DNA from: Gemmata palustris
Lineage (GTDB): Bacteria; Planctomycetota; Planctomycetia; Gemmatales; Gemmataceae
Reading direction: 5' to 3'
NCBI RefSeq assembly: GCF_017939745.1
Contig: NZ_JAGKQQ010000001.1
Location: 6,959,299 to 7,023,298 of the forward strand
DNA length: 64,000 bases
Shown here: positions 1 through 64,000 of the stretch, piece by piece
Position numbering within the stretch: the stretch's first letter is position 1
Layout of the letters: every line of letters begins with the position of its first letter
Translations under genes and position numbers: made by a program
The notes under the pieces: generated by a model
Databases searched by the model: none
Told to the model about the DNA's origin: nothing
What the model saw: the letters and a program-made list of their open reading frames with translations, nothing else

Positions 1-1888
1 TCTGTTCGCCGAACCACTTCGGGTCGCGCCGCCCCACATCGTTCATGCCGTAAGCGACCACGATCAAGTTCGGTTTCTCGGCCAGGAGCTTGTCGAGATC
101 CTGGACCCCGTTTGCCACGCTCCACCCGCCGACCGCCCGGTTCTTGAGCGCGATCCGGCAATCGAATCGCGCCTGCAACTGCGCCGTCACGAGTTCCGCG
201 AACCCGGGCTGGAACGGGGCCGCGTTGGACAGCACCGAGGCGTCCGCGCCGGTAGAGATACTGTCGCCGCTGACGCCGAGCGTGAACGCTTCACCCGCTT
301 TCAAACGAGCGGCCGTCTTCGGTAGGCTGCCCGCGATCGCGTCGGCGGCGATTTTTTCGTCGCGGCGCCGATAAGTGACCTCCACGTTGCGGTCGTGGAA
401 CCAGCGCCCCGCGTGGTACATGAGCGATTCGTTCGGGTGCCCCACACGCGCCGCGTAGCTCTGCGGTGAACCTTTGGGTACGAACAGTGTGCGGGCCGGA
501 ATCGATTCGATGGAGGCGCCCTTCGTGAATGTCAGCGTCAGCCCGTCCTTCGAGAGCGCCACCGCGTCGCGGTCGAACCGGTGCCGGCGATCGGCCGTCG
601 CGACCTCCAGAACCTCGGTAGCCGGGAACGCGAGCCGGGCCGTGATCGGCCCCTCGTCCTTCATCTGGAGCAGGACGCTGCTCTCGCGGTGAACGACCGG
701 TGAGGCCCACGCGGGTGCGAGCAGGTGCAGGTCCGCCAGCGTCTCCTCCACCTTGCGCGGGGCGAGCAAGTTCTTCTTCAGCACGTCGGCCCACATCTCC
801 GCCGCTTTCGCTTGACCCAGTGCGCTAAAGTGCCGGCGCGATCCGGCCCCACCTCGATACTTCCCGGTCAGCGTGTCCGTGTCCGGGCCGGACTGGAAGC
901 CGGGTCGAGCGACCAGTTCGTCGATCGCCTTGCGGATACGCGATTCGCCCTCGGGGTCGGTGTAAACGGTCGGGTGGTGCGTCGATTTCGCCAGCAACCA
1001 CGGCGGCTGAGTGCCCCACTCCGTGGCCGCTGTGTGCCGAATCGCGCGCACGTTCGCGACGTACTTCTCGGTGGTGGTTTTGGCGATCACGTCCGATTCG
1101 CCCTGCTGCCACAGCACGGCCCGGAACGCGCCCAGCGCTTTCCCCGTTTCGACGAGACGCCCGTGAAGCACTCCGTCCGGCGCCCACTGCGAAGTCGCGG
1201 TCGCGCCGACGGCGACGTTGGCGAACGCGACCGGGACGCCGAATTCCTTGACCAAGGCGTCCCCCACGGGCGGCCAGATCGAGCCGTCCGTGCTACCGTC
1301 CGGGACCGGCTGCGGGTCGTTCGCCACGCCCCACGTACTCTTCGCAGCATTCCAGGCGACGACGCGCTTTTGCGGGTCCGTCACGATCAGTTTCTCGTCG
1401 TTGCAGTTGGTCGCATACGACTGGCCGGCGACGACGAACACTTCGCCCACGCCGAACGGCTCGACCGCGCCCCGGTGCGTCACGACTTCGGCTTGTCGGC
1501 ACCGGATTTCGAGCCGGTACCACCCGCCGGCCGGCACGCGGGCCGTGGCCGCGGGGCCGGCATTCTCGGCTCGGACGTTCAGCTTGGTCCACGGCACGTC
1601 GCGCCCGGTCGCACCGGTTAATTGCACCACGCGGTATTCCCAGGCCGCGTGCCCCGGGGACTTGACGGGCTCCAGGCGCAGGGCGACATCGGCGAACCCG
1701 AACGCCGAATGACCGGGCTTCTCCTTCGCGGCCGCGACGGGGTCGAAACCGGTGCGCTGGACCACCTGGTTGGGTTTGGGCGCCACTACGGTTAGGGGGG
1801 CGGGTTCGGCTCCGGTTAGTGAACTTATCGTCGCGAGCCACATGAGGCACGCGAGAGAGTACACCGGTCGGTTCGGCAAACGGCGCAT
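1..1888 (-). CDS. Tandem SGNH-hydrolase / sialate O-acetylesterase-like secreted protein (3' end outside window)
   Basis: The reading frame is open from an ATG at 1888 to the window edge (629 codons visible) and runs off without a stop. After a short hydrophobic N-terminus (signal-like, residues 8-25) the first catalytic module shows a sialate O-acetylesterase (DUF303-like) layout: VVAGQSYATN near residue 155 (nucleophile serine), WQQGESD near 258 and a late RHFSALG near 351 supplying the His. After a beta-rich linker a second SGNH module begins with GVSGDSIS near 540 and VVAYGMNDVGRR near 613, the GDS and GxND blocks. The family removes acyl groups from carbohydrates outside the cytoplasm; the substrate cannot be read from the sequence. 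The second module's Asp/His block lies outside the window. Two different esterase modules in one chain is the notable feature. Confidence 0.85.
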   Translation of the reverse strand, partial: MRRLPNRPVYSLACLMWLATISSLTGAEPAPLTVVAPKPNQVVQRTGFDPVAAAKEKPGHSAFGFADVALRLEPVKSPGHAAWEYRVVQLTGATGRDVPWTKLNVRAENAGPAATARVPAGGWYRLEIRCRQAEVVTHRGAVEPFGVGEVFVVAGQSYATNCNDEKLIVTDPQKRVVAWNAAKSTWGVANDPQPVPDGSTDGSIWPPVGDALVKEFGVPVAFANVAVGATATSQWAPDGVLHGRLVETGKALGAFRAVLWQQGESDVIAKTTTEKYVANVRAIRHTAATEWGTQPPWLLAKSTHHPTVYTDPEGESRIRKAIDELVARPGFQSGPDTDTLTGKYRGGAGSRRHFSALGQAKAAEMWADVLKKNLLAPRKVEETLADLHLLAPAWASPVVHRESSVLLQMKDEGPITARLAFPATEVLEVATADRRHRFDRDAVALSKDGLTLTFTKGASIESIPARTLFVPKGSPQSYAARVGHPNESLMYHAGRWFHDRNVEVTYRRRDEKIAADAIAGSLPKTAARLKAGEAFTLGVSGDSISTGADASVLSNAAPFQPGFAELVTAQLQARFDCRIALKNRAVGGWSVANGVQDLDKLLAEKPNLIVVAYGMNDVGRRDPKWFGEQ

Positions 1889-2070
1889 AGCGGCTCTACA
1901 ACGAGGAGAGGGTGATCGAACGTTACCGGGCAACGGCACCGCCAACAATACCACGGCACGGGCCAGACTGCGACAGGGCGCAATGAGTTGTCCCGCACGC
2001 CGCACCCCGTTCTAATACCTACTCCCAACCCGTCGCCATCCGTTTCGTGCAACGGCCCGGAGAAGAAGCA

Positions 2071-2988
2071 ATGCCCCGAATGCCTCTCGTGGTCGCGCTC
2101 TGCCTCACTGCGTTCGCCGGTACGGTGCTCGCGCAGCCCGACGCGCCCGCCCGACCTGGTGCGCCCGTGCGCAAGCTCCTTTACCCGGCCGACCCGCTCG
2201 ACGTGCCGCCCGCACTCAAGCCCCACGTCGAACGCCTCCTCGACCCCGATCAGAAACCGGTCGAGCCGGGCGCTGCGAAGGGTTCTGGCGTGTACCTCCG
2301 GGTACTCTCCCGCCGGCACGCCCTCGACGGCGCGAAGCTCAAGTCCGGTGGCTGGGTGGGCGCCCGACCGTTTGTGTTCTTGACCGTCCCGGACGCGGCA
2401 CGCGGGCGCGACCTGCTCGGTACGTTGTCGGCCATCGGCTACGACCCGGAGGAGATCCTCGACATCGAGAAGGGCGTTGAAAAGGTGGCGGTCGTATTCG
2501 CATACCCTGATACGATCCGTGCGGGCGCGCCGAAGGACGGGAAAAGGCCCGCCGACTGGGATCGGCGCGTGTACCCGGCGACGTGGGACAACGTGTTCGC
2601 GCTCGCTGACCACCTGACGGCCGACAAGGACCGGTGGACCGTGCGCCCGGAGGGGGACGCATTCGTGCCCACCAAGCTCCAGTTCCGATCTGACAAGGAG
2701 GCGGCGTTCGCAACCGGGTTCCCGGATGTGGGGAAGGCGCGCGTGAAGGCGACGGATTATGCGGCGCTGTGGGAGACGGGCGGGGCGGACTGGGTGTACC
2801 GGCAACTGATCGAGCGCCTGTTCGGGGCGTCCGAGCACTTCCGGGGTGACGGGCGCACCAAACTCACCCTCGTCGGGAAACGGAACCCCCGTGTCGGGTT
2901 CCCCGAGTTCCTGGGGCCGAACGCGGAACTGAAGGATCTTCCGGCGATCGCGGTCGTCGGGCTCGGCGCGATTCGAGTTGGCGAGTGA
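2071..2988 (+). CDS. Secreted protein of unknown function (305 aa)
   Basis: The ATG at 2071 is preferred over an upstream GTG at 2047 because GGAGAAGAAG lies just before it and the N-terminus then reads as a clean Sec signal peptide (MPRMPLVVALCLTAFAGTVLAQ, cleavage expected after LA near residue 20). The mature part starts with a proline-rich stretch and continues as a mixed alpha/beta soluble domain with no motif I recognise. It is transcribed divergently from the esterase gene with about 180 bp between the starts, so the two promoters share that gap. No homologue can be named with confidence; function unknown. Confidence 0.75.
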   Translation: MPRMPLVVALCLTAFAGTVLAQPDAPARPGAPVRKLLYPADPLDVPPALKPHVERLLDPDQKPVEPGAAKGSGVYLRVLSRRHALDGAKLKSGGWVGARPFVFLTVPDAARGRDLLGTLSAIGYDPEEILDIEKGVEKVAVVFAYPDTIRAGAPKDGKRPADWDRRVYPATWDNVFALADHLTADKDRWTVRPEGDAFVPTKLQFRSDKEAAFATGFPDVGKARVKATDYAALWETGGADWVYRQLIERLFGASEHFRGDGRTKLTLVGKRNPRVGFPEFLGPNAELKDLPAIAVVGLGAIRVGE

Positions 2989-3218
2989 GCAGGTTGCATT
3001 CTCGCCGTGAACCCTTATCTCACAGCGCGATGTTCACCCGATCCGAGGCCGAGTTCCCGCGTCCCCGGAACGCGATGGAACCGTGTGCCGATGTCTGCTC
3101 TTGAATCGTTCGGGGAAGAAAATCCATCGGACGGTGCGTCGAAACAGATGGGCTATTTCGACGCACCGCTCCCCTCACAGTCACGAGCGAGAAGTGGTTC
3201 CCCTCGTCGCACCCGTGG

Positions 3219-4382
3219 TCACGCCGCGCGCTGGTCCGCCGGAGCGAGCCACCGCCGGACCCGGTCCAGCTCGTCCGGCCAGTCGGGTGACAACCGGACC
3301 GTGAGGAACCGGGCGTAGAGCAGGTCCAACGTCTCGACCAACTCCCGCACCTGCCCCGCCCGCTCTTCCAGCTTCGCGCGGGCCGCGGTCACGTCTTCCG
3401 GTAGGTCCGGCATCTTGCACGAGCCCAGGCCCAGGGTCTCCGCGTGCAGCGTCAGCTCGTACTGCTGGTCGTGCCGCACCACCGTCAGGCCCATCTTCCG
3501 GGGCAGCTTCCCGGCCTGCACCGCGCGCCGGGCCTCGGGCAACCGGGTCGGCCCGTCGCTCGCAATGGTCCCGGTCCCGGTGACCCCGCGCGGGCACTCC
3601 AGGGACAGGGTCCGGGCGGGCATCAGCGTGACCTCGCTCCCGTCCCCCACGGTCAGCGTGTCCGAGTCCCGGTCGGTCAGGAACCACAACCACAGCAGGT
3701 ACTCGTTCCCGAGGAAGTCGGGGGTTCCGCCGCCCGGCACCCACGCGACCTCGTCCCCGGCCCCGGGCACGAACCCCGAGGGCGCGTCCGCGACCCCGGT
3801 CAGGCCCAGCGCGCCCGCGGTCCGCTCCGCTTGGCGCCCCGCGGTGAGCAGTTCCAGGGGATACCCGAAGGTGCGCTCGAACAGTTCCGACAAGCGGTCC
3901 GCTTGGGCGGTCGAGGTGGCCCCGAACAGGACCTCGTTGGCGTGCCGGTCCCAGAGCACCGGGGTACACTTGCGCCGCTTGAAGCGCCCGTCCTTGGCCT
4001 CCGCCTCCAACCGGTCCCGCGCGCTTTCTTTCGCTTCCCGCTTCTGCTTCGCTGAGGCAAACCCGCTCGGGTTGTCCCGCGCGAGGGCAGCCAGGTCAGC
4101 TTCGTAGTACGCCTTGAGCAGGTCGCCGGGGAGCCGATCGGTGTCCACCCGCAGGTCGAAGTGGAGGGCGTCGTTGACGATGTTCTTGGCCAGATCGAAC
4201 TCGAGGTCGAGCACCGATTTGCCGGCCGACCACCCGCCCTCGATTCCGTCGGCCGCGGCGACGGTCTGGCGCCCGGCGACGTGTTCCCGGAGGCGGTCGA
4301 GGTGCTCGTCGTCGAACATTCCCGGGGCCGGCCCGCCGACCGCGAACCGGAGGAACGTGACGCGCCCCGTAAAGAACCCCAT
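3219..4382 (-). CDS. RdgC-like recombination-associated protein (387 aa)
   Basis: I start the gene at the ATG at 4382 (MGFFTGRVTFLRF), because RdgC proteins begin with a short aromatic/beta strand; an in-frame ATG at 4466 would add 28 residues. The central block has the charged segment AKQKREAKESARDRLEAEA followed by a KRR cluster and PVLWDRHANEVLFGATS, which resembles the middle of RdgC. E. coli RdgC (about 300 aa) is a ring-shaped DNA-binding protein that limits RecA-dependent recombination. This protein is longer at the C-terminus, where helical segments rich in Arg and Glu follow. It stands alone on its strand. The assignment is by remembered similarity, not a search, so it could be a related but distinct family. 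Confidence 0.65.
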   Translation of the reverse strand: MGFFTGRVTFLRFAVGGPAPGMFDDEHLDRLREHVAGRQTVAAADGIEGGWSAGKSVLDLEFDLAKNIVNDALHFDLRVDTDRLPGDLLKAYYEADLAALARDNPSGFASAKQKREAKESARDRLEAEAKDGRFKRRKCTPVLWDRHANEVLFGATSTAQADRLSELFERTFGYPLELLTAGRQAERTAGALGLTGVADAPSGFVPGAGDEVAWVPGGGTPDFLGNEYLLWLWFLTDRDSDTLTVGDGSEVTLMPARTLSLECPRGVTGTGTIASDGPTRLPEARRAVQAGKLPRKMGLTVVRHDQQYELTLHAETLGLGSCKMPDLPEDVTAARAKLEERAGQVRELVETLDLLYARFLTVRLSPDWPDELDRVRRWLAPADQRAA

Positions 4383-4539
4383 ACCCGTACCCCTATCCAA
4401 ATAAGAACCGAACTGCCGCCACAGCAATTCGGCCTCTACGGTCGGCAACTTGAGGCGAAATATCACTCGCGTTCACCGCACGCCGAGAGCCGACGTGCCC
4501 AGTTGGTGCGACCGGTGCATTCGCCATAGGCGGAACTTA

Positions 4540-4627
4540 GTGACTGTCCCATATGCCTCGAAATCGCCGTATTTTCGAGTTGTCACCCACGATTTCTCAG
4601 GCTTTTTCGCACATATGGGACAGTCAC
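4540..4627. mobile_element. 88-bp MITE-like element with 16-bp terminal inverted repeats and TTA duplication
   Basis: GTGACTGTCCCATATG at 4540-4555 is repeated perfectly in inverse orientation at 4612-4627. Both ends are flanked by the direct triplet TTA (4537-4539 and 4628-4630), as expected of a target-site duplication. The interior has a second small imperfect hairpin (CTCGAAAT/ATTTTCGAG, 4557-4579) and no coding capacity. A 3-bp TTA duplication is seen with some IS5/PIF-Harbinger-type transposases, so a non-autonomous derivative is a reasonable guess. It sits in the 486-bp gap 4383-4868 between the RdgC-like and HPF genes; I see nothing else in that gap. Confidence 0.6.
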
Positions 4628-4868
4628 TTACACCGGCGGGTGAAGCGACTGCGAAAAGCACCGGCAAGGTTCGTCGAGGTGGGGACTCGGGACGAGTGGC
4701 GATTCGGGCTTCAGCTCGTGCGCCCGCATGACGGGCGACCGTTTCACAATGGCTCAACCGAAAGGAGACGCGCAGAAGTCTGCGCAAAGTGGCGCGGGGT
4801 CGCGCGGAACAACATTCCGGGGGGGGCTGGCTACACAACGGGGCGCCCCGGTCGCCGATTTCTGGTTC

Positions 4869-5258
4869 TCATTCGCCGTAAGCGTGCCCCTCGTCGCCGG
4901 ACGCCGAGACGTGGCCGGCTCGGTCCTCGATGCGCCCGAGCTGTTTCTCGAGCACGCGCAGGACTTTCTCCACCGCACCCTCGACCGCCGTATCGACGTC
5001 CTCGGCTCGGTCCTCAGCACTAACGACCGGGCGCCCGGCCAGGTGGACCTCGACGGAGCACCGCGTGTCGACCCCGCCTTTGTCGCCGTTCGTGTCCTCG
5101 AGGTACACCTCGACCCGGCGCAGGCGGTCGCCGAAGCGCCCGCCAATGGCGGCCTCGACATCCGCCCGGATCGACTCGGAAAACGCGGCGCTGTTCTTGA
5201 TGTGGTTATCGGTGCGAACTTGAAAGATCACGGCTATGCCCTCGGGATGACTCGTCAT
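4869..5258 (-). CDS. HPF/RaiA-family ribosome-associated factor (129 aa)
   Basis: The short protein has the beta-alpha-beta-beta-beta-alpha pattern of the S30AE/HPF domain: IFQVRTDNHIKNSAAFSE, then IRADVEAAI, RVEVYLED, TRCSVEVHLAG and a C-terminal helix with KVLRVLEKQLGR. Such proteins bind the 30S decoding centre and inactivate or protect ribosomes in stationary phase or stress. At 129 residues it corresponds to the short form without the dimerising C-terminal domain. It is about 66 bp upstream of nothing on its own strand except the end of the giant gene (5325), so it could be transcribed after that gene or from its own promoter. The ATG at 5258 is the only sensible start. Confidence 0.8.
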   Translation of the reverse strand: MTSHPEGIAVIFQVRTDNHIKNSAAFSESIRADVEAAIGGRFGDRLRRVEVYLEDTNGDKGGVDTRCSVEVHLAGRPVVSAEDRAEDVDTAVEGAVEKVLRVLEKQLGRIEDRAGHVSASGDEGHAYGE

Positions 5259-5324
5259 CGTCCAACGGCTGAAAACAGGTGCAGATGCCGTGCCGCCCCT
5301 TTCGCAGGTGGTGGTGCGAAGTCG

Positions 5325-8300
5325 TTACTTCAGTAGCAGCTCCAAATCCTTCGCCGTTAGCTCGCCGGCCTTCACGTCGACTTGTTCTTTCACCTGTCGG
5401 TTGGTTCGCTCTTTCTCGCTGAACAGGTAATACGTGCCCGGCACCAGTTCCTTGAACTCGAACGAGCCGTCGGCCTTGGTGGTCGCTTTGGCGAGGGGAT
5501 TGCCCTTCGCATCGTAAAGAAACACGACCGCGGTCGGTTGCGGGATGCGGTTTTCAACCAACTTCCCGGCGATCTTGCCCGGCGCGGGGCGGTTCAGTTC
5601 TGCTGCGTCGAGCAGTTCGATTTCCTGCGTCTCGATCGTGCTCAACCCGGCCTGCGAGGTGAACTTCACCCCGACCACGACGATGCCCTTCTGGTCCGGC
5701 ATTTGAAGTGTGGCGCGCCACTCACTGCCGTCAGGTGACACGCCCGGCATGGGGGTGGGGCTTGTGGGGAGTTCGTCCTTGTTCGGTTTGCCGACGAAGA
5801 ACTCGACCTTCTTGATGCCGGAGATACTGGGGCCGCACGTCGCTTTGACCGCGAGCGGTTGCCCCTTCGCGGCTTTCGGCGGCAGGTTGAGGAACTTCAC
5901 ATCCGTCGGCACGTTGCCATCGAACACGACCGTCACGCGGTCCTTCGTGACGACATCGCCATCGGGGGCGATGAGGCGCGCTTCGAGCGTGCGCTTGCCG
6001 GTGAGTAGATCGACCGGCAGCACCGACTTGTGGTCCGCGATCGAACCGACCAGCTCGAACCCCTCGCCTTTTGGATCAAAGCGGAGCCGCGCGAGCTTCT
6101 GACGCGCGGTGGCGATGAGAAACGTGCGGTCGGCGTTGACGGGCGAACCCGCGTCCCGCGCGGTGCCGACGAGCAGTTCGAGTCTTGCCCCTTCGGGCGC
6201 GTTGTCCACTTCGAGCGCGACCGGTAACGGCACCGTGCCCGAAGCGTAGTCGAGGGCTTTCACGCGCACGCGCGGACTCGTCTGCGGTTGGAGCCGCACC
6301 GTCTCACCGAGCGTGGGCAGAGTCGCTGAGTACGTGGCCACGCGCTCGACGCCGTCCGCCGAAAGCGTGACGGTGACTTTAGCGCCGGTCGGGAAGGGGA
6401 ACGCGATGTTCTCCACATACAGTGTGACCGGTTTCCCGGCGGTGGCAATGCTCCCGGCCTGGCTCCCGTCGCGCACGAGCAATTTGGGGTTCGCTTCCGG
6501 CGGGAACAAGAGTTTCACGGGGCACGCGCCCGAACCCGGAATGTCGCCGGGCACGATTGTCGCGCTCAGTCGGTTCAATCTGCCATCGGCCGCGGGGGTG
6601 AACACTGCGTCGCTCACGCGGAGGTAGCTGGCGGGGTCCGCGACCACGACCGGGAGCGTAAATGTCTGAAGAACCACGTCCTTGTCGGTTGGATCAAACA
6701 GTTCGATCGCCAGCGCGTTCCCGCTAATCGGAGCGAAGCCGTCGTCGGGCTTCGCTACTGCCCCGGGTGCGAGGGGAGGTGGGGGGGGAGTAGTGGACGT
6801 GAACACGAGCGGAACCGGCTTACCCGGTTCGAGGTTAATGGGGACCGTCTCCCGGTTCAACCCCACGAGGCGCGCTGCGATTTTCTGCGGTACGGGGGAC
6901 GGGTTGAACAGCACCAGTTGGTACGAACTCGGCTGACCGTTCGGTCGGACGCGGAACTCTGTCAGTTGTTGCGGGGCGGCTTTGGGGTCCGTTCGCACGA
7001 GAATATCGACCCGGCTCGACAGCGTGCGCAGCGACACCGGTACGCGCCGGTGATACGTTCGCTTATCGCCACTCAGTTCTGCGGTCGCCTCGACGAGCAC
7101 GCCGAGTGCGGTGGGGTGCGAAGTGGGCTTGCTGCCCGCCGCGAGCGGAAGTGAAAGCACGCTATCGCGGATCACTTCGAGTTGGGCTGAAACAGCCGGT
7201 GACGGCTTCAGCCATTCGGCCGCTGGTGAGAGCACCTGAACGCGCGCTGTGGTCGGTGTGCCGATCGAGCGGAGGTGAATTTTTAAGTCTGCACTTGGAT
7301 TCTCAAAGGTGAGTTTCGGCACCGAAGGGTGTGCGAGTTCGAGGTACGCGAACCCGCCCGTCTTCGCCGCGGTCGCGCAGTTCCGAGCGGCTGCGGTCGC
7401 GAACGGTACGCCGGTAATGGCGGGGCTGGGATCGGCGGGATCTCGCAGTTCATACTCGAAACGCGCTGCGTGCCACGCCCACATTCGCAGGGCGGCTTCG
7501 CGCTGCGGAACCGCGTGCGGGTTCGTCGTCGCGTCATCGAGTTTCGGGAACGCGACAGAAACGGGCCACACAGCCACAGTGCGCTCGGGCGCACTTTGCA
7601 ATAATCGCGTGGGCACGTCTTCCGACCACACGCGGCGCAGCCGGTCCGCGAACGCGAAGCGGTCCGGCGCGAGTCGCAGTAATTCGTCTTCAGTGCGATC
7701 TCCGGGAACCGCTGTGCGAAGAATCGCGCCGGTCCACCGTGACCGGCGCTTGGCGAGGTCCGTGTCGTGAGGCGCTTCGTTGGCGAGATCCGGCGTGAGC
7801 GCGCGCGGTTCGCCCTTTTGAGCCGCCTCGTTATCGATCGCGTCCTTACGGAGCGTGTTCTCGCATAATCGTCGAGCGAGCGCCGATCGCGCGTTCCACA
7901 GCGCCACGCGATCGGTGACCGGCACGAGCGGTGAAGCCAGCGCCGCGTCCAGTTCTGCGTAGATTGAGGGACCGGCGTTCGGCCCTTCCGCGCGCCGGCG
8001 CAGTGCCCCGAGGGACTCGGACGTGAGCGGCCGGTTCGCGGTGCTGAGAGCCACACGGACACTGTTTGCGAGTCGGTGCCACTCCGGTACGCGGTCGGCG
8101 AACGTGTGCCCGGTCTGTCCCGGCGCGGGCACCAGCATGTGATTCAATTTGCCCACCGCGTCGGCAACGGTGACGGCCTCCGTGATGTTCACCGCGCCGC
8201 TGTTTACGAGCGGAGTAACGCCCGTCAACCACAGTGTCGCATCATCACGAATCGCGCTCGCCGATTGCAACCGGTCCGCGGTGAGTTTCAGCTTTCGTGC

Positions 8301-10007
8301 GGTGGCTTCCGCGGTGCGGAGGCGGGTCGTTGCGTCGTCGGGGGAAGCGAACCCTGGCGCGAACAGGACGGCTTCGGCGTTCGCGCGAAGCGAGTACGCT
8401 TCATCGAGCGCCGGTTTTGCCCAGGTCAACACGTCCGGTCGGGTCGCGGTGTCTTCGATCCACCGGGCCGCTTGGAGCGCGAGTGCCGCACGCTCGTTCG
8501 CCCACGGCGCGAGTGCGCTCTGATCGGCGAGCGCGGCGAGTCGCCGGATGAGTAACACTTCCGCGAACCGCACTTGTGGGTCTTGTGCGGCGAGCAGTTT
8601 CGCGAAGTTGCGGATGCGGGCCGGCGACGGGTCCGCGTCTTCCGTGAGCACCCGAAACACCGCGGCCGCGAGGAGCGGGTGCGGCTTCGTTTTGAACGCA
8701 TCGAAGTCCGCGGAGAGCGGCGGTTCGTTCGGTTTCTCGTCGGGTTTCGTAGGTGCGGGCGCGGGACGTGATTCGGCTGTCACGGCGGCCGTGCGAAGTT
8801 GCTCGATCAGCGCGGGTTCCGGTATCGCGTATCCGGGGAACATCGCCGCGAGTGTGGGCAGCGGATCAGGCGTGGGCACCGCGCGCAGTGCTTTGCCGAC
8901 TTGCTCGGCGTGGGCAAGCGCGAGTGTAAGTTTGTGTTTCACATCCTCAGCGGGAAGTCCGGCTTGGATGTCGCGCTCGGCGCTGAGGAGAGCGGAACGC
9001 GCTTGCCGGAACGCCCACGGAGCAGTCGTCGCCCGCCCGTCCGTGCGCCAGCGGTCGTGTGCTTCCCACGAAGCCTTCAGCCAGTCGGGGTACGCGACTT
9101 CATTGAGCGCGTGCTCCTCGGGAACGTGGCCGGCCGGAATCGCGCGCAGCGTGAAGTCTTTGGCACTCCCAACGAGTGTGGGCGTTTGTGCCGAACCGCG
9201 GTTCGTGCTCGACCAGCGGTTCACGCGCACGCGGACGAAGTTCGCGAGTTCGCTCACAGTCACGCGACCATCGCGGTCGCTGTCCGCGACGCCCTTTAAG
9301 CCCGCTTCGAGGTAGTAGCTGAAGACCGATCGACCGAGTTCCGGTGAGGTGTGGGGCGTTTGCCCCGGTCCACACGCGATGAGGCACAGGCGGTTGTCGT
9401 CGGATACTGCGTCGAGTGCCGCGAATACGGCGGCCGAGAGGTTGCCGGCGGGCGGCGCGTAAAGTGAATCGCCGCTCGGCGGCACAAGGTTCAGAACGAG
9501 CAGTTTGTTGTGCGCTGGGCAATCGCGCACGGCCGCGAGCAGTTCCGTGAGCGTGAGCCGATTTCGCGGGTTATCGCCGGTCGGATCGGCCGGCAACAGG
9601 AACACGGTTCCACCGGCATCAACGGCCGCGGGCGCGGAAAGGGAAATGACCATCGGCTGCAAGCGCGCCGTTTTCGCGAGCGCAGCGAACCGCAAGCGGA
9701 TTTGATCGCGCGACGGGTTCGCGCTCGGGTCGTCGATCGCCTGCCCGAGTAAGTCGGACGCCGCCAGTGCCGCGCGGTCGCGTTCGGCCCACGGGACCGC
9801 GCCGCTTTCCGCGGGGCCGATCGTAATCGCTACGGGCAGCACGGCCACGGAGCGCGGCGGCGACACCCAGTACAGCAACCCGATCACGACGCCCGCGAAC
9901 GCGGTGAGCACCGCCAGCACGAAGAGCAGCCGCGTGCGCCGACCGGCACCGGGAGAGGGCGGCGCGCTGAAGCGCCACAATCGCGGAGTTGCTGAGGGGT
10001 CGGGCAT
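5325..10007 (-). CDS. Giant membrane-anchored pseudo-caspase protein with C-terminal carboxypeptidase-regulatory-like domain
   Basis: The protein has about 1560 residues. I prefer the ATG at 10007, which has GAAGGA seven bases upstream; a GTG at 10031 overlapping the previous stop (GTGA) is possible. One transmembrane segment (LLFVLAVLTAFAGVVIGLLY) follows a short cytoplasmic tail. Residues about 60-300 look like a caspase/metacaspase-fold domain: ACGPGQTPHTSPELGRSVF, then YYLEAGLKGVAD and an EF-hand-like loop DSDRDGRVTVSEL. The positions where the catalytic His and Cys should be read SLSAPAAVDAGG and VLNLVPPSGD, so both are lost. A long central region of helices and beta domains follows, ending in a SpaA/carboxypeptidase-regulatory-like module (DGSFEFKELVPGTYYL). 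It is the downstream partner and paralogue of the next gene upstream. Function unknown; possibly a scaffold or sensor. Confidence 0.75.
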   Translation of the reverse strand: MPDPSATPRLWRFSAPPSPGAGRRTRLLFVLAVLTAFAGVVIGLLYWVSPPRSVAVLPVAITIGPAESGAVPWAERDRAALAASDLLGQAIDDPSANPSRDQIRLRFAALAKTARLQPMVISLSAPAAVDAGGTVFLLPADPTGDNPRNRLTLTELLAAVRDCPAHNKLLVLNLVPPSGDSLYAPPAGNLSAAVFAALDAVSDDNRLCLIACGPGQTPHTSPELGRSVFSYYLEAGLKGVADSDRDGRVTVSELANFVRVRVNRWSSTNRGSAQTPTLVGSAKDFTLRAIPAGHVPEEHALNEVAYPDWLKASWEAHDRWRTDGRATTAPWAFRQARSALLSAERDIQAGLPAEDVKHKLTLALAHAEQVGKALRAVPTPDPLPTLAAMFPGYAIPEPALIEQLRTAAVTAESRPAPAPTKPDEKPNEPPLSADFDAFKTKPHPLLAAAVFRVLTEDADPSPARIRNFAKLLAAQDPQVRFAEVLLIRRLAALADQSALAPWANERAALALQAARWIEDTATRPDVLTWAKPALDEAYSLRANAEAVLFAPGFASPDDATTRLRTAEATARKLKLTADRLQSASAIRDDATLWLTGVTPLVNSGAVNITEAVTVADAVGKLNHMLVPAPGQTGHTFADRVPEWHRLANSVRVALSTANRPLTSESLGALRRRAEGPNAGPSIYAELDAALASPLVPVTDRVALWNARSALARRLCENTLRKDAIDNEAAQKGEPRALTPDLANEAPHDTDLAKRRSRWTGAILRTAVPGDRTEDELLRLAPDRFAFADRLRRVWSEDVPTRLLQSAPERTVAVWPVSVAFPKLDDATTNPHAVPQREAALRMWAWHAARFEYELRDPADPSPAITGVPFATAAARNCATAAKTGGFAYLELAHPSVPKLTFENPSADLKIHLRSIGTPTTARVQVLSPAAEWLKPSPAVSAQLEVIRDSVLSLPLAAGSKPTSHPTALGVLVEATAELSGDKRTYHRRVPVSLRTLSSRVDILVRTDPKAAPQQLTEFRVRPNGQPSSYQLVLFNPSPVPQKIAARLVGLNRETVPINLEPGKPVPLVFTSTTPPPPPLAPGAVAKPDDGFAPISGNALAIELFDPTDKDVVLQTFTLPVVVADPASYLRVSDAVFTPAADGRLNRLSATIVPGDIPGSGACPVKLLFPPEANPKLLVRDGSQAGSIATAGKPVTLYVENIAFPFPTGAKVTVTLSADGVERVATYSATLPTLGETVRLQPQTSPRVRVKALDYASGTVPLPVALEVDNAPEGARLELLVGTARDAGSPVNADRTFLIATARQKLARLRFDPKGEGFELVGSIADHKSVLPVDLLTGKRTLEARLIAPDGDVVTKDRVTVVFDGNVPTDVKFLNLPPKAAKGQPLAVKATCGPSISGIKKVEFFVGKPNKDELPTSPTPMPGVSPDGSEWRATLQMPDQKGIVVVGVKFTSQAGLSTIETQEIELLDAAELNRPAPGKIAGKLVENRIPQPTAVVFLYDAKGNPLAKATTKADGSFEFKELVPGTYYLFSEKERTNRQVKEQVDVKAGELTAKDLELLLK

Positions 10008-10027
10008 GCGCGAGTCCTTCGGGAGCG

Positions 10028-13000
10028 TCACTTCGTCGGCGGTTCCGGGCGCGCCGAGGTGTCCGTTGGTGCGGGTGCGGTCAGTGTCAGGTGCCGGCCG
10101 TCTTTCTCTGCGGCGCGGAGTGCGTCATTCAACACCACGAACTCCAACCCCGTCACCTTCGTTTTCGCATCCGCTTCGGTGAGGCCGGGCCACCAGAAGA
10201 GGCACGTCAGCTTGTTCGCACCCTCATAAAGTCGGATCTCGCGACCGGCGGGCGTGATGCCGCGCGGTCGCGCGAAGATCGGGTTACCTTCCGGGTGCGT
10301 GAGGCGGACGACGAGGCACGTCCGTTTCTGTCGCTCACCGGGGGCCACTTCCACGCCGTGTTCTTCGATCGTGATCGAATCGAGTGTGACCGCGGCCCCG
10401 TTCACGGTAACCGTGCGGCCCCTCAAATCGATGAGGCCACTATCGGGAGCTTTGAACACTTCGCCCGCAGCCGAGAATTGCGTCGGCGCCCACCACGCAC
10501 TGAGTTTGGGGGAGGCGAACGCTTGAGTGCCGGGGAAGTTCGGCCAGCCGGGTGAATGGAGCGACCACGCGGGGGCCGGGAACCCACTTTCCGCGCGCCA
10601 CCGAATTGCGATCGGCTCCGGTTTCGGAACCGACGGCGTGACCTCGAACCACACGTCGCCGATTCGCGCGACGGACGTGCGATGCTCCACGAACGGGTTC
10701 ACGTCGATTGAGGTAAACAGGTCCAGTTTCCCGGCCTTCGCCCCGTTTTGAAGGAGCGCGAGGCGCCAGGAATCGGCCGGGGCGCCGGCCTTCACGATGG
10801 CGGGCACGGTGTCCGCGAACCAGTGGCGCTTGGTGCTCAGTGCGCCGCGATTTTCGGTCAGGTCGAGTAAGAGCCGGTCGCCCGGTGACAGTTGGATGTC
10901 GTCGCTGAACTCGGTGTTGCCGAACACGCTGAGCGTATAAGTACCGGGCGCGAGTTTCCCCGCGTGCCAGTTGTCGTGCTCGCTCGTTCCCGCCATCAGG
11001 CTCGTAACGGGTGCGTCCGATCCGACCGCGCGCAGCGCGAACCGCACGCGCGGGTTCAACCCCGTGCGCACCCACGCGATCAACACATCGATGTCTTTCA
11101 CGCTCACGAACTTGCCGGCCGGTGTGAAAGACTCTGCACTTTTGAATTCGGCCTGGGCGGGTTGCTCCTCTTTGTCCACAGCGAACGCGGCCACACCGAG
11201 CGCCACCTCGGAAGGCGGGAATTCGGCCCGCAGCACGTCGCTCACCGTGCGCTTCTTCTCGCCGTAATCGGGATCGGTCGCGGCCCGGGTATCGACCGCG
11301 TCCGAAATCAGCACGACCGCCTTGAACGGCACCTTCGCGTCCTTGATGCGGTCCTTCGCGCGAACAACAGCGCGCGTGATGGGCGATTCGTGCCACGGCT
11401 CGAGTCCGCGCACCTGTTTCAGCACGTCCTCGACGACCGCGTCGAAATCGATCGGCAAGTCCGTCGGTGGCAGCACTTCGCGGATCGTGTCTTCGGGTGT
11501 CTTCGCGCCGGGCGTCTTCTGGCCGAACGTCCACACGTTGATGGTCGTGCCGGGCGGAAGCTCTTTGAGCAACTTTGTGAGCGCCTCTACCGCGGTCGGG
11601 TAGTTGGCAACGCTCGTCGGGTCTTTCGGGTCGCGTCCCATGCTGCCGGAGCAGTCGAGCACGATCGCCACGGCACCCGTACCGAAGCCGTAGCGCTTCA
11701 GCGCCCGAGTATCCGCGCGCACCGCGAGCCCCACCGTTTGCGGCAGCGGCGCGCTCACCGCGGCGCGATCCGGTACCGCGAAGAAGTCCACCGGGCACGA
11801 TGCGTCCAGCGTGCGCCCGCGGAAGAAGCCGGTCACTCGGAGTGCTTCGGTCTGGGCCTTCGGCGTGAGTGGTTGCGGCCGCGGCGGCCGCGTGAGGCTT
11901 CGTGTCAGCGCGGTAGCACCCGGGGTGGTGCTCACCGCAGTGCGTGTAGAAGCATCGGTCCAAAAGACGGGAAAGCCATCAATTCCCGTGGTCGGGTGCG
12001 GGGCGAATGGCACGTGTACGGTCGGGTTGGGTTCGTCCGTAATTGCGATGCGAGCGGGTAACTTCGGCGCCACCGGGAACGGTGTTTCCACGCGGTACTG
12101 TTTGAAGGGATCGTCGGTCGGGGCGAATGCCGCCGTGATCGCGTTGGCATCGTCCGTGAGGCGCTGGACGGCGAGCGAATAGTACCGCGTGTCGCCCTCG
12201 CCGTACCAGTGATCGGCAAAGGTTCGGCCCGCCTGATACCCGAGGTACCCGCGCACGCGCTCGCGCCGCACCCGGTCGATGGGCGTGTCGGGCACCGCAG
12301 CGCGGGCCGGCGCGATGCGAACCCACCGGTCGGCCGCGAGCACGTCATCGGGCTTCGTGGCGCGTGCGGTCACGGCGTCGAATAGTTCACCACAGCGCGA
12401 GTTGAAGAACGCGAGCGATTGCCGTCCGTCGGCCTGGAACGCGAACCGCACGAGCCGCTCGTGTAGGGCGTGGTAGTCCTCGCCCGGTCGAACTTCGCAC
12501 AGCGTGCAGATCAGGTTCGCGCCGCCGAACCGTTCGAGCAACAGTTGCCCGCGGCGGTTGGCGGTCTCGAACGCGGTCTCTCGCGCTTTGGCAGCGGGAA
12601 TTTCGGGGAGCGCCTCGGGCCGGGTTTCGCCCGTAATGAGCAACTGCCGCGACACGCGCCGGAATTCGCGTGCCAGGGCAACGCGGTTGCTCGGGTTGGC
12701 ACCCAGAAGGGGAGGAGCCGTGAGTACCGCTTCGGCCGTGTTCCACCACTTCACGGCGTCCGCACGCGGGGTCGAATTGGCATCAAACTCCGGTTTCGTT
12801 TTCAGCAGTGCATCAGTTTCGATCGCGAGATGAATCCGACCGGGGGCTCGCGCGTCTGTCAGTTCCCGACCCGCCTTGATAACCCCTTCCAGGGCATTCC
12901 GCGCGTGACCGATTGGTTGTGTGGGCAGGTTTGCTGTTACGTGGAGCTGCTCCCACACGGCGCGCTGGGCGGCGAACCGACTCCCGACAGAATCCGTTGA

Positions 13001-14905
13001 CCAGCGGGCGACCCACTCGGCTTCGGCCACGGCGAGGTGCGCGCCGCAGTGCCACGCCACGAGTGCGTCACGCGGGCCGCTTCCCCAACCCGTCAGTGAG
13101 TCGAACGAGTAATCCTCATTCGCCGAATTGGAGGCGCGTTTCCAGCTCGCTTCGTCGGTCGCGAAACACAGATCTTCGGCTTCGCGTCGCTTCGCATCAA
13201 CTCGCGCGAGTTGAGGGGCGATCCACGGGTAGAAGAACTCCGCGTAGGGATAAATAGACTGTTTTTCGTTGCGATCGGAGGTGAGCATCGCTGCAGCTTC
13301 TTCGGCCTTCAAGCGCTGGTGAAGCACGCTCTTTAGTAGCTGGCCGATCACTTCGGCTTTTGATGCAGCCGGGAGGTGTCGTGCGAGCCCTGAGAGAAAA
13401 TTCAACTCAGCGGGCCGAATGGCGAGCCCGTCACTCACGAGCGGCACGAGGTCGCGCGCGACGGGGAGGCGCGGGAGCGGTTCTTCAGCGGTCCACTCCA
13501 CGAGTGCCCGGCACCAGAGCAACCGGTTCGCTTCGATGTCGCCGGCCTCGTCGCGCACGGCCGCCCATTCTTTCGCGCGGTCGGCGGGTTGCTTCCCCGC
13601 AACGCGCCCGATCCCCGTGAGGAATAGTTTCTGCACTTCGGGCGTCCAGGGCTTCCACCGCTGCCCGCCCACTGCGGACTGGATCGCGAGCGTTTGTGGC
13701 GAAATATCGAGCGTGCGCGCAGATTCGATCTTCCGGCGCAGCTCAGCAGCGTTCTCTCTCGCGCTTGCTGCGCCTTCGGTGTCGCCCGCGAGAACGTGCT
13801 GTTCGTACCGGAGCACCCAGGCTTCGTACTGGCGCCACAAGTGTGGCGAGTACGCGGTGGGCGGCGGAGTCGCCTGCGCGAGCGCACGGTACTCCTGCCA
13901 CTGCTGTTCCAGTTCGGGCGGCGGCTCGAACGGTTCCGGCGCGGAAAGGGGCGCGGGTGGGCCGTCCACCGAAACGAGGTGCATGTCGCGCACGCGCTGC
14001 TCGCCTTCGGCTTTCGGCAGCAGCACCGGGATCTGGCGGGCGCCGCGGTGGTCGCGTGCCCAGTCCGAAACGCGAGACGTGACGAACGCGACCAGCTCGC
14101 CCGCGGTCACGCGCTTGTTGCCGTCGGCATCGGCCCCGCCGTTCAGCCCGTTCATGGCGAAGTGCGAGAAGGAGGACGTTCCCCACTCGGGTGAGGCCCA
14201 CGAGCGCTCGTCGAGTCCGCTACTAAGCCACACCGCGAGGTTCGGGATCGCCGCGATGTCGGCGTCCAGTTCCGCGACGCCGCCCGCGAAATCGTTGTGA
14301 ACCAGCCCCAGATCGGTGAACGCGGGCTCGCGCGCCGCGTCGATGACGAGCATCTTCTGCTTGTCGGCGGGGAGCCGCGCGAGTTGTTCGAGGAGCGTTT
14401 TGAACCGCACGCGCTCGCCCGGTTCACTGGTCGCGTCTTCGGGGAAGAGAAATGGGCCGTCGCGGTCGCGCCCGCCGTGAGCGGTGATAAACACCACGAC
14501 GCACTTTTCTTTTACCGCGGACAGGTCCGGGAGGCCGGCCCGGGTGAGTGACGTCGCGGACCCGCCCGCGAACCGCGCGCGCGTTCCGAACCAACTCCCC
14601 GGCCGCGCGAGGGCCGCGAGTTCCCGCGCGTCCGCCTTGCCGTAGGGGTTGGGTGGCGCGGCGAGTGTGCGATCGTAGTTGGCCGAGAGAACGACGAGGC
14701 GCGCCGGGGCCGGCGGGCGAATCCAGAACACCACCCACGTCACCACCGCGAGCGCGAGCAACCCCAGACCCGCAACGAGCGCGAGCTTCCGCCAGCGCGG
14801 GCGGTACGGGATACGAGCGGTCGGCGCCCGCCAGGCCGGGCCGGACGGGGTGAGTGCGGGGGCAGACGACCCGCGCCACGGCGGTGCGGGTGTTGGCGTG
14901 CTCAT
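10028..14905 (-). CDS. Giant membrane protein: pseudo-caspase domain plus von Willebrand factor A domain (1625 aa)
   Basis: A cytoplasmic Pro-rich tail precedes one transmembrane helix (residues about 40-62). The next 240 residues align by eye with caspase-like peptidases: VVFITAHGGRDRDGPF keeps the catalytic His, but the Cys strand reads MLVIDAAREP, with Ala where Cys belongs; WGTSSFSHFAMNGLNGGADA and an EF-hand-like loop (DADGNKRVTAGEL) follow. A long helical middle leads to a vWA domain near residues 1075-1265 with the MIDAS motif DCSGSMG, usually a metal-dependent protein-binding site. The gene ends 20 bp before the preferred start of its paralogue, so the two form an operon. The upstream flank (14906-15117) is shared with the divergent FGE-like gene. 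Confidence 0.78.
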   Translation of the reverse strand: MSTPTPAPPWRGSSAPALTPSGPAWRAPTARIPYRPRWRKLALVAGLGLLALAVVTWVVFWIRPPAPARLVVLSANYDRTLAAPPNPYGKADARELAALARPGSWFGTRARFAGGSATSLTRAGLPDLSAVKEKCVVVFITAHGGRDRDGPFLFPEDATSEPGERVRFKTLLEQLARLPADKQKMLVIDAAREPAFTDLGLVHNDFAGGVAELDADIAAIPNLAVWLSSGLDERSWASPEWGTSSFSHFAMNGLNGGADADGNKRVTAGELVAFVTSRVSDWARDHRGARQIPVLLPKAEGEQRVRDMHLVSVDGPPAPLSAPEPFEPPPELEQQWQEYRALAQATPPPTAYSPHLWRQYEAWVLRYEQHVLAGDTEGAASARENAAELRRKIESARTLDISPQTLAIQSAVGGQRWKPWTPEVQKLFLTGIGRVAGKQPADRAKEWAAVRDEAGDIEANRLLWCRALVEWTAEEPLPRLPVARDLVPLVSDGLAIRPAELNFLSGLARHLPAASKAEVIGQLLKSVLHQRLKAEEAAAMLTSDRNEKQSIYPYAEFFYPWIAPQLARVDAKRREAEDLCFATDEASWKRASNSANEDYSFDSLTGWGSGPRDALVAWHCGAHLAVAEAEWVARWSTDSVGSRFAAQRAVWEQLHVTANLPTQPIGHARNALEGVIKAGRELTDARAPGRIHLAIETDALLKTKPEFDANSTPRADAVKWWNTAEAVLTAPPLLGANPSNRVALAREFRRVSRQLLITGETRPEALPEIPAAKARETAFETANRRGQLLLERFGGANLICTLCEVRPGEDYHALHERLVRFAFQADGRQSLAFFNSRCGELFDAVTARATKPDDVLAADRWVRIAPARAAVPDTPIDRVRRERVRGYLGYQAGRTFADHWYGEGDTRYYSLAVQRLTDDANAITAAFAPTDDPFKQYRVETPFPVAPKLPARIAITDEPNPTVHVPFAPHPTTGIDGFPVFWTDASTRTAVSTTPGATALTRSLTRPPRPQPLTPKAQTEALRVTGFFRGRTLDASCPVDFFAVPDRAAVSAPLPQTVGLAVRADTRALKRYGFGTGAVAIVLDCSGSMGRDPKDPTSVANYPTAVEALTKLLKELPPGTTINVWTFGQKTPGAKTPEDTIREVLPPTDLPIDFDAVVEDVLKQVRGLEPWHESPITRAVVRAKDRIKDAKVPFKAVVLISDAVDTRAATDPDYGEKKRTVSDVLRAEFPPSEVALGVAAFAVDKEEQPAQAEFKSAESFTPAGKFVSVKDIDVLIAWVRTGLNPRVRFALRAVGSDAPVTSLMAGTSEHDNWHAGKLAPGTYTLSVFGNTEFSDDIQLSPGDRLLLDLTENRGALSTKRHWFADTVPAIVKAGAPADSWRLALLQNGAKAGKLDLFTSIDVNPFVEHRTSVARIGDVWFEVTPSVPKPEPIAIRWRAESGFPAPAWSLHSPGWPNFPGTQAFASPKLSAWWAPTQFSAAGEVFKAPDSGLIDLRGRTVTVNGAAVTLDSITIEEHGVEVAPGERQKRTCLVVRLTHPEGNPIFARPRGITPAGREIRLYEGANKLTCLFWWPGLTEADAKTKVTGLEFVVLNDALRAAEKDGRHLTLTAPAPTDTSARPEPPTK

Positions 14906-15117
14906 AAAGAAGCCCGAGCAGAGTCGAATGTTCGTAACGGTTCTAACGGCACCGCGACCCGATCACGATACGCTCGCGGGCGGCTCGTTCTTTCTCGACC
15001 GATCTCGCCCTTCGGCGAAAGGACGCTTGGGGCGCGGGCGTAGAGTTTCTGTGCGGATCGGGTAAACTGTGCGAACCGGTGCGGTGGTGCCGGTGTACCA
15101 CCACTGTTGGAGCGGGC
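14906..15117. promoter_or_regulatory. Divergent promoter region between the pseudo-caspase operon and the FGE-like gene
   Basis: These 212 bp separate two start codons that point away from each other, so promoters for both operons must lie here. A GGAG stretch sits about 9 bp before the FGE-like ATG. No clear -35/-10 pair, operator palindrome or riboswitch could be picked out by eye. Confidence 0.5.
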
Positions 15118-15987
15118 ATGTCGGAACCGGCTGAAGAAAAACGTGAAGTCACCCGACGGGTTCCGCGCCGCGCCGACCTCAGTCGCGTGCTCGACGACGT
15201 GCTCGGCGCCGCGCCCGCCAGTTCCGCGCGCAAAGCGCTCACCAATTCCGTTGGTATGGCGTTTGTACTGATCCCGGCCGGCAAATTTTTCATGGGTTCG
15301 CCGCCGAGCGAAGTCGGGCACCGCACGAACGAGGGGCCGGTTCACGAGGTGGTGATCGGGAACTCGTTCTACCTCGGCGTCCACCCCGTTACACAGGCCG
15401 TGTACCGCGCGGTGACCGGCCAGAACCCGTCACGGTTCACCGCGGCCGAGGGGGGCGGGCCGGATCACCCGGTCGAATCGGTTTCGTGGGCCGACGCCGT
15501 GGCGTTCTGCGCGCGGTTGAACGCGCGGCCCGAGGAGCAGGCCGCGGGGCGGGGCTACCGTTTGCCGACGGAAGCGGAGTGGGAGTTTGCCGCCCGCTCG
15601 GGCACCGCGGCCCCGTTCGCGTTCGGGGACACCTTCGCCGCGCCACACGGGAACTTCGACACGGTGTATCCTTATGGAGAGGGCGAACCGGGCACGGGCC
15701 TCGGGCGCACGACCCCGGTCACCCGTTACCCGGCGACCGCGTGGGGGCTGCACGACGCCCACGGGAACGTGTGGGAATGGTGCGCCGACTGGTACGGCGA
15801 GGCGTACTATGCCACCTTACCCCTCCGCGACCCGCCGGGGCCGCCCGAGGGCCGGTTCCGGGTGCTCCGCGGGGGGAGCTGGCGCAACCACGCCACCGCG
15901 TGCCGGGCCGCGTACCGGAACGCCCTCGCCCCCCACCAGCGCGATTCGGCCACCGGGTTCCGGGTCTGCTGCGTGTTGAACACCTGA
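15118..15987 (+). CDS. FGE-sulfatase-domain (SUMF1-like) protein lacking the canonical cysteine pair (289 aa)
   Basis: The ATG at 15118 follows TTGGAGCGGGC; a GTG at 15079 is less likely. After about 50 polar residues the protein is a complete FGE-sulfatase fold: MAFVLIPAGKFFMGS, VTQAVYRAVTGQNPS, PVESVSWADAVAFC, YRLPTEAEWEFAARSG, GLHDAHGNVWEWCADWY, RVLRGGSW and GFRVCCVLN. True formylglycine-generating enzymes carry two copper-binding cysteines five residues apart in the RGGS segment; here it reads GGSWRNHATAC, so the first is Asn and only the second remains. It is therefore probably a structural or modified-catalysis member, not a sulfatase activator. FGE-like domains are common beside caspase-like proteins in bacteria with complex signalling, which makes the divergent pseudo-caspase neighbours interesting. 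Confidence 0.85.
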   Translation: MSEPAEEKREVTRRVPRRADLSRVLDDVLGAAPASSARKALTNSVGMAFVLIPAGKFFMGSPPSEVGHRTNEGPVHEVVIGNSFYLGVHPVTQAVYRAVTGQNPSRFTAAEGGGPDHPVESVSWADAVAFCARLNARPEEQAAGRGYRLPTEAEWEFAARSGTAAPFAFGDTFAAPHGNFDTVYPYGEGEPGTGLGRTTPVTRYPATAWGLHDAHGNVWEWCADWYGEAYYATLPLRDPPGPPEGRFRVLRGGSWRNHATACRAAYRNALAPHQRDSATGFRVCCVLNT

Positions 15988-16057
15988 CCGAACGTGCCCC
16001 GGCGCGGCCGGTCTTTACCCTCCCGGGCGAACACAGGCCCCGAAGTGCCACAACGAT

Positions 16058-17404
16058 ATGCCGCGCCTCCTGCTAGTTGAAGACGAACAGGTGAACCGCG
16101 AACTGTTTCGGCGGCGCCTGGAACGGAAGGGGTACACCGTTCTCACCGCGGAGGACGGGGCGAGCGCAATTGCGCTCACCGGGAACGAGGCGCCGGACCT
16201 GGTGCTGATGGACCTCGGTCTGCCCGACGTCGACGGCTGGGAGGTGACGAAGCGCCTCAAAACGGACCCGGTCACCGCCGCGATCCCGATCATTGTGCTG
16301 TCCGCGCACGCGACCTCCGACGCGAAAGAGCGCGCGTTCGCCGCCGGGTGCCAGGACTTTGAGACGAAGCCGGTCAACTGGGACGGGCTGTTCCGCAAGA
16401 TCGAAGAGTGGCTCGCGAAGGCACAAGACGGAGCCACCCGAGCGGCGGCCGAAGCCGCGGCCCGGGCGCGCGAGCTGGCTTCGGGCTCGGGCGAAGTGCC
16501 CGCGCTGCGAGCGATACGCGCCCTCCCGCCCGATACGTCGCCGGCGGAAACGCTCATATTTAGCCCGAAGCCGGCCGGAGTCGCCCCGCTCCCGACCGGG
16601 AAGTATCCCGTTTCCAAGCGGGTGAAAGACGACGAAAAGGAGATCTGCGAGGTCCGACCGAAGCACATTTTGGTGGTCGAGGACAATGACGCGAACCGCG
16701 TGATGCTGTGCCGGCGCTTGAACAAGCACGGGTACGCGACCACCGAAGCCGCGAACGGCCGGGAAGCGCTCGACGCGGTCCACAAGCACACGTTCGACCT
16801 CGTGCTGTGCGACATCATGATGCCCGAAGTGGACGGGTACGAGGTTCTGCGCGAACTCAAGGCCGACCCGGAACTGGCCGCACTGCCGGTCATCATGATC
16901 TCGGCCCTCGATGAGATGGCCGGCGTCGTCCGGTGCATCGAGATGGGGGCCGAAGATTACCTGCAGAAGCCCTACGACCCGGTCATGTTGCACGCGCGCA
17001 TTAATGCGTGCCTGGACAAGCGCCGACTGCGCGATCAAGAACTGGCGTACCTGCGTGCGGTGACCACGCTCACGCGCGCCGCGGAACTCGTGGAGCAGGG
17101 GCAGTTCAACTCGGAGTTGCTGGCGCCGGTCGCGGGCCGCGACGACGCGCTCGGCACGCTGGCCCGCGTGTTCGACCGCATGGCCCGCGAAGTGCAAGCC
17201 CGCATGAAGCAGTTGCAGAGCGACATGCAGCAGATGACGAAGGTGGAAATCGATCACCGCGAGGTGGTTCACGAGGTCGCGCGGGTCACGACGTCGGATG
17301 CCTTCGAGAAGGCCCGCAGGTACGCGGACGAGGCCCGCGCCCGGCGGCACGCGCCCAACCCGATGACCGAAACGATGTTGCTGCCGAAGAAACCGAAGGC
17401 GTAG
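16058..17404 (+). CDS. Response regulator with two receiver domains and a HAMP-like/coiled-coil tail (448 aa)
   Basis: Receiver 1 (residues 3-120) has LVEDE, the phospho-acceptor in LVLMDLGLPDVDGW, VLSAHAT and the lysine in ETKPV. A linker of about 85 residues leads to receiver 2 (about 205-325) with VVEDND, LVLCDIMMPEVDGY, MISALDE and YLQKPYDP, so both domains keep all active residues. No DNA-binding or enzyme domain follows; instead the region TRAAELVEQGQFNSELLAP plus RDDALGTLARVFDRMAREV resembles a cytosolic HAMP-like helix pair, ending in a charged tail. It starts 70 bp after the FGE-like gene on the same strand and precedes a MinD-like ATPase. No histidine kinase is encoded in the window, so the phosphodonor is elsewhere. 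Confidence 0.88.
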   Translation: MPRLLLVEDEQVNRELFRRRLERKGYTVLTAEDGASAIALTGNEAPDLVLMDLGLPDVDGWEVTKRLKTDPVTAAIPIIVLSAHATSDAKERAFAAGCQDFETKPVNWDGLFRKIEEWLAKAQDGATRAAAEAAARARELASGSGEVPALRAIRALPPDTSPAETLIFSPKPAGVAPLPTGKYPVSKRVKDDEKEICEVRPKHILVVEDNDANRVMLCRRLNKHGYATTEAANGREALDAVHKHTFDLVLCDIMMPEVDGYEVLRELKADPELAALPVIMISALDEMAGVVRCIEMGAEDYLQKPYDPVMLHARINACLDKRRLRDQELAYLRAVTTLTRAAELVEQGQFNSELLAPVAGRDDALGTLARVFDRMAREVQARMKQLQSDMQQMTKVEIDHREVVHEVARVTTSDAFEKARRYADEARARRHAPNPMTETMLLPKKPKA

Positions 17405-17412
17405 GGCTCGCC

Positions 17413-17515
17413 GTGTGGTCCGCTCGCGGAGCGAGCGGTTCCGGGCCGCGCCGGTGGGGTCAGTTTTTGACCAGGGGCAGTAAAACCGACCGCTCGCGGA
17501 GCGAGCGGACCACAC
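17413..17515. repeat. BIME-like pair of inverted REP-type hairpins
   Basis: Each half contains CCGCTCGC-GGA-GCGAGCGG (8-bp stem, 3-nt loop), at 17420-17438 and 17490-17508. The flanking GTGTGGT and ACCACAC make the outer 15 bp of the two halves inverse complements (17413-17427 and 17501-17515). The whole is a bilobed palindromic unit in the intergenic gap between the response regulator and the MinD-like gene. Confidence 0.8.
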
Positions 17516-17542
17516 TCAAACGTGCCGGAGTCCGGGTTCCCC

Positions 17543-18301
17543 ATGCGACAGATCGTGTCCATTCATTCGTACCGCGGCGGAACGGGTAAATCGAACCTGA
17601 CCGCGAACCTCGCGACCGCCGTCGCCCTCACCGGGAAGCGGGTCGGTGTGGTAGACACGGACATCCAGTCGCCCGGTATCCACGTGCTGTTCAACCTGGA
17701 CGACAAGCAGATCACCCGCGCGGTCAACGACTACCTCTACGACCAGTGCGCGATCCAGGACGCCGCGTACCACGTCTCGCCGCCCGAGGTCACCCGGGCC
17801 GGCGGGCACCTGTACCTCGTTCCGGCCAGCATGAAGTCGGCGGACATCGCCCGCGTGCTGAAAGAGGGCTACGACGTCGAGAAGCTGAACGCGGGGTTCG
17901 ACCAGCTCCTCGAAGCGCTGGACCTCGACTTCCTCTTCATCGACACGCACCCGGGGATGAACGAGGAGACGCTGCTCTCCATTGCGATTTCCGACTGCTT
18001 GGTGCTCCTCCTCCGCCCCGACCGGCAGGACTACCTCGGCACCGCGATCACGATCGAGGTCGCGCGGAAGCTCGGCGTGCCGAACCTGCTGCTCGCGGTG
18101 AACAAGGTGCTGGCGAGCATGGACCAGGCCGCGCTCCGAAAGGACGTGGAGCGGTCGTTCGCGGCGGAAATCGGCGCGGTCCTGTTGCTCTCGGAAGACA
18201 TGCTCCGGCTCGGCAGCACCGGCATCTTCTCGCTCAAGTTCCCGGACCACCAGTTCACCCGGGCCGTGGCGGAGCTGGCGACAAAGCTCGTGCGCAACTG
18301 A
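17543..18301 (+). CDS. MinD/ParA-family P-loop ATPase (252 aa)
   Basis: The ATG at 17543 is preferred over the GTG at 17522 because it places IVSIHSYRGGTGKSNLT at the normal distance from the N-terminus. The Walker A is of the deviant GGxGKS type but the signature lysine that ParA/MinD proteins carry before it (KGGxGK) is arginine here. Further motifs are VVDTDIQSPG (A' box), FLFIDTHPGMNEETL (Walker B) and a conserved LLLRPDRQDY strand. Members of this superfamily position proteins or plasmids on membranes or nucleoids through ATP-driven dimer cycles. It follows the two-receiver regulator, a pairing reminiscent of CpaE-like or polar localisation systems, but a role here is inference. Confidence 0.85.
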   Translation: MRQIVSIHSYRGGTGKSNLTANLATAVALTGKRVGVVDTDIQSPGIHVLFNLDDKQITRAVNDYLYDQCAIQDAAYHVSPPEVTRAGGHLYLVPASMKSADIARVLKEGYDVEKLNAGFDQLLEALDLDFLFIDTHPGMNEETLLSIAISDCLVLLLRPDRQDYLGTAITIEVARKLGVPNLLLAVNKVLASMDQAALRKDVERSFAAEIGAVLLLSEDMLRLGSTGIFSLKFPDHQFTRAVAELATKLVRN

Positions 18302-18444
18302 TGCCGACCCTGACGGCGAGGAATTTGAGAGAGATTGCAATTTCGTTCTTCAACCATTGCGAGCGCCGCACCCCGCCGCTAGTATCTCCTCCCATAGCCT
18401 CAAAAACCGTTTACTTCACCGGTTCAACCCACGGGGACTCGCGC

Positions 18445-18921
18445 GTGAACATTCTCAACGCAAACGGGCTCGGCAGCCTGTTTGCCCAGCAAAACAACGA
18501 CGCCGCTGGTGCCGGCATTCTTGCCGGCCTCATGATTTATTTGGTAATCGTCTTCGCCCTCGCCATCATTTCGATCGTCGGAATGTGGAAAGTGTTCGAG
18601 AAGGCGGGGCAGCCGGGTTGGGCTGCGATCGTACCGTTCTACAACCTGTACATTTTAACGGTTGAAGTCGCTAAGAAAGAGATCCTTTGGTTCATCCTTT
18701 TGGTTATTGGGTTTGTCGTCTGTGGACCGCTGGCGCTCATCGCGCTGTTTGTTGTCAATATTGAGGTGGCGAAGAAATTCGGAAAGGACGCCTTGTTCGG
18801 CATCGGCCTGACCCTGCTCGGGTTTATTTTCTACCCGATCCTCGGGTTCGGTTCGGCGCAGTACGCGAGCGGCAAGAAGAGGCGTTCCCGTGACGACGTG
18901 GACGAAGACGATAACTGGTAA
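18445..18921 (+). CDS. DUF5684-type membrane protein (158 aa)
   Basis: The reading frame could begin at an ATG at 18301 that overlaps the upstream stop, but the segment 18301-18444 is A/T-richer and looks intergenic. I choose the GTG at 18445, which follows GGGGACTC. Four hydrophobic segments surround the family hallmarks MWKVFEKAGQPGWAAIVPFY and FGKDALFGIGLTLLGFIFYP, then LGFGSAQY and a charged, cytoplasmic-looking tail (KKRRSRDDVDEDDN). Function of the family is unknown; signal-peptidase or inner-membrane roles have been guessed. It is followed 36 bp later by a shorter paralogue. Confidence 0.75.
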   Translation: MNILNANGLGSLFAQQNNDAAGAGILAGLMIYLVIVFALAIISIVGMWKVFEKAGQPGWAAIVPFYNLYILTVEVAKKEILWFILLVIGFVVCGPLALIALFVVNIEVAKKFGKDALFGIGLTLLGFIFYPILGFGSAQYASGKKRRSRDDVDEDDNW

Positions 18922-18957
18922 CGGGTGATCGCCCACCGGCTTTGAGGACGTGTCCGC

Positions 18958-19329
18958 GTGGACGACTTGCTGTGGTACTTGGTGGTGTGGGGGGCCGTCA
19001 CCGTTCCGGGGGTGGTGCTCGGTTGGCTTCGGGTGTTCCCGAAGGCCGGGCGCCCCTGGTGGGCGGCCCTCGTCCCGTTCTACAACATCTACGTGCTGGT
19101 GGTGGGCGTCGCGCGCCTCAGCCTCCTCTGGTACATTCTCGTTCTCATCCCCGTTGTGCAGATCATTGCGGCCATCCTCGTGAACGTGGAGGTCGCGCGC
19201 CGGTTCGGCAAGAGCGAGGCGTTCGGCCTCGGGCTCGCACTTCTCGGGTTCATCTTCTACCCGCTCCTCGGGTTCGGCTCCGACCAATACCAGGAAGGCA
19301 CCGCGGAACCCGTCGGCCCGACGTGGTAA
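18958..19329 (+). CDS. DUF5684-type membrane protein, short paralogue (123 aa)
   Basis: The start is a GTG at 18958. The sequence repeats the plan of the preceding gene: WLRVFPKAGRPWWAALVPFY, a hydrophobic pair around VVQIIAAILVNVEVARRFGK and GLGLALLGFIFYPLLGFGSD. It lacks the charged C-terminal tail and the longer N-terminus of its neighbour. The pair is best read as a tandem duplication in one transcription unit. Function unknown. Confidence 0.75.
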   Translation: MDDLLWYLVVWGAVTVPGVVLGWLRVFPKAGRPWWAALVPFYNIYVLVVGVARLSLLWYILVLIPVVQIIAAILVNVEVARRFGKSEAFGLGLALLGFIFYPLLGFGSDQYQEGTAEPVGPTW

Positions 19330-19447
19330 TTGGCGGAATGGGAACCACGTGCCCGTCGATTAAGGGTCGGTGTTCGAGTACCTCGGCCCGTCCGGTGTCG
19401 AACGTGGCGCCGCCGCGGACAAATCAGCGTGATTTAAACCGCATTTT

Positions 19448-19583
19448 GTAGGGTGGGTCCAGGCTTTGCGCAGGCCCACCATTGGGTCTTCGGCTCCCCG
19501 ATGGGTTCGGGTGCGCCGATTATGTTTGCGCTCACGTTACCCCGGAAGATGGTGGGCCTGCGCAAAGCCTGGACCCACCCTAC
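19448..19583. repeat. Long inverted repeat, 35-bp perfect arms (GTAGGGTGGG family, copy 1)
   Basis: Arms at 19448-19482 and 19549-19583 are exact inverse complements beginning GTAGGGTGGGTCCAGGC and ending at CAGGCCCACCAT. The 66-bp centre has no coding sign. It lies in the 455-bp gap 19330-19784 between the DUF5684 pair and the DUF1501 gene; apart from this repeat and a likely promoter near the right end I see nothing in that gap. A second copy of the same family is at 49799-49942. Confidence 0.9.
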
Positions 19584-19784
19584 GAGGCAAATCCCAAAAA
19601 ACACAATACGCGGCATTTCTCCGCCTGTGTCGAAGATGCCTGTTCCCCCGAACGCGATGTCGGGGTAAACTGCGGGAGTGCAGAAGTTTGTCCCGCCGCG
19701 CGATTTCAGCCCCCGCCCCCGCCGAAGCTAAGTGGTGTCCGCCCCCTCGCTTCGCCCAAAGATCCACCGCCAGGAGCCGCTCCG

Positions 19785-21143
19785 ATGCTCGACGTTGTGC
19801 TGAACAGCCAGCCGCACACCGTATGTACTAATGCCTCAACGCACGCGACCGCTTCTGCCAATCGGCGCGACTTCCTCCGGGTCGGGGCGCTCGCGGGTCT
19901 GTCGCTCCCGGCGCTGCTCCGGGCCGAAGCCGGCGCTGTGGCGAAGAAGGACGGGTCGCTGTCCAAGGGGGCGCGGGCCAAGTCGGTCGTGCTCGTCTAC
20001 CTCGGCGGCGGGCTGTCGCACCACGACAGCTTCGACCCGAAGCCCGAAGCGCCCGACGACATCCGCGGTAAGTACGCCACGATGGGAACTGTGGTACCGG
20101 GCCTGCGCGTCAGCGATCGCCTGCCGCTGATGGCGCAGGTGATGAACAAGATCGCCCTCGTCCGGTCCGGGGCGCACAACAACGACCACCACGAGACCGC
20201 CACCAACTGGGTACTGTCCGGGCGGTTCGGCACGCCGTTCGGCGATTACCCCGCGGTCGGCGCGGTGGTCGCTCACGAAACCGGCTTCACCGGCACGCTG
20301 CCGCCCTACGTCGCGGTCCCGCAGAACCCGTCGTTCACCTGGGAGTTGGGGAAGAGCGCGTTCCTCGGCGGGCGGTACGAGTCGTTCAAGGCCGGCGACC
20401 CGAGCCGGGTGAATTACAAGGTGCAAGACCTGACGGCCGCCGACGTGGACGCGAAGAAGGCCGCGCGCCGCGACACCCTCTTACAAGCCGTGGACGGACT
20501 CGCGAAGCGCGTCGAGGGGAACGATCAGATCGCGACTTATGACGAGTTCCACGCCCGTGCCCGGGCGATGGTGCTTTCGAGCGAGGCCCGGACTGCGTTC
20601 GCCATCGACCGCGAATCCGATCGCGTGCGCGACCGCTACGGCCGCAACACGGCCGGTCAATCGATGCTGCTCGCGCGGCGGTTGGTTGAGAGCGGCGTGC
20701 GCTTCGTTACGGTCAACTACGGCGGGTGGGACCACCACGGCAAAATCTTCGAGGGTTTGGACAAGAAACTGCCGGAGTTCGACCGCGCGGTCTCGGCGCT
20801 CGTGGAAGACATGCACGCACGCGGTACGTTCGAGAACACGTTACTCGTCGTGATGGGCGAGTTCGGGCGGACGCCGAAGCTGAACAAGGACGGGGGTCGC
20901 GACCACTGGGGGCAGGCCGCATCACTCCTGTTCGCGGGCGCCGGGGTGAAGCCGGGTCTCGTGCTGGGCAAGACCGACAAGCACGGCGCGTACACGACGC
21001 AGCGCCCGGTGTCGCCCGCGGACGTCGCGTACACCGTCCTCGATTCGCTCGGGATCGATCCGCGTAAGCAACTGGTCACCCCGGACGGGCGCCCCATCGA
21101 GATTCTCGACCAGGGTGAAACCGTGAAAGAACTGTTCGAGTGA
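19785..21143 (+). CDS. DUF1501 Tat-exported protein (452 aa)
   Basis: The ATG at 19785 has CAGGAG about 10 bp upstream; the open frame extends further back but enters the repeat. Residues about 27-45 form a twin-arginine signal (NRRDFLRVGALAGLSLPALL), so the folded protein is exported. The body has the DUF1501/sulfatase-like hallmarks: VVLVYLGGGLSHHDSFDPKP, SGAHNNDHHETATNW, QSMLLARRLVESGVRFV, VNYGGWDHH, LLVVMGEFGRTPKLN and GGRDHWGQA. Planctomycetes encode many such proteins, commonly next to a DUF1549/DUF1553 cytochrome-like gene, which is absent here. Biochemical activity is not established; a metal-dependent hydrolase related to alkaline phosphatases is the usual guess. Confidence 0.92.
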   Translation: MLDVVLNSQPHTVCTNASTHATASANRRDFLRVGALAGLSLPALLRAEAGAVAKKDGSLSKGARAKSVVLVYLGGGLSHHDSFDPKPEAPDDIRGKYATMGTVVPGLRVSDRLPLMAQVMNKIALVRSGAHNNDHHETATNWVLSGRFGTPFGDYPAVGAVVAHETGFTGTLPPYVAVPQNPSFTWELGKSAFLGGRYESFKAGDPSRVNYKVQDLTAADVDAKKAARRDTLLQAVDGLAKRVEGNDQIATYDEFHARARAMVLSSEARTAFAIDRESDRVRDRYGRNTAGQSMLLARRLVESGVRFVTVNYGGWDHHGKIFEGLDKKLPEFDRAVSALVEDMHARGTFENTLLVVMGEFGRTPKLNKDGGRDHWGQAASLLFAGAGVKPGLVLGKTDKHGAYTTQRPVSPADVAYTVLDSLGIDPRKQLVTPDGRPIEILDQGETVKELFE

Positions 21144-21156
21144 TACTGGGCGAACC

Positions 21157-21315
21157 CCGCCCGCAAGGGCGGCGGGTGCGCTGCACCATGTTCACCCACT
21201 GCCGTTGCGGGCGAGCGAGCACCATTACATTTACCCGCCGCCCTTGCGGGCGGGGCCACACCCATCGCCCTTACAGATGGGGCCACATTTATTCACCCGC
21301 CGCCCTTGCGGGCGG
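21157..21315. repeat. Cluster of CCGCCC-TTGC-GGGCGG hairpins
   Basis: Exact 6-bp-stem, 4-nt-loop units occur at 21157-21172 (inverse orientation), 21238-21253 and 21300-21315, with degenerate relatives around 21199-21215 and 21261-21282. The two direct units are 62 bp apart and each is followed by a CACC or TTCACC motif. The last unit ends 9 bp before the ATG of the next gene, so its RNA hairpin would cover the ribosome-binding region. The same core with a TCGC loop occurs near 34861-34914. Confidence 0.8.
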
Positions 21316-21323
21316 GGTTCACC

Positions 21324-22097
21324 ATGCGATTCTTCTGTCTCGCCATCATTTCGCTCGGGCTCGCCTCGACCACCTCGTCGCAAGAGAAGAAGCCCGCCGA
21401 CCCCAAAAAAGAGCCGGCGCCGAAGGTGCTTTACGCGATCCCGCTCGTCGCGAAGCCGGGCGAGAAGCAGAAACTCGTGATCCGCGGGAAGAACCTCGCC
21501 ACCGTGAAAGAGGTGAAGGTGACCGGTGCGGACGGCGCGAAGCTGAAGGTGCTCGGCGCGAAGGCGGTCGGCGTGCCGAACAACTACCCGGGCGAGCGTG
21601 TCGGTGATTCGGAAGTCGAACTCGAACTCGAATTGCCGAAGGACGCGAAGCCCGGCGCGGTGAAGCTCACCGCGGTGAATGGCGGAGGTGACTCGAACGC
21701 TTACACGCTCCTCGTTCGCGACGAACTCCCTGCGATTGCGGAAAAGGAAGAGAACGGCGGGTTCGACACCGCGCAGGCGGTCGTGCTCCCGTGTGCGGTG
21801 GAGGGGACGATCAAGAGCGAGCGGGACGTTGATACGTTCAAGTTTGAAGGGAAGAAGGGAACGAAAGTGCGTATTGAGGTTCAGGCCGCGCGCTCCGGTT
21901 CGCCGGTCGATGGGTTCCTCACGCTCTACGATGCCGACCGCAAGGTCGTCGATTCCGCCGATGATGTGAACGGTTCTGCCGACCCAATTTTGACTGTCAC
22001 GCTTCCGAAGGACGGTACGTACTTTGTCGCGCTCATCGACGCGCACGACCTCGGGGGCGCTAACTTTGGTTATCGCCTCGTCGTGAAGGCCGAGTGA
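21324..22097 (+). CDS. Exported PPC-domain protein (257 aa)
   Basis: The ATG at 21324 gives a short Sec-type signal (MRFFCLAIISLGLASTTSS). Residues about 35-135 form a beta-sandwich of the IPT/TIG-like kind (KPGEKQKLVIRGKNLATV). Residues about 150-257 match the bacterial pre-peptidase C-terminal domain: EENGGFDTAQAVVLPCAVEG, DVDTFKFEGKKGTKVRIEV, FLTLYDADRKVV, DPILTVTLPKDGTYFVAL. Such domains are accessory modules of secreted planctomycete proteins and are usually attached to enzymes; here they are the whole protein. It follows the DUF1501 gene on the same strand and may be co-expressed. Confidence 0.85.
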   Translation: MRFFCLAIISLGLASTTSSQEKKPADPKKEPAPKVLYAIPLVAKPGEKQKLVIRGKNLATVKEVKVTGADGAKLKVLGAKAVGVPNNYPGERVGDSEVELELELPKDAKPGAVKLTAVNGGGDSNAYTLLVRDELPAIAEKEENGGFDTAQAVVLPCAVEGTIKSERDVDTFKFEGKKGTKVRIEVQAARSGSPVDGFLTLYDADRKVVDSADDVNGSADPILTVTLPKDGTYFVALIDAHDLGGANFGYRLVVKAE

Positions 22098-22230
22098 AGT
22101 GCCGTTACAACCCGACCGCGAACCGGACACATGGTGGACTCTGCGTTTGCACGCTCTGGGAAGCGGGGTATAATTCGGTAAGTGCGGTGGTCGTCCTCTC
22201 GCCACTGCACACCTTCGCCGGGGGACGTTC

Positions 22231-22665
22231 ATGCCGCACCCCAAGCGCCCGAGTCCGTCCGCAGCCAATTCGTTCCCACCCGGTTCGATCCTCGGCCTCC
22301 TGGCCGAGCGAACGCAACTCGATTTTGAACTCGAGTTCTTCGGGAAAATACTAACCACCATACCCGACTTCGCCGACGCGCTCCGCGCGCAGGCGTGCAA
22401 CCTGACCATGAAGGGTCGGATGCAGGACGGGCTCGCCGTTGATCGACAGCTCGTCACGGTCCGGCCGCACGACCCGACCGCGCACTACAACCTCGCGTGC
22501 CGGTACGCGCTCCTCAAGCAGCGCGACAAGGCCCTGACCGCGCTCCGCCAGGCCGTCGAACTCGGCTACCGCGACTTCGAGTTCATGCTCGAGGACCACG
22601 ACCTCGATTCCATTCGCAAAGATCCGCGGTTCCGCAAGTTGGTGAAGGAATACGGCAGTAAGTGA
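22231..22665 (+). CDS. Small TPR-repeat protein (144 aa)
   Basis: After a polar N-terminus the protein contains three TPR-like helical pairs, clearest in FADALRAQACNLTMKGRMQ, PTAHYNLACRYALLKQRDKA and LTALRQAVELGYRDF. The C-terminal DHDLDSIRKDPRFRKLVKEY is a motif commonly found at the end of such repeats in planctomycetes. These scaffolds mediate protein-protein contacts. No signal peptide is present, so it is cytoplasmic. It has its own upstream gap of about 130 bp, so probably its own promoter. Confidence 0.8.
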   Translation: MPHPKRPSPSAANSFPPGSILGLLAERTQLDFELEFFGKILTTIPDFADALRAQACNLTMKGRMQDGLAVDRQLVTVRPHDPTAHYNLACRYALLKQRDKALTALRQAVELGYRDFEFMLEDHDLDSIRKDPRFRKLVKEYGSK

Positions 22666-22750
22666 GTGGGGAACGGAGCGTGGGGAGCCGGGAGAAAAAG
22701 CCTATAACGGTTTCAGTCTCCTTACTCCCCATTCCCCATCCCTTACTCTC

Positions 22751-23740
22751 ATGACAGCCCCTCTCTTTACCTCGCCCGCGTCCGACGACGCCCGCGCCGT
22801 GTTCGCGGCCAAACCGCGCGGCCTGGTCGATAAGGTCATGACGGTTTCGGACGCCGTTGTGCGGTTCGTGCGCGACGGCGACTATCTCGCTACGGGCGGG
22901 TTCGGCACCAACCGCATCCCCGCGGCCGTGTGCCACGAGGTTCTGCGCCAGCGGAAACAGCACCTCGGTTTCTCCGGTCACACCGCGACACACGACTTCC
23001 AGATCCTGTGCGCCGGGAACCTCACCGGGCGCGGGCAGACGCTCGCGCGCGTGGACGCGGCTTACGTCGTCGGACTGGAAGCGCGCGGGCTGTCGCCGCA
23101 CGCCCGGCGCGTGATGGAGTCGGGCACGGTGCAGGTCGCGGAGTGGTCGAACTACACGCTCGCGCTGCGTTACTCGGCCGCGGCGATGGGCGTTCCGTTC
23201 GTCCCGGCGCGATCCCTACTCGGCACCGACACGCTCGCGAACTGCCCGGCGAAGGTCATCACGTGCCCGTTCACCGGCGAAAAACTCGCTGCCATTCCCG
23301 CGCTCTACCCCGATGTCGCAGCGATCCACGTCCATGAGGCCGATCGCTACGGCAACTGCCGATTTACAGGTACTTCCGTCGCCGACATCGACCTCGCGCG
23401 GGCGTCCAAGCGCGTCATCATTACGTGCGAGCGACTGGTCCCGCACGACGAGATGCGCCTGAACCCGCACCGCACGCAGATCCCCTTCCTGTGTGTGGAC
23501 GCGGTGTGCGAAGTGCCGTTCGGCAGTTACCCGGGGAACATGCCGGGCGAATACTTCTCGGACGAGGACCATCTCAAGTTGTGGATGGAAGTGGAGAAAG
23601 ACCCGGCCGCGTTCGCGCAGTTCCTCGAAGATCACATCTTCGGCGTGCAAGACTTCGCCGAGTACCTCGACCTGTGCGGCGGGCTGCGCCGACTGCAGGC
23701 GCTCCGGCAGCGGGAACTACTGCTGCACCTGGGGAAATGA
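22751..23740 (+). CDS. CoA-transferase subunit A, glutaconate CoA-transferase-like (329 aa)
   Basis: The sequence has the class I CoA-transferase alpha fold: AVVRFVRDGDYLATGGFGTNR, LGFSGHTATHDFQILCAGNL, MGVPFVPARSLLGTD, IPALYPDVAAIHVHEADRYG, VIITCERLVPHDEM and VPFGSYPGNMPGEYFSD. Subunit A of glutaconate-type enzymes binds CoA and acyl donor and needs a subunit B, which carries the catalytic Glu. No subunit B lies next to it: the neighbours are a TPR gene and an unrelated epimerase. The substrate is therefore undetermined. The ATG at 22751 is the obvious start. Confidence 0.82.
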   Translation: MTAPLFTSPASDDARAVFAAKPRGLVDKVMTVSDAVVRFVRDGDYLATGGFGTNRIPAAVCHEVLRQRKQHLGFSGHTATHDFQILCAGNLTGRGQTLARVDAAYVVGLEARGLSPHARRVMESGTVQVAEWSNYTLALRYSAAAMGVPFVPARSLLGTDTLANCPAKVITCPFTGEKLAAIPALYPDVAAIHVHEADRYGNCRFTGTSVADIDLARASKRVIITCERLVPHDEMRLNPHRTQIPFLCVDAVCEVPFGSYPGNMPGEYFSDEDHLKLWMEVEKDPAAFAQFLEDHIFGVQDFAEYLDLCGGLRRLQALRQRELLLHLGK

Positions 23741-23753
23741 GCCGCGCTCGTGC

Positions 23754-23810
23754 GGTTGATTGCCTTCTGTGGCCGACCTCGTGGTAGTCGGCCACAGAAG
23801 GTAATCAACC
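23754..23810. terminator. Convergent-gene hairpin (24-bp stem)
   Basis: GGTTGATTGCCTTCTGTGGC and following bases (23754-23777) pair with 23787-23810 with one mismatch and a 9-nt loop. It lies between the stops of two converging genes (23740 and 23836), so it can terminate transcription from both sides, though no U-tract is obvious on either strand. Confidence 0.6.
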
Positions 23811-23835
23811 GAGCCCGATCACCGGGCATTCAAGA

Positions 23836-24864
23836 TCACGTCCCGGCGTACCGCTTCTTGATGCTCGGGATCAGGTACTCGCCGAACGCGGAGGCGAACC
23901 CGTATTTGGGGCCGTGGCACCAATCGCGGCGCGCGGCGGAGTCGTCCACGTCCGCGGGCCACGAGTCCACGATGCCCTGTCGCTTCTCGTCCACGTGCGT
24001 GCTCATGGCGGCCTTCGGGAACGCCGCGTGGACCACGGCTTCGATCTCGGCGGCACTCGGCGCGAACGCGCCGATGTTGTACACGGTCCGCGAGAGCCGC
24101 GCCCGCGGCGCGTCCATCAGGCGGAAGATCGCATCGACCGCGTCGGGCATCGCCATGAACGGGATGCGCGTGTCGGGCCGGACGAAGCACGCATACGGTT
24201 TCCCTTCGGCCGCGGCGTGGATCATCTCGGGGGCGTAGTCGCTCGTCCCGCCGCTCGGTACCGTCTCGGCCGAGATCAGGCCCGGGAACCGGATGCACCG
24301 GAAGTCCACTTTGCCACTTATGGTTTCGGCGGCGAGTTGCTTGTAGTGGCGCGAATAATAGCGCCCGAGGTGCTCGCAGTACAGCTTGTTGGCGCCGTAC
24401 ATCGTCGTCGGCACGTTGTAGTCGTCTTCTTTGACCTTGTTCGCCTGCGCTTTGATTTCGAGACTGGGGAGCCCGAACGCGGCGATGCTCGACGGGTAGA
24501 AGAACGCGACCGGGCGCCCGTGGCTCTCGCCCTGCTTTTGCGCGAACTCCAGGAGGTTGAGCGTGCCCTCCACGTTCACCTTGTGGGCGAGCGCCGGGCT
24601 GAACTCGCTCCGCGTGGAGAGCAGTGCGGCGAGGTGGTACACGTGGTCCACTTCGTACTGCGCGAGGATACCATCGAGTAGCGCCGGGTCGAGGATGGAC
24701 CCGTTCACGGCCTGCCGGACGAGCTTGGCCGACTCGGGCGGTAGCGGGTTCAGGTCGAGCGTAACAATGGGCCGGTCGGGGTCGCCGTGCGACAGCCGCG
24801 AGATGAGCGCGTGCCCGATCTCGCCCGACGCCCCGGTGATGAGAACTGACGGTTTGCGTGACAT
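23836..24864 (-). CDS. NAD-dependent epimerase/dehydratase, SDR-type (L-threonine 3-dehydrogenase-like) (342 aa)
   Basis: The ATG at 24864 has CTGGAG about 9 bp upstream; an in-frame codon at 24882 is less likely. The N-terminus carries the extended-SDR nucleotide motif LITGASGEIGHALI, then VDHVYHLAAL, FFYPSSIAAFG and the catalytic YGANK tetrad segment (MYGANKLYCEHLG). Later motifs are FRCIRFPGLIS and IPFMAMPDAVDAIF. The order resembles the short-chain L-threonine 3-dehydrogenases that oxidise threonine to 2-amino-3-ketobutyrate, but a nucleotide-sugar epimerase is also possible. Single gene, convergent with the CoA-transferase. Confidence 0.82.
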   Translation of the reverse strand: MSRKPSVLITGASGEIGHALISRLSHGDPDRPIVTLDLNPLPPESAKLVRQAVNGSILDPALLDGILAQYEVDHVYHLAALLSTRSEFSPALAHKVNVEGTLNLLEFAQKQGESHGRPVAFFYPSSIAAFGLPSLEIKAQANKVKEDDYNVPTTMYGANKLYCEHLGRYYSRHYKQLAAETISGKVDFRCIRFPGLISAETVPSGGTSDYAPEMIHAAAEGKPYACFVRPDTRIPFMAMPDAVDAIFRLMDAPRARLSRTVYNIGAFAPSAAEIEAVVHAAFPKAAMSTHVDEKRQGIVDSWPADVDDSAARRDWCHGPKYGFASAFGEYLIPSIKKRYAGT

Positions 24865-25039
24865 TGCGTGTCTCCAGAGCAAGGAGACAGCATACGGAAA
24901 CGGGCCGCAGCGCGCGTGGTCCGCGGACCCGTTTCGGACCCGCTCGGGATGGTCAGATCGCCGATTACATTACTCTTCGCGCACCAGCTTCGCTTTCCGG
25001 CCCGTGTCTCACACCGCGAGCGGGAGGTGCTGCCGCCGC

Positions 25040-25390
25040 TCACTTCTTGGCCGCGAGGTACTCGGCCAGAGAGCGGATCTGTTCCTCCGTCAGCGTGCCC
25101 CCGAACGCGGGCATTCGCGAATCGGCTTTCTTGCTCTTCGGGTCGCGGATGTAGTCGGCGAGCCAGTCGGCCGAGCGGTTGGGTTCCGCGCCGATCTTCG
25201 AGAGCTTCGGCCCCTTCGACGCGCCGATCGAGGGCGGCCCGCCCGGCTCCCCGGCCTGTGCGTGGCACTTCGCGCAGTTTTGCTCGTACACGCCCTTCGG
25301 CCCGGATTCGACCGGGGCCGAGGGGCCGCACCCGATGAGCGCACAGGAGCCGACGAAAAGAGCGTACACGACCCCGCACCGGCTGAACAT
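25040..25390 (-). CDS. Small lipoprotein cytochrome c (116 aa)
   Basis: GGAGG lies about 7 bp before the ATG at 25390. The N-terminus ends in a lipobox-like ALIGC, so the protein is probably lipid-anchored in a membrane facing the periplasm. The haem-binding motif is CAKCH near residue 40, and the distal ligand is most likely the Met in SRMPAFGGTLTEEQIRSLAEYL, the classical class I cytochrome c C-terminal helix. It is a single-haem electron carrier. It lies downstream of the type III glutamine synthetase on the same strand, with a hairpin between them. Confidence 0.9.
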   Translation of the reverse strand: MFSRCGVVYALFVGSCALIGCGPSAPVESGPKGVYEQNCAKCHAQAGEPGGPPSIGASKGPKLSKIGAEPNRSADWLADYIRDPKSKKADSRMPAFGGTLTEEQIRSLAEYLAAKK

Positions 25391-25434
25391 CGAAGCGCCT
25401 CCGCGACACGATCGGACGGGCTCAGTGTAACGAA

Positions 25435-25464
25435 GAACGCCCGCGGGTCACCCCACGGGCGTTC
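25435..25464 (-). terminator. Hairpin downstream of glutamine synthetase
   Basis: GAACGCCCG and CGGGCGTTC form a 9-bp stem with a 12-nt loop, 20 bp after the stop of the glutamine synthetase gene on its strand. The bases after it on that strand (TTCGTTACAC) are only mildly U-rich, so termination efficiency is uncertain. Confidence 0.6.
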
Positions 25465-25483
25465 GGTACGGGTCACCGTTCAG

Positions 25484-27676
<2,193 letters not shown>

Positions 27677-27923
27677 CGTGGGAAAGGCTCCTTGTTTTGG
27701 TGGTGCGAGGCCTATCGGGGTGTGGTTCGTACCGACGCGCCGGAACATCCCAGTGATTAACGGGTACGGTTGGGCTGGTCGAGGAGAGGTTACTCAGGTT
27801 ATAAGCCCCGTTCGGCACGCGGCAAGAAGGTCGGGAACTTGGCGCACCCGGGGCGGGAGCACCGGCGCGGAGTTACCCGAACCCCCGGTCGCGCGCCCGG
27901 GGCCGAGAACCACGGGGCACACC

Positions 27924-28889
27924 ATGCGCACGATCGCTGTCATCAACCAAAAGGGCGGGGTCGGCAAGACGACCACGACCGTCAACCTCGCGGCCGCTCT
28001 CGCACTGGCGGGCAAGCGCGTCTGCGTCATCGACATGGACCCGCAGGCGCACGCGAGCACGCACCTCGGGGTCGAGCCAGATGGTACCATCCCGTCGCTG
28101 TACGACGTGCTCGTTTCCAACAAGCCGCTGGTCGAAGTGCGGCGGGCGGTGGGCGACAACCTGAGCCTGATCCCGTCCGACATCAACCTCGCGGCCGCAG
28201 AGGTGGAACTCGCCGGGATCGTCGGCCGCGAAGTGATCCTGCGTGAAGCGATGGCGGTGGACGAGCGGCCGGCCCCCATGCTCCCCCTCTCTGAAGGGCC
28301 GGGCGCGGGAGGCTCTTCCCCGGCCTTTGACTATGTACTGATGGATTGCGGCCCGTCGCTCGGCGTGCTGACGCTGAACGCGCTGGCGGCGGCGGACGAA
28401 GTGTTCATCCCGCTCCAGCCGCACTTCCTCGCGCTGCACGGGTTGTCGAAACTGCTCGAAACGACGGCACTGGTCGCGCGCCGCATCAACCCGAAGTTGA
28501 CGGTCACGGGCGTGGTGGTGTGCCTCTACGACGCGGCCACGAAACTCGCCCAGGAAGTGGTCACGGACCTCTCGGCGTTCCTGGCGCGGAGCCGCGGCGC
28601 GAACGTGCCGTGGGCGAACGCGAAGGTGTTCGAGACGAAGATCCGGCGGAACATCAAGCTCGCGGAGTGCCCGAGTTTCGGGAAGAGCGTGTTCGGCTAC
28701 GCGCCCAAGAGCAGCGGAGCGGCCGACTACACCGCGCTCGCGAACGAGGTGCTCGGCGTGACCGCGCCCGTCGTCGTGGGGCCGCTGAAGATCAGCGTGC
28801 CGGTCCAAGCGCCGCCGGTCGCGGCCGTCCCCGCGATCGAGCCGCCCGTCCGCCAGACGACGGTCGAAGTGGAACCGGTGGTCGCGTAG
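27924..28889 (+). CDS. ParA-family ATPase (321 aa)
   Basis: The ATG at 27924 starts [20 protein letters not shown], with the canonical deviant Walker A (KGGVGKT) of ParA/Soj proteins. Further motifs are [15 protein letters not shown] (A' box), [18 protein letters not shown] (Walker B), [16 protein letters not shown] and [18 protein letters not shown] Pro/Val-rich tail of about 45 residues follows the ATPase. Such ATPases drive DNA or protein-complex segregation through nucleoid-bound dimers. No ParB gene or parS-like palindrome was seen next to it, so it is probably an orphan cargo-positioning ATPase or acts with a distant ParB. It is divergent from glnN and convergent with the recombinase gene. 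Confidence 0.92.
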
Positions 28890-28916
28890 TGCCGGGTTGT
28901 TGTGAACGATTCCCGA

Positions 28917-28946
28917 CCGCCCGGGCCTACGCCGCGGGCGGTTTTT
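28917..28946 (+). terminator. Intrinsic terminator of the ParA gene
   Basis: CCGCCCG (28917-28923) pairs with CGGGCGG (28935-28941), followed directly by TTTTT. It is 28 bp past the ParA stop. The hairpin overlaps the last codons of the converging recombinase gene (stop at 28927). Confidence 0.75.
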
Positions 28947-29901
28947 CGTTTTCAGGCGCGAGAGGGGCCGGAGGGGGCAGAGGCGCGCTCGCGTTCCCGC
29001 CCTTCGGGTGGAATTGCTTGTGCATCGCCTTCAATCGCTCGCGGTCCACGTGCGTGTAGATCTGCGTCGTGGTGATCGAGGCGTGGCCGAGTAGTTCCTG
29101 GACGGTCCGCAGGTCGGCGCCGCCCGAGAGCAGGTGCGTGGCGAAGCTGTGCCGCAGGGTGTGCGGGCTGACGGTTTTGGGGAGCCCGGCGCGCTTGCAG
29201 TATTTCTTCACCAGCGCCCACAGGTGGATTCGCGTCAACGTGCGCCCGCTCTTGCTCACGAAGACCTCGGTCGCGCTTTCGGCCGGGCGCGCGCCCTCGT
29301 CCGGGGTGCCCACGAGGTACGAGCGCAGCGCAGCGACCGCGTGCCGGTTCAGCGGCACCACGCGCTGCTTGCTCCCCTTCCCGACGCACCGGCAGAACGC
29401 GGAATCGAGGTACACGTCGTTGAGCTTCAGGTTCACCACCTCCGACGCGCGGCACCCGGTGGCGTAGAGCGTTTCGAGCATCGCGCGGTCGCGGAGGTAG
29501 AACCGGTCGCCCGGTTGCGGCGCGAGGATCAGCGCTTCCACGGCGGTGGGGGGGAGCACCTCGGGCACGCGCTCCCACAATTTCGGCGACCCGAGCAGGT
29601 CCACGGCGGTCGCGTCCGCGCGCTCCTCGAGTCGCAGGAACCGGTAGAACATTTTGAGCGCGACGAGGTGCCGGGCGATGCTCGGCGGCGCGAGTTCCTC
29701 TTCGTGCAGGAACGCGACGTAGCGCGCGAGGTCTTTTAGCGTCGGTTTCAGGTACTGGGGGAGCTGAACGAGCACGACCCAGCGCGCGAAGCGCTCGAGG
29801 TCGCGGCCGTAGGCGAGCACGGTGTTTTCCGCCAGCCCGCGCTCGGACTGGATGTAGTGGCGAAAAGCGATGATGTCGGCCCGTAATTCAGAAAGGGCCA
29901 T
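28927..29901 (-). CDS. Tyrosine recombinase, XerC/XerD family (324 aa)
   Basis: The N-terminal half is the SAM-like core-binding domain (IQSERGLAENTVLAYGRDLE, ARYVAFLHEEEL, ARHLVALKMFYRFL). The catalytic half holds all expected residues: Arg in LYATGCRASEVVNL, Lys in GKGSKQRVVPL, HTLRHSFATHLL, LLGHASITTTQIYTHV with the nucleophile Tyr. Xer recombinases resolve chromosome dimers at dif by breaking and rejoining DNA through a 3'-phosphotyrosine. The plan matches XerD better than an integrase. A Pro/Ala-rich tail of about 25 residues is unusual. It starts 5 bp after the stop of the upstream gene on the same strand, so it is co-transcribed. Confidence 0.92.
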   Translation of the reverse strand: MALSELRADIIAFRHYIQSERGLAENTVLAYGRDLERFARWVVLVQLPQYLKPTLKDLARYVAFLHEEELAPPSIARHLVALKMFYRFLRLEERADATAVDLLGSPKLWERVPEVLPPTAVEALILAPQPGDRFYLRDRAMLETLYATGCRASEVVNLKLNDVYLDSAFCRCVGKGSKQRVVPLNRHAVAALRSYLVGTPDEGARPAESATEVFVSKSGRTLTRIHLWALVKKYCKRAGLPKTVSPHTLRHSFATHLLSGGADLRTVQELLGHASITTTQIYTHVDRERLKAMHKQFHPKGGNASAPLPPPAPLAPENEKPPAA

Positions 29902-29905
29902 TGCG

Positions 29906-30664
29906 TCACTTTCGGTTCAGTACCAGGTCCAGCACCCAGCACCCGCGGACGTGCGTGTTTATGGGCGCGTGGCGGCAGTGATTGAGGATCGTAGTGTCGG
30001 TACAGCCGGCGTCCTGGAGCGCGTCGGCCAGGATCGGCATCGCGCTAAAATCGCGTGTATCGTACATCCCCCGCGCCATTGGAAGAACGTTGGTCGTGCG
30101 CCACTCCGGTTTAAATGGGATAAAGAAGTACGGGTTGTAGTAGATCTCCCGGAGCAGTTCGGTCGAGTGCAGCTCGCGCGGAACCCAGGTGAACGGCGGG
30201 GTGTTCGGGAAGAGTGGCAAATACACGAGCGCGGCCAGCCCGCGCCACTCGGCTTCGGTGAACGGTTCGGCCGGCACTTCTGTCGTGCTCACAGATCGGT
30301 CGCGCGGGTCCAACCGCGAGAGTACACCGCCGGGCACCTCTTCTTCGCCCGCGCTCGTGAGGGCGCGAGCCGCATCTCGGAGGTCGCCCTCTTCGCCGTT
30401 GGAGTTCATGAGGTGCTCGGCGATCGGTGACAGTTGTGCGCGCAGCCGGCCCTCTTTGCGCGGATCCTCGGCGAACACCTCGGTCAGCGCCGCGATCGTG
30501 CGGCACACACCGGGTAACCGGTCCCACTGTCGGCGCGCGCACTCCAGTAGGTAGCGCCGACACTTGCGCGTCTGGTGCTCGATGCTCCCGTGGGAGCGCG
30601 GGGGGAACAGCGCGCCGAGAAGAGCGTGCGGGTCGTTCTCTTCCTGCCAGAAGTGTTCGTTCAT
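29906..30664 (-). CDS. Planctomycete-type protein of unknown function (252 aa)
   Basis: No domain of known function can be named. The C-terminal half has a distinctive block, LLREIYYNPYFFIPFKPEWR, then VLPMARGMYDTRDFSAMPIL, ADALQDAGCTDTTILNHCR and HVRGCWVLDLVLNRK. I associate this arrangement with a family repeated many times in Gemmata-type genomes. The N-terminal half is Arg-rich and helical (RKCRRYLLECARRQWDRLP). The conserved Cys and His residues (GCTD..ILNHCR and RGCW) could bind metal, but this is inference. It overlaps nothing and precedes the recombinase gene by 5 bp, so they share a transcript. Confidence 0.75.
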   Translation of the reverse strand: MNEHFWQEENDPHALLGALFPPRSHGSIEHQTRKCRRYLLECARRQWDRLPGVCRTIAALTEVFAEDPRKEGRLRAQLSPIAEHLMNSNGEEGDLRDAARALTSAGEEEVPGGVLSRLDPRDRSVSTTEVPAEPFTEAEWRGLAALVYLPLFPNTPPFTWVPRELHSTELLREIYYNPYFFIPFKPEWRTTNVLPMARGMYDTRDFSAMPILADALQDAGCTDTTILNHCRHAPINTHVRGCWVLDLVLNRK

Positions 30665-30697
30665 AGCTGTGGTCGGCGCTGCGAGTTGCGCCGGTAG

Positions 30698-31468
30698 TTA
30701 TGCGGGCGACAGGCCCAATTGCTTCTGTACATCTGCGAGTTGGGCTTCCAGGGTCGCGACGCGCGCCTTGAGCGCATCGATTTCGGCCACCGCCGCGGTC
30801 AACTTGGTATCAAGGGCGGGCGCGGGGCCGGCCACGGGCACCGGGCGGAAAACGGGAACTTCGGGATCGGACACCGAAACCGGAGCGCCCGCGTGGAGCG
30901 CCTTTAATCGCGCGATTTCGTCCGCCGCGTGCAACCCGTGCGTGACCACCGCGCCGCGGCGGTCCGGTTCGGTGAGGTAGACGACCAGTTTGCGTTCCAG
31001 CAGCGGCTTCAGCACCTCGTCGAGAACGTCGAGCGAATCGATGGGCGCCATCCGGGCCGCCCGCGTGCGCAAATCGCCCTTCGTCTGCGGGCCGCGGAGC
31101 AACAGTTCCGCGAGTACAGCAAGTTCGGGGCCGGCGCTGGTCCACACCCCGTAGAGTTCGTGGCGGAACCGGTCCACGCGCCCGCCGGTGATGCGCGTCA
31201 CCAGCCCGCGCTCTTGCAGCGAATCCAGCCCCTCTTCGACCTCGATCTCATCGAGCTCGAACACCGGGTCGCGGTTGGACTTCTGGTTGCACCCGGTCAC
31301 GAGTGCGTTGAGCGAGAGCGGGTACGAGTCCGCGGTCTTCGAGGTTTTTTGCTTTTCGACCAGCACCCCGAGAATGCGGCGATCGAGCGGCGACAGCGGT
31401 TCCCAGGTTGGGGCCGCCGGCGCGGGCGCGGGTTGTGGTTGGGGCGCGGGGATCGCGTCGGACGACAT
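30698..31468 (-). CDS. YceH/DUF480-family protein (256 aa)
   Basis: The ATG at 31468 starts MSSDAIPAP; three residues upstream there is another possible start. After a Pro/Ala-rich leader, two winged-helix modules follow: LSPLDRRILGVLVEKQKTSK with TADSYPLSLNALVTGCNQKS and the downstream ELAVLAELLLRGPQTKGDL. These are the hallmarks of YceH, whose members look like winged-helix DNA- or protein-binding proteins; function is not settled. The C-terminus is a leucine-heptad coiled coil (TAAVAEIDALKARVATLEAQ) longer than in E. coli YceH. It precedes the recombinase operon by 34 bp and may belong to it. Confidence 0.88.
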   Translation of the reverse strand: MSSDAIPAPQPQPAPAPAAPTWEPLSPLDRRILGVLVEKQKTSKTADSYPLSLNALVTGCNQKSNRDPVFELDEIEVEEGLDSLQERGLVTRITGGRVDRFRHELYGVWTSAGPELAVLAELLLRGPQTKGDLRTRAARMAPIDSLDVLDEVLKPLLERKLVVYLTEPDRRGAVVTHGLHAADEIARLKALHAGAPVSVSDPEVPVFRPVPVAGPAPALDTKLTAAVAEIDALKARVATLEAQLADVQKQLGLSPA

Positions 31469-31578
31469 GGCAACCACTCTCCGAAAAGACGGCGGTCCGT
31501 GGACTCATTCCGCGGGCCGTCGTTTTACGAACTGTTCAAACCTGTTTCCACTGCTCCGGGGTTCAGGCTCAATTACAA

Positions 31579-31602
31579 CACCCGGGGTTGAAACCCCGGG
31601 TG
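31579..31602. repeat. CACCCGGGGTT palindrome
   Basis: CACCCGGGGTT-GA-AACCCCGGGTG is a perfect 11-bp stem. It lies between the YceH-family gene and the cytochrome c peroxidase gene, 17 bp beyond the latter's stop on its own strand. It could act as a terminator-like hairpin, but lacks a U-run; REP-like repeats of this type are common in GC-rich genomes. Confidence 0.6.
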
Positions 31603-31618
31603 CGGATTTCGAGGTCAC

Positions 31619-33097
31619 CTACCGCGCCGGGAACTTCGCCGGGTCCGCAACGATCGGGTCGAGCGGTTCGCCGTTGAGCGCCCGCAGGAACAGCACGAGG
31701 TCCGCTTTTTCCTGGGTGCTGAGGTTCAGCTTGAGCGGGATGATCGGCTTCTTCGTCGGGCCGTAGGTCTTGACGGCCGGATCGACCGACTTGCCCTCCG
31801 CGCGCGCCTTGGTGTAGGCGGATTCGGCCGCGGTGTCGCGCATCTTCTCGCTCAACCAGGCGTTCACGTTCCCCCCGCGGTCGTAGAAGTCCACCACTTG
31901 CTCCAGCGTCTTCTCGTCCCCGCTGTGCATGTACGGTGCGGTCCAGAGCAGCCCGCGCGTGCCCGGCGTCTTGAACGCGCCCACGAGGGCCGTGTCCTTG
32001 TGACCGGTAGCCAGGCGCACGAACCGGCCGAACTCCTCGAGCGGCAGTTCGCCGTCCTTCGCGCCCACGCCCAGGTTGTGGAACCCGTGGTCGGTGTAGG
32101 TGTCGCCGGTGTGACAGTTCGTGCAGCGGGCCTTGTTGAAGAACAGTTCGCGGCCCGCGAGGAGGCGCTTGCCGAACTCGTCGGCCTTGCCCGCGTCGGC
32201 CGCGGCATCGAGCCCCAGGTCTTTCAGGGCCGTGCCCTTCGTGGCGAACTCGTCCTTCAGCGCGTTCGTGTAGTCCTCGGCCTTGAGCACGAACTTCCCG
32301 CTCTCCTCTTCGATGACGCGCTTCCGCATGAGTGCCTCGGCCCTGTCGTGCAGGCTGTTGCCGAGCAGCACGGTGCGCTCGTAGGTGGCGATCGCCTTCG
32401 CCGCGGCGTCGCGGGTCGGGGCGTGGCCGAACACCGCGTTGAACGCCTTCACGTAGCCGGGGTTCGCGCGGAGCCGGGCCACCGCTTCTTCCCACGGGTC
32501 GGTCTTCCCGCCGAACATTTCCTTGTTGTTGCCGACCGGCCCCTGCGCCTGGTCCTCGAGCGACGACCCGCGCCCGTCCCAGAACTGGAACCGGTTGTAC
32601 GCGGAGTTGAACACGGTGGGCGAGTTGATCGGCCCGAGCGCGTCGTTGATCCCGCTCGAGGTCCGCTTGCCGTCCGCGAAGCCCTTGCTCGGCGCGTGGC
32701 AACTCGCGCACGCCACGCTCCCGTTGGTGGACATGATCTTGTCGTAGTACAGCTCCTTGCCGAGCGCCCACTTCTCGACGGTCATCGGGTTCTCGGCCGG
32801 GACCACGGGCGCCTGCGTGAGCCCGAGCGGGACCTTCAGTTTGACGACCTTGCGCGTCACCTTCAGGCCGGTCGCGGGGTCCGCGTCCTCCTGCGTGCCC
32901 TCGGTCCAGAACCCCTTCAGCGCCTTCCACTCGGGCTGGTTACTGGTGAGGAACACCACCGGCACGCGGTCCTTGAACGGAGTCATTTTTGACTCGTTCG
33001 GCAGCAAGAAGTCGGCCGGCTCGATGGGCGGCTGGGCGCCGGCGGGCGCTGCGAACGTGAACAGTGCGAGTACAAACAGAACCCAGCGAACTGTCAT
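31619..33097 (-). CDS. Dihaem cytochrome c peroxidase-type protein (492 aa)
   Basis: The ATG at 33097 has AAAGGA about 8 bp upstream and gives a signal peptide (MTVRWVLFVLALFTFAAPAGA). Two haem motifs are present: CASCH with the SKGFADGK stretch near residue 140, and CTNCH near 330, followed by DHGFHNLGVG, TPGTRGLLWTAPYMHSGDEK and the C-terminal helix. This is the CcpA/MauG superfamily layout; classical members reduce hydrogen peroxide with electrons from a small cytochrome c or modify protein side chains. At about 490 residues it is longer than typical CcpA (about 330), with an extra insert between the haems. The upstream selenoprotein-like redoxin suggests a shared redox role, as inference. 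Confidence 0.9.
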   Translation of the reverse strand: MTVRWVLFVLALFTFAAPAGAQPPIEPADFLLPNESKMTPFKDRVPVVFLTSNQPEWKALKGFWTEGTQEDADPATGLKVTRKVVKLKVPLGLTQAPVVPAENPMTVEKWALGKELYYDKIMSTNGSVACASCHAPSKGFADGKRTSSGINDALGPINSPTVFNSAYNRFQFWDGRGSSLEDQAQGPVGNNKEMFGGKTDPWEEAVARLRANPGYVKAFNAVFGHAPTRDAAAKAIATYERTVLLGNSLHDRAEALMRKRVIEEESGKFVLKAEDYTNALKDEFATKGTALKDLGLDAAADAGKADEFGKRLLAGRELFFNKARCTNCHTGDTYTDHGFHNLGVGAKDGELPLEEFGRFVRLATGHKDTALVGAFKTPGTRGLLWTAPYMHSGDEKTLEQVVDFYDRGGNVNAWLSEKMRDTAAESAYTKARAEGKSVDPAVKTYGPTKKPIIPLKLNLSTQEKADLVLFLRALNGEPLDPIVADPAKFPAR

Positions 33098-33179
33098 AAC
33101 AGTCCTTTCGATGTTTCGCCGTGACCCGGAGGGGAGCGGGGGCAGGTGGGTGCGTGACCGTGGGGTTGGCAGGGTATCG

Positions 33180-33782
33180 TTAGGTGCCGGCGGCGGGTGC
33201 GTCAACGTTTGGGCCATCGGGCTCGCGTTCGTGCGGAATCGGCGGTGCCGATGGGAGGGCGGCGAGTAGATCGGGAACCCCGGGCCGATCGGTCGGGTCC
33301 GCGGACGGGTGCGCGAAGACCACGTTGCGGTCGCGTGAAAGAATGAAGTCGCCGCCGAGCTGGAGCACGTCCTCGCCCGCGTAGGGCTTCTTCACGCGGT
33401 AGCCCTTGAACATCCCGCGGAAGTAGCCCCACAACACGCGCGGTTTGAAGAACGTGAGCCACCCCGTGCGCTCCAGACCGAAGGCGGAGTACGCGGCCCG
33501 CTCCGGGTCGCACACGACGGCCACGGCCCATTTGTGGCGCGCAACATACAGAGCGAGCACTTCGGGGCGCGCTTGCGAAATAACGAGAACGGAGCACCCC
33601 CGCGCCGCGAACCGGGCGCGGGCCGCGTCCACCTCGCCGAGGTGGGCGTTACAGGGGATTCACGCCAGGTGCCGTAAGAAAACGACGAGCAGAAAATCGG
33701 ATACGAGGAGCGACGACAGCCGGACCGGGGTGCCGTCCGGCTGAAAGAGCGTCAGATCGGGAGCCGTGCCGCCGGGAATCAT
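33180..33782 (-). CDS. Candidate selenocysteine redoxin, AhpC/TSA-like, Sec at codon 41 (in-frame TGA 33660-33662)
   Basis: Reading from the ATG at 33782 (whose ATGA overlaps the preceding glycosyltransferase stop) gives TAPDLTLFQPDGTPVRLSSL, a beta strand FLLVVFLRHLA, then an in-frame TGA, then IPCNAHLGEVDAARARFAA and the rest of the fold through to 33180. In the AhpC/TSA peroxiredoxin-like family the expected motif is RHxxCxxC; the TGA sits exactly where the first, catalytic Cys belongs, making UxxC (Sec41, Cys44). The other family blocks are intact on both sides (VLVISQARPEV, VVCDPERAAYSAFGL, LGGDFILSRDRNVVFAH). An ORF finder therefore splits it. A 9-bp hairpin with a G-rich loop lies 25 nt after the TGA, as bacterial SECIS elements do. 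A nonsense mutation is the alternative. Confidence 0.75.
33626..33648 (-). promoter_or_regulatory. SECIS-like hairpin just downstream of the in-frame TGA
   Basis: In the transcript of the redoxin gene, 18-24 nt after the TGA, CCACCUC pairs with GAGGUGG around the loop GGC (nucleotides 25-27); beyond a C-A mismatch two more pairs extend the stem. The apical loop starts with two guanines and lies inside the 16-37 nt window known for bacterial SECIS elements. The hairpin is coding, as in formate dehydrogenase selenoproteins. Confidence 0.6.
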
Positions 33783-34843
33783 TTCTTCACGCGCTCCAGA
33801 ACAAACGCGCTGGCGGGTTGAGCCGGGCGCATCGAACTCAAGCGGCATTTTACCCACCAACGTGCCTGTTTCGCCACTTCCTTCCCGAAGCCCCACGCGA
33901 AGCCGAAATGGATCGCGACGAACACCATCGGGATGCGCGCGCCCGCGGCGAGGGGCAGGCCGCGGCCCAGCACCGCGCCCGCGCCGAGCAAAACTGCGGC
34001 GTAAAGTCCGATGCTCGCGAGCCACAGCCAGCCGAGGTACGGCACCACCGCGCTCAGCGGCCCCGCGGTGACGGCCCACACCGCCCACAGCGGCGGCACG
34101 AGTGCGGGAACCGACAGCGACTTCGGGTGCTTGCAGGCGAGCTTCGCCCGGCCCTTGCCGTAGCGCCCGAGCTGGTAAAACAGTGCCCCGAAGGTGCCCC
34201 GCGGTTCGTACACGATCTTCACTTCGGGGGTGAAGTAGCACGTCAGCCCGGCCGCGTGGACGCGCTCGTTGAACTCCACGTCCTCGCACGCATCGAACTC
34301 TTGGTCGAACAGCCCGATGGTGTGGAACACCTTGCGCGAGTACGCGACCGCGGTGCTCTGCGGGGGGACGAACTTCGCCTCGTTGGAATAAATGTCGGAA
34401 TCGGGATTGTGCCCGAGCCGGCTGCTCCGCGCCGCGCTCACGGCCTGCTGGAACCGCGTCGGGGACTCGACGTCCAGCGGTTGGGGGCGCCCGAGGCAAT
34501 CCGCCCGGCTCGTGGCGAACGCCTCGGAGAGCTTCTTCAGGTAGTCGCGGTCGGGGACGTGGCAGTGCCCGTCCACGATCACCACGACGTCCTTCGTCGC
34601 GTGCCGGATGCCGGTGTTCCGCCCGGACGACGCGAGCATCTCGCTGTTGAACACGAGCTTCAAGTTGGAGAACTCGGACTGGAGCCGGCGCACGATGAGC
34701 ACGGTGTCATCGGTGGACACGCCGTCCGCGACGATCACCTCGAACGCGCTCCGCGGGAAGTCTTGCGTGAGCAGCAGGCGCAGCGTGTGCTCGATCGAGC
34801 GCGACTCGTTCCGCACGGGAACGATTACGCTAACGGATGGCAT
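33779..34843 (-). CDS. Family 2 glycosyltransferase with C-terminal membrane segments (354 aa)
   Basis: The GT-A domain opens with VSVIVPVRNESRSIEHTL, followed by the VIVADGVSTDDTV, VFNSEMLASSGRNTGI and VVIVDGHCHVPD (DxD-like metal site) blocks and an EDVEFNERVHAAG acceptor-side motif. Two to three hydrophobic segments at the C-terminus (WAVWAVTAGPLSAVVPYLGW, IPMVFVAIHFGFAWGFG) anchor it to the inner face of the membrane. The usual role is addition of a sugar to a lipid-linked intermediate of exopolysaccharide. It is the fifth gene of the exosortase-linked operon; its stop overlaps the start of the selenoprotein candidate (ATGA), so translation is coupled. Confidence 0.9.
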   Translation of the reverse strand: MPSVSVIVPVRNESRSIEHTLRLLLTQDFPRSAFEVIVADGVSTDDTVLIVRRLQSEFSNLKLVFNSEMLASSGRNTGIRHATKDVVVIVDGHCHVPDRDYLKKLSEAFATSRADCLGRPQPLDVESPTRFQQAVSAARSSRLGHNPDSDIYSNEAKFVPPQSTAVAYSRKVFHTIGLFDQEFDACEDVEFNERVHAAGLTCYFTPEVKIVYEPRGTFGALFYQLGRYGKGRAKLACKHPKSLSVPALVPPLWAVWAVTAGPLSAVVPYLGWLWLASIGLYAAVLLGAGAVLGRGLPLAAGARIPMVFVAIHFGFAWGFGKEVAKQARWWVKCRLSSMRPAQPASAFVLERVKK

Positions 34844-34860
34844 GTATTGTCTCCGGGCGC

Positions 34861-34914
34861 CCGCCCCTCGCGGGCGGCACCTGTGGCTCGGGAACCCGCC
34901 GCCCTCGCGGGCGG
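34861..34914. repeat. Two CCGCCC...GGGCGG hairpins between glycosyltransferase and sugar transferase genes
   Basis: CCGCCC-CTCGC-GGGCGG at 34861-34877 and CCGCCC-TCGC-GGGCGG at 34899-34914 have the same core as the cluster at 21157-21315. They sit directly upstream (17 bp) of the start codon of the glycosyltransferase on the minus strand and inside a cotranscribed operon. Confidence 0.75.
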
Positions 34915-34922
34915 AGTGCGCT

Positions 34923-35657
34923 TCATTCCGTTGGGACGCGCGGGGCGCGGTAGTACACGTGCTTGAGGCCGATCACCTTCAGCGCGGTGGCGCAGAGGAT
35001 GAGCAGTTCCATGCGCGCGGAGCGAAAGCGGATGTAAAAGAGGTCGTAGGCGACCTTGTTTCGCACGCTCCGGGTACACGTATCCGGCGGCAGGTGGATC
35101 TGCGCGAACCCGGTGATTCCCGGCTTCACCGCGTGCCGGCGGTCGTACCCCACGACCACCTCGCGCAGCTTCTTCACGATCTCCGGGCGCTCCGGGCGCG
35201 GGCCGACCAAACTCATTTCGCCCCTCAGCACGTTGAACAGTTGGGGCAGTTCGTCCAGGTGCAGTTCGCGCATCACGCGCCCCACCGGGGTGGCGCGCGC
35301 GTCGCCCGGCGTGCTCCACTGCGGTCCCGTGAGCTTCTCGCAATCGTGGTACATCGTGCGAATCTTGTACAGCGTGAACACGCGCCCGCCGCGGCCGACG
35401 CGCGATTGCGTGTAGAGCGCCGGTCCGAGCGACGTGAGCCGCACCAGAACCGCGCACGCGGCGATCACGGGCAGCGCGGGTACGAGCACGAGTGCCGCGA
35501 GCACGAAGTCGGCCGCCGCTTTCACCCGCTCACGGGCCGAGGGCGGGGGCACGATCGGCGGGGCACTCGCGCGCCGCAACCGGGGGACGTGGGGGGCAGG
35601 TGTTCGCAACGCCGACCTCTGGCTGACCCGTGCGGGCGACATCCGGTTCCCGTTCAT
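34923..35657 (-). CDS. Undecaprenyl-phosphate sugar phosphotransferase-type initiating enzyme (244 aa)
   Basis: I start at the ATG at 35657 (MNGNRMSPARVS). After a short tail one hydrophobic hairpin (FVLAALVLVPALPVIAACAV) anchors the protein, and the rest is the PF02397 bacterial sugar transferase domain: LTSLGPALYTQSRVGRGGRV, FTLYKIRTMY, LHLDELPQLFNVLRGEMSLV, GPRPERP, VKPGITGFAQ and YDLFYI. Such enzymes move a sugar-1-phosphate from a nucleotide sugar to undecaprenyl phosphate and start an exopolysaccharide repeat unit. The N-terminal membrane portion is shorter than in WbaP. It is part of the exosortase locus and precedes the GT2 gene by about 80 bp, with a repeat in the gap. Confidence 0.9.
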   Translation of the reverse strand: MNGNRMSPARVSQRSALRTPAPHVPRLRRASAPPIVPPPSARERVKAAADFVLAALVLVPALPVIAACAVLVRLTSLGPALYTQSRVGRGGRVFTLYKIRTMYHDCEKLTGPQWSTPGDARATPVGRVMRELHLDELPQLFNVLRGEMSLVGPRPERPEIVKKLREVVVGYDRRHAVKPGITGFAQIHLPPDTCTRSVRNKVAYDLFYIRFRSARMELLILCATALKVIGLKHVYYRAPRVPTE

Positions 35658-35812
35658 ACAGATGCGATCCTCGCTTCGCTCGGGCGACCAACAAGTGGCG
35701 GGCGTGACGATGGGTAGGGGTGAGCGATGAATAATGCGCCGCGGCGAGCCGAACGTCCGCGCGGCACCGGGGGCCGCGTTGTTTCGCTCGTCCCCGGTGC
35801 GGTTCGTCACTT

Positions 35813-36457
35813 CTAGCGGCCGAACGCCGCGGAATACTGTGCCCACGTCGAGAGCACGAACGCCTTCGTCGTCGCGTCGTCTTCGGGGGTCTTGTCGCCG
35901 TCGGAGTCCCCGAGCGGGGTGGCGATGTAGACCTTGTAGATCGTGGGCGCGCGCAACTGGCTGGCGAACTGCCAGCGCGGGTTGTCCGGGGCGACCCACT
36001 CGCCCCCGGTGGTCCACGCCCAGCGCACCCGCACGCGGTCGCGCTTGGTCTTCGTTTCCTTCTCGAAGTCCGCCACGTACACGGTCGCCGGTCCGCCGGG
36101 CAGGTCGATCGTTTCCTTGTGGGCCGCGCGGAGCGTCTTGTACCCGCTGCCCGGGTAGCACACGTCGGGCGTGTGCGTCGCGACCGAGCCCGGGATGCCG
36201 CTGATGAAGCTGACGACCGCGGTGTGGTTGTCCGGCGAGGTGTAGCGCCGGCTGGTGGCGGTGCTCCGCTCGTTCAGCGGCATCTCGGTGTCCACGTTCT
36301 CCGACTGCCAGCCCTCGGACCGGACCTCCAGCGCGTGGAGCCGGTCCGTGCGGCCCCCGTCGGACGCGAGCAGGTCCCACCGCTGCGTGACCGAGCCGTT
36401 GACCAGTGCGCCGCACACGACCAGCGCGAGAACCGAACAGAACGTAAGTGGCTTCAT
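35813..36457 (-). CDS. EpsI-family exosortase-associated protein (214 aa)
   Basis: A signal-anchor (MKPLTFCSVLALVVCGALVNG) is followed by the EpsI/DUF3485 fold: SRRYTSPDNHTAVVSFISGI, HTPDVCYPGSGYKTL, TVYVADFEKE and a C-terminal helix SAAFGR. The CYPGSG motif with conserved Cys is the hallmark. EpsI proteins occur with or fused to exosortases in exopolysaccharide loci. The start is the second of two adjacent methionines (36457), though 36460 is equivalent. It is about 60 bp downstream of the tyrosine-kinase-like gene on the same strand. Confidence 0.85.
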   Translation of the reverse strand: MKPLTFCSVLALVVCGALVNGSVTQRWDLLASDGGRTDRLHALEVRSEGWQSENVDTEMPLNERSTATSRRYTSPDNHTAVVSFISGIPGSVATHTPDVCYPGSGYKTLRAAHKETIDLPGGPATVYVADFEKETKTKRDRVRVRWAWTTGGEWVAPDNPRWQFASQLRAPTIYKVYIATPLGDSDGDKTPEDDATTKAFVLSTWAQYSAAFGR

Positions 36458-36518
36458 CATGGGTGCTCCTCGGAAACGTCCCCGCGCCCGATGGGGCGCG
36501 GGGGAGAGGGACTTTTAC

Positions 36519-38801
36519 TCAGCAGAGCGATTCCTGGTCGGTCGCGCCGATGTACACGATGCCGGAGTACGGGATCTCCATCATCGCGACGCGGTCCGCG
36601 GCGCGCTTCAGGAGCGGGGTGACGGTCTCGCGGTACTTGGCGCACATCAGCACCACCTCGCACCGCCGGGCGACCTCGACCGATTCCGCCACGGTCAGCA
36701 GCGCGTGCCCGTGGATCACGACGCAGTCGTAGGGCTCCTTCAGTTTCGCGAGCAGCGTTTCGAGCTTCTCGCCGGTCGCGGCCTTGCGGGCCTCGTCGGA
36801 CCACTTCCCGGCCGGGAGCATGTGCAACCCGCTCGGCAGGAACTGTACCGCGGCCCGCATGTCGGTTTCCGCGCGGAGCAGCTCGCACACGCCGGCCGCG
36901 TTCTGCACGCCCGCGTAGGCGTGCAGCGCGGGCTCCCGGAGGTCGAAATCTACGAGCAGGGTCTTGTAGCCCGCCTGGGCCAAGCTGCTCGCGAGCCCGA
37001 ACGCCGTGAACGCCTTGCCCTCGTCGCCGATCGGACTGGTGACGGCGATGGTCGTCGCCCCGCGGCTCAGCCACGTTTGCGAAACGTAAGCGCGGAGCTT
37101 GTCGATGGACTCGTTCGTGGCCGCGCGCTTGACCGGGTCGCGCCCGCCGCCCTGGGACGCGGTCGCGTCGCCGGGGGCACACGGGATCACGCCCACCACC
37201 GGCGCGGGCGACGACGTCTTCACGTCGGCGAGCGAGCTCACGCGCTTCGACATCATCTCGAACCCGAGCACGCCCAGGGCCATCAGCACGAACCCCATGA
37301 TGCTGGCGAACGCGGTGCCGAGAACCTGCTTCTTCGTGTCCTTCTGCGTCGGGGCGGACGCGGCTTGGAGGATCTCGACGCGGGGCGGGGATTCCACCGC
37401 CAGTTTGAGCAGTTCCTTTTGAAGAATCAGCCGGCGGAAGACGCTGTCCACGGTTTCGAGGTCGCTGTTTTCGGGGAGGTACGGCTCCCGCTCGAACCGC
37501 GACGCGAACGCCCCCCCGCTCTTTTCGGTCGGGGCCGGCAACTCCATCAGTTGTTTCACCACCCTCGGGAGGGCTTCCTTTGCGTGATCGAGCTGTTCTT
37601 GCAACTGCTGGATTCTTTGGATGACTTTTTCCAGTTCCTTTGCGGTCGGCTGTGCTTCCCTCACCCGCCGATCGGCCTCGAACGTTTTGAGCTTCTCGTC
37701 CCGCACTTCCTTGTGCCGCGCCTCGTCCGCCTCGTATGCGTGTTTGAGTTCGAGGATCGCGGGGGCTTTTGGGTTGGCGCTAGTGTTCTCGCGCTCCTTC
37801 CAGAGCCGGTACGATTGAACCATTCGGACTTTGGTGACGGCCACGTCTTGCATGGCGTCGATCGCGTCCTCGATCGTCTTCGGCACGGGCGCTTTCTTGA
37901 TGAACTCCAGGCGCTCGCGCAGAACCTCGCGCTCGCGCTCGGCGGCGTGAATGGCGAGGGGCAGTTGGTCGATTTTCTCCCGGATCTTTACGTACTCGCC
38001 GGTGAAGAACGTGGAGCCGAGGCGGTCGAGCACGAAGGGGGGAATCGCGCCAGGTACGGGCGCCGGGACCGCCCCCGGTGGGGGCGGGGCCACGGGGGTA
38101 GCCGGGCCGCCCGCCGGGATCACGCCGTTTCCACCGTCCTTCGCGATGGTGCCGGGCTTCGTGGTGAGGCGGAGTTTTTCCTTGATCCTGGTGTAAGAGT
38201 CTTCGACTTGTGCCTGGAACTTGCGCGTGTCGCGCACCTCGCGCTCGACCACCTGTTCGATGAACGCCTTTTGTACCGCGTCCACGATCTTCTTCGCGTC
38301 CTCGGGCGCGTGCCCCTTGAACACGACCCGGATCACCTCGGACCCGTCCTGCCAGGACACGATCAGTTCCTCGTCGAGGTACTTGAGGGGCTCTTTTTGG
38401 GCCTTGATCGTGGGCAGGTCCTTGATGTCGCGGAGGGCCGCGTTGAGAACGAAATCGGACTTGATGAGGGTCTTGATCGTGTTCGTGTACGTGACGAAAT
38501 CCGTCTTGGCCTGCTGCTGGTTCCCCGGACCCGCGATCGTGGACTGCACCGACGACACCTTGAGCATCCCGGTGGACTCGTACTTGCTCGCGAGCAGTTC
38601 CCACGCGACGAACGCGCCCGCCCCGCCGAGCAGCGTGCCGCAGAACGCGATCATCAGCCAGTGGAGCCGCAAGTAGATGAGCACGCGCATCGCCGCGCCG
38701 TCGTCCGACTTCTCGCCGGGCCGCGTGGCCGGGCGCGGGGCGCGGGGCGGCGCGGTGGGGGCCGCGGGGGCGGGGTGCGTAGCGAACGAGGGTCCGTTCA
38801 T
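36519..38801 (-). CDS. Wzc/Wzz-type chain-length protein fused to a degenerate tyrosine-kinase domain (760 aa)
   Basis: A Pro-rich cytoplasmic leader is followed by TM1 (WLMIAFCGTLLGGAGAFVAW), a large periplasmic coiled-coil part (Wzz-like, with a Pro-rich insert) and TM2 near 500-525, then an ATPase domain of the BY-kinase family. In the ATPase the Walker A reads SPIGDEGKAFTA, with Ala where Ser/Thr should follow the Lys. The A' box is normal (LLVDFDLREPALHA), but the Walker B strand VVIHGHALLTVAES has no Asp. The C-terminal Tyr cluster typical of autokinases is also missing. The protein probably controls polymer length and export without kinase activity. It is the second gene of the operon after the exosortase. 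Confidence 0.88.
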   Translation of the reverse strand: MNGPSFATHPAPAAPTAPPRAPRPATRPGEKSDDGAAMRVLIYLRLHWLMIAFCGTLLGGAGAFVAWELLASKYESTGMLKVSSVQSTIAGPGNQQQAKTDFVTYTNTIKTLIKSDFVLNAALRDIKDLPTIKAQKEPLKYLDEELIVSWQDGSEVIRVVFKGHAPEDAKKIVDAVQKAFIEQVVEREVRDTRKFQAQVEDSYTRIKEKLRLTTKPGTIAKDGGNGVIPAGGPATPVAPPPPGAVPAPVPGAIPPFVLDRLGSTFFTGEYVKIREKIDQLPLAIHAAEREREVLRERLEFIKKAPVPKTIEDAIDAMQDVAVTKVRMVQSYRLWKERENTSANPKAPAILELKHAYEADEARHKEVRDEKLKTFEADRRVREAQPTAKELEKVIQRIQQLQEQLDHAKEALPRVVKQLMELPAPTEKSGGAFASRFEREPYLPENSDLETVDSVFRRLILQKELLKLAVESPPRVEILQAASAPTQKDTKKQVLGTAFASIMGFVLMALGVLGFEMMSKRVSSLADVKTSSPAPVVGVIPCAPGDATASQGGGRDPVKRAATNESIDKLRAYVSQTWLSRGATTIAVTSPIGDEGKAFTAFGLASSLAQAGYKTLLVDFDLREPALHAYAGVQNAAGVCELLRAETDMRAAVQFLPSGLHMLPAGKWSDEARKAATGEKLETLLAKLKEPYDCVVIHGHALLTVAESVEVARRCEVVLMCAKYRETVTPLLKRAADRVAMMEIPYSGIVYIGATDQESLC

Positions 38802-38881
38802 AGCCTGAATCCGTTCAGGTAATGTGGCGCGGGTCGAAGGTGTTTAACCCGGCGCCCTTCCGCGGAGGAAGGGCGCGGGAA

Positions 38882-39778
38882 TCAGGTTTTTGAGGGCTCG
38901 TCGAGCACCAGGCGCTTGAGCACCCACAGCTCGACCGCGAGCAGCCCGAGGCCGATGAAGATCATCATGTAGCCGTAGGCGTCGTGGAGGAACTTGCGCG
39001 TCGCGTCGTCGGTGATGTTGGCGAAACTCACTCCGGTCGCGGTGATGCGCAGCACGTTCGTGAGGATCGCGATGGGGATGATGCCGAGGAGCACCATCAG
39101 CTTCTCGAACCGGCTGCGCTGGATCATGAGCACGGCCCCGACCGAGAACGCGGCGAACGTGACCATCATCTTCAGCCCGCTGCAGGCGTCCACGACCCCG
39201 AGCCGGACGTCGTCGATGAGGATCAGGTTGCCGTCGCGGATGGCCGGCAGCCCGAGCGTCTGCAGCAGGAACGTGCTGCTCACGGTCGCGGCCGTCTTGA
39301 GCGGCGAGCCGACGTTGCGCTCGAGCTCGTAGGGGAGCGGGATCATGAACGCGAGGAACGCGATCGCCGGGCCGGTGAGCTTCAGCAGCGGCACTCCGCC
39401 GACCGCGAGGCACACCCCGACGAGCGCGAGCAACAGCGAGGCCGCGTCGAGCTGGTGGAACAGCATCGCCCCGGCCACGGTGCGCAGCGCGAGGATCGCG
39501 ACCAGGAGCCCGCACCCCAGGATCGGGAGCGGTTTGAGTACGAGCGAGTCGCTTTTCCACGCGCGCCACAACAGGAACGCGGAGAAGAACGGCACGAGCG
39601 GGCCGTGTGAGTATTGGGGGTCGTTCAGCCACTTGTCAGCGAACACGCTGAGCATGGGCAGGTACGCCCAGCCGAGAACGACCGCGATGGCAGCGCCCTG
39701 CCAGACTGCGAGGCGCGACTTCACGGAAGCCGACGCGGGCGCGGGTAAGGTCCGTGATGCGAAGCTAACTGACGACAT
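38882..39778 (-). CDS. Exosortase (transpeptidase-like membrane protein, 298 aa)
   Basis: Seven or eight hydrophobic segments carry the exosortase signature: GWAYLPMLSVFADKWLNDPQ, YSHGPLVPFFSAFLLW, MIPLPYELERNV, the catalytic Cys in VVDACSGLKMM near residue 199, the Arg in LTNVLRI and the His in KFLHDAYGYMM. Exosortases cut PEP-CTERM-like tails from exported proteins and transfer them to glycans. The gene is first in the operon with the BY-kinase-like, EpsI and sugar-transferase genes, the typical context. No PEP-CTERM substrate is encoded in the window. A second, distinct exosortase is at 56334-57371. Confidence 0.93.
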   Translation of the reverse strand: MSSVSFASRTLPAPASASVKSRLAVWQGAAIAVVLGWAYLPMLSVFADKWLNDPQYSHGPLVPFFSAFLLWRAWKSDSLVLKPLPILGCGLLVAILALRTVAGAMLFHQLDAASLLLALVGVCLAVGGVPLLKLTGPAIAFLAFMIPLPYELERNVGSPLKTAATVSSTFLLQTLGLPAIRDGNLILIDDVRLGVVDACSGLKMMVTFAAFSVGAVLMIQRSRFEKLMVLLGIIPIAILTNVLRITATGVSFANITDDATRKFLHDAYGYMMIFIGLGLLAVELWVLKRLVLDEPSKT

Positions 39779-39918
39779 CCGTGTCCCCGTGCGAACCGGG
39801 CGATCGCGGGTCCAATCCGTGACCCGGAATCCTAAGCCGAGCGGGATTGTGGCAGATGGGAGCGGGGCGAATCAACCCCAAGTTGCGGAGGAACGCCCGC
39901 TCCACTTTGCGGCGCGGC

Positions 39919-40614
39919 TCAGGTGTCGTATTTGGTCTTCACTTTTCGGTAACGGCTCGCCATCGGATGATTTGCCCCAATCCACTTATCGAACGACTCA
40001 GCGCCCACACGCGGCGCGTCCAGTCGACACACACTTACAAATGCCGGTTTCACTCCGGCCATTTTGTAGGCTCGAAGTTTATGGTGACCGTCGAGAACGA
40101 AATTGCACCAGCCTTCCGAGGCGGTAACAGTTAGCGCAATCGGCCGGTAACCGCTCCGTATGCGCTCCAGATAGTGTGTGACTTGGCCTTGGCTGAGTGA
40201 ATCGGTTGCTCGAGTAAGCACGAGCGTGCTTCCAAACGGGTAGTAATGGTCGTATTTTGCGTCGAAGTCCCAGGAGGAATCGAACTCGATGTAACTGCAG
40301 TCGGGACATGATTCCACGTAACGGAGCTCGTATCGCCCCGGAACCATTAGTTCGATAAACGGGTAAATCTGCGAGCTGATCGGAGCTTCGGGAAGCCAGT
40401 GACCGGCTAGAGTATGCCTGAGCGAGCGGAGTTCGCTCTCGCAGTCGGTTCGACCAGCGCGTGCCAGGTACTGGGCAACACTCCCCTCACAATCGGACCA
40501 GTTGAGGGCGATCGGTTGACCACCCATTACCAGAGCCAAGTCGAAGCCACCTCCGCGAACATCGATTAGCGAACGGCTTGCGGTAAGGTCGATTATTTCT
40601 GCCTGTTCACTCAT
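39919..40614 (-). CDS. Protein with ParB/sulfiredoxin-like DGHHKL motif, A/T-richer than surroundings (231 aa)
   Basis: The frame is open to 40701, but the ATG at 40614 (MSEQAEIIDLTAS), with GGAAG about 10 bp upstream, is the better start. The only recognisable motif is VLDGHHKLRAY, the strand-loop typical of ParB-N/sulfiredoxin folds (bind nucleotide or phosphate). The rest has no family I know. Its codon use is clearly lower in GC than both neighbours, suggesting acquisition. It is flanked by a long hairpin (40668-40725) downstream of pgi. Function unknown. Confidence 0.6.
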   Translation of the reverse strand: MSEQAEIIDLTASRSLIDVRGGGFDLALVMGGQPIALNWSDCEGSVAQYLARAGRTDCESELRSLRHTLAGHWLPEAPISSQIYPFIELMVPGRYELRYVESCPDCSYIEFDSSWDFDAKYDHYYPFGSTLVLTRATDSLSQGQVTHYLERIRSGYRPIALTVTASEGWCNFVLDGHHKLRAYKMAGVKPAFVSVCRLDAPRVGAESFDKWIGANHPMASRYRKVKTKYDT

Positions 40615-40667
40615 CGTCGCGTTCTTCCTGGTGTGCCAGGCGTAACACCGTTTCGTGTAAAACCTTT

Positions 40668-40725
40668 GACGAGCCGGAAGCGTGAAGACGGACAATATCA
40701 TCCGTCTTCACGCTTCCGGCTCGTC
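40668..40725. terminator. 25-bp perfect hairpin downstream of pgi
   Basis: GACGAGCCGGAAGCGTGAAG and following bases (40668-40692) pair perfectly with 40701-40725 around an 8-nt loop. It lies 8 bp after the pgi stop (40733) on its strand and may end that transcript, although no U-run follows. The stem is exceptionally long for an intrinsic terminator and could instead be a REP-like or MITE remnant. Confidence 0.7.
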
Positions 40726-40732
40726 ACGAACG

Positions 40733-42367
40733 CTAATTCTTCCCCGCGCGGTAGCGCTTGATGAGCGCGTTCGTGGACGTGTCGTGCTTCAGTTCCGGTT
40801 CGGTCGCGGATTCCAGTTCCGGCACGATCTTCGACGCGAGCGCCTTACCCAGTTCCACGCCCCACTGGTCGAACGAGCCGATGTCCCAGATTACGCCCTG
40901 CGTGAACACGATGTGCTCGTAGAGCGCGACCAACGTGCCCAGCGCGAACGGAGTGAGTTTCTCGACCAGTAACACGTTCGACGGCCGGTTGCCCGGGAAC
41001 GTCTTGTGCGGCACCAGCCAGTCTTCGACCTTGTCGGCCTTCACCTGCTCCGCGGTCTTGCCGAAGGCGAGCGCTTCGGCCTGTGCGAACACGTTCGCCA
41101 TGAGCAGGTCGTGGTGCCGGCCGACCGGATTGAGTGACTTGCAGAACGCGATGAAGTCGCACGGTATGAGCTTCGTTCCCTGGTGAATGAGCTGATAGAA
41201 GCTGTGCTGGCCGTTCGTGCCCGGCTCGCCCCAATACACCGCGCCGGTCTGGTAGTCGACTTCCGCGCCGCCGAGCGTGACGCGCTTCCCGTTGCTCTCC
41301 ATCGTGAGCTGCTGCAGGTACGCCGGGAACCGCTTCAGGTACTGGTCGTAGGGCAGTACCGCGACCGTTTCCGCACCGAAGAAGCTGCCGTACCAGACGC
41401 TAATCAGGCCCATGAGCGCGGGCAGGTTCTTCTCGAACGGTGTGGTGCGGAAGTGCTCGTCCATCGCGTGGAAGCCGGCGAGCAGTTCGCGGAAGTTGGT
41501 GGGGCCGAGCGCGAGAATCGTGGCGAGGCCCACCGCGGAGTCCATCGAGTAGCGCCCGCCGACCCAGTCCCAGAACCCGAACATGTTCGCGGAATTGATG
41601 CCGAACTCTTCGACCTTCGCCTTGTTCGTGCTGACCGCGACGAAGTGCTTGGCGACCGCGGCCTTGTCCTTCAGCGTGGCCAGTGACCACGTCCGCGCGC
41701 TCTCCGCGTTGGTCATCGTCTCTTGCGTGGTGAACGTCTTCGAGCAGACGATGAACAGCGTCTCGGTCGGGTCGAGGTCGCGCACGGTCTCCGCGAAGTC
41801 GGTGCCGTCCACATTCGAGAGGAAACGGAACGTGAGTTCGCGCTGGGCGTAGAAGCGGAGAGCTTCGTTCGCCATCACCGGGCCGAGGTCCGACCCGCCG
41901 ATCCCGATGTTCACGATGTTCTTGATGGGCTTGCCCGTAAAGCCCTTCCACTCCCCGGAGCGGATGCGGTCGGCGAACGCGCTCATCGCGTCGAGGACTT
42001 CGTGAACCTCGGGCACGACGTTCTTGCCATCGACCGTGACCGTTGCGCCTTTCGGGGCACGAAGGGCCGTGTGCAGCACCGCCCGGTTCTCGGTGATGTT
42101 GATCTTCTCGCCGCTGAACATGGCATGAATGCGCCCCTTGAGGTCGCATTCCGTCGCGAGCGCGAGGAGCAGTTTCAGCGTTTCATCGGTGACGCGGTTC
42201 TTCGAGTAGTCGAGGAAGACGCCGACGGCTTCCGCGTTCAGGCGCGTTCCGCGGCCCGGATCGCTCGCGAACAGCTCGCGCAAGTGCGTTTTTTGCGCTG
42301 TTTGGTAGTGCGCCTGCAGCGCGGCCCACGCGGGGCGCTTGTTGAGCAGAGTGCGTTCGGCGGCCAT
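40733..42367 (-). CDS. pgi: Glucose-6-phosphate isomerase (544 aa)
   Basis: The start is the ATG at 42367 with AGGAGA about 9 bp upstream. The chain has the full PGI order: [126 protein letters not shown] and WGVELGK. These include the signature patterns with the catalytic Glu and His. It interconverts glucose-6-phosphate and fructose-6-phosphate in glycolysis and supplies precursors for cell-surface sugars. It appears monocistronic, divergent from the acyltransferase-like gene. Confidence 0.97.
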
Positions 42368-42648
42368 TGGGAAATCTCCTGGGGTGGCCGCTAATGTACC
42401 GCGTTCTCCGGCCAGTGCTACGACCGACTGCGGAAATGCTTCCGTGGCACCCGCCGATCTACCTGCGGTCTTCATCATTCCATTTTTCGGCAGATTAAGA
42501 CTTGCGGTTCGACGGGCTCATCGGGCACAGTATTCGTCGCGCGGGTGCTCCGAACGGTCCAATAGGGGCTCCCGACGCGATCTCACATCGCTGCCGACCG
42601 CACGGACCTTGTGTCAGACACCGTACCTACTAACACGAAGAAACCGCG

Positions 42649-43809
42649 ATGCCATCCGCCCCTTCCGAACTGGCTCCAACTGTGGGTCCGGCCGAATCCG
42701 CGCGCCTCGTCTCGCTCGATCAGTTCCGCGGTTACACCGTGCTCGGCATGTTGCTGGTGAACTTCGTCGGCTCGTTTGATGCCGTGAAGAAGCAACTCCC
42801 GGTTCTGGCGCACCACCACACGTATTGCAGCTACGCCGACACGATCATGCCGCAGTTCCTGTTCGCGGTGGGGTTCGCGTTCCGGCTGACGTTCGTGAAG
42901 CGCGTGACCGCGGTCGGTGCGCAAGCGGCTTACTGGCACGCGGTGCGCCGAAACCTCGGTCTCTTGTTGGTCGCGTTCGTGGTTTACAACGTCGGTTCCA
43001 AGTGGGAGAAGTGGGACGACTTGAGTCAACGTGACGTGGTTCTGCTCCGGTGGGCGAAACAGGACTTGTTCCAGACGCTCGGGCACATCGCGGTCACGTC
43101 GCTGTGGGTGCTCCCGGTGATCGCCGCGCGGCCCCGCGTGCGGATCGCGTACACTGTCTTTTCGGGGGTACTGCACGTCGCGCTGTCGTACTGGTTCAAC
43201 TACCGCTGGACTAACACTCCGCCGAACGGCGTGGACGGCGGGCCGCTCGGGTTCCTCACGTGGGCGGTGCCGCTGTTAATCGGTTCGCTCGCGTGCGACC
43301 TCTATCAATCTACCCCGAACCGCGAACGGCTCTGTATTCGGTTCGCGTTCATCGGGGCAATCATCGCGGCTCTTGCTTACGGTCTGTCTTGCGTTCACCT
43401 CGCGCCCTCAGATATGGACGAAGGGCACTTCAATGCTGCGGTTTCGGCGGCCCCGCCGCCGCTCGTTTTCGTTAACGTGAAGCCCCCGACGAACGACCTG
43501 TTCACGATGAGTCAGCGGTCCGGGAGCTTGACCTACACGCTGTTCGGGGCCGGGGTCGCACTCATTGTGCTGGCCGTGTTCGTGTTGGCGTGTGATATTG
43601 GCTCGATGCGAATCGGTGTGTTCCGCACGCTCGGATCGAACGCGCTCGCCGCGTACATCATTCACGACCCCGTGTACGAAGCGGTTAAGCCGTTCGTACC
43701 GAAGGACGCGCCGCTTGAGTATATCTTTGTGATGTGCGCTCTGGCGCTCACGATCTGCTACGCCCTCATGCGCAGCCTGGAGAAGAACAAACTGTTCTTG
43801 AAACTGTGA
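42649..43809 (+). CDS. DUF5009/heparan-alpha-glucosaminide N-acetyltransferase-like membrane protein (386 aa)
   Basis: The protein opens with LVSLDQFRGYTVLGMLLVNF, the hallmark R-G segment of the YeiB/HGSNAT acyltransferase superfamily, and has about ten hydrophobic helices. HTYCSYADTIMPQFLFAVGF is the second conserved block, with LGSNALAAYIIHD near the C-terminus. Members move acetyl groups across membranes to sugars or related acceptors; the substrate here is not known. The ATG at 42649 is the start; the 281-bp upstream gap is shared with pgi in the opposite direction and shows no clear site. Confidence 0.85.
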   Translation: MPSAPSELAPTVGPAESARLVSLDQFRGYTVLGMLLVNFVGSFDAVKKQLPVLAHHHTYCSYADTIMPQFLFAVGFAFRLTFVKRVTAVGAQAAYWHAVRRNLGLLLVAFVVYNVGSKWEKWDDLSQRDVVLLRWAKQDLFQTLGHIAVTSLWVLPVIAARPRVRIAYTVFSGVLHVALSYWFNYRWTNTPPNGVDGGPLGFLTWAVPLLIGSLACDLYQSTPNRERLCIRFAFIGAIIAALAYGLSCVHLAPSDMDEGHFNAAVSAAPPPLVFVNVKPPTNDLFTMSQRSGSLTYTLFGAGVALIVLAVFVLACDIGSMRIGVFRTLGSNALAAYIIHDPVYEAVKPFVPKDAPLEYIFVMCALALTICYALMRSLEKNKLFLKL

Positions 43810-43912
43810 GGTCGGGAACGCGCTGGCGTCGGCCGCGTTCCGATGATAGGGTGAATGTGCCGAAATTGGCGCACACCTACCATCCCTCGGCCCGTCAGCT
43901 CGGGACAGCCTC

Positions 43913-45307
43913 ATGCCGGCCAATCCAATCGGTTGCGAAGAGTTCCGCCGGTCGCTGCGCCGGCCCGATCGCCGCGCGTTCGTGAAGGCCGGCGCGCTCG
44001 GCGCCCTCGCGCTCGACGGATTGTTTCGTGCCGAGGCGCGCGCGGAAGAGGCGAACCCCGGCCGCCAGGCCGGGGGTAGTTCGCTCAGCAAGATCAACAA
44101 CGTCATCCTGTTGTGGATGCGCGGCGGGCCGAGTCACCACGACATGTGGGACCCGAAGCCCGATGCGCCGGCCGAGGTGCGGGGCGAGTTCGGGGTGATC
44201 GACACGAACGTTCCCGGTGTGCGGCTCTCGGACCTGCTGCCGATGTCCGCGAAGATCATGGACAAGTGGTCCATCGTCCGCAGCCTGCACCACCACGACG
44301 CGGGTCACAGTACCGGCGACCAAATCTGCTTCACGGGCTACAACCCGGGGCCGAACCCGGACGAGAACGTTCACCCGTCCATCGGGTCCGTCGTCTCGAA
44401 GCAACTCGGCCACCTCTCGACATCCATGCCGCCCTACGTGATGATCCCGCGGCTGCTCCCCGGCGCCGGCTCCGCGTACCTGGGCACCGCACACAAGCCG
44501 TTCGAGACGGGCGCGGACCCCGCGCAGCCGGGGCCGTTCAAGCTCCCCAACTTTAAGCTCGCACAGGGCATCACTTACGACCAAGTGGACGACCGGAAGG
44601 GCCTGCTGAAGCGGTTCGACACGCTCCGACGCGACGCCGACAAGAGCGGCCAAGTCGATGCGGCGGACAAGTTCCAGATGCGGGCGTGGGACATCCTCAC
44701 TTCGCCCGCGGCACGCGACGCATTCGATCTGGACAAGGAGCCGGCGAAGGTCCGCGAGCGCTACGGCCACATGCCCGCGTTCGACCCGAAGGCCGCCGAT
44801 CGGTGCGGCGCGCCGAACTGGGCACAGCGGATGCTCCTCGCGCGGCGGCTGGTCGAAGCCGGGGTGCGGATCGTGACCGTGGACGTGCGCTGGTGGGACA
44901 CGCACGTAAAGGGCTTCGAGTCGCTGAAGCTCGGGTTCCTGCCGCGCTGGGACCGTGCGTTCAGCGCGCTCATCGAAGACCTCGAAACGCGCGGGCTGCT
45001 CGAAACGACGCTGGTCGTGGCGTGGGGCGAGTTCGGCCGCACGCCGAAGGTGAACGCGCAGGCGGGGCGCGACCACTACCCGAGTGTATTCAGCGCGGCG
45101 TTTGCGGGGGGGCCGGTTCGGGGCGGGCGCGTAGTGGGTGCGTCCGACAGTAACGGCGCCTTCCCCAAGGCGAACCCGAAATCGCCCCAGGATGTGCTCG
45201 CGACGATTTACCGGCACCTCGGCGTCGATACCGAAGCCCAGTACCTGAACAACGGGCGCCCCATCTCCGTGTTGCCCAGCGGCAAGCCGATTGACGAATT
45301 GTGCTGA
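43913..45307 (+). CDS. DUF1501 Tat-exported protein (464 aa)
   Basis: Residues about 17-40 carry a twin-arginine signal (RRPDRRAFVKAGALGALAL). The DUF1501 body reads NNVILLWMRGGPSHHDMWDP, SLHHHDAGHSTGDQICFTGY, AQRMLLARRLVEAGVRIVTV, VDVRWWDTHVKG, LVVAWGEFGRTPKVN and AGRDHYPSVFSAAFAG. It is a paralogue of the gene at 19785-21143, but the two are clearly diverged. It starts about 100 bp after the acyltransferase-like gene and could be in the same unit. As with the other copy, no DUF1549/DUF1553 partner is next to it. Confidence 0.92.
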   Translation: MPANPIGCEEFRRSLRRPDRRAFVKAGALGALALDGLFRAEARAEEANPGRQAGGSSLSKINNVILLWMRGGPSHHDMWDPKPDAPAEVRGEFGVIDTNVPGVRLSDLLPMSAKIMDKWSIVRSLHHHDAGHSTGDQICFTGYNPGPNPDENVHPSIGSVVSKQLGHLSTSMPPYVMIPRLLPGAGSAYLGTAHKPFETGADPAQPGPFKLPNFKLAQGITYDQVDDRKGLLKRFDTLRRDADKSGQVDAADKFQMRAWDILTSPAARDAFDLDKEPAKVRERYGHMPAFDPKAADRCGAPNWAQRMLLARRLVEAGVRIVTVDVRWWDTHVKGFESLKLGFLPRWDRAFSALIEDLETRGLLETTLVVAWGEFGRTPKVNAQAGRDHYPSVFSAAFAGGPVRGGRVVGASDSNGAFPKANPKSPQDVLATIYRHLGVDTEAQYLNNGRPISVLPSGKPIDELC

Positions 45308-45314
45308 CACAATC

Positions 45315-45401
45315 GTTCCACGTTCCAGCCGTTCCAAGTTCCACGTTGAAGGCCCATCAACGGCCTTTCGCTTTCAACTTGGAACGGCTGGAACGTGGAA
45401 C
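45315..45401. repeat. 26-bp inverted repeat (GTTCCACGTTCCAGCC family)
   Basis: Arms at 45315-45340 and 45376-45401 are perfectly complementary and separated by 35 bp. The second arm is followed by a direct partial copy (CGTGGAAC). It sits 8 bp after the DUF1501 stop and 60 bp before the next gene's start. Confidence 0.85.
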
Positions 45402-45464
45402 GTGGAACTCATGTAGGCGCAGTTCGGGTTGATTTCTCGCCTTCGACCCGCGAACATTCCCGGC

Positions 45465-46304
45465 ATGTTGTTCGAGTCCCCACACATTCGCGTAACGGCC
45501 GAGTACGGCGTCGCGACACTCTGGCTCGGTTTTCCCGGCGATCCGGTGAACGCGCTCGACGGAGCGCGCCTGAGCGAACTCGATTCCGCACTTGCGGGAA
45601 TCGAAACGAACGTCTTCATCAACACGCTGGTAGTCCGGTCCGCGAAGCCGTTCGGCTTCTGCGCCGGACTTCATCCCGATTCCGAGCGCGTAACAGATCG
45701 CGCCGGGTTCGCGTGGCGCGGGCAGCGCACGTTCGCGCGCCTGAGCGCGCTGCCGTTTACGACGGTCGCGTTCATTGAGGGTCCGTGCCTCGGGGCCGGC
45801 TTCGAGCTGGCGCTCGCGTGCGATTACCGCCTGTGTGTCGCCACACCGACAACGCACCTCGGCTTCCCGGGGCGCTTCACGTGCTTCGGCGGAAGTCATC
45901 GGCTGCGGACGTTGTTGGGGCGCCGCGCGGAACCGTTCATTACATCAGGGCGCACACTTTCGGGCCGCGAAGCACGCGACCGCGGTTTGGTGGACCGGGC
46001 GTTTTGTGCCCGGCGCGCGAAGATCGATCTGCGCACGTTCCTTGATGAACTCGAATGTACCCCGCGCGTGCCGGAACGCAGCTCGGACGAAACCGGCTTC
46101 GCACAAGAGCGCCGCGCGTTCGCGGCCCTGGGATCGTTTACCGCGGGCGCTCCGACTAGCGTCTCGCTCGACACTGATGCGCTGCTCGCGCGAGGATTTA
46201 TTACGCCGCTCGAAGCGGAACAGGCTCGCGCCCGAACCGCATCTGAGCCCGTATCCGTAGCGACGGCAGGAGAACCCGCGACTTCTGTTCGGCGGGCCGC
46301 GTAA
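45465..46304 (+). CDS. Enoyl-CoA hydratase/isomerase family protein (279 aa)
   Basis: The ATG at 45465 starts MLFESPHIRV; an ORF-level start at 45429 would be an ATT codon. Crotonase blocks are LWLGFPGDPVNALDGARL, the oxyanion-hole strand PFGFCAGLHPD, FIEGPCLGAGFELALACDYR and LGFPGRFTCFGGSHRLRTLLG. The crotonase Glu found in typical hydratases within this last block is replaced (FTCFGGSHR), so the reaction is not clear and it may be an isomerase or hydrolase. The C-terminal 60 residues are low-complexity and charged. It ends 1 bp before the endonuclease III start, so they are cotranscribed. Confidence 0.82.
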   Translation: MLFESPHIRVTAEYGVATLWLGFPGDPVNALDGARLSELDSALAGIETNVFINTLVVRSAKPFGFCAGLHPDSERVTDRAGFAWRGQRTFARLSALPFTTVAFIEGPCLGAGFELALACDYRLCVATPTTHLGFPGRFTCFGGSHRLRTLLGRRAEPFITSGRTLSGREARDRGLVDRAFCARRAKIDLRTFLDELECTPRVPERSSDETGFAQERRAFAALGSFTAGAPTSVSLDTDALLARGFITPLEAEQARARTASEPVSVATAGEPATSVRRAA

Positions 46305-46305
46305 C

Positions 46306-47055
46306 ATGGACGACCTCACTTCTGAGTCGAAGCTCCCGCCCGCGCGCGATCGTGTCGTGCCGATCAACGACCGGCTCGCCCCGCTGTACCCGGAGTTCGA
46401 GGGGCTAAACTACGCGAACCCGTTCCAGTTACTTATTGCAGTCATTCTCTCGGCGCAATGCACCGACAAGCGCGTGAACCTGCTCACGCCTGCGCTCTTC
46501 GCGCGGTTCCCGACGGCGAGAGAACTCGCGGAATGCGATATCAAGGAGTTGGAGCAACTCGTCAAGCCGTCGGGGTTTTACAAAAACAAAGCCAAGAATA
46601 TCCGCGCGTGCTGCGTGGAGATGGTAGTGCGCTTCGGCGGCGAAGTTCCAACCACGCTCGATGACCTCGTGACACTCCCCGGGGTCGGTCGCAAGACCGC
46701 GAACGTGATCCTCGGGCACGCATTCGAGACGCCCGGCGTCACCGTGGACACGCACGTCGGGCGGCTCTCGCGCCGGCTCGGGCTGACGCGCCACCGCGAT
46801 CCGGTGAAGGTCGAACTCGCGCTGGCCGAGATCGTGCCGCAATCAGAATGGCTGCACTTCAGCGGCCGGCTCATCATGCACGGCCGCAAGGTGTGCTTGT
46901 CGCGCAAGCCGCGGTGCGAAAAGTGTGTGATCGCGGACCTGTGCCCGAAGATCGGCGTGAAGGGCCTCGCGGCGAAGCGCAAGCGGAAGAAGAGCACGAA
47001 AACCGATTCACCGCAGAGAACGCAGAGGGCACCGAGAAAGTCAGCGAGTAAATAA
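46306..47055 (+). CDS. nth: Endonuclease III (249 aa)
   Basis: The helix-hairpin-helix LPGVGRKTANVILG supplies the catalytic Lys, VDTHVGRLSRRLGLT the catalytic Asp, and the C-terminal iron-sulfur loop has the exact CX6CX2CX5C spacing (CLSRKPRCEKCVIADLC). The enzyme removes oxidised pyrimidines and cuts the strand by beta-elimination in base-excision repair. The last 14 or so residues (QRTQRAPRKSASK) are encoded by a repeat, which extends the protein beyond the usual end of about 225 residues. It is translated right after the hydratase gene. Confidence 0.95.
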   Translation: MDDLTSESKLPPARDRVVPINDRLAPLYPEFEGLNYANPFQLLIAVILSAQCTDKRVNLLTPALFARFPTARELAECDIKELEQLVKPSGFYKNKAKNIRACCVEMVVRFGGEVPTTLDDLVTLPGVGRKTANVILGHAFETPGVTVDTHVGRLSRRLGLTRHRDPVKVELALAEIVPQSEWLHFSGRLIMHGRKVCLSRKPRCEKCVIADLCPKIGVKGLAAKRKRKKSTKTDSPQRTQRAPRKSASK

Positions 47056-47089
47056 AGCCTCTGTTCTTCTCTGCGTTCTCTGCGGTGAA
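47007..47089. repeat. 21-bp inverted repeat overlapping the 3' end of nth
   Basis: TTCACCGCAGAGAACGCAGA and one more base (47007-47027) match the inverse of 47069-47089 perfectly. The left arm is coding for the nth tail; the right arm lies 7 bp before the peptidase T start and includes its upstream region. Confidence 0.85.
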
Positions 47090-47095
47090 ACTCTT

Positions 47096-48334
47096 ATGGC
47101 CATTGACACGCACACGCTACTCGAACGGTTCCTGCGGTACGTTCGCATCGACACCAAAGCGGACGAGAAATCCACCACTTATCCGAGTTCGCCCGGACAA
47201 CTCGTGCTCGGCGCGATGCTCCGCGACGAACTGCTCGCGCTCGGGATCACGGACGCGGTCCAGAACGAACACGGCCTCGTGTTCGCGACCGTGCCGGGTA
47301 ACGTGCCGGGTGCGCCCACCATCGCGTTCAACGCGCATGTCGACACCAACCCCGAAAACTCGGGCAAGGACGTGGACCCGCAAGTGATTCGCGGGTACCG
47401 CGGTGGCGACATCACGTTGCCGAAAGACCCCACGAAAGTGATCCGCGTTACCGAGAACCCGGAACTGAACGGCCTGATCGGGAAGACGATCATCACGACG
47501 GACGGCACGACCCTGCTCGGGGCCGATGACAAGGCCGGAGTTGCGGTCATCATGGAAGCCGCCCGCACTCTGTTGGCGAATCCCCAGATCCCGCACGGCC
47601 CGGTCCGAATCGTCTTCACGTGCGATGAAGAGATCGGTTTCGGCGTGAAGCACCTGGAACCGGCGCAGATTGGGGCGGTGGTCGCGTACACGCTCGACGG
47701 AATGGCGTCGGGCGAGATCGAGGACGAAACGTTCTCCGCCGACGCCGCAACGGTCACCGTCACCGGCATCAACATTCACCCGTCCATCGGGAAGGGGCGG
47801 ATGGTGAATGCGGTGCGACTCGCCGCAATGTTCATCGACCACCTTCCCCAGCGCACGATGAGTCCCGAAACGACCGACGGGCGTGATGGGTTCCTGCACC
47901 CGCTGACGACCGAGGGCGGGACCGGTCAGGTCAAAATCGGCTTCCTGCTCCGCGACTTCGATACCGCGCAGCTCGCGGTACAAGCGGACCTCCTGCGCGA
48001 GATCGCGCGCCAAGTCGAGCGCGAGTACCCGCAAGCGAAAGTGCAGGTCGAGACGCGGAAGCAGTACCGCAACATGCGCGACGGGATCGCGAAGATGCCG
48101 AACGCGGTGAAGTTCGCGGAAGAAGCGACCCGGCGCGCGGGTCTGGAGCCGAAGTTCAAGATTATCCGCGGCGGCACCGATGGCTCGCAACTCACAGAGA
48201 AGGGGCTACCGACGCCCAACATCTCGACCGGCGAACACAACCCGCACTCCCCGCTCGAATGGACCTGTTTGGAAGAGATGGAATCCGCGGTGAAGGTTGT
48301 GCTGGAACTGTGCCAAGTTTGGGCAGGGAAGTAG
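47096..48334 (+). CDS. pepT: Peptidase T (tripeptide aminopeptidase, 412 aa)
   Basis: The M20-family metal ligands are all visible: IAFNAHVDTNP (His and the following Asp), LLGADDKAGVAVIME (bridging Asp), FTCDEEIGFGVKHL (general-base Glu and metal ligand), TLDGMASGEIE (Asp ligand) and the C-terminal STGEHNPHSP His. Specific PepT marks are RYVRIDTKADEK at the start and GTDGSQLTEKGLPTPN. The enzyme removes N-terminal residues from tripeptides in the cytoplasm. Its start at 47096 (ATG) follows nth by 40 bp; the right arm of the repeat sits over its ribosome-binding region. Confidence 0.95.
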   Translation: MAIDTHTLLERFLRYVRIDTKADEKSTTYPSSPGQLVLGAMLRDELLALGITDAVQNEHGLVFATVPGNVPGAPTIAFNAHVDTNPENSGKDVDPQVIRGYRGGDITLPKDPTKVIRVTENPELNGLIGKTIITTDGTTLLGADDKAGVAVIMEAARTLLANPQIPHGPVRIVFTCDEEIGFGVKHLEPAQIGAVVAYTLDGMASGEIEDETFSADAATVTVTGINIHPSIGKGRMVNAVRLAAMFIDHLPQRTMSPETTDGRDGFLHPLTTEGGTGQVKIGFLLRDFDTAQLAVQADLLREIARQVEREYPQAKVQVETRKQYRNMRDGIAKMPNAVKFAEEATRRAGLEPKFKIIRGGTDGSQLTEKGLPTPNISTGEHNPHSPLEWTCLEEMESAVKVVLELCQVWAGK

Positions 48335-48336
48335 TC

Positions 48337-48813
48337 ATGGGAGATATCAAAGTCGCTCTGATCGTGGGCGCATTTCTGATTCTTCTCGTTACGTTTTCTG
48401 TTCTGATGGTGAGACAGTTTCTGTTTACCGTGCGGCGCGCGGAAGAACTCTTTCAAGCGCCGCGCGTCTCTAAAGAACCCGAATCGCCAAGAAATGCGTT
48501 CGTCGAATCCCGACTCGGGCAGCGACTGATCGGGCTGTTTTTGTTTGGGATCGGTGCTTTTGGGGTGTTTTGGTTCTGGCGCGAAGCGCTTCGGGGTAAC
48601 GAGGTCGGTTATTTGTCCGCGATTTTTTTCCCGTTCGCTACTGCCGTGGGAACCGGCAACCTCCTATTTCCATACGATTTTGCGACCCAGCGGCAGAGGT
48701 ACGGGCGGGGAGAGGCACGAACCTGGGAAGAGGTGCCGGAGCCGATGAAAGTGTTCATCGTCCTCGGCCTCTGTGCGAGCCTTATCAACTGGTGGGCGCT
48801 GATGTCGAGATGA
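48337..48813 (+). CDS. Small membrane protein of unknown function (158 aa)
   Basis: The ATG at 48337 begins 2 bp after the pepT stop; the frame extends further back inside pepT. There are four hydrophobic segments: VALIVGAFLILLVTFSVLMV, RLIGLFLFGIGAFGVFWFW, LSAIFFPFATAVGTGNLLF and VFIVLGLCASLINWWAL. The sequence between TM1 and TM2 is charged. Its base composition is lower in GC than pepT. No family is recognised; function unknown. Confidence 0.65.
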   Translation: MGDIKVALIVGAFLILLVTFSVLMVRQFLFTVRRAEELFQAPRVSKEPESPRNAFVESRLGQRLIGLFLFGIGAFGVFWFWREALRGNEVGYLSAIFFPFATAVGTGNLLFPYDFATQRQRYGRGEARTWEEVPEPMKVFIVLGLCASLINWWALMSR

Positions 48814-48837
48814 GTGCCCGAGGTGCGCACAAATTCT

Positions 48838-49773
48838 TCAGGAGGATATTGGTCCCTGTAGGGGGCGGTCCTGCTTCACGGCGTCGGCCTTGTTCTCGCG
48901 TGTGCGCTTCTGGCGGACCAGAAAGGCGTGCAGGAACTCCGCCGCCAGGCCGTGCAGCATGAGGCGGTGCGCGGCACCGAGCGTCGAACTCGGAACGATC
49001 GGGTGCTTGTTGTTCACCAACCCCAAGTACCGGTGGTCGTTCAGGAGCGTGGTCGCGTAGAGCGCGATGGTTTCGTCCAGTTGGAGCGAGTTGCACGCGC
49101 GCCAGAAGTCGCTGTCGGTCAGGAGCAGTTGGTACATCGGCGTGTACATTTCGATCGCCGATTCGAGGTCGATTAAGTTGAACCAGCCGTGCGGCATGTC
49201 CTCGATCGGGAACTCGCCGTCGGTGATGCAACTGAAGTCGAGTTCACCCTTCGGTTGAAGCTCCAACCCCTGTTCGTTGAGCTGCCGGTTGATCTCGATG
49301 ATGAAGTTAAAGATGTTCAGGTCGTGTTGCAGGAACACGTTCTCGGTCAGGTCGTGTAGCTTCTCCGGGCGCAGGCCCACGAACTCCATGTTCACGCCCT
49401 TCGCGTTCTTCGCGATGAACTGGAGCAGCTCCGTGCCGATGTGGAAGTGGCGCATGATGAGGTAGTTCGCGTAGGGCGATACGAACCACTTCAGGCCCCA
49501 ATAAATCGAGTGGTGCAACAACCACGACGATGTGAGGAACCGCGGCATCACCGTTTTCAGCACCTTGAACCCGCAAATCGTGAGCCGACAAAACGGCCGA
49601 ATCATCGGCAGGAACCACTGGCGCGACGTCGAGGCCACGTCCACCAGGAAGTTCGCCTTCGCGACCGCATGAAGCGGCACGCTCGTGTCCACGTAGAGCG
49701 CGAGCCACGGGTTCGGGTCGAGCGGGTTGTGCTTGATGCTCTGGAGCTTCTGCGTCGCGTCGGTGGGCGGCAT
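48838..49773 (-). CDS. Protein of unknown function linked to the KASIII-fusion gene (311 aa)
   Basis: The ATG at 49773 (MPPTDATQKLQS) is chosen because the frame upstream enters the repeat. The protein starts with LQSIKHNPLDPNPWLALYVD, then has hydrophobic and aromatic-rich helices with many His (LLHHSIYWGLKWFVSPYANY, LIMRHFHIGTELLQFIAKNA) and an acidic block FSCITDGEFPIEDMPHGWFN, ending KRTRENKADAVKQDR. The His-rich helices could bind metal. I do not recognise the family. It is downstream of the KASIII/haem-oxygenase-like gene on the same strand, separated by a repeat, so the two probably work together. Confidence 0.65.
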   Translation of the reverse strand: MPPTDATQKLQSIKHNPLDPNPWLALYVDTSVPLHAVAKANFLVDVASTSRQWFLPMIRPFCRLTICGFKVLKTVMPRFLTSSWLLHHSIYWGLKWFVSPYANYLIMRHFHIGTELLQFIAKNAKGVNMEFVGLRPEKLHDLTENVFLQHDLNIFNFIIEINRQLNEQGLELQPKGELDFSCITDGEFPIEDMPHGWFNLIDLESAIEMYTPMYQLLLTDSDFWRACNSLQLDETIALYATTLLNDHRYLGLVNNKHPIVPSSTLGAAHRLMLHGLAAEFLHAFLVRQKRTRENKADAVKQDRPLQGPISS

Positions 49774-49798
49774 CGCGTGAGTCCTGTTCGCGGCTCTA

Positions 49799-49942
49799 TT
49801 CGTAGGGTGGGACAAGGCTTTGCGCAGGCCCACCATCGGGGCTCCGGCAGCCAGGTGGTCCGGGCTCGGGAGCGCTTCGCTTCGCGCTCACGATACCCAG
49901 GGAGGTGGTGGGCCTGCGCAAAGCCTTGTCCCACCCTACGAA
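49799..49942. repeat. Long inverted repeat, 37-bp arms (GTAGGGTGGG family, copy 2)
   Basis: Arms at 49799-49835 and 49906-49942 are perfect inverse complements containing CGTAGGGTGGGACAAGGC and CAGGCCCACCA. Outer ends differ slightly in sequence from the copy at 19448-19583 (GACAAGG versus GTCCAGG), yet within each copy the arms match each other, which suggests gene conversion or compensated evolution. It separates the two genes of the KASIII operon. Confidence 0.9.
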
Positions 49943-49954
49943 ACCGCGGCATCG

Positions 49955-51826
49955 TTAGACGTTCCCGATCTCTTCGAGTTGCAGGACGTACAGCCGGGCC
50001 ACCACCTTGGCGGCCGTCACGATCTCGTCGACCAGCTTATCGGTCAGGATGCCGGACTGCACCGCGGCGTCGAGGCGCTCGAAGTGGACGTCGTCGCTCG
50101 CAGAGTGGTACGCGAGGAACGATACCTGGCGCGGGTCCAGTTTCAATTGGGTGCGGATCAGTTCGGCCCAGCGCGCGGCCACCCGGCGCCCCAAGCCCTC
50201 AATGATAAACATCGCGCCGATCAGATCGAACGGGTTCTCGCGGCTCGCGCGGCTCAGGATGTATTCCGAGAGCGCCGTGCTGCCGATGTTCTTCTGGCCC
50301 GCGCGAATCTCCTCCACGTTCCCGCCCACCGATGCGTAGTCGCGCTCGATCATCTCGAAGTCGCGGTGCTCGTCGCGCGAGTGCCCGATGAACGCGGACC
50401 GGATCGGGAAGTGCTCGCGCGTCACGTTCGACGCGGCCCGCGAGATCCACCGCGACCCGTCGATCACCTGCTGCCGCAAGTTGAACAGTAAATCGCGGTA
50501 ATCCTGAAGCGTCATGCGCCCATCAAACATCTTCGCCACGATAGGCACGCGGTTCAGGCGCGTCTCGAACGCGGTCCACACCCCCGCGAGTTGCCGCACC
50601 AGTGACTCTTCGAGGGGCGACCCGCTGGTTTTGATGTCGGGCGGCGCGGAAACGCTGGGGGCAACCGCGGTCGGACGCGCACCGGGTGAGTCATTCCCGA
50701 CGACGCGGACGATCACATAGCCGAACATGAACCGGCCGCTCTCGGGCACGATGCACACGATGCGCTGGTCGGGCTTGAGTTTCCCGCTGCGGAAGAGGTC
50801 GCCGAGCATCAGCGGGAATGATGCGGAGCCGACGTTGCCGCTCGTGTAGAGGTTCGTGAACACGCGGTCCGGGTCGATCGTCAATCCGCCACGAACAAAC
50901 AGTTCGTTCGCCTGTTCGCGGAACAGGTGTGACGAGTAGTGCGTCACCCACCAGTCGATGCCCTTCGGGTCGAGTTTTCCTTCCTCGATCAATTCAAACA
51001 CGCCGTTCACGCACAACCGCACGACATCGGTCAGCAGTTCCGTGCTCTGGTGCAGGTTGATCGCACCTGCGCGGGACGCGGTCTCGTAATCCGGGTGATC
51101 CAGCCAGCCGACTTGCTGCGCGGCGAGTACCTCGGCGCGGGTGCCGACGAACATGCACGGCGGGAACTGGCTCGCGTAGGACTTCAGCGCGACCGTTTCG
51201 ATTTCGAGCGACAGGCCAGCGGGTGCGGGTTCATTCGCCAGCAGGAGTGCGCCCGCGCCGTCCGAGAGCATCCACCGCAAGAACTCCGTTTCAAATGGTA
51301 GTCGCTTGCCCTCGCCGTACCCCTGTGCCTGGAAGCGCGAGGCTTTCAGGAGCCGGCTGGCGAACTCGCTCGCGACGCACACCGCGTTGGGGACTTCGCC
51401 CGACCCGACCGCGAGCGCGGCGTGCCGCAGCGCGACGACGCTGCTCGCGCAGATGCCGTGGATCGTGGCGATCTCGCACGGCGGCATGTCGAGTTCGCCA
51501 TGAACCATGCTCGCGAACCCGGGCAGCGGTAAATCGCCCTGCGAAGTCGCCGCGACGAGCAGCCGCACGGCCTTCAGGTCGAGCGTACTACGACCGATTG
51601 CGTCGCGCACGGCGCGGGCGGCCATTTGCGCGTTGGTGTGTGTGGTGTGCTGATTGTTATCGAGTGCGTAGTAGCGCTGCTCGATCTTATTCTGGCGCAG
51701 CACGCGCTCGCGCAGGCCCGAGGGTCTGGGACCGATCTGCCCCAGGCGCGCTTCCATCTGTTCGTTCGTGACCGGTTCGCCGGGGAAGAACTGCCCGACC
51801 GACGTGATGAAACAGCGGCGTTGCAC
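49955..51826 (-). CDS. Ketoacyl synthase III-like enzyme fused to a haem-oxygenase-like di-iron (HDO) domain (623 aa)
   Basis: I start at the GTG at 51826 (VQRRCFITSVGQFF) with AAGGG about 10 bp upstream; an upstream GTG at 51886 would add 20 basic residues. Residues about 1-380 are a thiolase-fold KASIII with the Cys-His-Asn triad: ATIHGICASSVVALRHA (Cys), DWWVTHYSSHLF (His) and LYTSGNVGSASFP (Asn). After a Pro/Ser-rich linker the C-terminal ~200 residues form a helical domain with HSRDEHRDFEMIERDY, GAMFIIEGLGRR and YHSASDDVHFERLD; the Glu/His/Asp pattern is that of iron-containing haem-oxygenase-like oxidases (UndA, CADD-type). The natural reading is acyl-CoA/ACP condensation followed by oxidation of the product. 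Specific product unknown. Confidence 0.8.
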   Translation of the reverse strand: MQRRCFITSVGQFFPGEPVTNEQMEARLGQIGPRPSGLRERVLRQNKIEQRYYALDNNQHTTHTNAQMAARAVRDAIGRSTLDLKAVRLLVAATSQGDLPLPGFASMVHGELDMPPCEIATIHGICASSVVALRHAALAVGSGEVPNAVCVASEFASRLLKASRFQAQGYGEGKRLPFETEFLRWMLSDGAGALLLANEPAPAGLSLEIETVALKSYASQFPPCMFVGTRAEVLAAQQVGWLDHPDYETASRAGAINLHQSTELLTDVVRLCVNGVFELIEEGKLDPKGIDWWVTHYSSHLFREQANELFVRGGLTIDPDRVFTNLYTSGNVGSASFPLMLGDLFRSGKLKPDQRIVCIVPESGRFMFGYVIVRVVGNDSPGARPTAVAPSVSAPPDIKTSGSPLEESLVRQLAGVWTAFETRLNRVPIVAKMFDGRMTLQDYRDLLFNLRQQVIDGSRWISRAASNVTREHFPIRSAFIGHSRDEHRDFEMIERDYASVGGNVEEIRAGQKNIGSTALSEYILSRASRENPFDLIGAMFIIEGLGRRVAARWAELIRTQLKLDPRQVSFLAYHSASDDVHFERLDAAVQSGILTDKLVDEIVTAAKVVARLYVLQLEEIGNV

Positions 51827-52017
51827 CGGTGCGCCCTTGTGAGAGGCGGGCGCTCGCCGCGCCCGTCGCGGGCGATTTCGCCGCACTACTAGAAGACGCC
51901 CCGGGCGCGGAAACTCGCCGGGTGCGTCGCGGAAATGACCGTGCTAACCGAACGCGCCGGAGCAATCAACGGGCGCGCGAGGCGTGCTCGCGCGCCCCGG
52001 GGCGGCAGGCGATCGGG

Positions 52018-53070
52018 TCACCCGTCGTTACCAAGAACTTCACCACCTTGAGAGGTGCTCAGGGCGCGCCACGTCACCAGGCTGATCGCGTTCGGCACGA
52101 ACCGGACGCTCCCGTCACACATGCCCACGGTAACGCCGTTGGTGTGCCGGCTGCGGGCCACCTGCATGCGCGGGCGCGAGGCCGTGGAAACGTCTGTGCA
52201 GGGGGCGTTGGGGGGCGTGCTGTTGCACCCGGCCCCGGTCAGCACGTCGGGGTCGGTGCTGTTCGGCTGGCTGTACGCGGTGAACCCGGCGGCCCCGCCC
52301 CACCACGAGAACCCGCGGTAGTCGCCCCCGCCCTGCCCCTGGCAGATTTCCGACGCCATGAGCGTGTTGCTCGTGCCGTCGCTGATCTCGGCGATCTTCC
52401 GCGGGCGCCCGCAGCGCCCGAAGGCCGCGTTGCCGGCGCCGTAATCCACGGGCGAGGAGTCGCCGCCCGCGGCCAGGGTCGCGGGGTCTTCGTACCACCC
52501 GAACGGGGCGCCGCCGAAGCTCGTACACGTGGTGCTGGTGACCGACCCGCCGGTACACCCGATCGGGATCTGTGACTGGTAGAGGCTCGTGTTCCCGGCG
52601 TTCAGCACGTAGTTGTGCTGCGTAATGGTCCCGATCACGCTCGGCGTGTCGCTCGGGCACGTGAACGTCGAGATCCGCTTGTTCGCGACCTCCGCGTTCC
52701 CCCCGCCCGCGTACCGCGCGCCGGTGTTGTCCAGCCCGCCGAAGTTCGTGTAAATCTTGAAGATGTTGTCCTGCTCGATGTACGGCAGGATCGGTACCTG
52801 CCAGGTGCCCCAGCAGCACCCCGTGCGGCTGATGCCGGGCAGGAACGTGCCGTTCGAGCTCTCGTAGTTCATGTTCCCGAGGCTGATCTGCTTGAGGTTG
52901 TTACTGCACTTCATGCGCGCGGCGGCCTCGCGCACTTTCTGGACGGCGGGCAACAGGAGGCCGATAAGGATTGCGATGATCGCGATCACGACCAACAGTT
53001 CGATCAGCGTGAACCCGCGAGTTGGGGGGGCGACGCGACCGGAGCAATGAGAACGGGACCGGAGGTACAT
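52018..53070 (-). CDS. DUF1559 pilin-like exported protein (350 aa)
   Basis: The ATG at 53070 ([13 protein letters not shown]) has AAGGAA about 11 bp upstream; the longer frame is not convincing. A type IV pilin-like prepilin segment [20 protein letters not shown] is followed by [33 protein letters not shown] and a long Gly/Ser/Thr/Cys-rich region. The C-terminus has the H-(8/9)-DG motif ([18 protein letters not shown]). The family is abundant in planctomycetes and is processed like a pseudopilin; role unknown. It precedes a small lipoprotein gene by about 175 bp upstream on the same strand. Confidence 0.93.
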
Positions 53071-53245
53071 GAGCGTCTTCCTTTCCGAAAAAAGAAAATG
53101 CGAGAGGACAGACGAAAACCAACGGCTGAACAGGAGAGGGGCTTCTGAGGGCGAGCGCTTCTGAAGGGAGAGTCGACCGAGCTTCGAGCGGGACCGAGAA
53201 ACGCGGGCAATTTCCGCGGGGCGGAACTTTCTTGCTGGTACGTCC

Positions 53246-53677
53246 TTAAGGGATCTCGATCTCGAACCGATTCGGGCCGTCCGCACCAATCGTGCGCTCC
53301 TGCTTGGACTTCACGTTCCAGTCCGCCGGGATCAGCTCTTTGGAGATGATGTTGGTGCCCCCGCCGGGGCCGGGCGGTTTGTCGGCCTCGACCGGGTTGA
53401 CCGCCGTCTTACCATCACCCGCTGACACGCGGAGCAAGTATCGGCCCGGTACGAGGCCGGTCGGCCTGGGGATCGTGAACGATCCCGCGGTCAGCAGTGC
53501 CGTCGCCCGGGTCGGCTGCCCGTCGAGCGGCTCGAACGACACCGTGCCGTCTTTGAGCGACTGTCCCTTGAATTTGACCGTCCCGGAGACCTCCATCCGC
53601 CCGCCGTATGAGTCCGAACAGCCGGCGAGAAAAATGGTGAAAATCAACAGCGGGGCGAGTACTCGTACTGAGCACAT
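53246..53677 (-). CDS. Small lipoprotein with carboxypeptidase-regulatory-like fold (143 aa)
   Basis: The ATG at 53677 follows GAGGTG by 5 bp. The signal ends with a lipobox (FTIFLAGC). The rest is a beta-sandwich of the planctomycete type: [40 protein letters not shown], ending in an [17 protein letters not shown] segment. Such proteins commonly sit next to DUF1559 genes and are thought to be surface-exposed. It lies upstream of the DUF1559 gene on the same strand. Confidence 0.85.
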
Positions 53678-53940
53678 GAGCACCTCGAAGATTAAGGGCG
53701 GGAGAGTGGAATGTGAAAAGCTTGTGAGGTTATCTCACGAACACGGGAGGTGATCAAGCGAAAACTATCGAATTATGTTCGGGATCGGGTCAGGGGGTGA
53801 GTTTTGCGGTGTTTACTCCGTAAACGCACTCCTCGATATCCGCCCGCGAGGCGGATCGAGTATTGGGGCCTTTGACCGGTTCAAATGACGAGCGAACGAA
53901 ATCTGTTCGGTTCGCTGCGCCGGTTCGAGTTCCGGTGAAA

Positions 53941-54423
53941 TCACTTCTTCTCGAAGACCATGACCAGCGCTCGGCCGGCCGCGTGGGTCTTGAGTTCCTT
54001 CGGTCGGTCGGCCGGCTCGTCGGATTTAACCGCGCAAATGGTGAGCTTGTCCCCTTCAAACTTGTAGATGCCGTACATCGTTTCGGGCTTGCCGTCCCGT
54101 TTCGTTCCGCTCATGTCGATTTCGTTCGGGTTCTTCGAGGGGTCGAGCTTGTAGGCCAGAGGTTCTTTTTGACCGCCCTTAAAAAAGATCACCTGGTCCG
54201 GGGTAATGTTGAGCGTCTTCTCTTCTGCCGACATGGATTTCACGACCTTGTCCTGTACCTCCCCGTCCGCTTCCAACGCGACCAGTAACCAAGTGCCCTG
54301 GATGCTCCCGGAGCCACTGCTGGGGTCCGGGGGGCCGCCCGGCGCGGTGCCGACCTTCTTGCCGCACCCGAGCGCGAGCGCGAGGAGCGCGACCGCCAAG
54401 CCGGTGCCAAAGGTTCGACGCAT
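53941..54423 (-). CDS. TIGR03067-like lipoprotein (160 aa)
   Basis: A signal with lipobox (LLALALGCGKK) is followed by a Gly/Ser/Pro linker and a compact beta-barrel: SIQGTWLLVALEADGEV, LNITPDQVIFFKGGQKEPLA, YKLDPSKNPNEIDM, MYGIYKFEGDKLTICAV and ERPKELKT-like DEPADRPKELKTHAAG. This is the layout of the planctomycete TIGR03067 domain, of unknown function. The 257-bp gap to the next downstream gene (53684-53940) has no recognisable element. No operon partner. Confidence 0.85.
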   Translation of the reverse strand: MRRTFGTGLAVALLALALGCGKKVGTAPGGPPDPSSGSGSIQGTWLLVALEADGEVQDKVVKSMSAEEKTLNITPDQVIFFKGGQKEPLAYKLDPSKNPNEIDMSGTKRDGKPETMYGIYKFEGDKLTICAVKSDEPADRPKELKTHAAGRALVMVFEKK

Positions 54424-54550
54424 GGTCCGGTCCTTCGCGTTTGCTTATCGGCGCAGAAGTGCGCGAGTGAAAGAACAGCGTAATCGTTTTCAGGAGCGGA
54501 TTCCAGACCCGTGGATCGGTCCGCGGGCCGATCGAAATGCGTTCGGGGCG

Positions 54551-56086
54551 TTACCCCCGGGTGAAGAGCGCGATGACCGCTTGCCACCGGTTGGCGCGCT
54601 CCTGTTGGAGCGCACGGAGGCGGTCCAGGTTTGGTGGCGGCGCGGGTGCCGGGTCGGGTGCGCGGGGGCGCGGTGGATCGGGAATCGGGGTGCGGGCCGA
54701 CGGCGGAACCCACAACTCGGGGCGTTGCGCTCCGTCGTCTGGAGCCGTCGGTGCGGGCACGGCACTGTCGAGCGAGGGGGCCGGTTGCTTGGCCCGGTCC
54801 GCCGCGACCCGTTCGAGTTCGTGGCGCGACACTTCCAACTGGAGGGCGGTGATTTCGGCCGTCAGGCCCTCGATCCGGTTCAGTTCGTGTTGCACCACGG
54901 GTGCGTGTTCTCGTTTCACGTGGCCGAACAGCCGGGCAACTAGGCGCAACCACTGCTCGAACTCACCGAACGTGCGGGCGTGGAGGTCGGCCATTTGCCG
55001 CAGAACGGGTGCGAGCGGGCCGTCGTCGGGGGGCTCGAAGCCGAGCGCGCCGAACAGCCCCGCGAGCGGTGCGTCGTGGGGAGTGGGGGGCGCGAGCGCC
55101 CCGGGCGTGGGGCCGGAACCGGAGACGGTGATCGAGTTGGAGGCCGGGCCGCTCACGTTGGCCCCGGCCGGTTGGCGGAACGCATCGGCCATGATGTGCG
55201 AATTCGGCAGGTCGTCGGCCGATTCCGGCGTGGCGCCGAGTTCGACTTCGTCTTCGGCCCCTTGGGGCGGCTTCGGGGCCGGGAGGCTGGTGGGCGGGAA
55301 CACCTGCGGGTTTTTCGAGGTCGAAGACGAGTTCATGACCCCGTGGTCACCGGGGGCCGCGCCCGACCCGTGCCCCTCGCCCGGCGGCGCCTGGTACTGG
55401 CACCCGATCAGGAACCGGCCGACCCACAGCTCGGCGCCGTTGGTCAGCGGCGCGACCCGCATGCGCTCGCCGTTCACCACCACGCCGCGCCCGGACAGGT
55501 CGACGACCCACAACCCGTCGCGCGTGGACACGAGGCCGCAGTGGTACAGCGAGATGTCGTCGGCCGTCAGGTGGATCTTGCACTCGGGCGAGCGCCCGAC
55601 GAGTGTGACGAGCCGGTTCACCGCCCAGCGGTCCTTGGCCCGCTTCCCGTTGCGGAACTCCAGCGAAACCGCCGGGCGCGCTTTGGCGCCCGTATCGGCC
55701 ACGAGCGGGTTGTAATTGGGGGGGAACGTACTCGGGCGTTCGGCGGCCGGGGCGCGGAGCCGGAGCAGGAACGGCCCGACCTTCGCGGGCACCCCCGCGT
55801 CGAGCCAGTCGGACCCGCGGGTTCCGCCCGGCCACAGCAGCCCCGTGCGGCTCCCCAGGTCGATCGCGAACACGCGCCCGCCGAGCACCTGGAGCCAGGC
55901 GTGTCGGGGGTTGATGTCGGGATCGGAAAGGGTGACGTCGCAGGAGTCGTCGCGCCCGACGAGGGTGAACGGCTGATCGACCGAGCCTTCGGCCAGGAGG
56001 CCACCTCCGGCCAAATCGACGCGCAAATCCAGCGGAGCGGTCGCGCCGCAGGCGTCGGCGAACCGGGCGATTAAAGGGTCGTTCAC
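54551..56086 (-). CDS. Protein with two FHA domains and a coiled-coil tail (511 aa)
   Basis: FHA 1 (residues about 25-110) reads FTLVGRDDSCDVTLSD with NPRHAWL; the conserved Ser of the phosphopeptide site is Asn here. FHA 2 (about 160-240) is complete: LVGRSPECKIHLTADDISLY, SLYHCGL and VVVNGERM. Between and after lie low-complexity Pro/Gly linkers, then a helical region (GEFEQWLRLVARLFGHVKRE, HELNRIEGLTAEITALQLEV) likely to be a coiled coil. FHA domains recognise phosphothreonine peptides, so it is presumably a cytoplasmic adaptor in Ser/Thr-kinase signalling, abundant in planctomycetes. No kinase gene is nearby. Confidence 0.88.
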   Translation of the reverse strand: MNDPLIARFADACGATAPLDLRVDLAGGGLLAEGSVDQPFTLVGRDDSCDVTLSDPDINPRHAWLQVLGGRVFAIDLGSRTGLLWPGGTRGSDWLDAGVPAKVGPFLLRLRAPAAERPSTFPPNYNPLVADTGAKARPAVSLEFRNGKRAKDRWAVNRLVTLVGRSPECKIHLTADDISLYHCGLVSTRDGLWVVDLSGRGVVVNGERMRVAPLTNGAELWVGRFLIGCQYQAPPGEGHGSGAAPGDHGVMNSSSTSKNPQVFPPTSLPAPKPPQGAEDEVELGATPESADDLPNSHIMADAFRQPAGANVSGPASNSITVSGSGPTPGALAPPTPHDAPLAGLFGALGFEPPDDGPLAPVLRQMADLHARTFGEFEQWLRLVARLFGHVKREHAPVVQHELNRIEGLTAEITALQLEVSRHELERVAADRAKQPAPSLDSAVPAPTAPDDGAQRPELWVPPSARTPIPDPPRPRAPDPAPAPPPNLDRLRALQQERANRWQAVIALFTRG

Positions 56087-56333
56087 GGACCGGAGCCCTG
56101 CCGGGACGGATGCGGGGCAAGTGCCGGAGAGGGGCGCTACTGAGTATACACCCCGCTCCGACCAATAACCATAGTTTACGCGGGCGCGCCGCGCGCTCCC
56201 AGCGGGAACTTTCGCGCCAGAATCGTGCCCCGCGAACGTGTCCTACTGTTACGAGCACCCGGAAACCGGTCTGCCGAGGCGCCCGGTTTTGGTATATGTT
56301 GAATTGGCCCACCGCTCGTTGGAGACTGCATCA

Positions 56334-57371
56334 GTGAGTTCAGCCCCCTCTTCTCCGTCGCGCTCCGGTTCCCCGCTCGCCGCCGAAGTGGTCCGCACCC
56401 CGGGTTGGATCGCGGCCCTGCTCGCGCTCGTTGGGGTGCTGGTGTTCGTCTACGCCGGCCTGTTTCGGTACTGCTTCGGGGAGTGGCAGAAGCCGGATTA
56501 CTCGCACGGGTTCCTCGTGCCGTTCTTCGCCGCTTACTTGGCGTGGCGCTGGCGCGCGTGGGCGCCCGAGCGCGTCCGCTGGCCGGAACCGTGGGGGCTC
56601 GCGTTCCTCGCGGTCGGGGGCGGGTTGTTCGTCGTGTTCGGCGACCGGAACATCGGGAAAGAGTGGATGCAGGGCATTTCGTTCGTGCTGAACCTGTGCG
56701 GCGCGACCCTACTTTTAGGCGGGTGGAAGGCGCTGAAGTGGCTGTGGCCGGCGCTCGGGTTCCTGCTGTTCATGTTCCCGCTGCCGTACCGGGTGGAAAC
56801 CGCCCTCGGCTGGCAGCTCCAGAAGGTCGCGTCCATCGCCTCCGAGTTCGTCCTCCAGACCATCGGCTACCCGACGTACCGCGAGGGGATCATCCTGCAC
56901 GTCAAGGACCACGTGCTGCGGGTCGAGGAGGCGTGCAGCGGGCTGAGCATGTTGCTCACGTTCGCCGCGCTCGCGACCGGGATGGCGATGATCGTAAAAC
57001 GGCCGTGGTTCGACCGCGGGCTCATTCTCGTGTCGGCCGTGCCGGTCGCGGTGCTCTCGAACGTGCTGCGCATCGCGCTCACCGGGGTGCTGTACAACGA
57101 GGCCGGTAAGGAACTCGGCGACCGCGTGTTCCACGACTTCGCGGGGTGGATGATGATGCCGCTGGCCCTACTCATCCTGTGGGCCGAACTGAAGCTCCTG
57201 GACTGGGTGTTCGTGGACCAGGGCGGAAGGGCGAGCCGCGAGGAAATGATCAAAGCGAATTCGGTGAACCCGGCGTACCTGATTATGACCGCGCTCCCGC
57301 CGGAAAAGGGCGGCACCCCGCCGCCCGCGGTCCAACCCGCGCAGCTCCAGCCCAAGGGGGCGCGGCGGTGA
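56334..57371 (+). CDS. Exosortase, second copy (345 aa)
   Basis: The frame opens at 56238, but the GTG at 56334 (VSSAPSSPSRSG) with TTGGAG 11 bp upstream is chosen. The catalytic residues are the Cys in RVEEACSGLSMLL (near 201), the Arg in LSNVLRI and the His in VFHDFAGWMMM; KPDYSHGFLVPFFAAYLAWR is the conserved second-helix block. It has a C-terminal cytosolic tail rich in Pro. It is clearly different from the exosortase at 38882-39778 and heads another glycan locus. Its stop overlaps the start of the VanZ-like gene (GTGA). Confidence 0.93.
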   Translation: MSSAPSSPSRSGSPLAAEVVRTPGWIAALLALVGVLVFVYAGLFRYCFGEWQKPDYSHGFLVPFFAAYLAWRWRAWAPERVRWPEPWGLAFLAVGGGLFVVFGDRNIGKEWMQGISFVLNLCGATLLLGGWKALKWLWPALGFLLFMFPLPYRVETALGWQLQKVASIASEFVLQTIGYPTYREGIILHVKDHVLRVEEACSGLSMLLTFAALATGMAMIVKRPWFDRGLILVSAVPVAVLSNVLRIALTGVLYNEAGKELGDRVFHDFAGWMMMPLALLILWAELKLLDWVFVDQGGRASREEMIKANSVNPAYLIMTALPPEKGGTPPPAVQPAQLQPKGARR

Positions 57372-58705
57372 AGTCTGGCCGGCGCGTATTTGCGGTAATC
57401 GTGTGCGGGGTGGCCGCGTTCATCGTGTACGGCAGCCTCGTGCCGTTCCACTTCGGCCCGCGCACGAACAGTTTCGGGCGCGTACTGGCCGACGGCGTGA
57501 GAATCTCGTCGCGGTCGGACGCGGTCGCGAACGTGATGCTCGGCGTCCCGCTCGGGTTCGCCCTCCTCGGGCTGGTGAGCGTTGATCGCGCCTGGCCGCG
57601 TCGCAGGGTCGCGGGCCTCGGGGCGCTCCTGCTGCCGGTCTGTGTCCTGTTCTCCAGCGCGGTCGAATTTGCCCAGCTCTACACCGCCGAGCGCACCTGT
57701 TCCGCGTCCGACATCGTGGCGCAGGGGGCGGGCGCGCTGGCGGGAATGGGCGCGTGGGTGCTGTGGGGGCAAGCGCTCACGGACCGCGTGCGGGCCGTGT
57801 GGGCGCGGGCCGATGTGAACGCCAGCGGTCAGGTGCTGATCGCGTACCTCGCGCTACTCGCGTTCGTTCAAATGCTTCCGCTCGATTTAAGCGCGAGCCC
57901 GGCCGAACTGTATCGGAAATTGCGCGACACGGTTCGGTTCGCGCCGTTCGGGGCGTTCGATGGTCTGAACGACGCCGAACGGTGGGAGCAGATCGCGAAA
58001 CTGGCGAAGCTCGCGGGCCTGTATTTCCCACTGGGATTGCTCGCAGCGCGACTCAAGGGCCACATACAAACGTGGAACATTGCCCGCGTCGTGCTCGCCG
58101 CCGGCGCCGTTGCGCTGTGCCTCGAATCGGCGCAATTGATTGTGAAGTCGCGCACGCCGAGCACCACGGACGCACTCGTCGGCGCGGTCGCGGCCGTCCT
58201 GGGGTGGTACGCCGGGCGCGTTCACCACGAGGGGCTCGCGATCCCGTTCGCGGTGAGTTGGGGCGTCGTGTGGTTCGCGGGGATGACGCCCGTCACACAG
58301 TCGCCGGCAAACACCCCGCGCCTCGAACTACCCCGGCCGTTCGACTGGGTGCCGGGGCGCCCACTCGAGAGCGGCGATCCGCTCTTTACGCTCGAAGAGG
58401 TGCTCACGAAGTTGGTGCTGTTCGGGCTGCTCGGCGTGCTGGTCGCGGCGTGGCGCCTGCCCCCGCGTCACCGAAGGGGCGCACCCGGTTCGGTGCGGGT
58501 GGCCGTGGTGATCGCGACCGCGTTGGGGTTAGCCGTCTCATCGTTTTTCGAGAGCGGGCAGCGGTGGTACGACACGCACACGCCCTGCATCACCGACGTG
58601 CTGCTCGGCGGAATCGGTGCGGCGGTCGGCGTGGTCGCTTCGAGTTTAACGTGTGTGCGACGCGGTGGTTCACCAGCACGAATCGCTCGTCCCCCCGTGT
58701 GCTAA
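57368..58705 (+). CDS. VanZ-like membrane protein (445 aa)
   Basis: The GTG start at 57368 overlaps the preceding TGA by 3 bp. About ten hydrophobic helices carry two VanZ-like signatures: PFHFGPRTNSFG with SDAVANVMLGVPLGFALLGL and VEFAQLYTAERTCSASDIV, then in the second half VRFAPFG with KLAGLYFPLGLLAARL and LESAQLIVKSRTPSTTDALV. A third weaker repeat (SFFESGQRWYDTHTPCITDV) follows. The protein looks like a duplicated VanZ domain. VanZ proteins are linked to glycopeptide resistance and cell-envelope assembly; the precise role is unknown. In this exosortase locus it is likely part of the envelope-glycan pathway. Confidence 0.85.
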   Translation: MKSGRRVFAVIVCGVAAFIVYGSLVPFHFGPRTNSFGRVLADGVRISSRSDAVANVMLGVPLGFALLGLVSVDRAWPRRRVAGLGALLLPVCVLFSSAVEFAQLYTAERTCSASDIVAQGAGALAGMGAWVLWGQALTDRVRAVWARADVNASGQVLIAYLALLAFVQMLPLDLSASPAELYRKLRDTVRFAPFGAFDGLNDAERWEQIAKLAKLAGLYFPLGLLAARLKGHIQTWNIARVVLAAGAVALCLESAQLIVKSRTPSTTDALVGAVAAVLGWYAGRVHHEGLAIPFAVSWGVVWFAGMTPVTQSPANTPRLELPRPFDWVPGRPLESGDPLFTLEEVLTKLVLFGLLGVLVAAWRLPPRHRRGAPGSVRVAVVIATALGLAVSSFFESGQRWYDTHTPCITDVLLGGIGAAVGVVASSLTCVRRGGSPARIARPPVC

Positions 58706-58714
58706 AGGTAGGGT

Positions 58715-59635
58715 ATGGTGGTATCTGATGCGCAACCCGAAGCCGGTACCGTGCGGGGAGACCCTCCGCAATCGGTCGAGGGAGTCCGTGCGCCCGCGTC
58801 TCCGCCCGAAATCGAACCGCCGCTCACCGTACTGGAACCGCAGAGCGGCTGGGCGCTACTCGACCTGAAAGAACTCTGGCGGTACCGCGAACTGCTCTTC
58901 TTCCTCGCGTTACGCGACGTCAAAGTTCGGTACAAGCAGACGGTTCTCGGGCTCGGCTGGGCGGTCGCACAACCGCTCGCGACGATGGCCGTGTTCGCGC
59001 TGTTCCTCGGTAAAATGGCGGGCGCTTCGGCGGGAATCGAGCACTACCCGCTGTTCGTGTTCGCGGGGATGGTCGCGTGGACGTTCTTCGGCAACACCGT
59101 GACCACTGCGGCCAACAGCGTGGTTGCGAACGAGCGCCTCGTCACGAAGATCTATTTCCCGCGCCTCGTGATCCCGCTCAGCACGGTCGGGGTCGGCGTG
59201 TTCGACTTGGTCATCGCCTCGGGGCTGCTCGCGGTCATGGCCCTGTCGTTCGGCGTCGTGCCGGGTTGGTCGGTCTTGTTGCTGCCACTCGTGGTGCTGA
59301 TGCTCGGGGTGGCGTCGGCCGGAGTGGGGGTACTGCTCGCCGCGCTGATCGTGTCGCAACGCGACTTCAAGTACGTTCTCACGTTCGGCGTGCAGTTGTG
59401 GATGTTCGCGACGCCGAGCCTCTACTTGCCCGCCGACGCGCTCGGGCCGACCGCACAGACCTACCTTCCGCTGAACCCGGCCTACGGGCTGGTGCTCGCG
59501 TTCCGTCAGGCCGCGCTCGGCGGCACATTCGACTGGTACGCCTTCGGGGTGTCGTCGGGTGTGGGCGTGCTCTTCGCAATTGTGGGCGCGCTGTATTTCC
59601 GCCGCGTGGAACGCTCCTTCGCGGACACGATTTAG
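58715..59635 (+). CDS. ABC-2 polysaccharide exporter permease, Wzm-type (306 aa)
   Basis: The start at 58715 (ATG) is 9 bp past the VanZ stop. A 55-residue leader precedes the permease: LKELWRYRELLFFLALRDVK, VRYKQTVLGLGWAVAQP, LVTKIYFPRLVIPL and LIVSQRDFKYVLTFGVQLWM, with six hydrophobic helices. Wzm-type permeases export undecaprenyl-linked polysaccharides with a Wzt ATPase, encoded downstream after a repeat-rich gap. The cytoplasmic IYFPR-type coupling helix is conserved. Confidence 0.92.
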   Translation: MVVSDAQPEAGTVRGDPPQSVEGVRAPASPPEIEPPLTVLEPQSGWALLDLKELWRYRELLFFLALRDVKVRYKQTVLGLGWAVAQPLATMAVFALFLGKMAGASAGIEHYPLFVFAGMVAWTFFGNTVTTAANSVVANERLVTKIYFPRLVIPLSTVGVGVFDLVIASGLLAVMALSFGVVPGWSVLLLPLVVLMLGVASAGVGVLLAALIVSQRDFKYVLTFGVQLWMFATPSLYLPADALGPTAQTYLPLNPAYGLVLAFRQAALGGTFDWYAFGVSSGVGVLFAIVGALYFRRVERSFADTI

Positions 59636-59670
59636 CAGACGCAGAGCCGTGCCGGTCGCTCCGGGCGACC

Positions 59671-59885
59671 GGCCGGTGTCAGCCGGCCGATGAGAGACTC
59701 CCGGATTGCTCACTGCACCCACGCTCGGCGCACCCGGGCGCGTTGCGCCGTGTTGAATAGAGTTTGGTCTTTTGTTTGGTGGCACAGGCCTCTGGCCTGT
59801 GTGAGTGCTTCCACAGGCCAGAGGCCTGTGCCACAAGCAGAAAGCACAAGCGCTCAACACAACAACCGGCCGGCTGACACCGGCC
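59671..59885. repeat. Nested inverted repeats between permease and ATPase genes
   Basis: Outer arms GGCCGGTGTCAGCCGGCC (59671-59688) and its inverse at 59868-59885 surround an inner pair of 23-bp perfect arms at 59779-59801 and 59812-59834 (GTGGCACAGGCCTCTGGCCT core). They fill most of the 321-bp gap 59636-59956 between the Wzm and Wzt genes; no other feature was seen there. Confidence 0.85.
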
Positions 59886-59956
59886 GTTCGCCTGAGCGTC
59901 GTGGATTGGTACCTGAGTGACTGTTCCAGCCCTGTGGACGGAAAGTAATTGAGGCC

Positions 59957-61195
59957 ATGCACCCGGCGATCCGCGTCGAAAAACTGACGAAACACTTCCG
60001 GTTGGGCGGTCGGCCGAAGGGCGGGCTGAACCTCACGGAGTGGCTCGCGCGCGCGCTGCGCGGGGGGCGCACTTCGACCGCACCCGAGGCGAACGACTTC
60101 TGGGCGCTGAGGGGCGTTTCGTTCGAGGTGAAGCGCGGCGAAGTGGTCGGTATCATCGGCCGCAACGGGGCCGGTAAAAGTACGCTCCTGAAGATCCTGT
60201 CGCGGATCGCGGACCCGACCGGCGGGCGCGTCGAGTTGCGCGGGCGCGTGGGCAGTCTTCTCGAGGTCGGCACCGGGTTCCACCCCGAACTGACCGGGCG
60301 CGAGAACATCTTCCTGAACGGCAGCGTGCTCGGCATGAGCCGCAGCGAGATCACCCGCAGTTTCGACGCGATCGTCGCGTTCGCGGGCGTCGAGCAGTTC
60401 CTCGACACGCCGGTGAAGCGGTACTCGAGCGGGATGTACGTCCGGCTCGCGTTCGCGGTCGCCGCGCACTTGAACCCCGAAATCCTCATCATCGACGAGG
60501 TGCTCGCGGTCGGCGACGCGGAGTTCCAGAATCGGTGCCTGGGGAAGATGCGCGAGGTCTCGGCCGGCGGGCGCACGGTGCTGTTCGTCAGCCACAACAT
60601 GACCGCGGTGCAGAACCTGTGCTCCCGCGCCATCGTTCTCGCGGAGGGGCAGGTGGTCACGGACGGCCCGCCCGCGGAAGCCGTTCGCGCGTACCTGACC
60701 CAGCGCGGCGACCTCGCGGCCGAGTGGACGGACGCGCGCGCGCCGGTCGCGAACCGGCGCGTGGCACTCAAGGCGGTTCGCGTGCGCCGGGCCGACGGAA
60801 CGGTCGCGCCCGCGCTCCTGCCGGATCAACCGTTCGGCATCGAGATCGACTACGAGGTGACCGCGCCCGCGAGCACTCAAATCGCGTTCCGCTTGAACCG
60901 CGACGACGGGCAAACGGTGCTCACCACCGCGGACAATGACACGAAGCGAACCTTCTGCACCGCGCGTCGGCCGGGGCGGTATGTTGCGCGCGTGGAGTTC
61001 CCCGCGCACTTGCTCGCGCCGGGCCGCTACCACTTGCTCGTTGCCGCGAACCAGGTCGGCGACCGCGGGCACGACCTGCTCGAATCGGTGCTCGATTTCG
61101 AGGTGTCCGCGATCGGCTCGCTCCAGCAGATCGAGAACCGCCTCGGCGTGGTGATGCCGCTACTGGAATGGACCGAGGAGCGGATCGGAGACTGA
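59957..61195 (+). CDS. ABC exporter ATPase with carbohydrate-binding C-terminal domain, Wzt-type (412 aa)
   Basis: The ATPase motifs are all present: GIIGRNGAGKSTLLKIL (Walker A), LTGRENIFLNGSVLGM, KRYSSGMYVRLAFAV (signature), ILIIDEVLAVGDAEF (Walker B) and LFVSHNMTAVQ (switch His). Residues about 260-412 form the Wzt C-terminal beta-sandwich (QPFGIEIDYEVTAPASTQIA, RPGRYVARVEFPAHLL), which selects the terminal sugar modification of the polymer. It pairs with the permease 320 bp upstream to export undecaprenyl-linked polysaccharide. ATG at 59957. Confidence 0.95.
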   Translation: MHPAIRVEKLTKHFRLGGRPKGGLNLTEWLARALRGGRTSTAPEANDFWALRGVSFEVKRGEVVGIIGRNGAGKSTLLKILSRIADPTGGRVELRGRVGSLLEVGTGFHPELTGRENIFLNGSVLGMSRSEITRSFDAIVAFAGVEQFLDTPVKRYSSGMYVRLAFAVAAHLNPEILIIDEVLAVGDAEFQNRCLGKMREVSAGGRTVLFVSHNMTAVQNLCSRAIVLAEGQVVTDGPPAEAVRAYLTQRGDLAAEWTDARAPVANRRVALKAVRVRRADGTVAPALLPDQPFGIEIDYEVTAPASTQIAFRLNRDDGQTVLTTADNDTKRTFCTARRPGRYVARVEFPAHLLAPGRYHLLVAANQVGDRGHDLLESVLDFEVSAIGSLQQIENRLGVVMPLLEWTEERIGD

Positions 61196-61224
61196 CCGGG
61201 CCGACCCGGTTCGATGGAGGTTCG

Positions 61225-62148
61225 ATGTCGGCGCTCGTGCAAGCGTACCAATCGCTGGTTCCCGCGTTCGTGCGCGGTCCGCTGTATCACTGGCGCGCGT
61301 GGGCCGCAGCGCTCGTCACGAGCCCCGCCGCGCGCGGCGAGTGGATCGCCAAGAGGCTCGTTTCGTGCGGCCGGGCCGTGCGAACGGTGCGCGTGCCGCA
61401 CGGCCGATTGTGGGTCGATTTGCGCGACTTCGGGGTGGGGCGCCGAATCTTCATTCACGGCCGCTACGAGGAACCGGAAGCCGCGGTATTGCGGGCCGTG
61501 CTCCAACCCGGCATGACGTACCTCGATGTGGGCGGGAATCTCGGGTACCTCGCCACACTCGCGGCGAAGTTGGTCGGCGAGACGGGGCGCATCATCGCGA
61601 TCGAGCCGGAGCCGTACAACTTCGCGCTGCTCCAGAAAAACTTGAAGTTGAACGCGCGCGAGCGGTCCACCGCAGTGAACGTCGCTGCGGGCGGCGCGCC
61701 GGGAACCGCCAAACTCTTCAAGTCGGTCGGTAACCTGGGCGACCACCGGCTCTACACTGACGGCGACTCCTCCGGGCGCGCGTTCGTGGAAGTGCCGGTC
61801 GTGCGGCTCGATGACCTCTTCGCGGCGAATAACTGGCCCGCGCCGGACTTCATCAAGATCGACGTGCAGGGCTACGAGCCGCACGTGGTCGCGGGCCTGG
61901 ATGGACTCATCCGCACAAACCGGCCGCGAGCGATTCTCACGGAATATTGGCCCATCGGCATTCGCAATGCGGGGGGAGACCCGGCCGCGTACCTGGAATG
62001 GTTCCGCGCACGCGGGTTCGAGTGCTCTCTGATCGGCGCGGATTGTGGGTTGACTCCCGTGGCCGTAGAGCGCGTGGACGACCACCTCCCGCCACTGAAC
62101 CCGGCCGTGCCCGATGCCCAGATGCTGAACCTCCTGTTCCGCCGGTGA
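61225..62148 (+). CDS. FkbM-family methyltransferase (307 aa)
   Basis: The ATG at 61225 has TGGAGG about 5 bp upstream. The SAM-binding motif is MTYLDVGGNLGYLATLAAKL, followed by IIAIEPEPYNFALLQKNLKL, VVRLDDLF, and FIKIDVQGYEPHVVAGLDGL, the FkbM-type second half. These enzymes methylate hydroxyls on sugars or other small molecules, and in this glycan locus the target is probably a terminal or side sugar, which the Wzt domain might recognise. It follows the Wzt gene by 29 bp. Confidence 0.92.
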   Translation: MSALVQAYQSLVPAFVRGPLYHWRAWAAALVTSPAARGEWIAKRLVSCGRAVRTVRVPHGRLWVDLRDFGVGRRIFIHGRYEEPEAAVLRAVLQPGMTYLDVGGNLGYLATLAAKLVGETGRIIAIEPEPYNFALLQKNLKLNARERSTAVNVAAGGAPGTAKLFKSVGNLGDHRLYTDGDSSGRAFVEVPVVRLDDLFAANNWPAPDFIKIDVQGYEPHVVAGLDGLIRTNRPRAILTEYWPIGIRNAGGDPAAYLEWFRARGFECSLIGADCGLTPVAVERVDDHLPPLNPAVPDAQMLNLLFRR

Positions 62149-62162
62149 CCCCGAGCCGCGCC

Positions 62163-63257
62163 ATGCCGATCGTTTCCAACTGGCCGAACGTGCGGATCGA
62201 GAACCGCTACCTCGATCTGTACTACGGCGCGCTCGCAGCGCACGGGGTGAATCTCGGTCCCGGGTGCGAAGTGCGCGACGATTTCTTGCGCGCGCACGCG
62301 GGCACGATCGACGCGGTTCAGTTCCAGTGGGCGCCGGAGCAAATCTGGCGCTGTCGCGGGTCGTCGCTGTGGGCACGGGCACGCGGACTGGCAGGTTTTT
62401 GGAAGTACCTGCGCCTCGCACGATCGCTCGGGATTCGCATCGTCTGGACGCTTCACGACGTGGAGCACCACGAGGGTAGCGGTCGGCTCGACGAACTCGG
62501 CTATCGGCTCCTCGCACGCCACGCGGATCTGTGCATCGTTCACGACGAGTGGGCCGCGGACCAGTTCGTACAGCGGTTCGGTGGCTCGCGCGAGCGCGTG
62601 TGCGTGATGGAGCACGGGAACTACGATGGCGTCTTCCCGCCTGCTGCACCACGAACGGAAACGCTCGCCCGCTTCGGGATCGACCCGGCGCGCCGCGTAG
62701 TGCTGTGCCAGGGGAACATTCGGCCGTACAAGCGCTTCGATCTGGCTATTGAAGCCGTAAAGCATCTCGGCGCGGAATATCACCTCGTCGTCGCCGGTCG
62801 GCCCCCCGATCAGGCCTTCGCGGACGAACTGCGCCGAGCCGCGACCGGCACTTCGAACGTGACGTTGCTTCTGGAGAGTCAGTCGGACCAAGTTGTCAGC
62901 GACTTGTTCGCTGCGTCCGATTGCTTCCTGCTGCCCTACGCGAAGATCACCGGGAGCGGGAGCTTACTCACCACGGCCACACTCGGGCGCGGGTTCGTGG
63001 CGTCGGAGCTACCATACTTTCGGGCCGCACTCGCGCAGGAGCCGGAAGCCGGAGTGTGCTTCCCGGTCGGCTCCGTCGAGGGATTGTGCGACGCGGTACG
63101 AGCGTTTTTCGCGGGTGATGTGCAAGAGCGCCACCGCGCGGCCCGGCGGATCGCGGACCGCGTGCCGTGGAGCGAAGTCGTGCGCCCGGTCGCGGAGTGG
63201 TTCCACCGGATGTGCCCCGCCCGCGCGCCGCAAACTGCGGAGGTTAGTGCGCGATGA
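62163..63257 (+). CDS. GT4-type glycosyltransferase (364 aa)
   Basis: The ATG at 62163 begins MPIVSNWPNVRIENRYLDLY. Halves of a GT-B fold are recognisable: the N-terminal domain with IRIVWTLHDVEHHEG and RHADLCIVHDEWAADQFVQ, and the C-terminal nucleotide-sugar domain with VVLCQGNIRPYKRFDLAIEA, HLVVAGRPPDQAFA, ASDCFLLPYAKITGSGSLLT and TLGRGFVASELPYFRAAL. It transfers a sugar from a nucleotide donor with retention of configuration. Donor not assignable. The stop overlaps the next start (ATGA), so expression is coupled. Confidence 0.9.
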   Translation: MPIVSNWPNVRIENRYLDLYYGALAAHGVNLGPGCEVRDDFLRAHAGTIDAVQFQWAPEQIWRCRGSSLWARARGLAGFWKYLRLARSLGIRIVWTLHDVEHHEGSGRLDELGYRLLARHADLCIVHDEWAADQFVQRFGGSRERVCVMEHGNYDGVFPPAAPRTETLARFGIDPARRVVLCQGNIRPYKRFDLAIEAVKHLGAEYHLVVAGRPPDQAFADELRRAATGTSNVTLLLESQSDQVVSDLFAASDCFLLPYAKITGSGSLLTTATLGRGFVASELPYFRAALAQEPEAGVCFPVGSVEGLCDAVRAFFAGDVQERHRAARRIADRVPWSEVVRPVAEWFHRMCPARAPQTAEVSAR

Positions 63258-64000
63258 ACCAGCCCTGCTCACTGACCGTCATCGTCCCGACGTACAACCG
63301 CTCCGGGTACGTTCGCGAGTGCCTCGTCGCGCTTCAGCGAAGCGGCGTGCCGGATCTGGAGATCATCGTTTCCGACGACGGCTCCACGGACGACACGCGC
63401 GAAGTTGTTGCCGCCACGAACCCCGAAGCGAAATACTTGTGGCAGCCGAACAGCGGAACGCCCGCGACCGCGCGCAACGCCGCCTTTGCGGTGAGCCGCG
63501 GGCGCTACGTGGGTTTCCTCGATTGCGACGATGAGTGGCTCCCCGACGCACCGGCCCGCGCGGTCCGGTTCCTGGATGCGCACCCAGAGGTAGATGCGCT
63601 GTTCGCCGAATCCAGAATGGGCAACCCGCAGGAGGGTTACGTTTCGTGGATCGAATCCGCGGGGCAAGAGGCGTTCTTCCGGTTGCCGCATTCGGAACCG
63701 GAGCCGGGCTTTCGCGTTCTGGAGTGCGGGCCGTTCTTTCGCCGCATGGCCGTTCGTAACCCGGTGTTCATTGGTGCGACGATTGTGCGCCGCGAAGCGT
63801 TCGCCGCGATCGGCGGTTTCAATCCTCAGCTTTGCGGCGCTGCGGACTGGGAGTTGTGGTTGCGGATGGCGCACCGGTTCACCTGGGCGTACATGGCCGA
63901 ACCTCTCGCGAAGTACACGCGGCACCTCGATAACATGTCGAGCAATCACGACAAGATGATCGCCGAATTCGTGCAGTCGCTCCGCAACGTGTTGGCGAAG
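63254..64000 (+). CDS. Family 2 glycosyltransferase (partial, runs off window)
   Basis: The frame opens at the ATG at 63254 and stays open to the window end (249 codons). The GT-A fold begins CSLTVIVPTYNRSGYVRECL, with EIIVSDDGSTDDTREVV, the nucleotide-site block NSGTPATARNAAFAVSRG and the DxD motif in VGFLDCDDEWLPDA. FIGATIVRREAFAAIGGFN and the later CGAADWELWLRMA (acceptor-side ED-like block) complete a classical family 2 pattern. It is the most distal gene of this glycan operon that is visible. Substrate unknown. Confidence 0.92.
   Translation, partial: MNQPCSLTVIVPTYNRSGYVRECLVALQRSGVPDLEIIVSDDGSTDDTREVVAATNPEAKYLWQPNSGTPATARNAAFAVSRGRYVGFLDCDDEWLPDAPARAVRFLDAHPEVDALFAESRMGNPQEGYVSWIESAGQEAFFRLPHSEPEPGFRVLECGPFFRRMAVRNPVFIGATIVRREAFAAIGGFNPQLCGAADWELWLRMAHRFTWAYMAEPLAKYTRHLDNMSSNHDKMIAEFVQSLRNVLAK

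Follow-up and report, generated by a model that had tools for sequence, protein, structure and literature searches.

A probable selenocysteine-containing SelL-related redoxin in a conserved exopolysaccharide gene neighbourhood of a planctomycete

Main finding

A redoxin gene of 200 codons, interrupted once by an in-frame TGA, lies in the window, the stretch of 64,000 nucleotides of the Gemmata palustris genome analysed here. We consider it very probable that this gene encodes a SECIS-directed selenocysteine (Sec) oxidoreductase of the peroxiredoxin-like kind, with U41 as the attacking and C44 as the resolving residue, and that it belongs to a conserved exosortase/exopolysaccharide neighbourhood. 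Sec insertion at codon 41 is what we infer from the machinery found in the genome and from comparison with relatives. Below, we describe the gene and its family, the codon used at the Sec site across related genomes, the hairpin that follows the TGA, the Sec machinery of the host and the surrounding genes, and we weigh the other ways of reading these data.

The redoxin frame and its TGA codon

The features of the gene are as follows.

33180..33782, minus strand: putative Sec-containing, SelL-related redoxin coding sequence, 200 aa with U41, stop TAA at 33182-33180
33782-33780, minus strand: redoxin start ATG
33660..33662, minus strand: in-frame TGA, the putative Sec codon 41 (TGA in 59 of 63 family loci)
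33651..33653, minus strand: TGT, Cys44, second residue of UxxC and probable resolving Cys (Cys codon in 63 of 63 family loci)

The original prediction described a frame running from 33782 to 33180 with a single interruption at 33660-33662, and a re-reading of the sequence reproduces these coordinates exactly, with no second in-frame stop among the 200 codons. The protein around the TGA reads VVFLRHLA-U-IPCNAHLGEVD, i.e. RHxxUxxC. This agrees with the placement of the TGA at the first Cys of an RHxxCxxC motif, where it would give UxxC, and four of the 63 family homologues carry Cys at this very position. Automatic annotation was also correctly expected to split the gene: under translation table 11, the redoxin frame yields one open reading frame (ORF) of 279 aa (33660-34499), ending at the TGA, and another of 150 aa beyond it. 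Gene calling with table 11 breaks up genes of this TGA-containing kind.

Family and fold

When Cys is put in for the TGA, the translation matches the Pfam entries AhpC-TSA_2 (60.6 bits) and AhpC-TSA (51 bits), both above cut-off, and the label ‘AhpC/TSA-like’ is therefore correct at the Pfam level. Its precise family is NCBIfam NF040769 (SelL-related redox protein), which it matches at 201.9 bits (cut-off 120), covering positions 2-172 of the 173-position profile; it is the sole match above cut-off in its own genome. The Pfam and NCBIfam libraries searched gave no extra domain. Among named relatives, Gemmata sp. IIL30 comes closest, at 84% identity, in keeping with the planctomycete origin that had been proposed.

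The AlphaFold model of the redoxin is weak, with a mean pLDDT of 69.8 (33-51 for the other four models) and values below 50 for residues 41-43. It places the redox motif between the strand at 30-36 and the helix at 44-59, with low confidence at 41-43. Comparison of the model with the PDB by Foldseek and VIA-align 2 ranks peroxiredoxins first, with Bcp4 (Z 18.0, 2.9 A over 151 residues) followed by BcpB and AhpE; a sequence search of solved structures returned two weak matches (E 0.87 and 1.2). The protein is thus predicted to have a peroxiredoxin/thioredoxin-type fold, in which the redox motif would sit between a core strand and the next helix.

Since some homologue rows showed two TGA codons, we also considered a UxxU motif like that of SelL. 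This is ruled out: codon 44 is TGT here, and TGA occurs at +3 in none of the 90 placed loci, a set from which some phylum rows with two TGAs are missing as they were not retrieved. In the placed rows with two TGAs (e.g. L024, L025, L029, L039, L056 and L065), the stop that follows the Sec codon is itself TGA.

Selenocysteine and cysteine forms among relatives

Within the same taxonomic family, 66 of 95 genomes contain a match to the redoxin. Leaving aside the 14 with E 2.0e-6 or worse, the weakest of the 77 matches, gave 63 retrieved loci; L086-L089, from named relatives, probably duplicate genomes already counted and were kept out of all tallies. The comparison of codon 41 among relatives, suggested together with the prediction, came out as for a Sec site: TGA in 59 loci and TGT or TGC in four (L063, L075, L100 and L121), with Cys at codon 44 in 63 of 63. 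The motif rule used to place the loci requires U or C at the site and is hence possibly biased toward this result. Plain tblastn placement, used as a check, disagreed for L065 alone and left the tally at 59 + 4. For the 57 loci whose placement came from tblastn alone, the site codon is TGA or Cys, and Trp in none.

In the wider phylum, a match is present in 133 of 392 genomes. The 29 loci taken from this set (L024-L052) are the best-scoring ones rather than a random sample, and L042 and L049 could not be placed; the remaining 27 have TGA (14) or Cys (13) at the Sec codon. One of the 14 with TGA, the divergent phylum homologue L034, has Phe in place of Cys at +3.

The distribution of selA follows the Sec form. 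It is found above cut-off in 85 of the 95 family genomes and in 53 of the 58 with a Sec form, the remaining five being drafts that are 65-88% complete. Across the phylum, all 14 Sec-form genomes have a strong selA match compared with two of the 13 Cys-form genomes, G025 and G289 (Fisher p 6e-6); this scores two Cys-form genomes with intermediate matches, G121 (4.5e-81) and G339 (8.7e-83), as without selA, and counting them would give 4/13. Matches in the other nine Cys-form genomes are weak or absent.

A quick, midpoint-rooted tree (90 rows; support 94; many forks open) contains one group of 62, made up of the 59 Sec rows and three Cys rows, L063, L075 and L100. As these three are nested within the Sec group and apart from each other, they are best read as Sec-to-Cys changes. 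L075, a Cys form that keeps the hairpin (6 of 7 pairs), and L077, a Sec form, are sister sequences, and their split is probably a recent change of this kind. In genome G417, the Cys form L063 occupies the syntenic place with its hairpin kept, a separate Sec copy (L096) is found elsewhere, and a C-terminal fragment, 62% identical, lies just beyond the Cys copy. Among the other genomes of the genus, 10 of 18 have a strong redoxin match; the match is weak or absent in the other eight, all of which have selA.

The part of the gene after the TGA is under purifying selection, with dN/dS values of 0.235, 0.305 and 0.414 for three pairs within the genus, the first two being comparisons of the redoxin with two relatives from the genus.

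The hairpin behind the TGA

A hairpin with SECIS-like distance, stem and loop had been predicted behind the TGA, and it is present:

33629..33645, minus strand: SECIS-like hairpin, 7-bp stem of 33645-33639 with 33635-33629, loop GGC at 33638-33636

Counted from the TGA, positions 15-21 pair with 25-31, and the loop starts 22 nt past it. In bacterial SECIS elements, the loop typically opens with a G some 16-37 nt downstream of the UGA; of the 59 Sec loci, 58 have G as first loop base. The window contains the combination of TGA and hairpin once (expected 0.00), for a pattern that was itself derived from this site and its relatives, and an Rfam scan of the window at the gathering score gave no matches. 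Against dinucleotide shuffles, the energy of the hairpin alone is ordinary for a GC-rich composition (z -0.27 and -0.29). Energy alone is therefore uninformative, and the support for the hairpin is comparative.

For the comparative tests, codons in the 57 distinct Sec rows were redrawn synonymously from the genes' own usage. The six inner pairs give a mean of 5.30 observed versus 4.16 in the redraws (sd 0.096, maximum 4.51, reached in 0 of 1000), and the mean hairpin energy is -10.67 versus -5.92 (sd 0.33, 200 draws). Codon choice is strongly skewed at single positions: the Val codon at +10 is GTG in 47 of 48 cases (background 37%), and of 40 Glu codons at +9, 39 are GAG (background 49%). Leu/Glu codons form the closing pair next to the loop as CTC/GAG in 32 rows and, with the pair turned round, as CTG/CAG in five; this pair is broken by CTG/GAG in seven rows and by CTC/CAG in three, and is unpaired in 18 of the 57 rows overall.

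Pairing is found in 87.5% of the cells of the hairpin alignment. Double changes, on both sides of the stem, affect 34 cells versus 12.0 in shuffles, and the covariation score is 0.243 versus 0.094 when shuffled and 0.016-0.107 for slid versions, with the caveat that the rows are related and the null spreads of both the synonymous and the covariation tests are consequently too narrow. Two of the five covariation measures are unremarkable, namely pairs changed on both sides (385/500 shuffles) and further pair types (120/500). By these comparisons, selection at synonymous sites holds the hairpin in place, with compensatory changes.

This hairpin is not shared by every Sec form. Four or fewer of the seven pairs form in 11 of the 59 Sec loci, or nine of the 57 distinct rows (L103, L107-L113, L119, L120 and L122), and a different SECIS would thus be needed there. 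L107-L113 are seven Sec-form loci of a single genus that lack the conserved hairpin. Among the Cys forms, the stem is kept in L063 and L075 and not in L100 and L121; because two loci keep it in spite of having Cys, part of its conservation reflects inheritance.

Selenocysteine machinery of the host

The prediction called for a search of the genome for selA, selB, selC and selD. All four are present in the 9.2 Mb assembly (three contigs), above curated cut-offs and far apart on the chromosome: tRNA-Sec (selC; 67.6 bits, also reported by ARAGORN as tRNA-SeC with anticodon tca), selA (546.6 bits), selB (365.4 bits, with its neighbours in frame) and selD (390.1 bits). By our reading, selD appears to be a Cys form. 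A further, weaker match to the selB model, L013 (C1:2594113-2595273), scores 156.8 bits, below cut-off, and contains an in-frame TAA.

Elsewhere in the genome, a formate-dehydrogenase-like gene, L132 (C1:1743229-1743969, minus strand), has one in-frame TGA in the context IENQARI-U-HSASVPG, which we take to be the usual FdhA Sec site. The match in this piece is 169.5 bits, below the family cut-off, and the TGA is followed by a hairpin with a raw folding energy of -26.9 kcal/mol. L132 is a probable second selenoprotein of the genome. Taken together, the sel genes and this TGA-bearing gene indicate a Sec machinery that probably has at least one other gene to serve.

Polysaccharide genes around the redoxin

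The redoxin closes a cluster of surface polysaccharide genes, an unusual position for such an enzyme; the neighbourhood is listed here in the direction of transcription.

38882..39778, minus strand: exosortase
36519..38801, minus strand: Wzz/tyrosine-autokinase-like chain-length protein (AAA domain above cut-off, Wzz below)
35813..36460, minus strand: conserved 215-aa protein, weakly EpsI-like (below cut-off)
34923..35657, start approximate, minus strand: exopolysaccharide polyprenyl glycosylphosphotransferase (Pfam Bac_transf above cut-off, NCBIfam below cut-offs)
33779..34843, minus strand: family 2 glycosyltransferase (GT2), 5' of the redoxin in 15 of 30 family loci
33779..33782, minus strand: ATGA overlap of the GT2 stop TGA with the redoxin start ATG
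31619..33097, minus strand: MauG-like di-haem cytochrome c peroxidase family protein, 3' neighbour of the redoxin (17 of 30 family loci)

The gene at 35813-36460 is hidden under a 497-aa ORF (34923-36416) in another frame.

The proposed link to a surface-glycan locus is upheld by gene order. In seven larger loci (L123-L129), which were hand-picked rather than drawn, six from the genus and one from another genus, exosortase, Wzz, Bac_transf and GT2 genes lie upstream of the redoxin and the MauG-like gene downstream in 7/7. The redoxins of these loci have identities of 62-84%, and that of L129 is a Cys form. The 30 family loci behind the counts in the list were examined with up to about 1.6 kb of upstream sequence, and two of those counted as GT2-less have less than 180 bp upstream. 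We regard a conserved link of the redoxin to the polysaccharide locus as supported by this synteny.

The ATGA overlap suggests translational coupling of GT2 and redoxin. An ATGA or GTGA junction is also found in L053, L054, L057 and L058, where the place of GT2 is taken by an apparent small gene between GT2 and the redoxin, ending in LERVKK or a close variant. In the window, the C-terminal tail of GT2 (33779-33830) likewise ends in LERVKK. Since the GT2 tail and the small genes end in the same letters, the small gene seems to have been lost here, with its end fused to GT2. Given the conserved exosortase/exopolysaccharide neighbourhood and the overlap of start and stop, the redoxin is probably co-expressed with polysaccharide synthesis.

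Proposed mechanism

In the mechanism that we propose, SelA would make Sec-tRNA-Sec using selenophosphate from SelD, and SelB, carrying the charged tRNA, would insert selenocysteine at the UGA of codon 41 under the direction of the hairpin that lies 15-31 nt further on. The ribosome would then continue to the TAA and produce a 200-aa protein of thioredoxin/peroxiredoxin fold. The catalytic cycle is suggested by fold and motif: U41 would act as the attacking selenolate and reduce a hydroperoxide or disulfide, Cys44 would resolve it by forming a selenenylsulfide (U41-C44), and U41 would be regenerated by a thioredoxin-type system.

Alternative explanations

A lone in-frame TGA in one genome would look the same if it were a real stop in a decayed gene or a sequencing error, and table 11 does yield two separate ORFs. 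This account is extremely improbable, as the TGA recurs at codon 41 across many separate assemblies (59 of the 63 family loci, 14 of the 27 placed loci of the phylum), the sequence past it is under purifying selection (dN/dS 0.235, 0.305 and 0.414), and the genome has a complete set of sel genes; we therefore dismiss a pseudogene or sequencing error. If the codon is translated, the UGA might still be decoded by a near-cognate Trp or Cys tRNA or recoded in some other way that needs no selenium. The 11 of 59 Sec loci in which the hairpin is missing at this position would be in line with such a process, and Sec insertion is itself deduced. The 57 tblastn-placed loci, however, have TGA or Cys and never Trp, Sec-form genomes carry selA, the hairpin close behind the UGA shows the marks of synonymous-site selection, and a second gene in the genome has a TGA at a probable Sec site. 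We judge selenium-free recoding very unlikely, and a selenoprotein remains by far our preferred reading.

What the selenoprotein does in this locus is a separate matter. It may be a general peroxide or disulfide reductase, its tie to the polysaccharide genes being inherited gene order, and we lean slightly toward this view. Fifteen of the 30 family loci, including the two with less than 180 bp upstream, have no GT2 in their flanks, Sec forms occur in other genera without GT2, and the libraries searched gave no additional domain. Against this, all seven larger loci, including the one from another genus, have exosortase, Wzz-like, Bac_transf and GT2 genes ahead of the redoxin, and in the window the redoxin start overlaps the end of the upstream gene. 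A selenoenzyme dedicated to the exosortase/exopolysaccharide system, perhaps together with the MauG-like di-haem protein, is a tentative and rather doubtful suggestion; in that role, it might keep an enzyme, a carrier or a sorted surface protein in the right redox state. Should this be true, it would be, to our knowledge, the first selenium dependence of a surface-polysaccharide pathway.

Significance and relation to known systems

The redoxin adds a comparatively well-tested candidate selenoprotein in a phylum that is unnamed in the portions of the prokaryotic selenoproteome texts searched: the string ‘planctomyc’ was not found in the available main text of PMC9312934 or PMC13188914. It also offers a case of a hairpin under synonymous-site selection inside a conserved protein motif. 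The natural Sec-to-Cys changes, two of them with the hairpin intact, provide material for asking why Sec is kept, and the surface-polysaccharide locus is a place where selenium may be used. In the open-access literature, as far as its texts were available, our searches turned up no account of this Sec redoxin, nor of an exosortase-linked selenoprotein.

Full sets of Sec-insertion genes are described in G. obscuriglobus and I. pallida (PMC4807772), in a paper on selenoprotein use in Planctomycetes whose main text, in the part available, does not name the redoxin studied here. Related selenoproteins already published include Prx-like UxxC/UxxU proteins, an AhpC-TSA_2 UxxS form and, from both prokaryotes and eukaryotes, SelL (PMC2398784, PMC9312934, PMC13188914 and PMC3316567, each available in part). 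As far as the available tables of PMC9312934 and PMC13188914 show, the bacterial Prx-like UxxC/UxxU selenoproteins (PF00578) and the AhpC-TSA_2/cd02970 form have a Sec in the redox motif of an AhpC/TSA-type domain, as predicted for our protein. The AhpC-TSA_2/cd02970 form listed there is UxxS, whereas the redoxin here would have UxxC in a motif of the RHLAUIPCNAHLGEV type. Compared with the SelL-related redox proteins of NF040769, the match is full-length and we found no difference. Eukaryotic SelL, as described in the part of PMC3316567 available, has two Sec residues two residues apart and one SECIS element; the redoxin here would have a single Sec, Cys is encoded at +3, and the SECIS-like hairpin lies within the coding sequence, directly behind the UGA.
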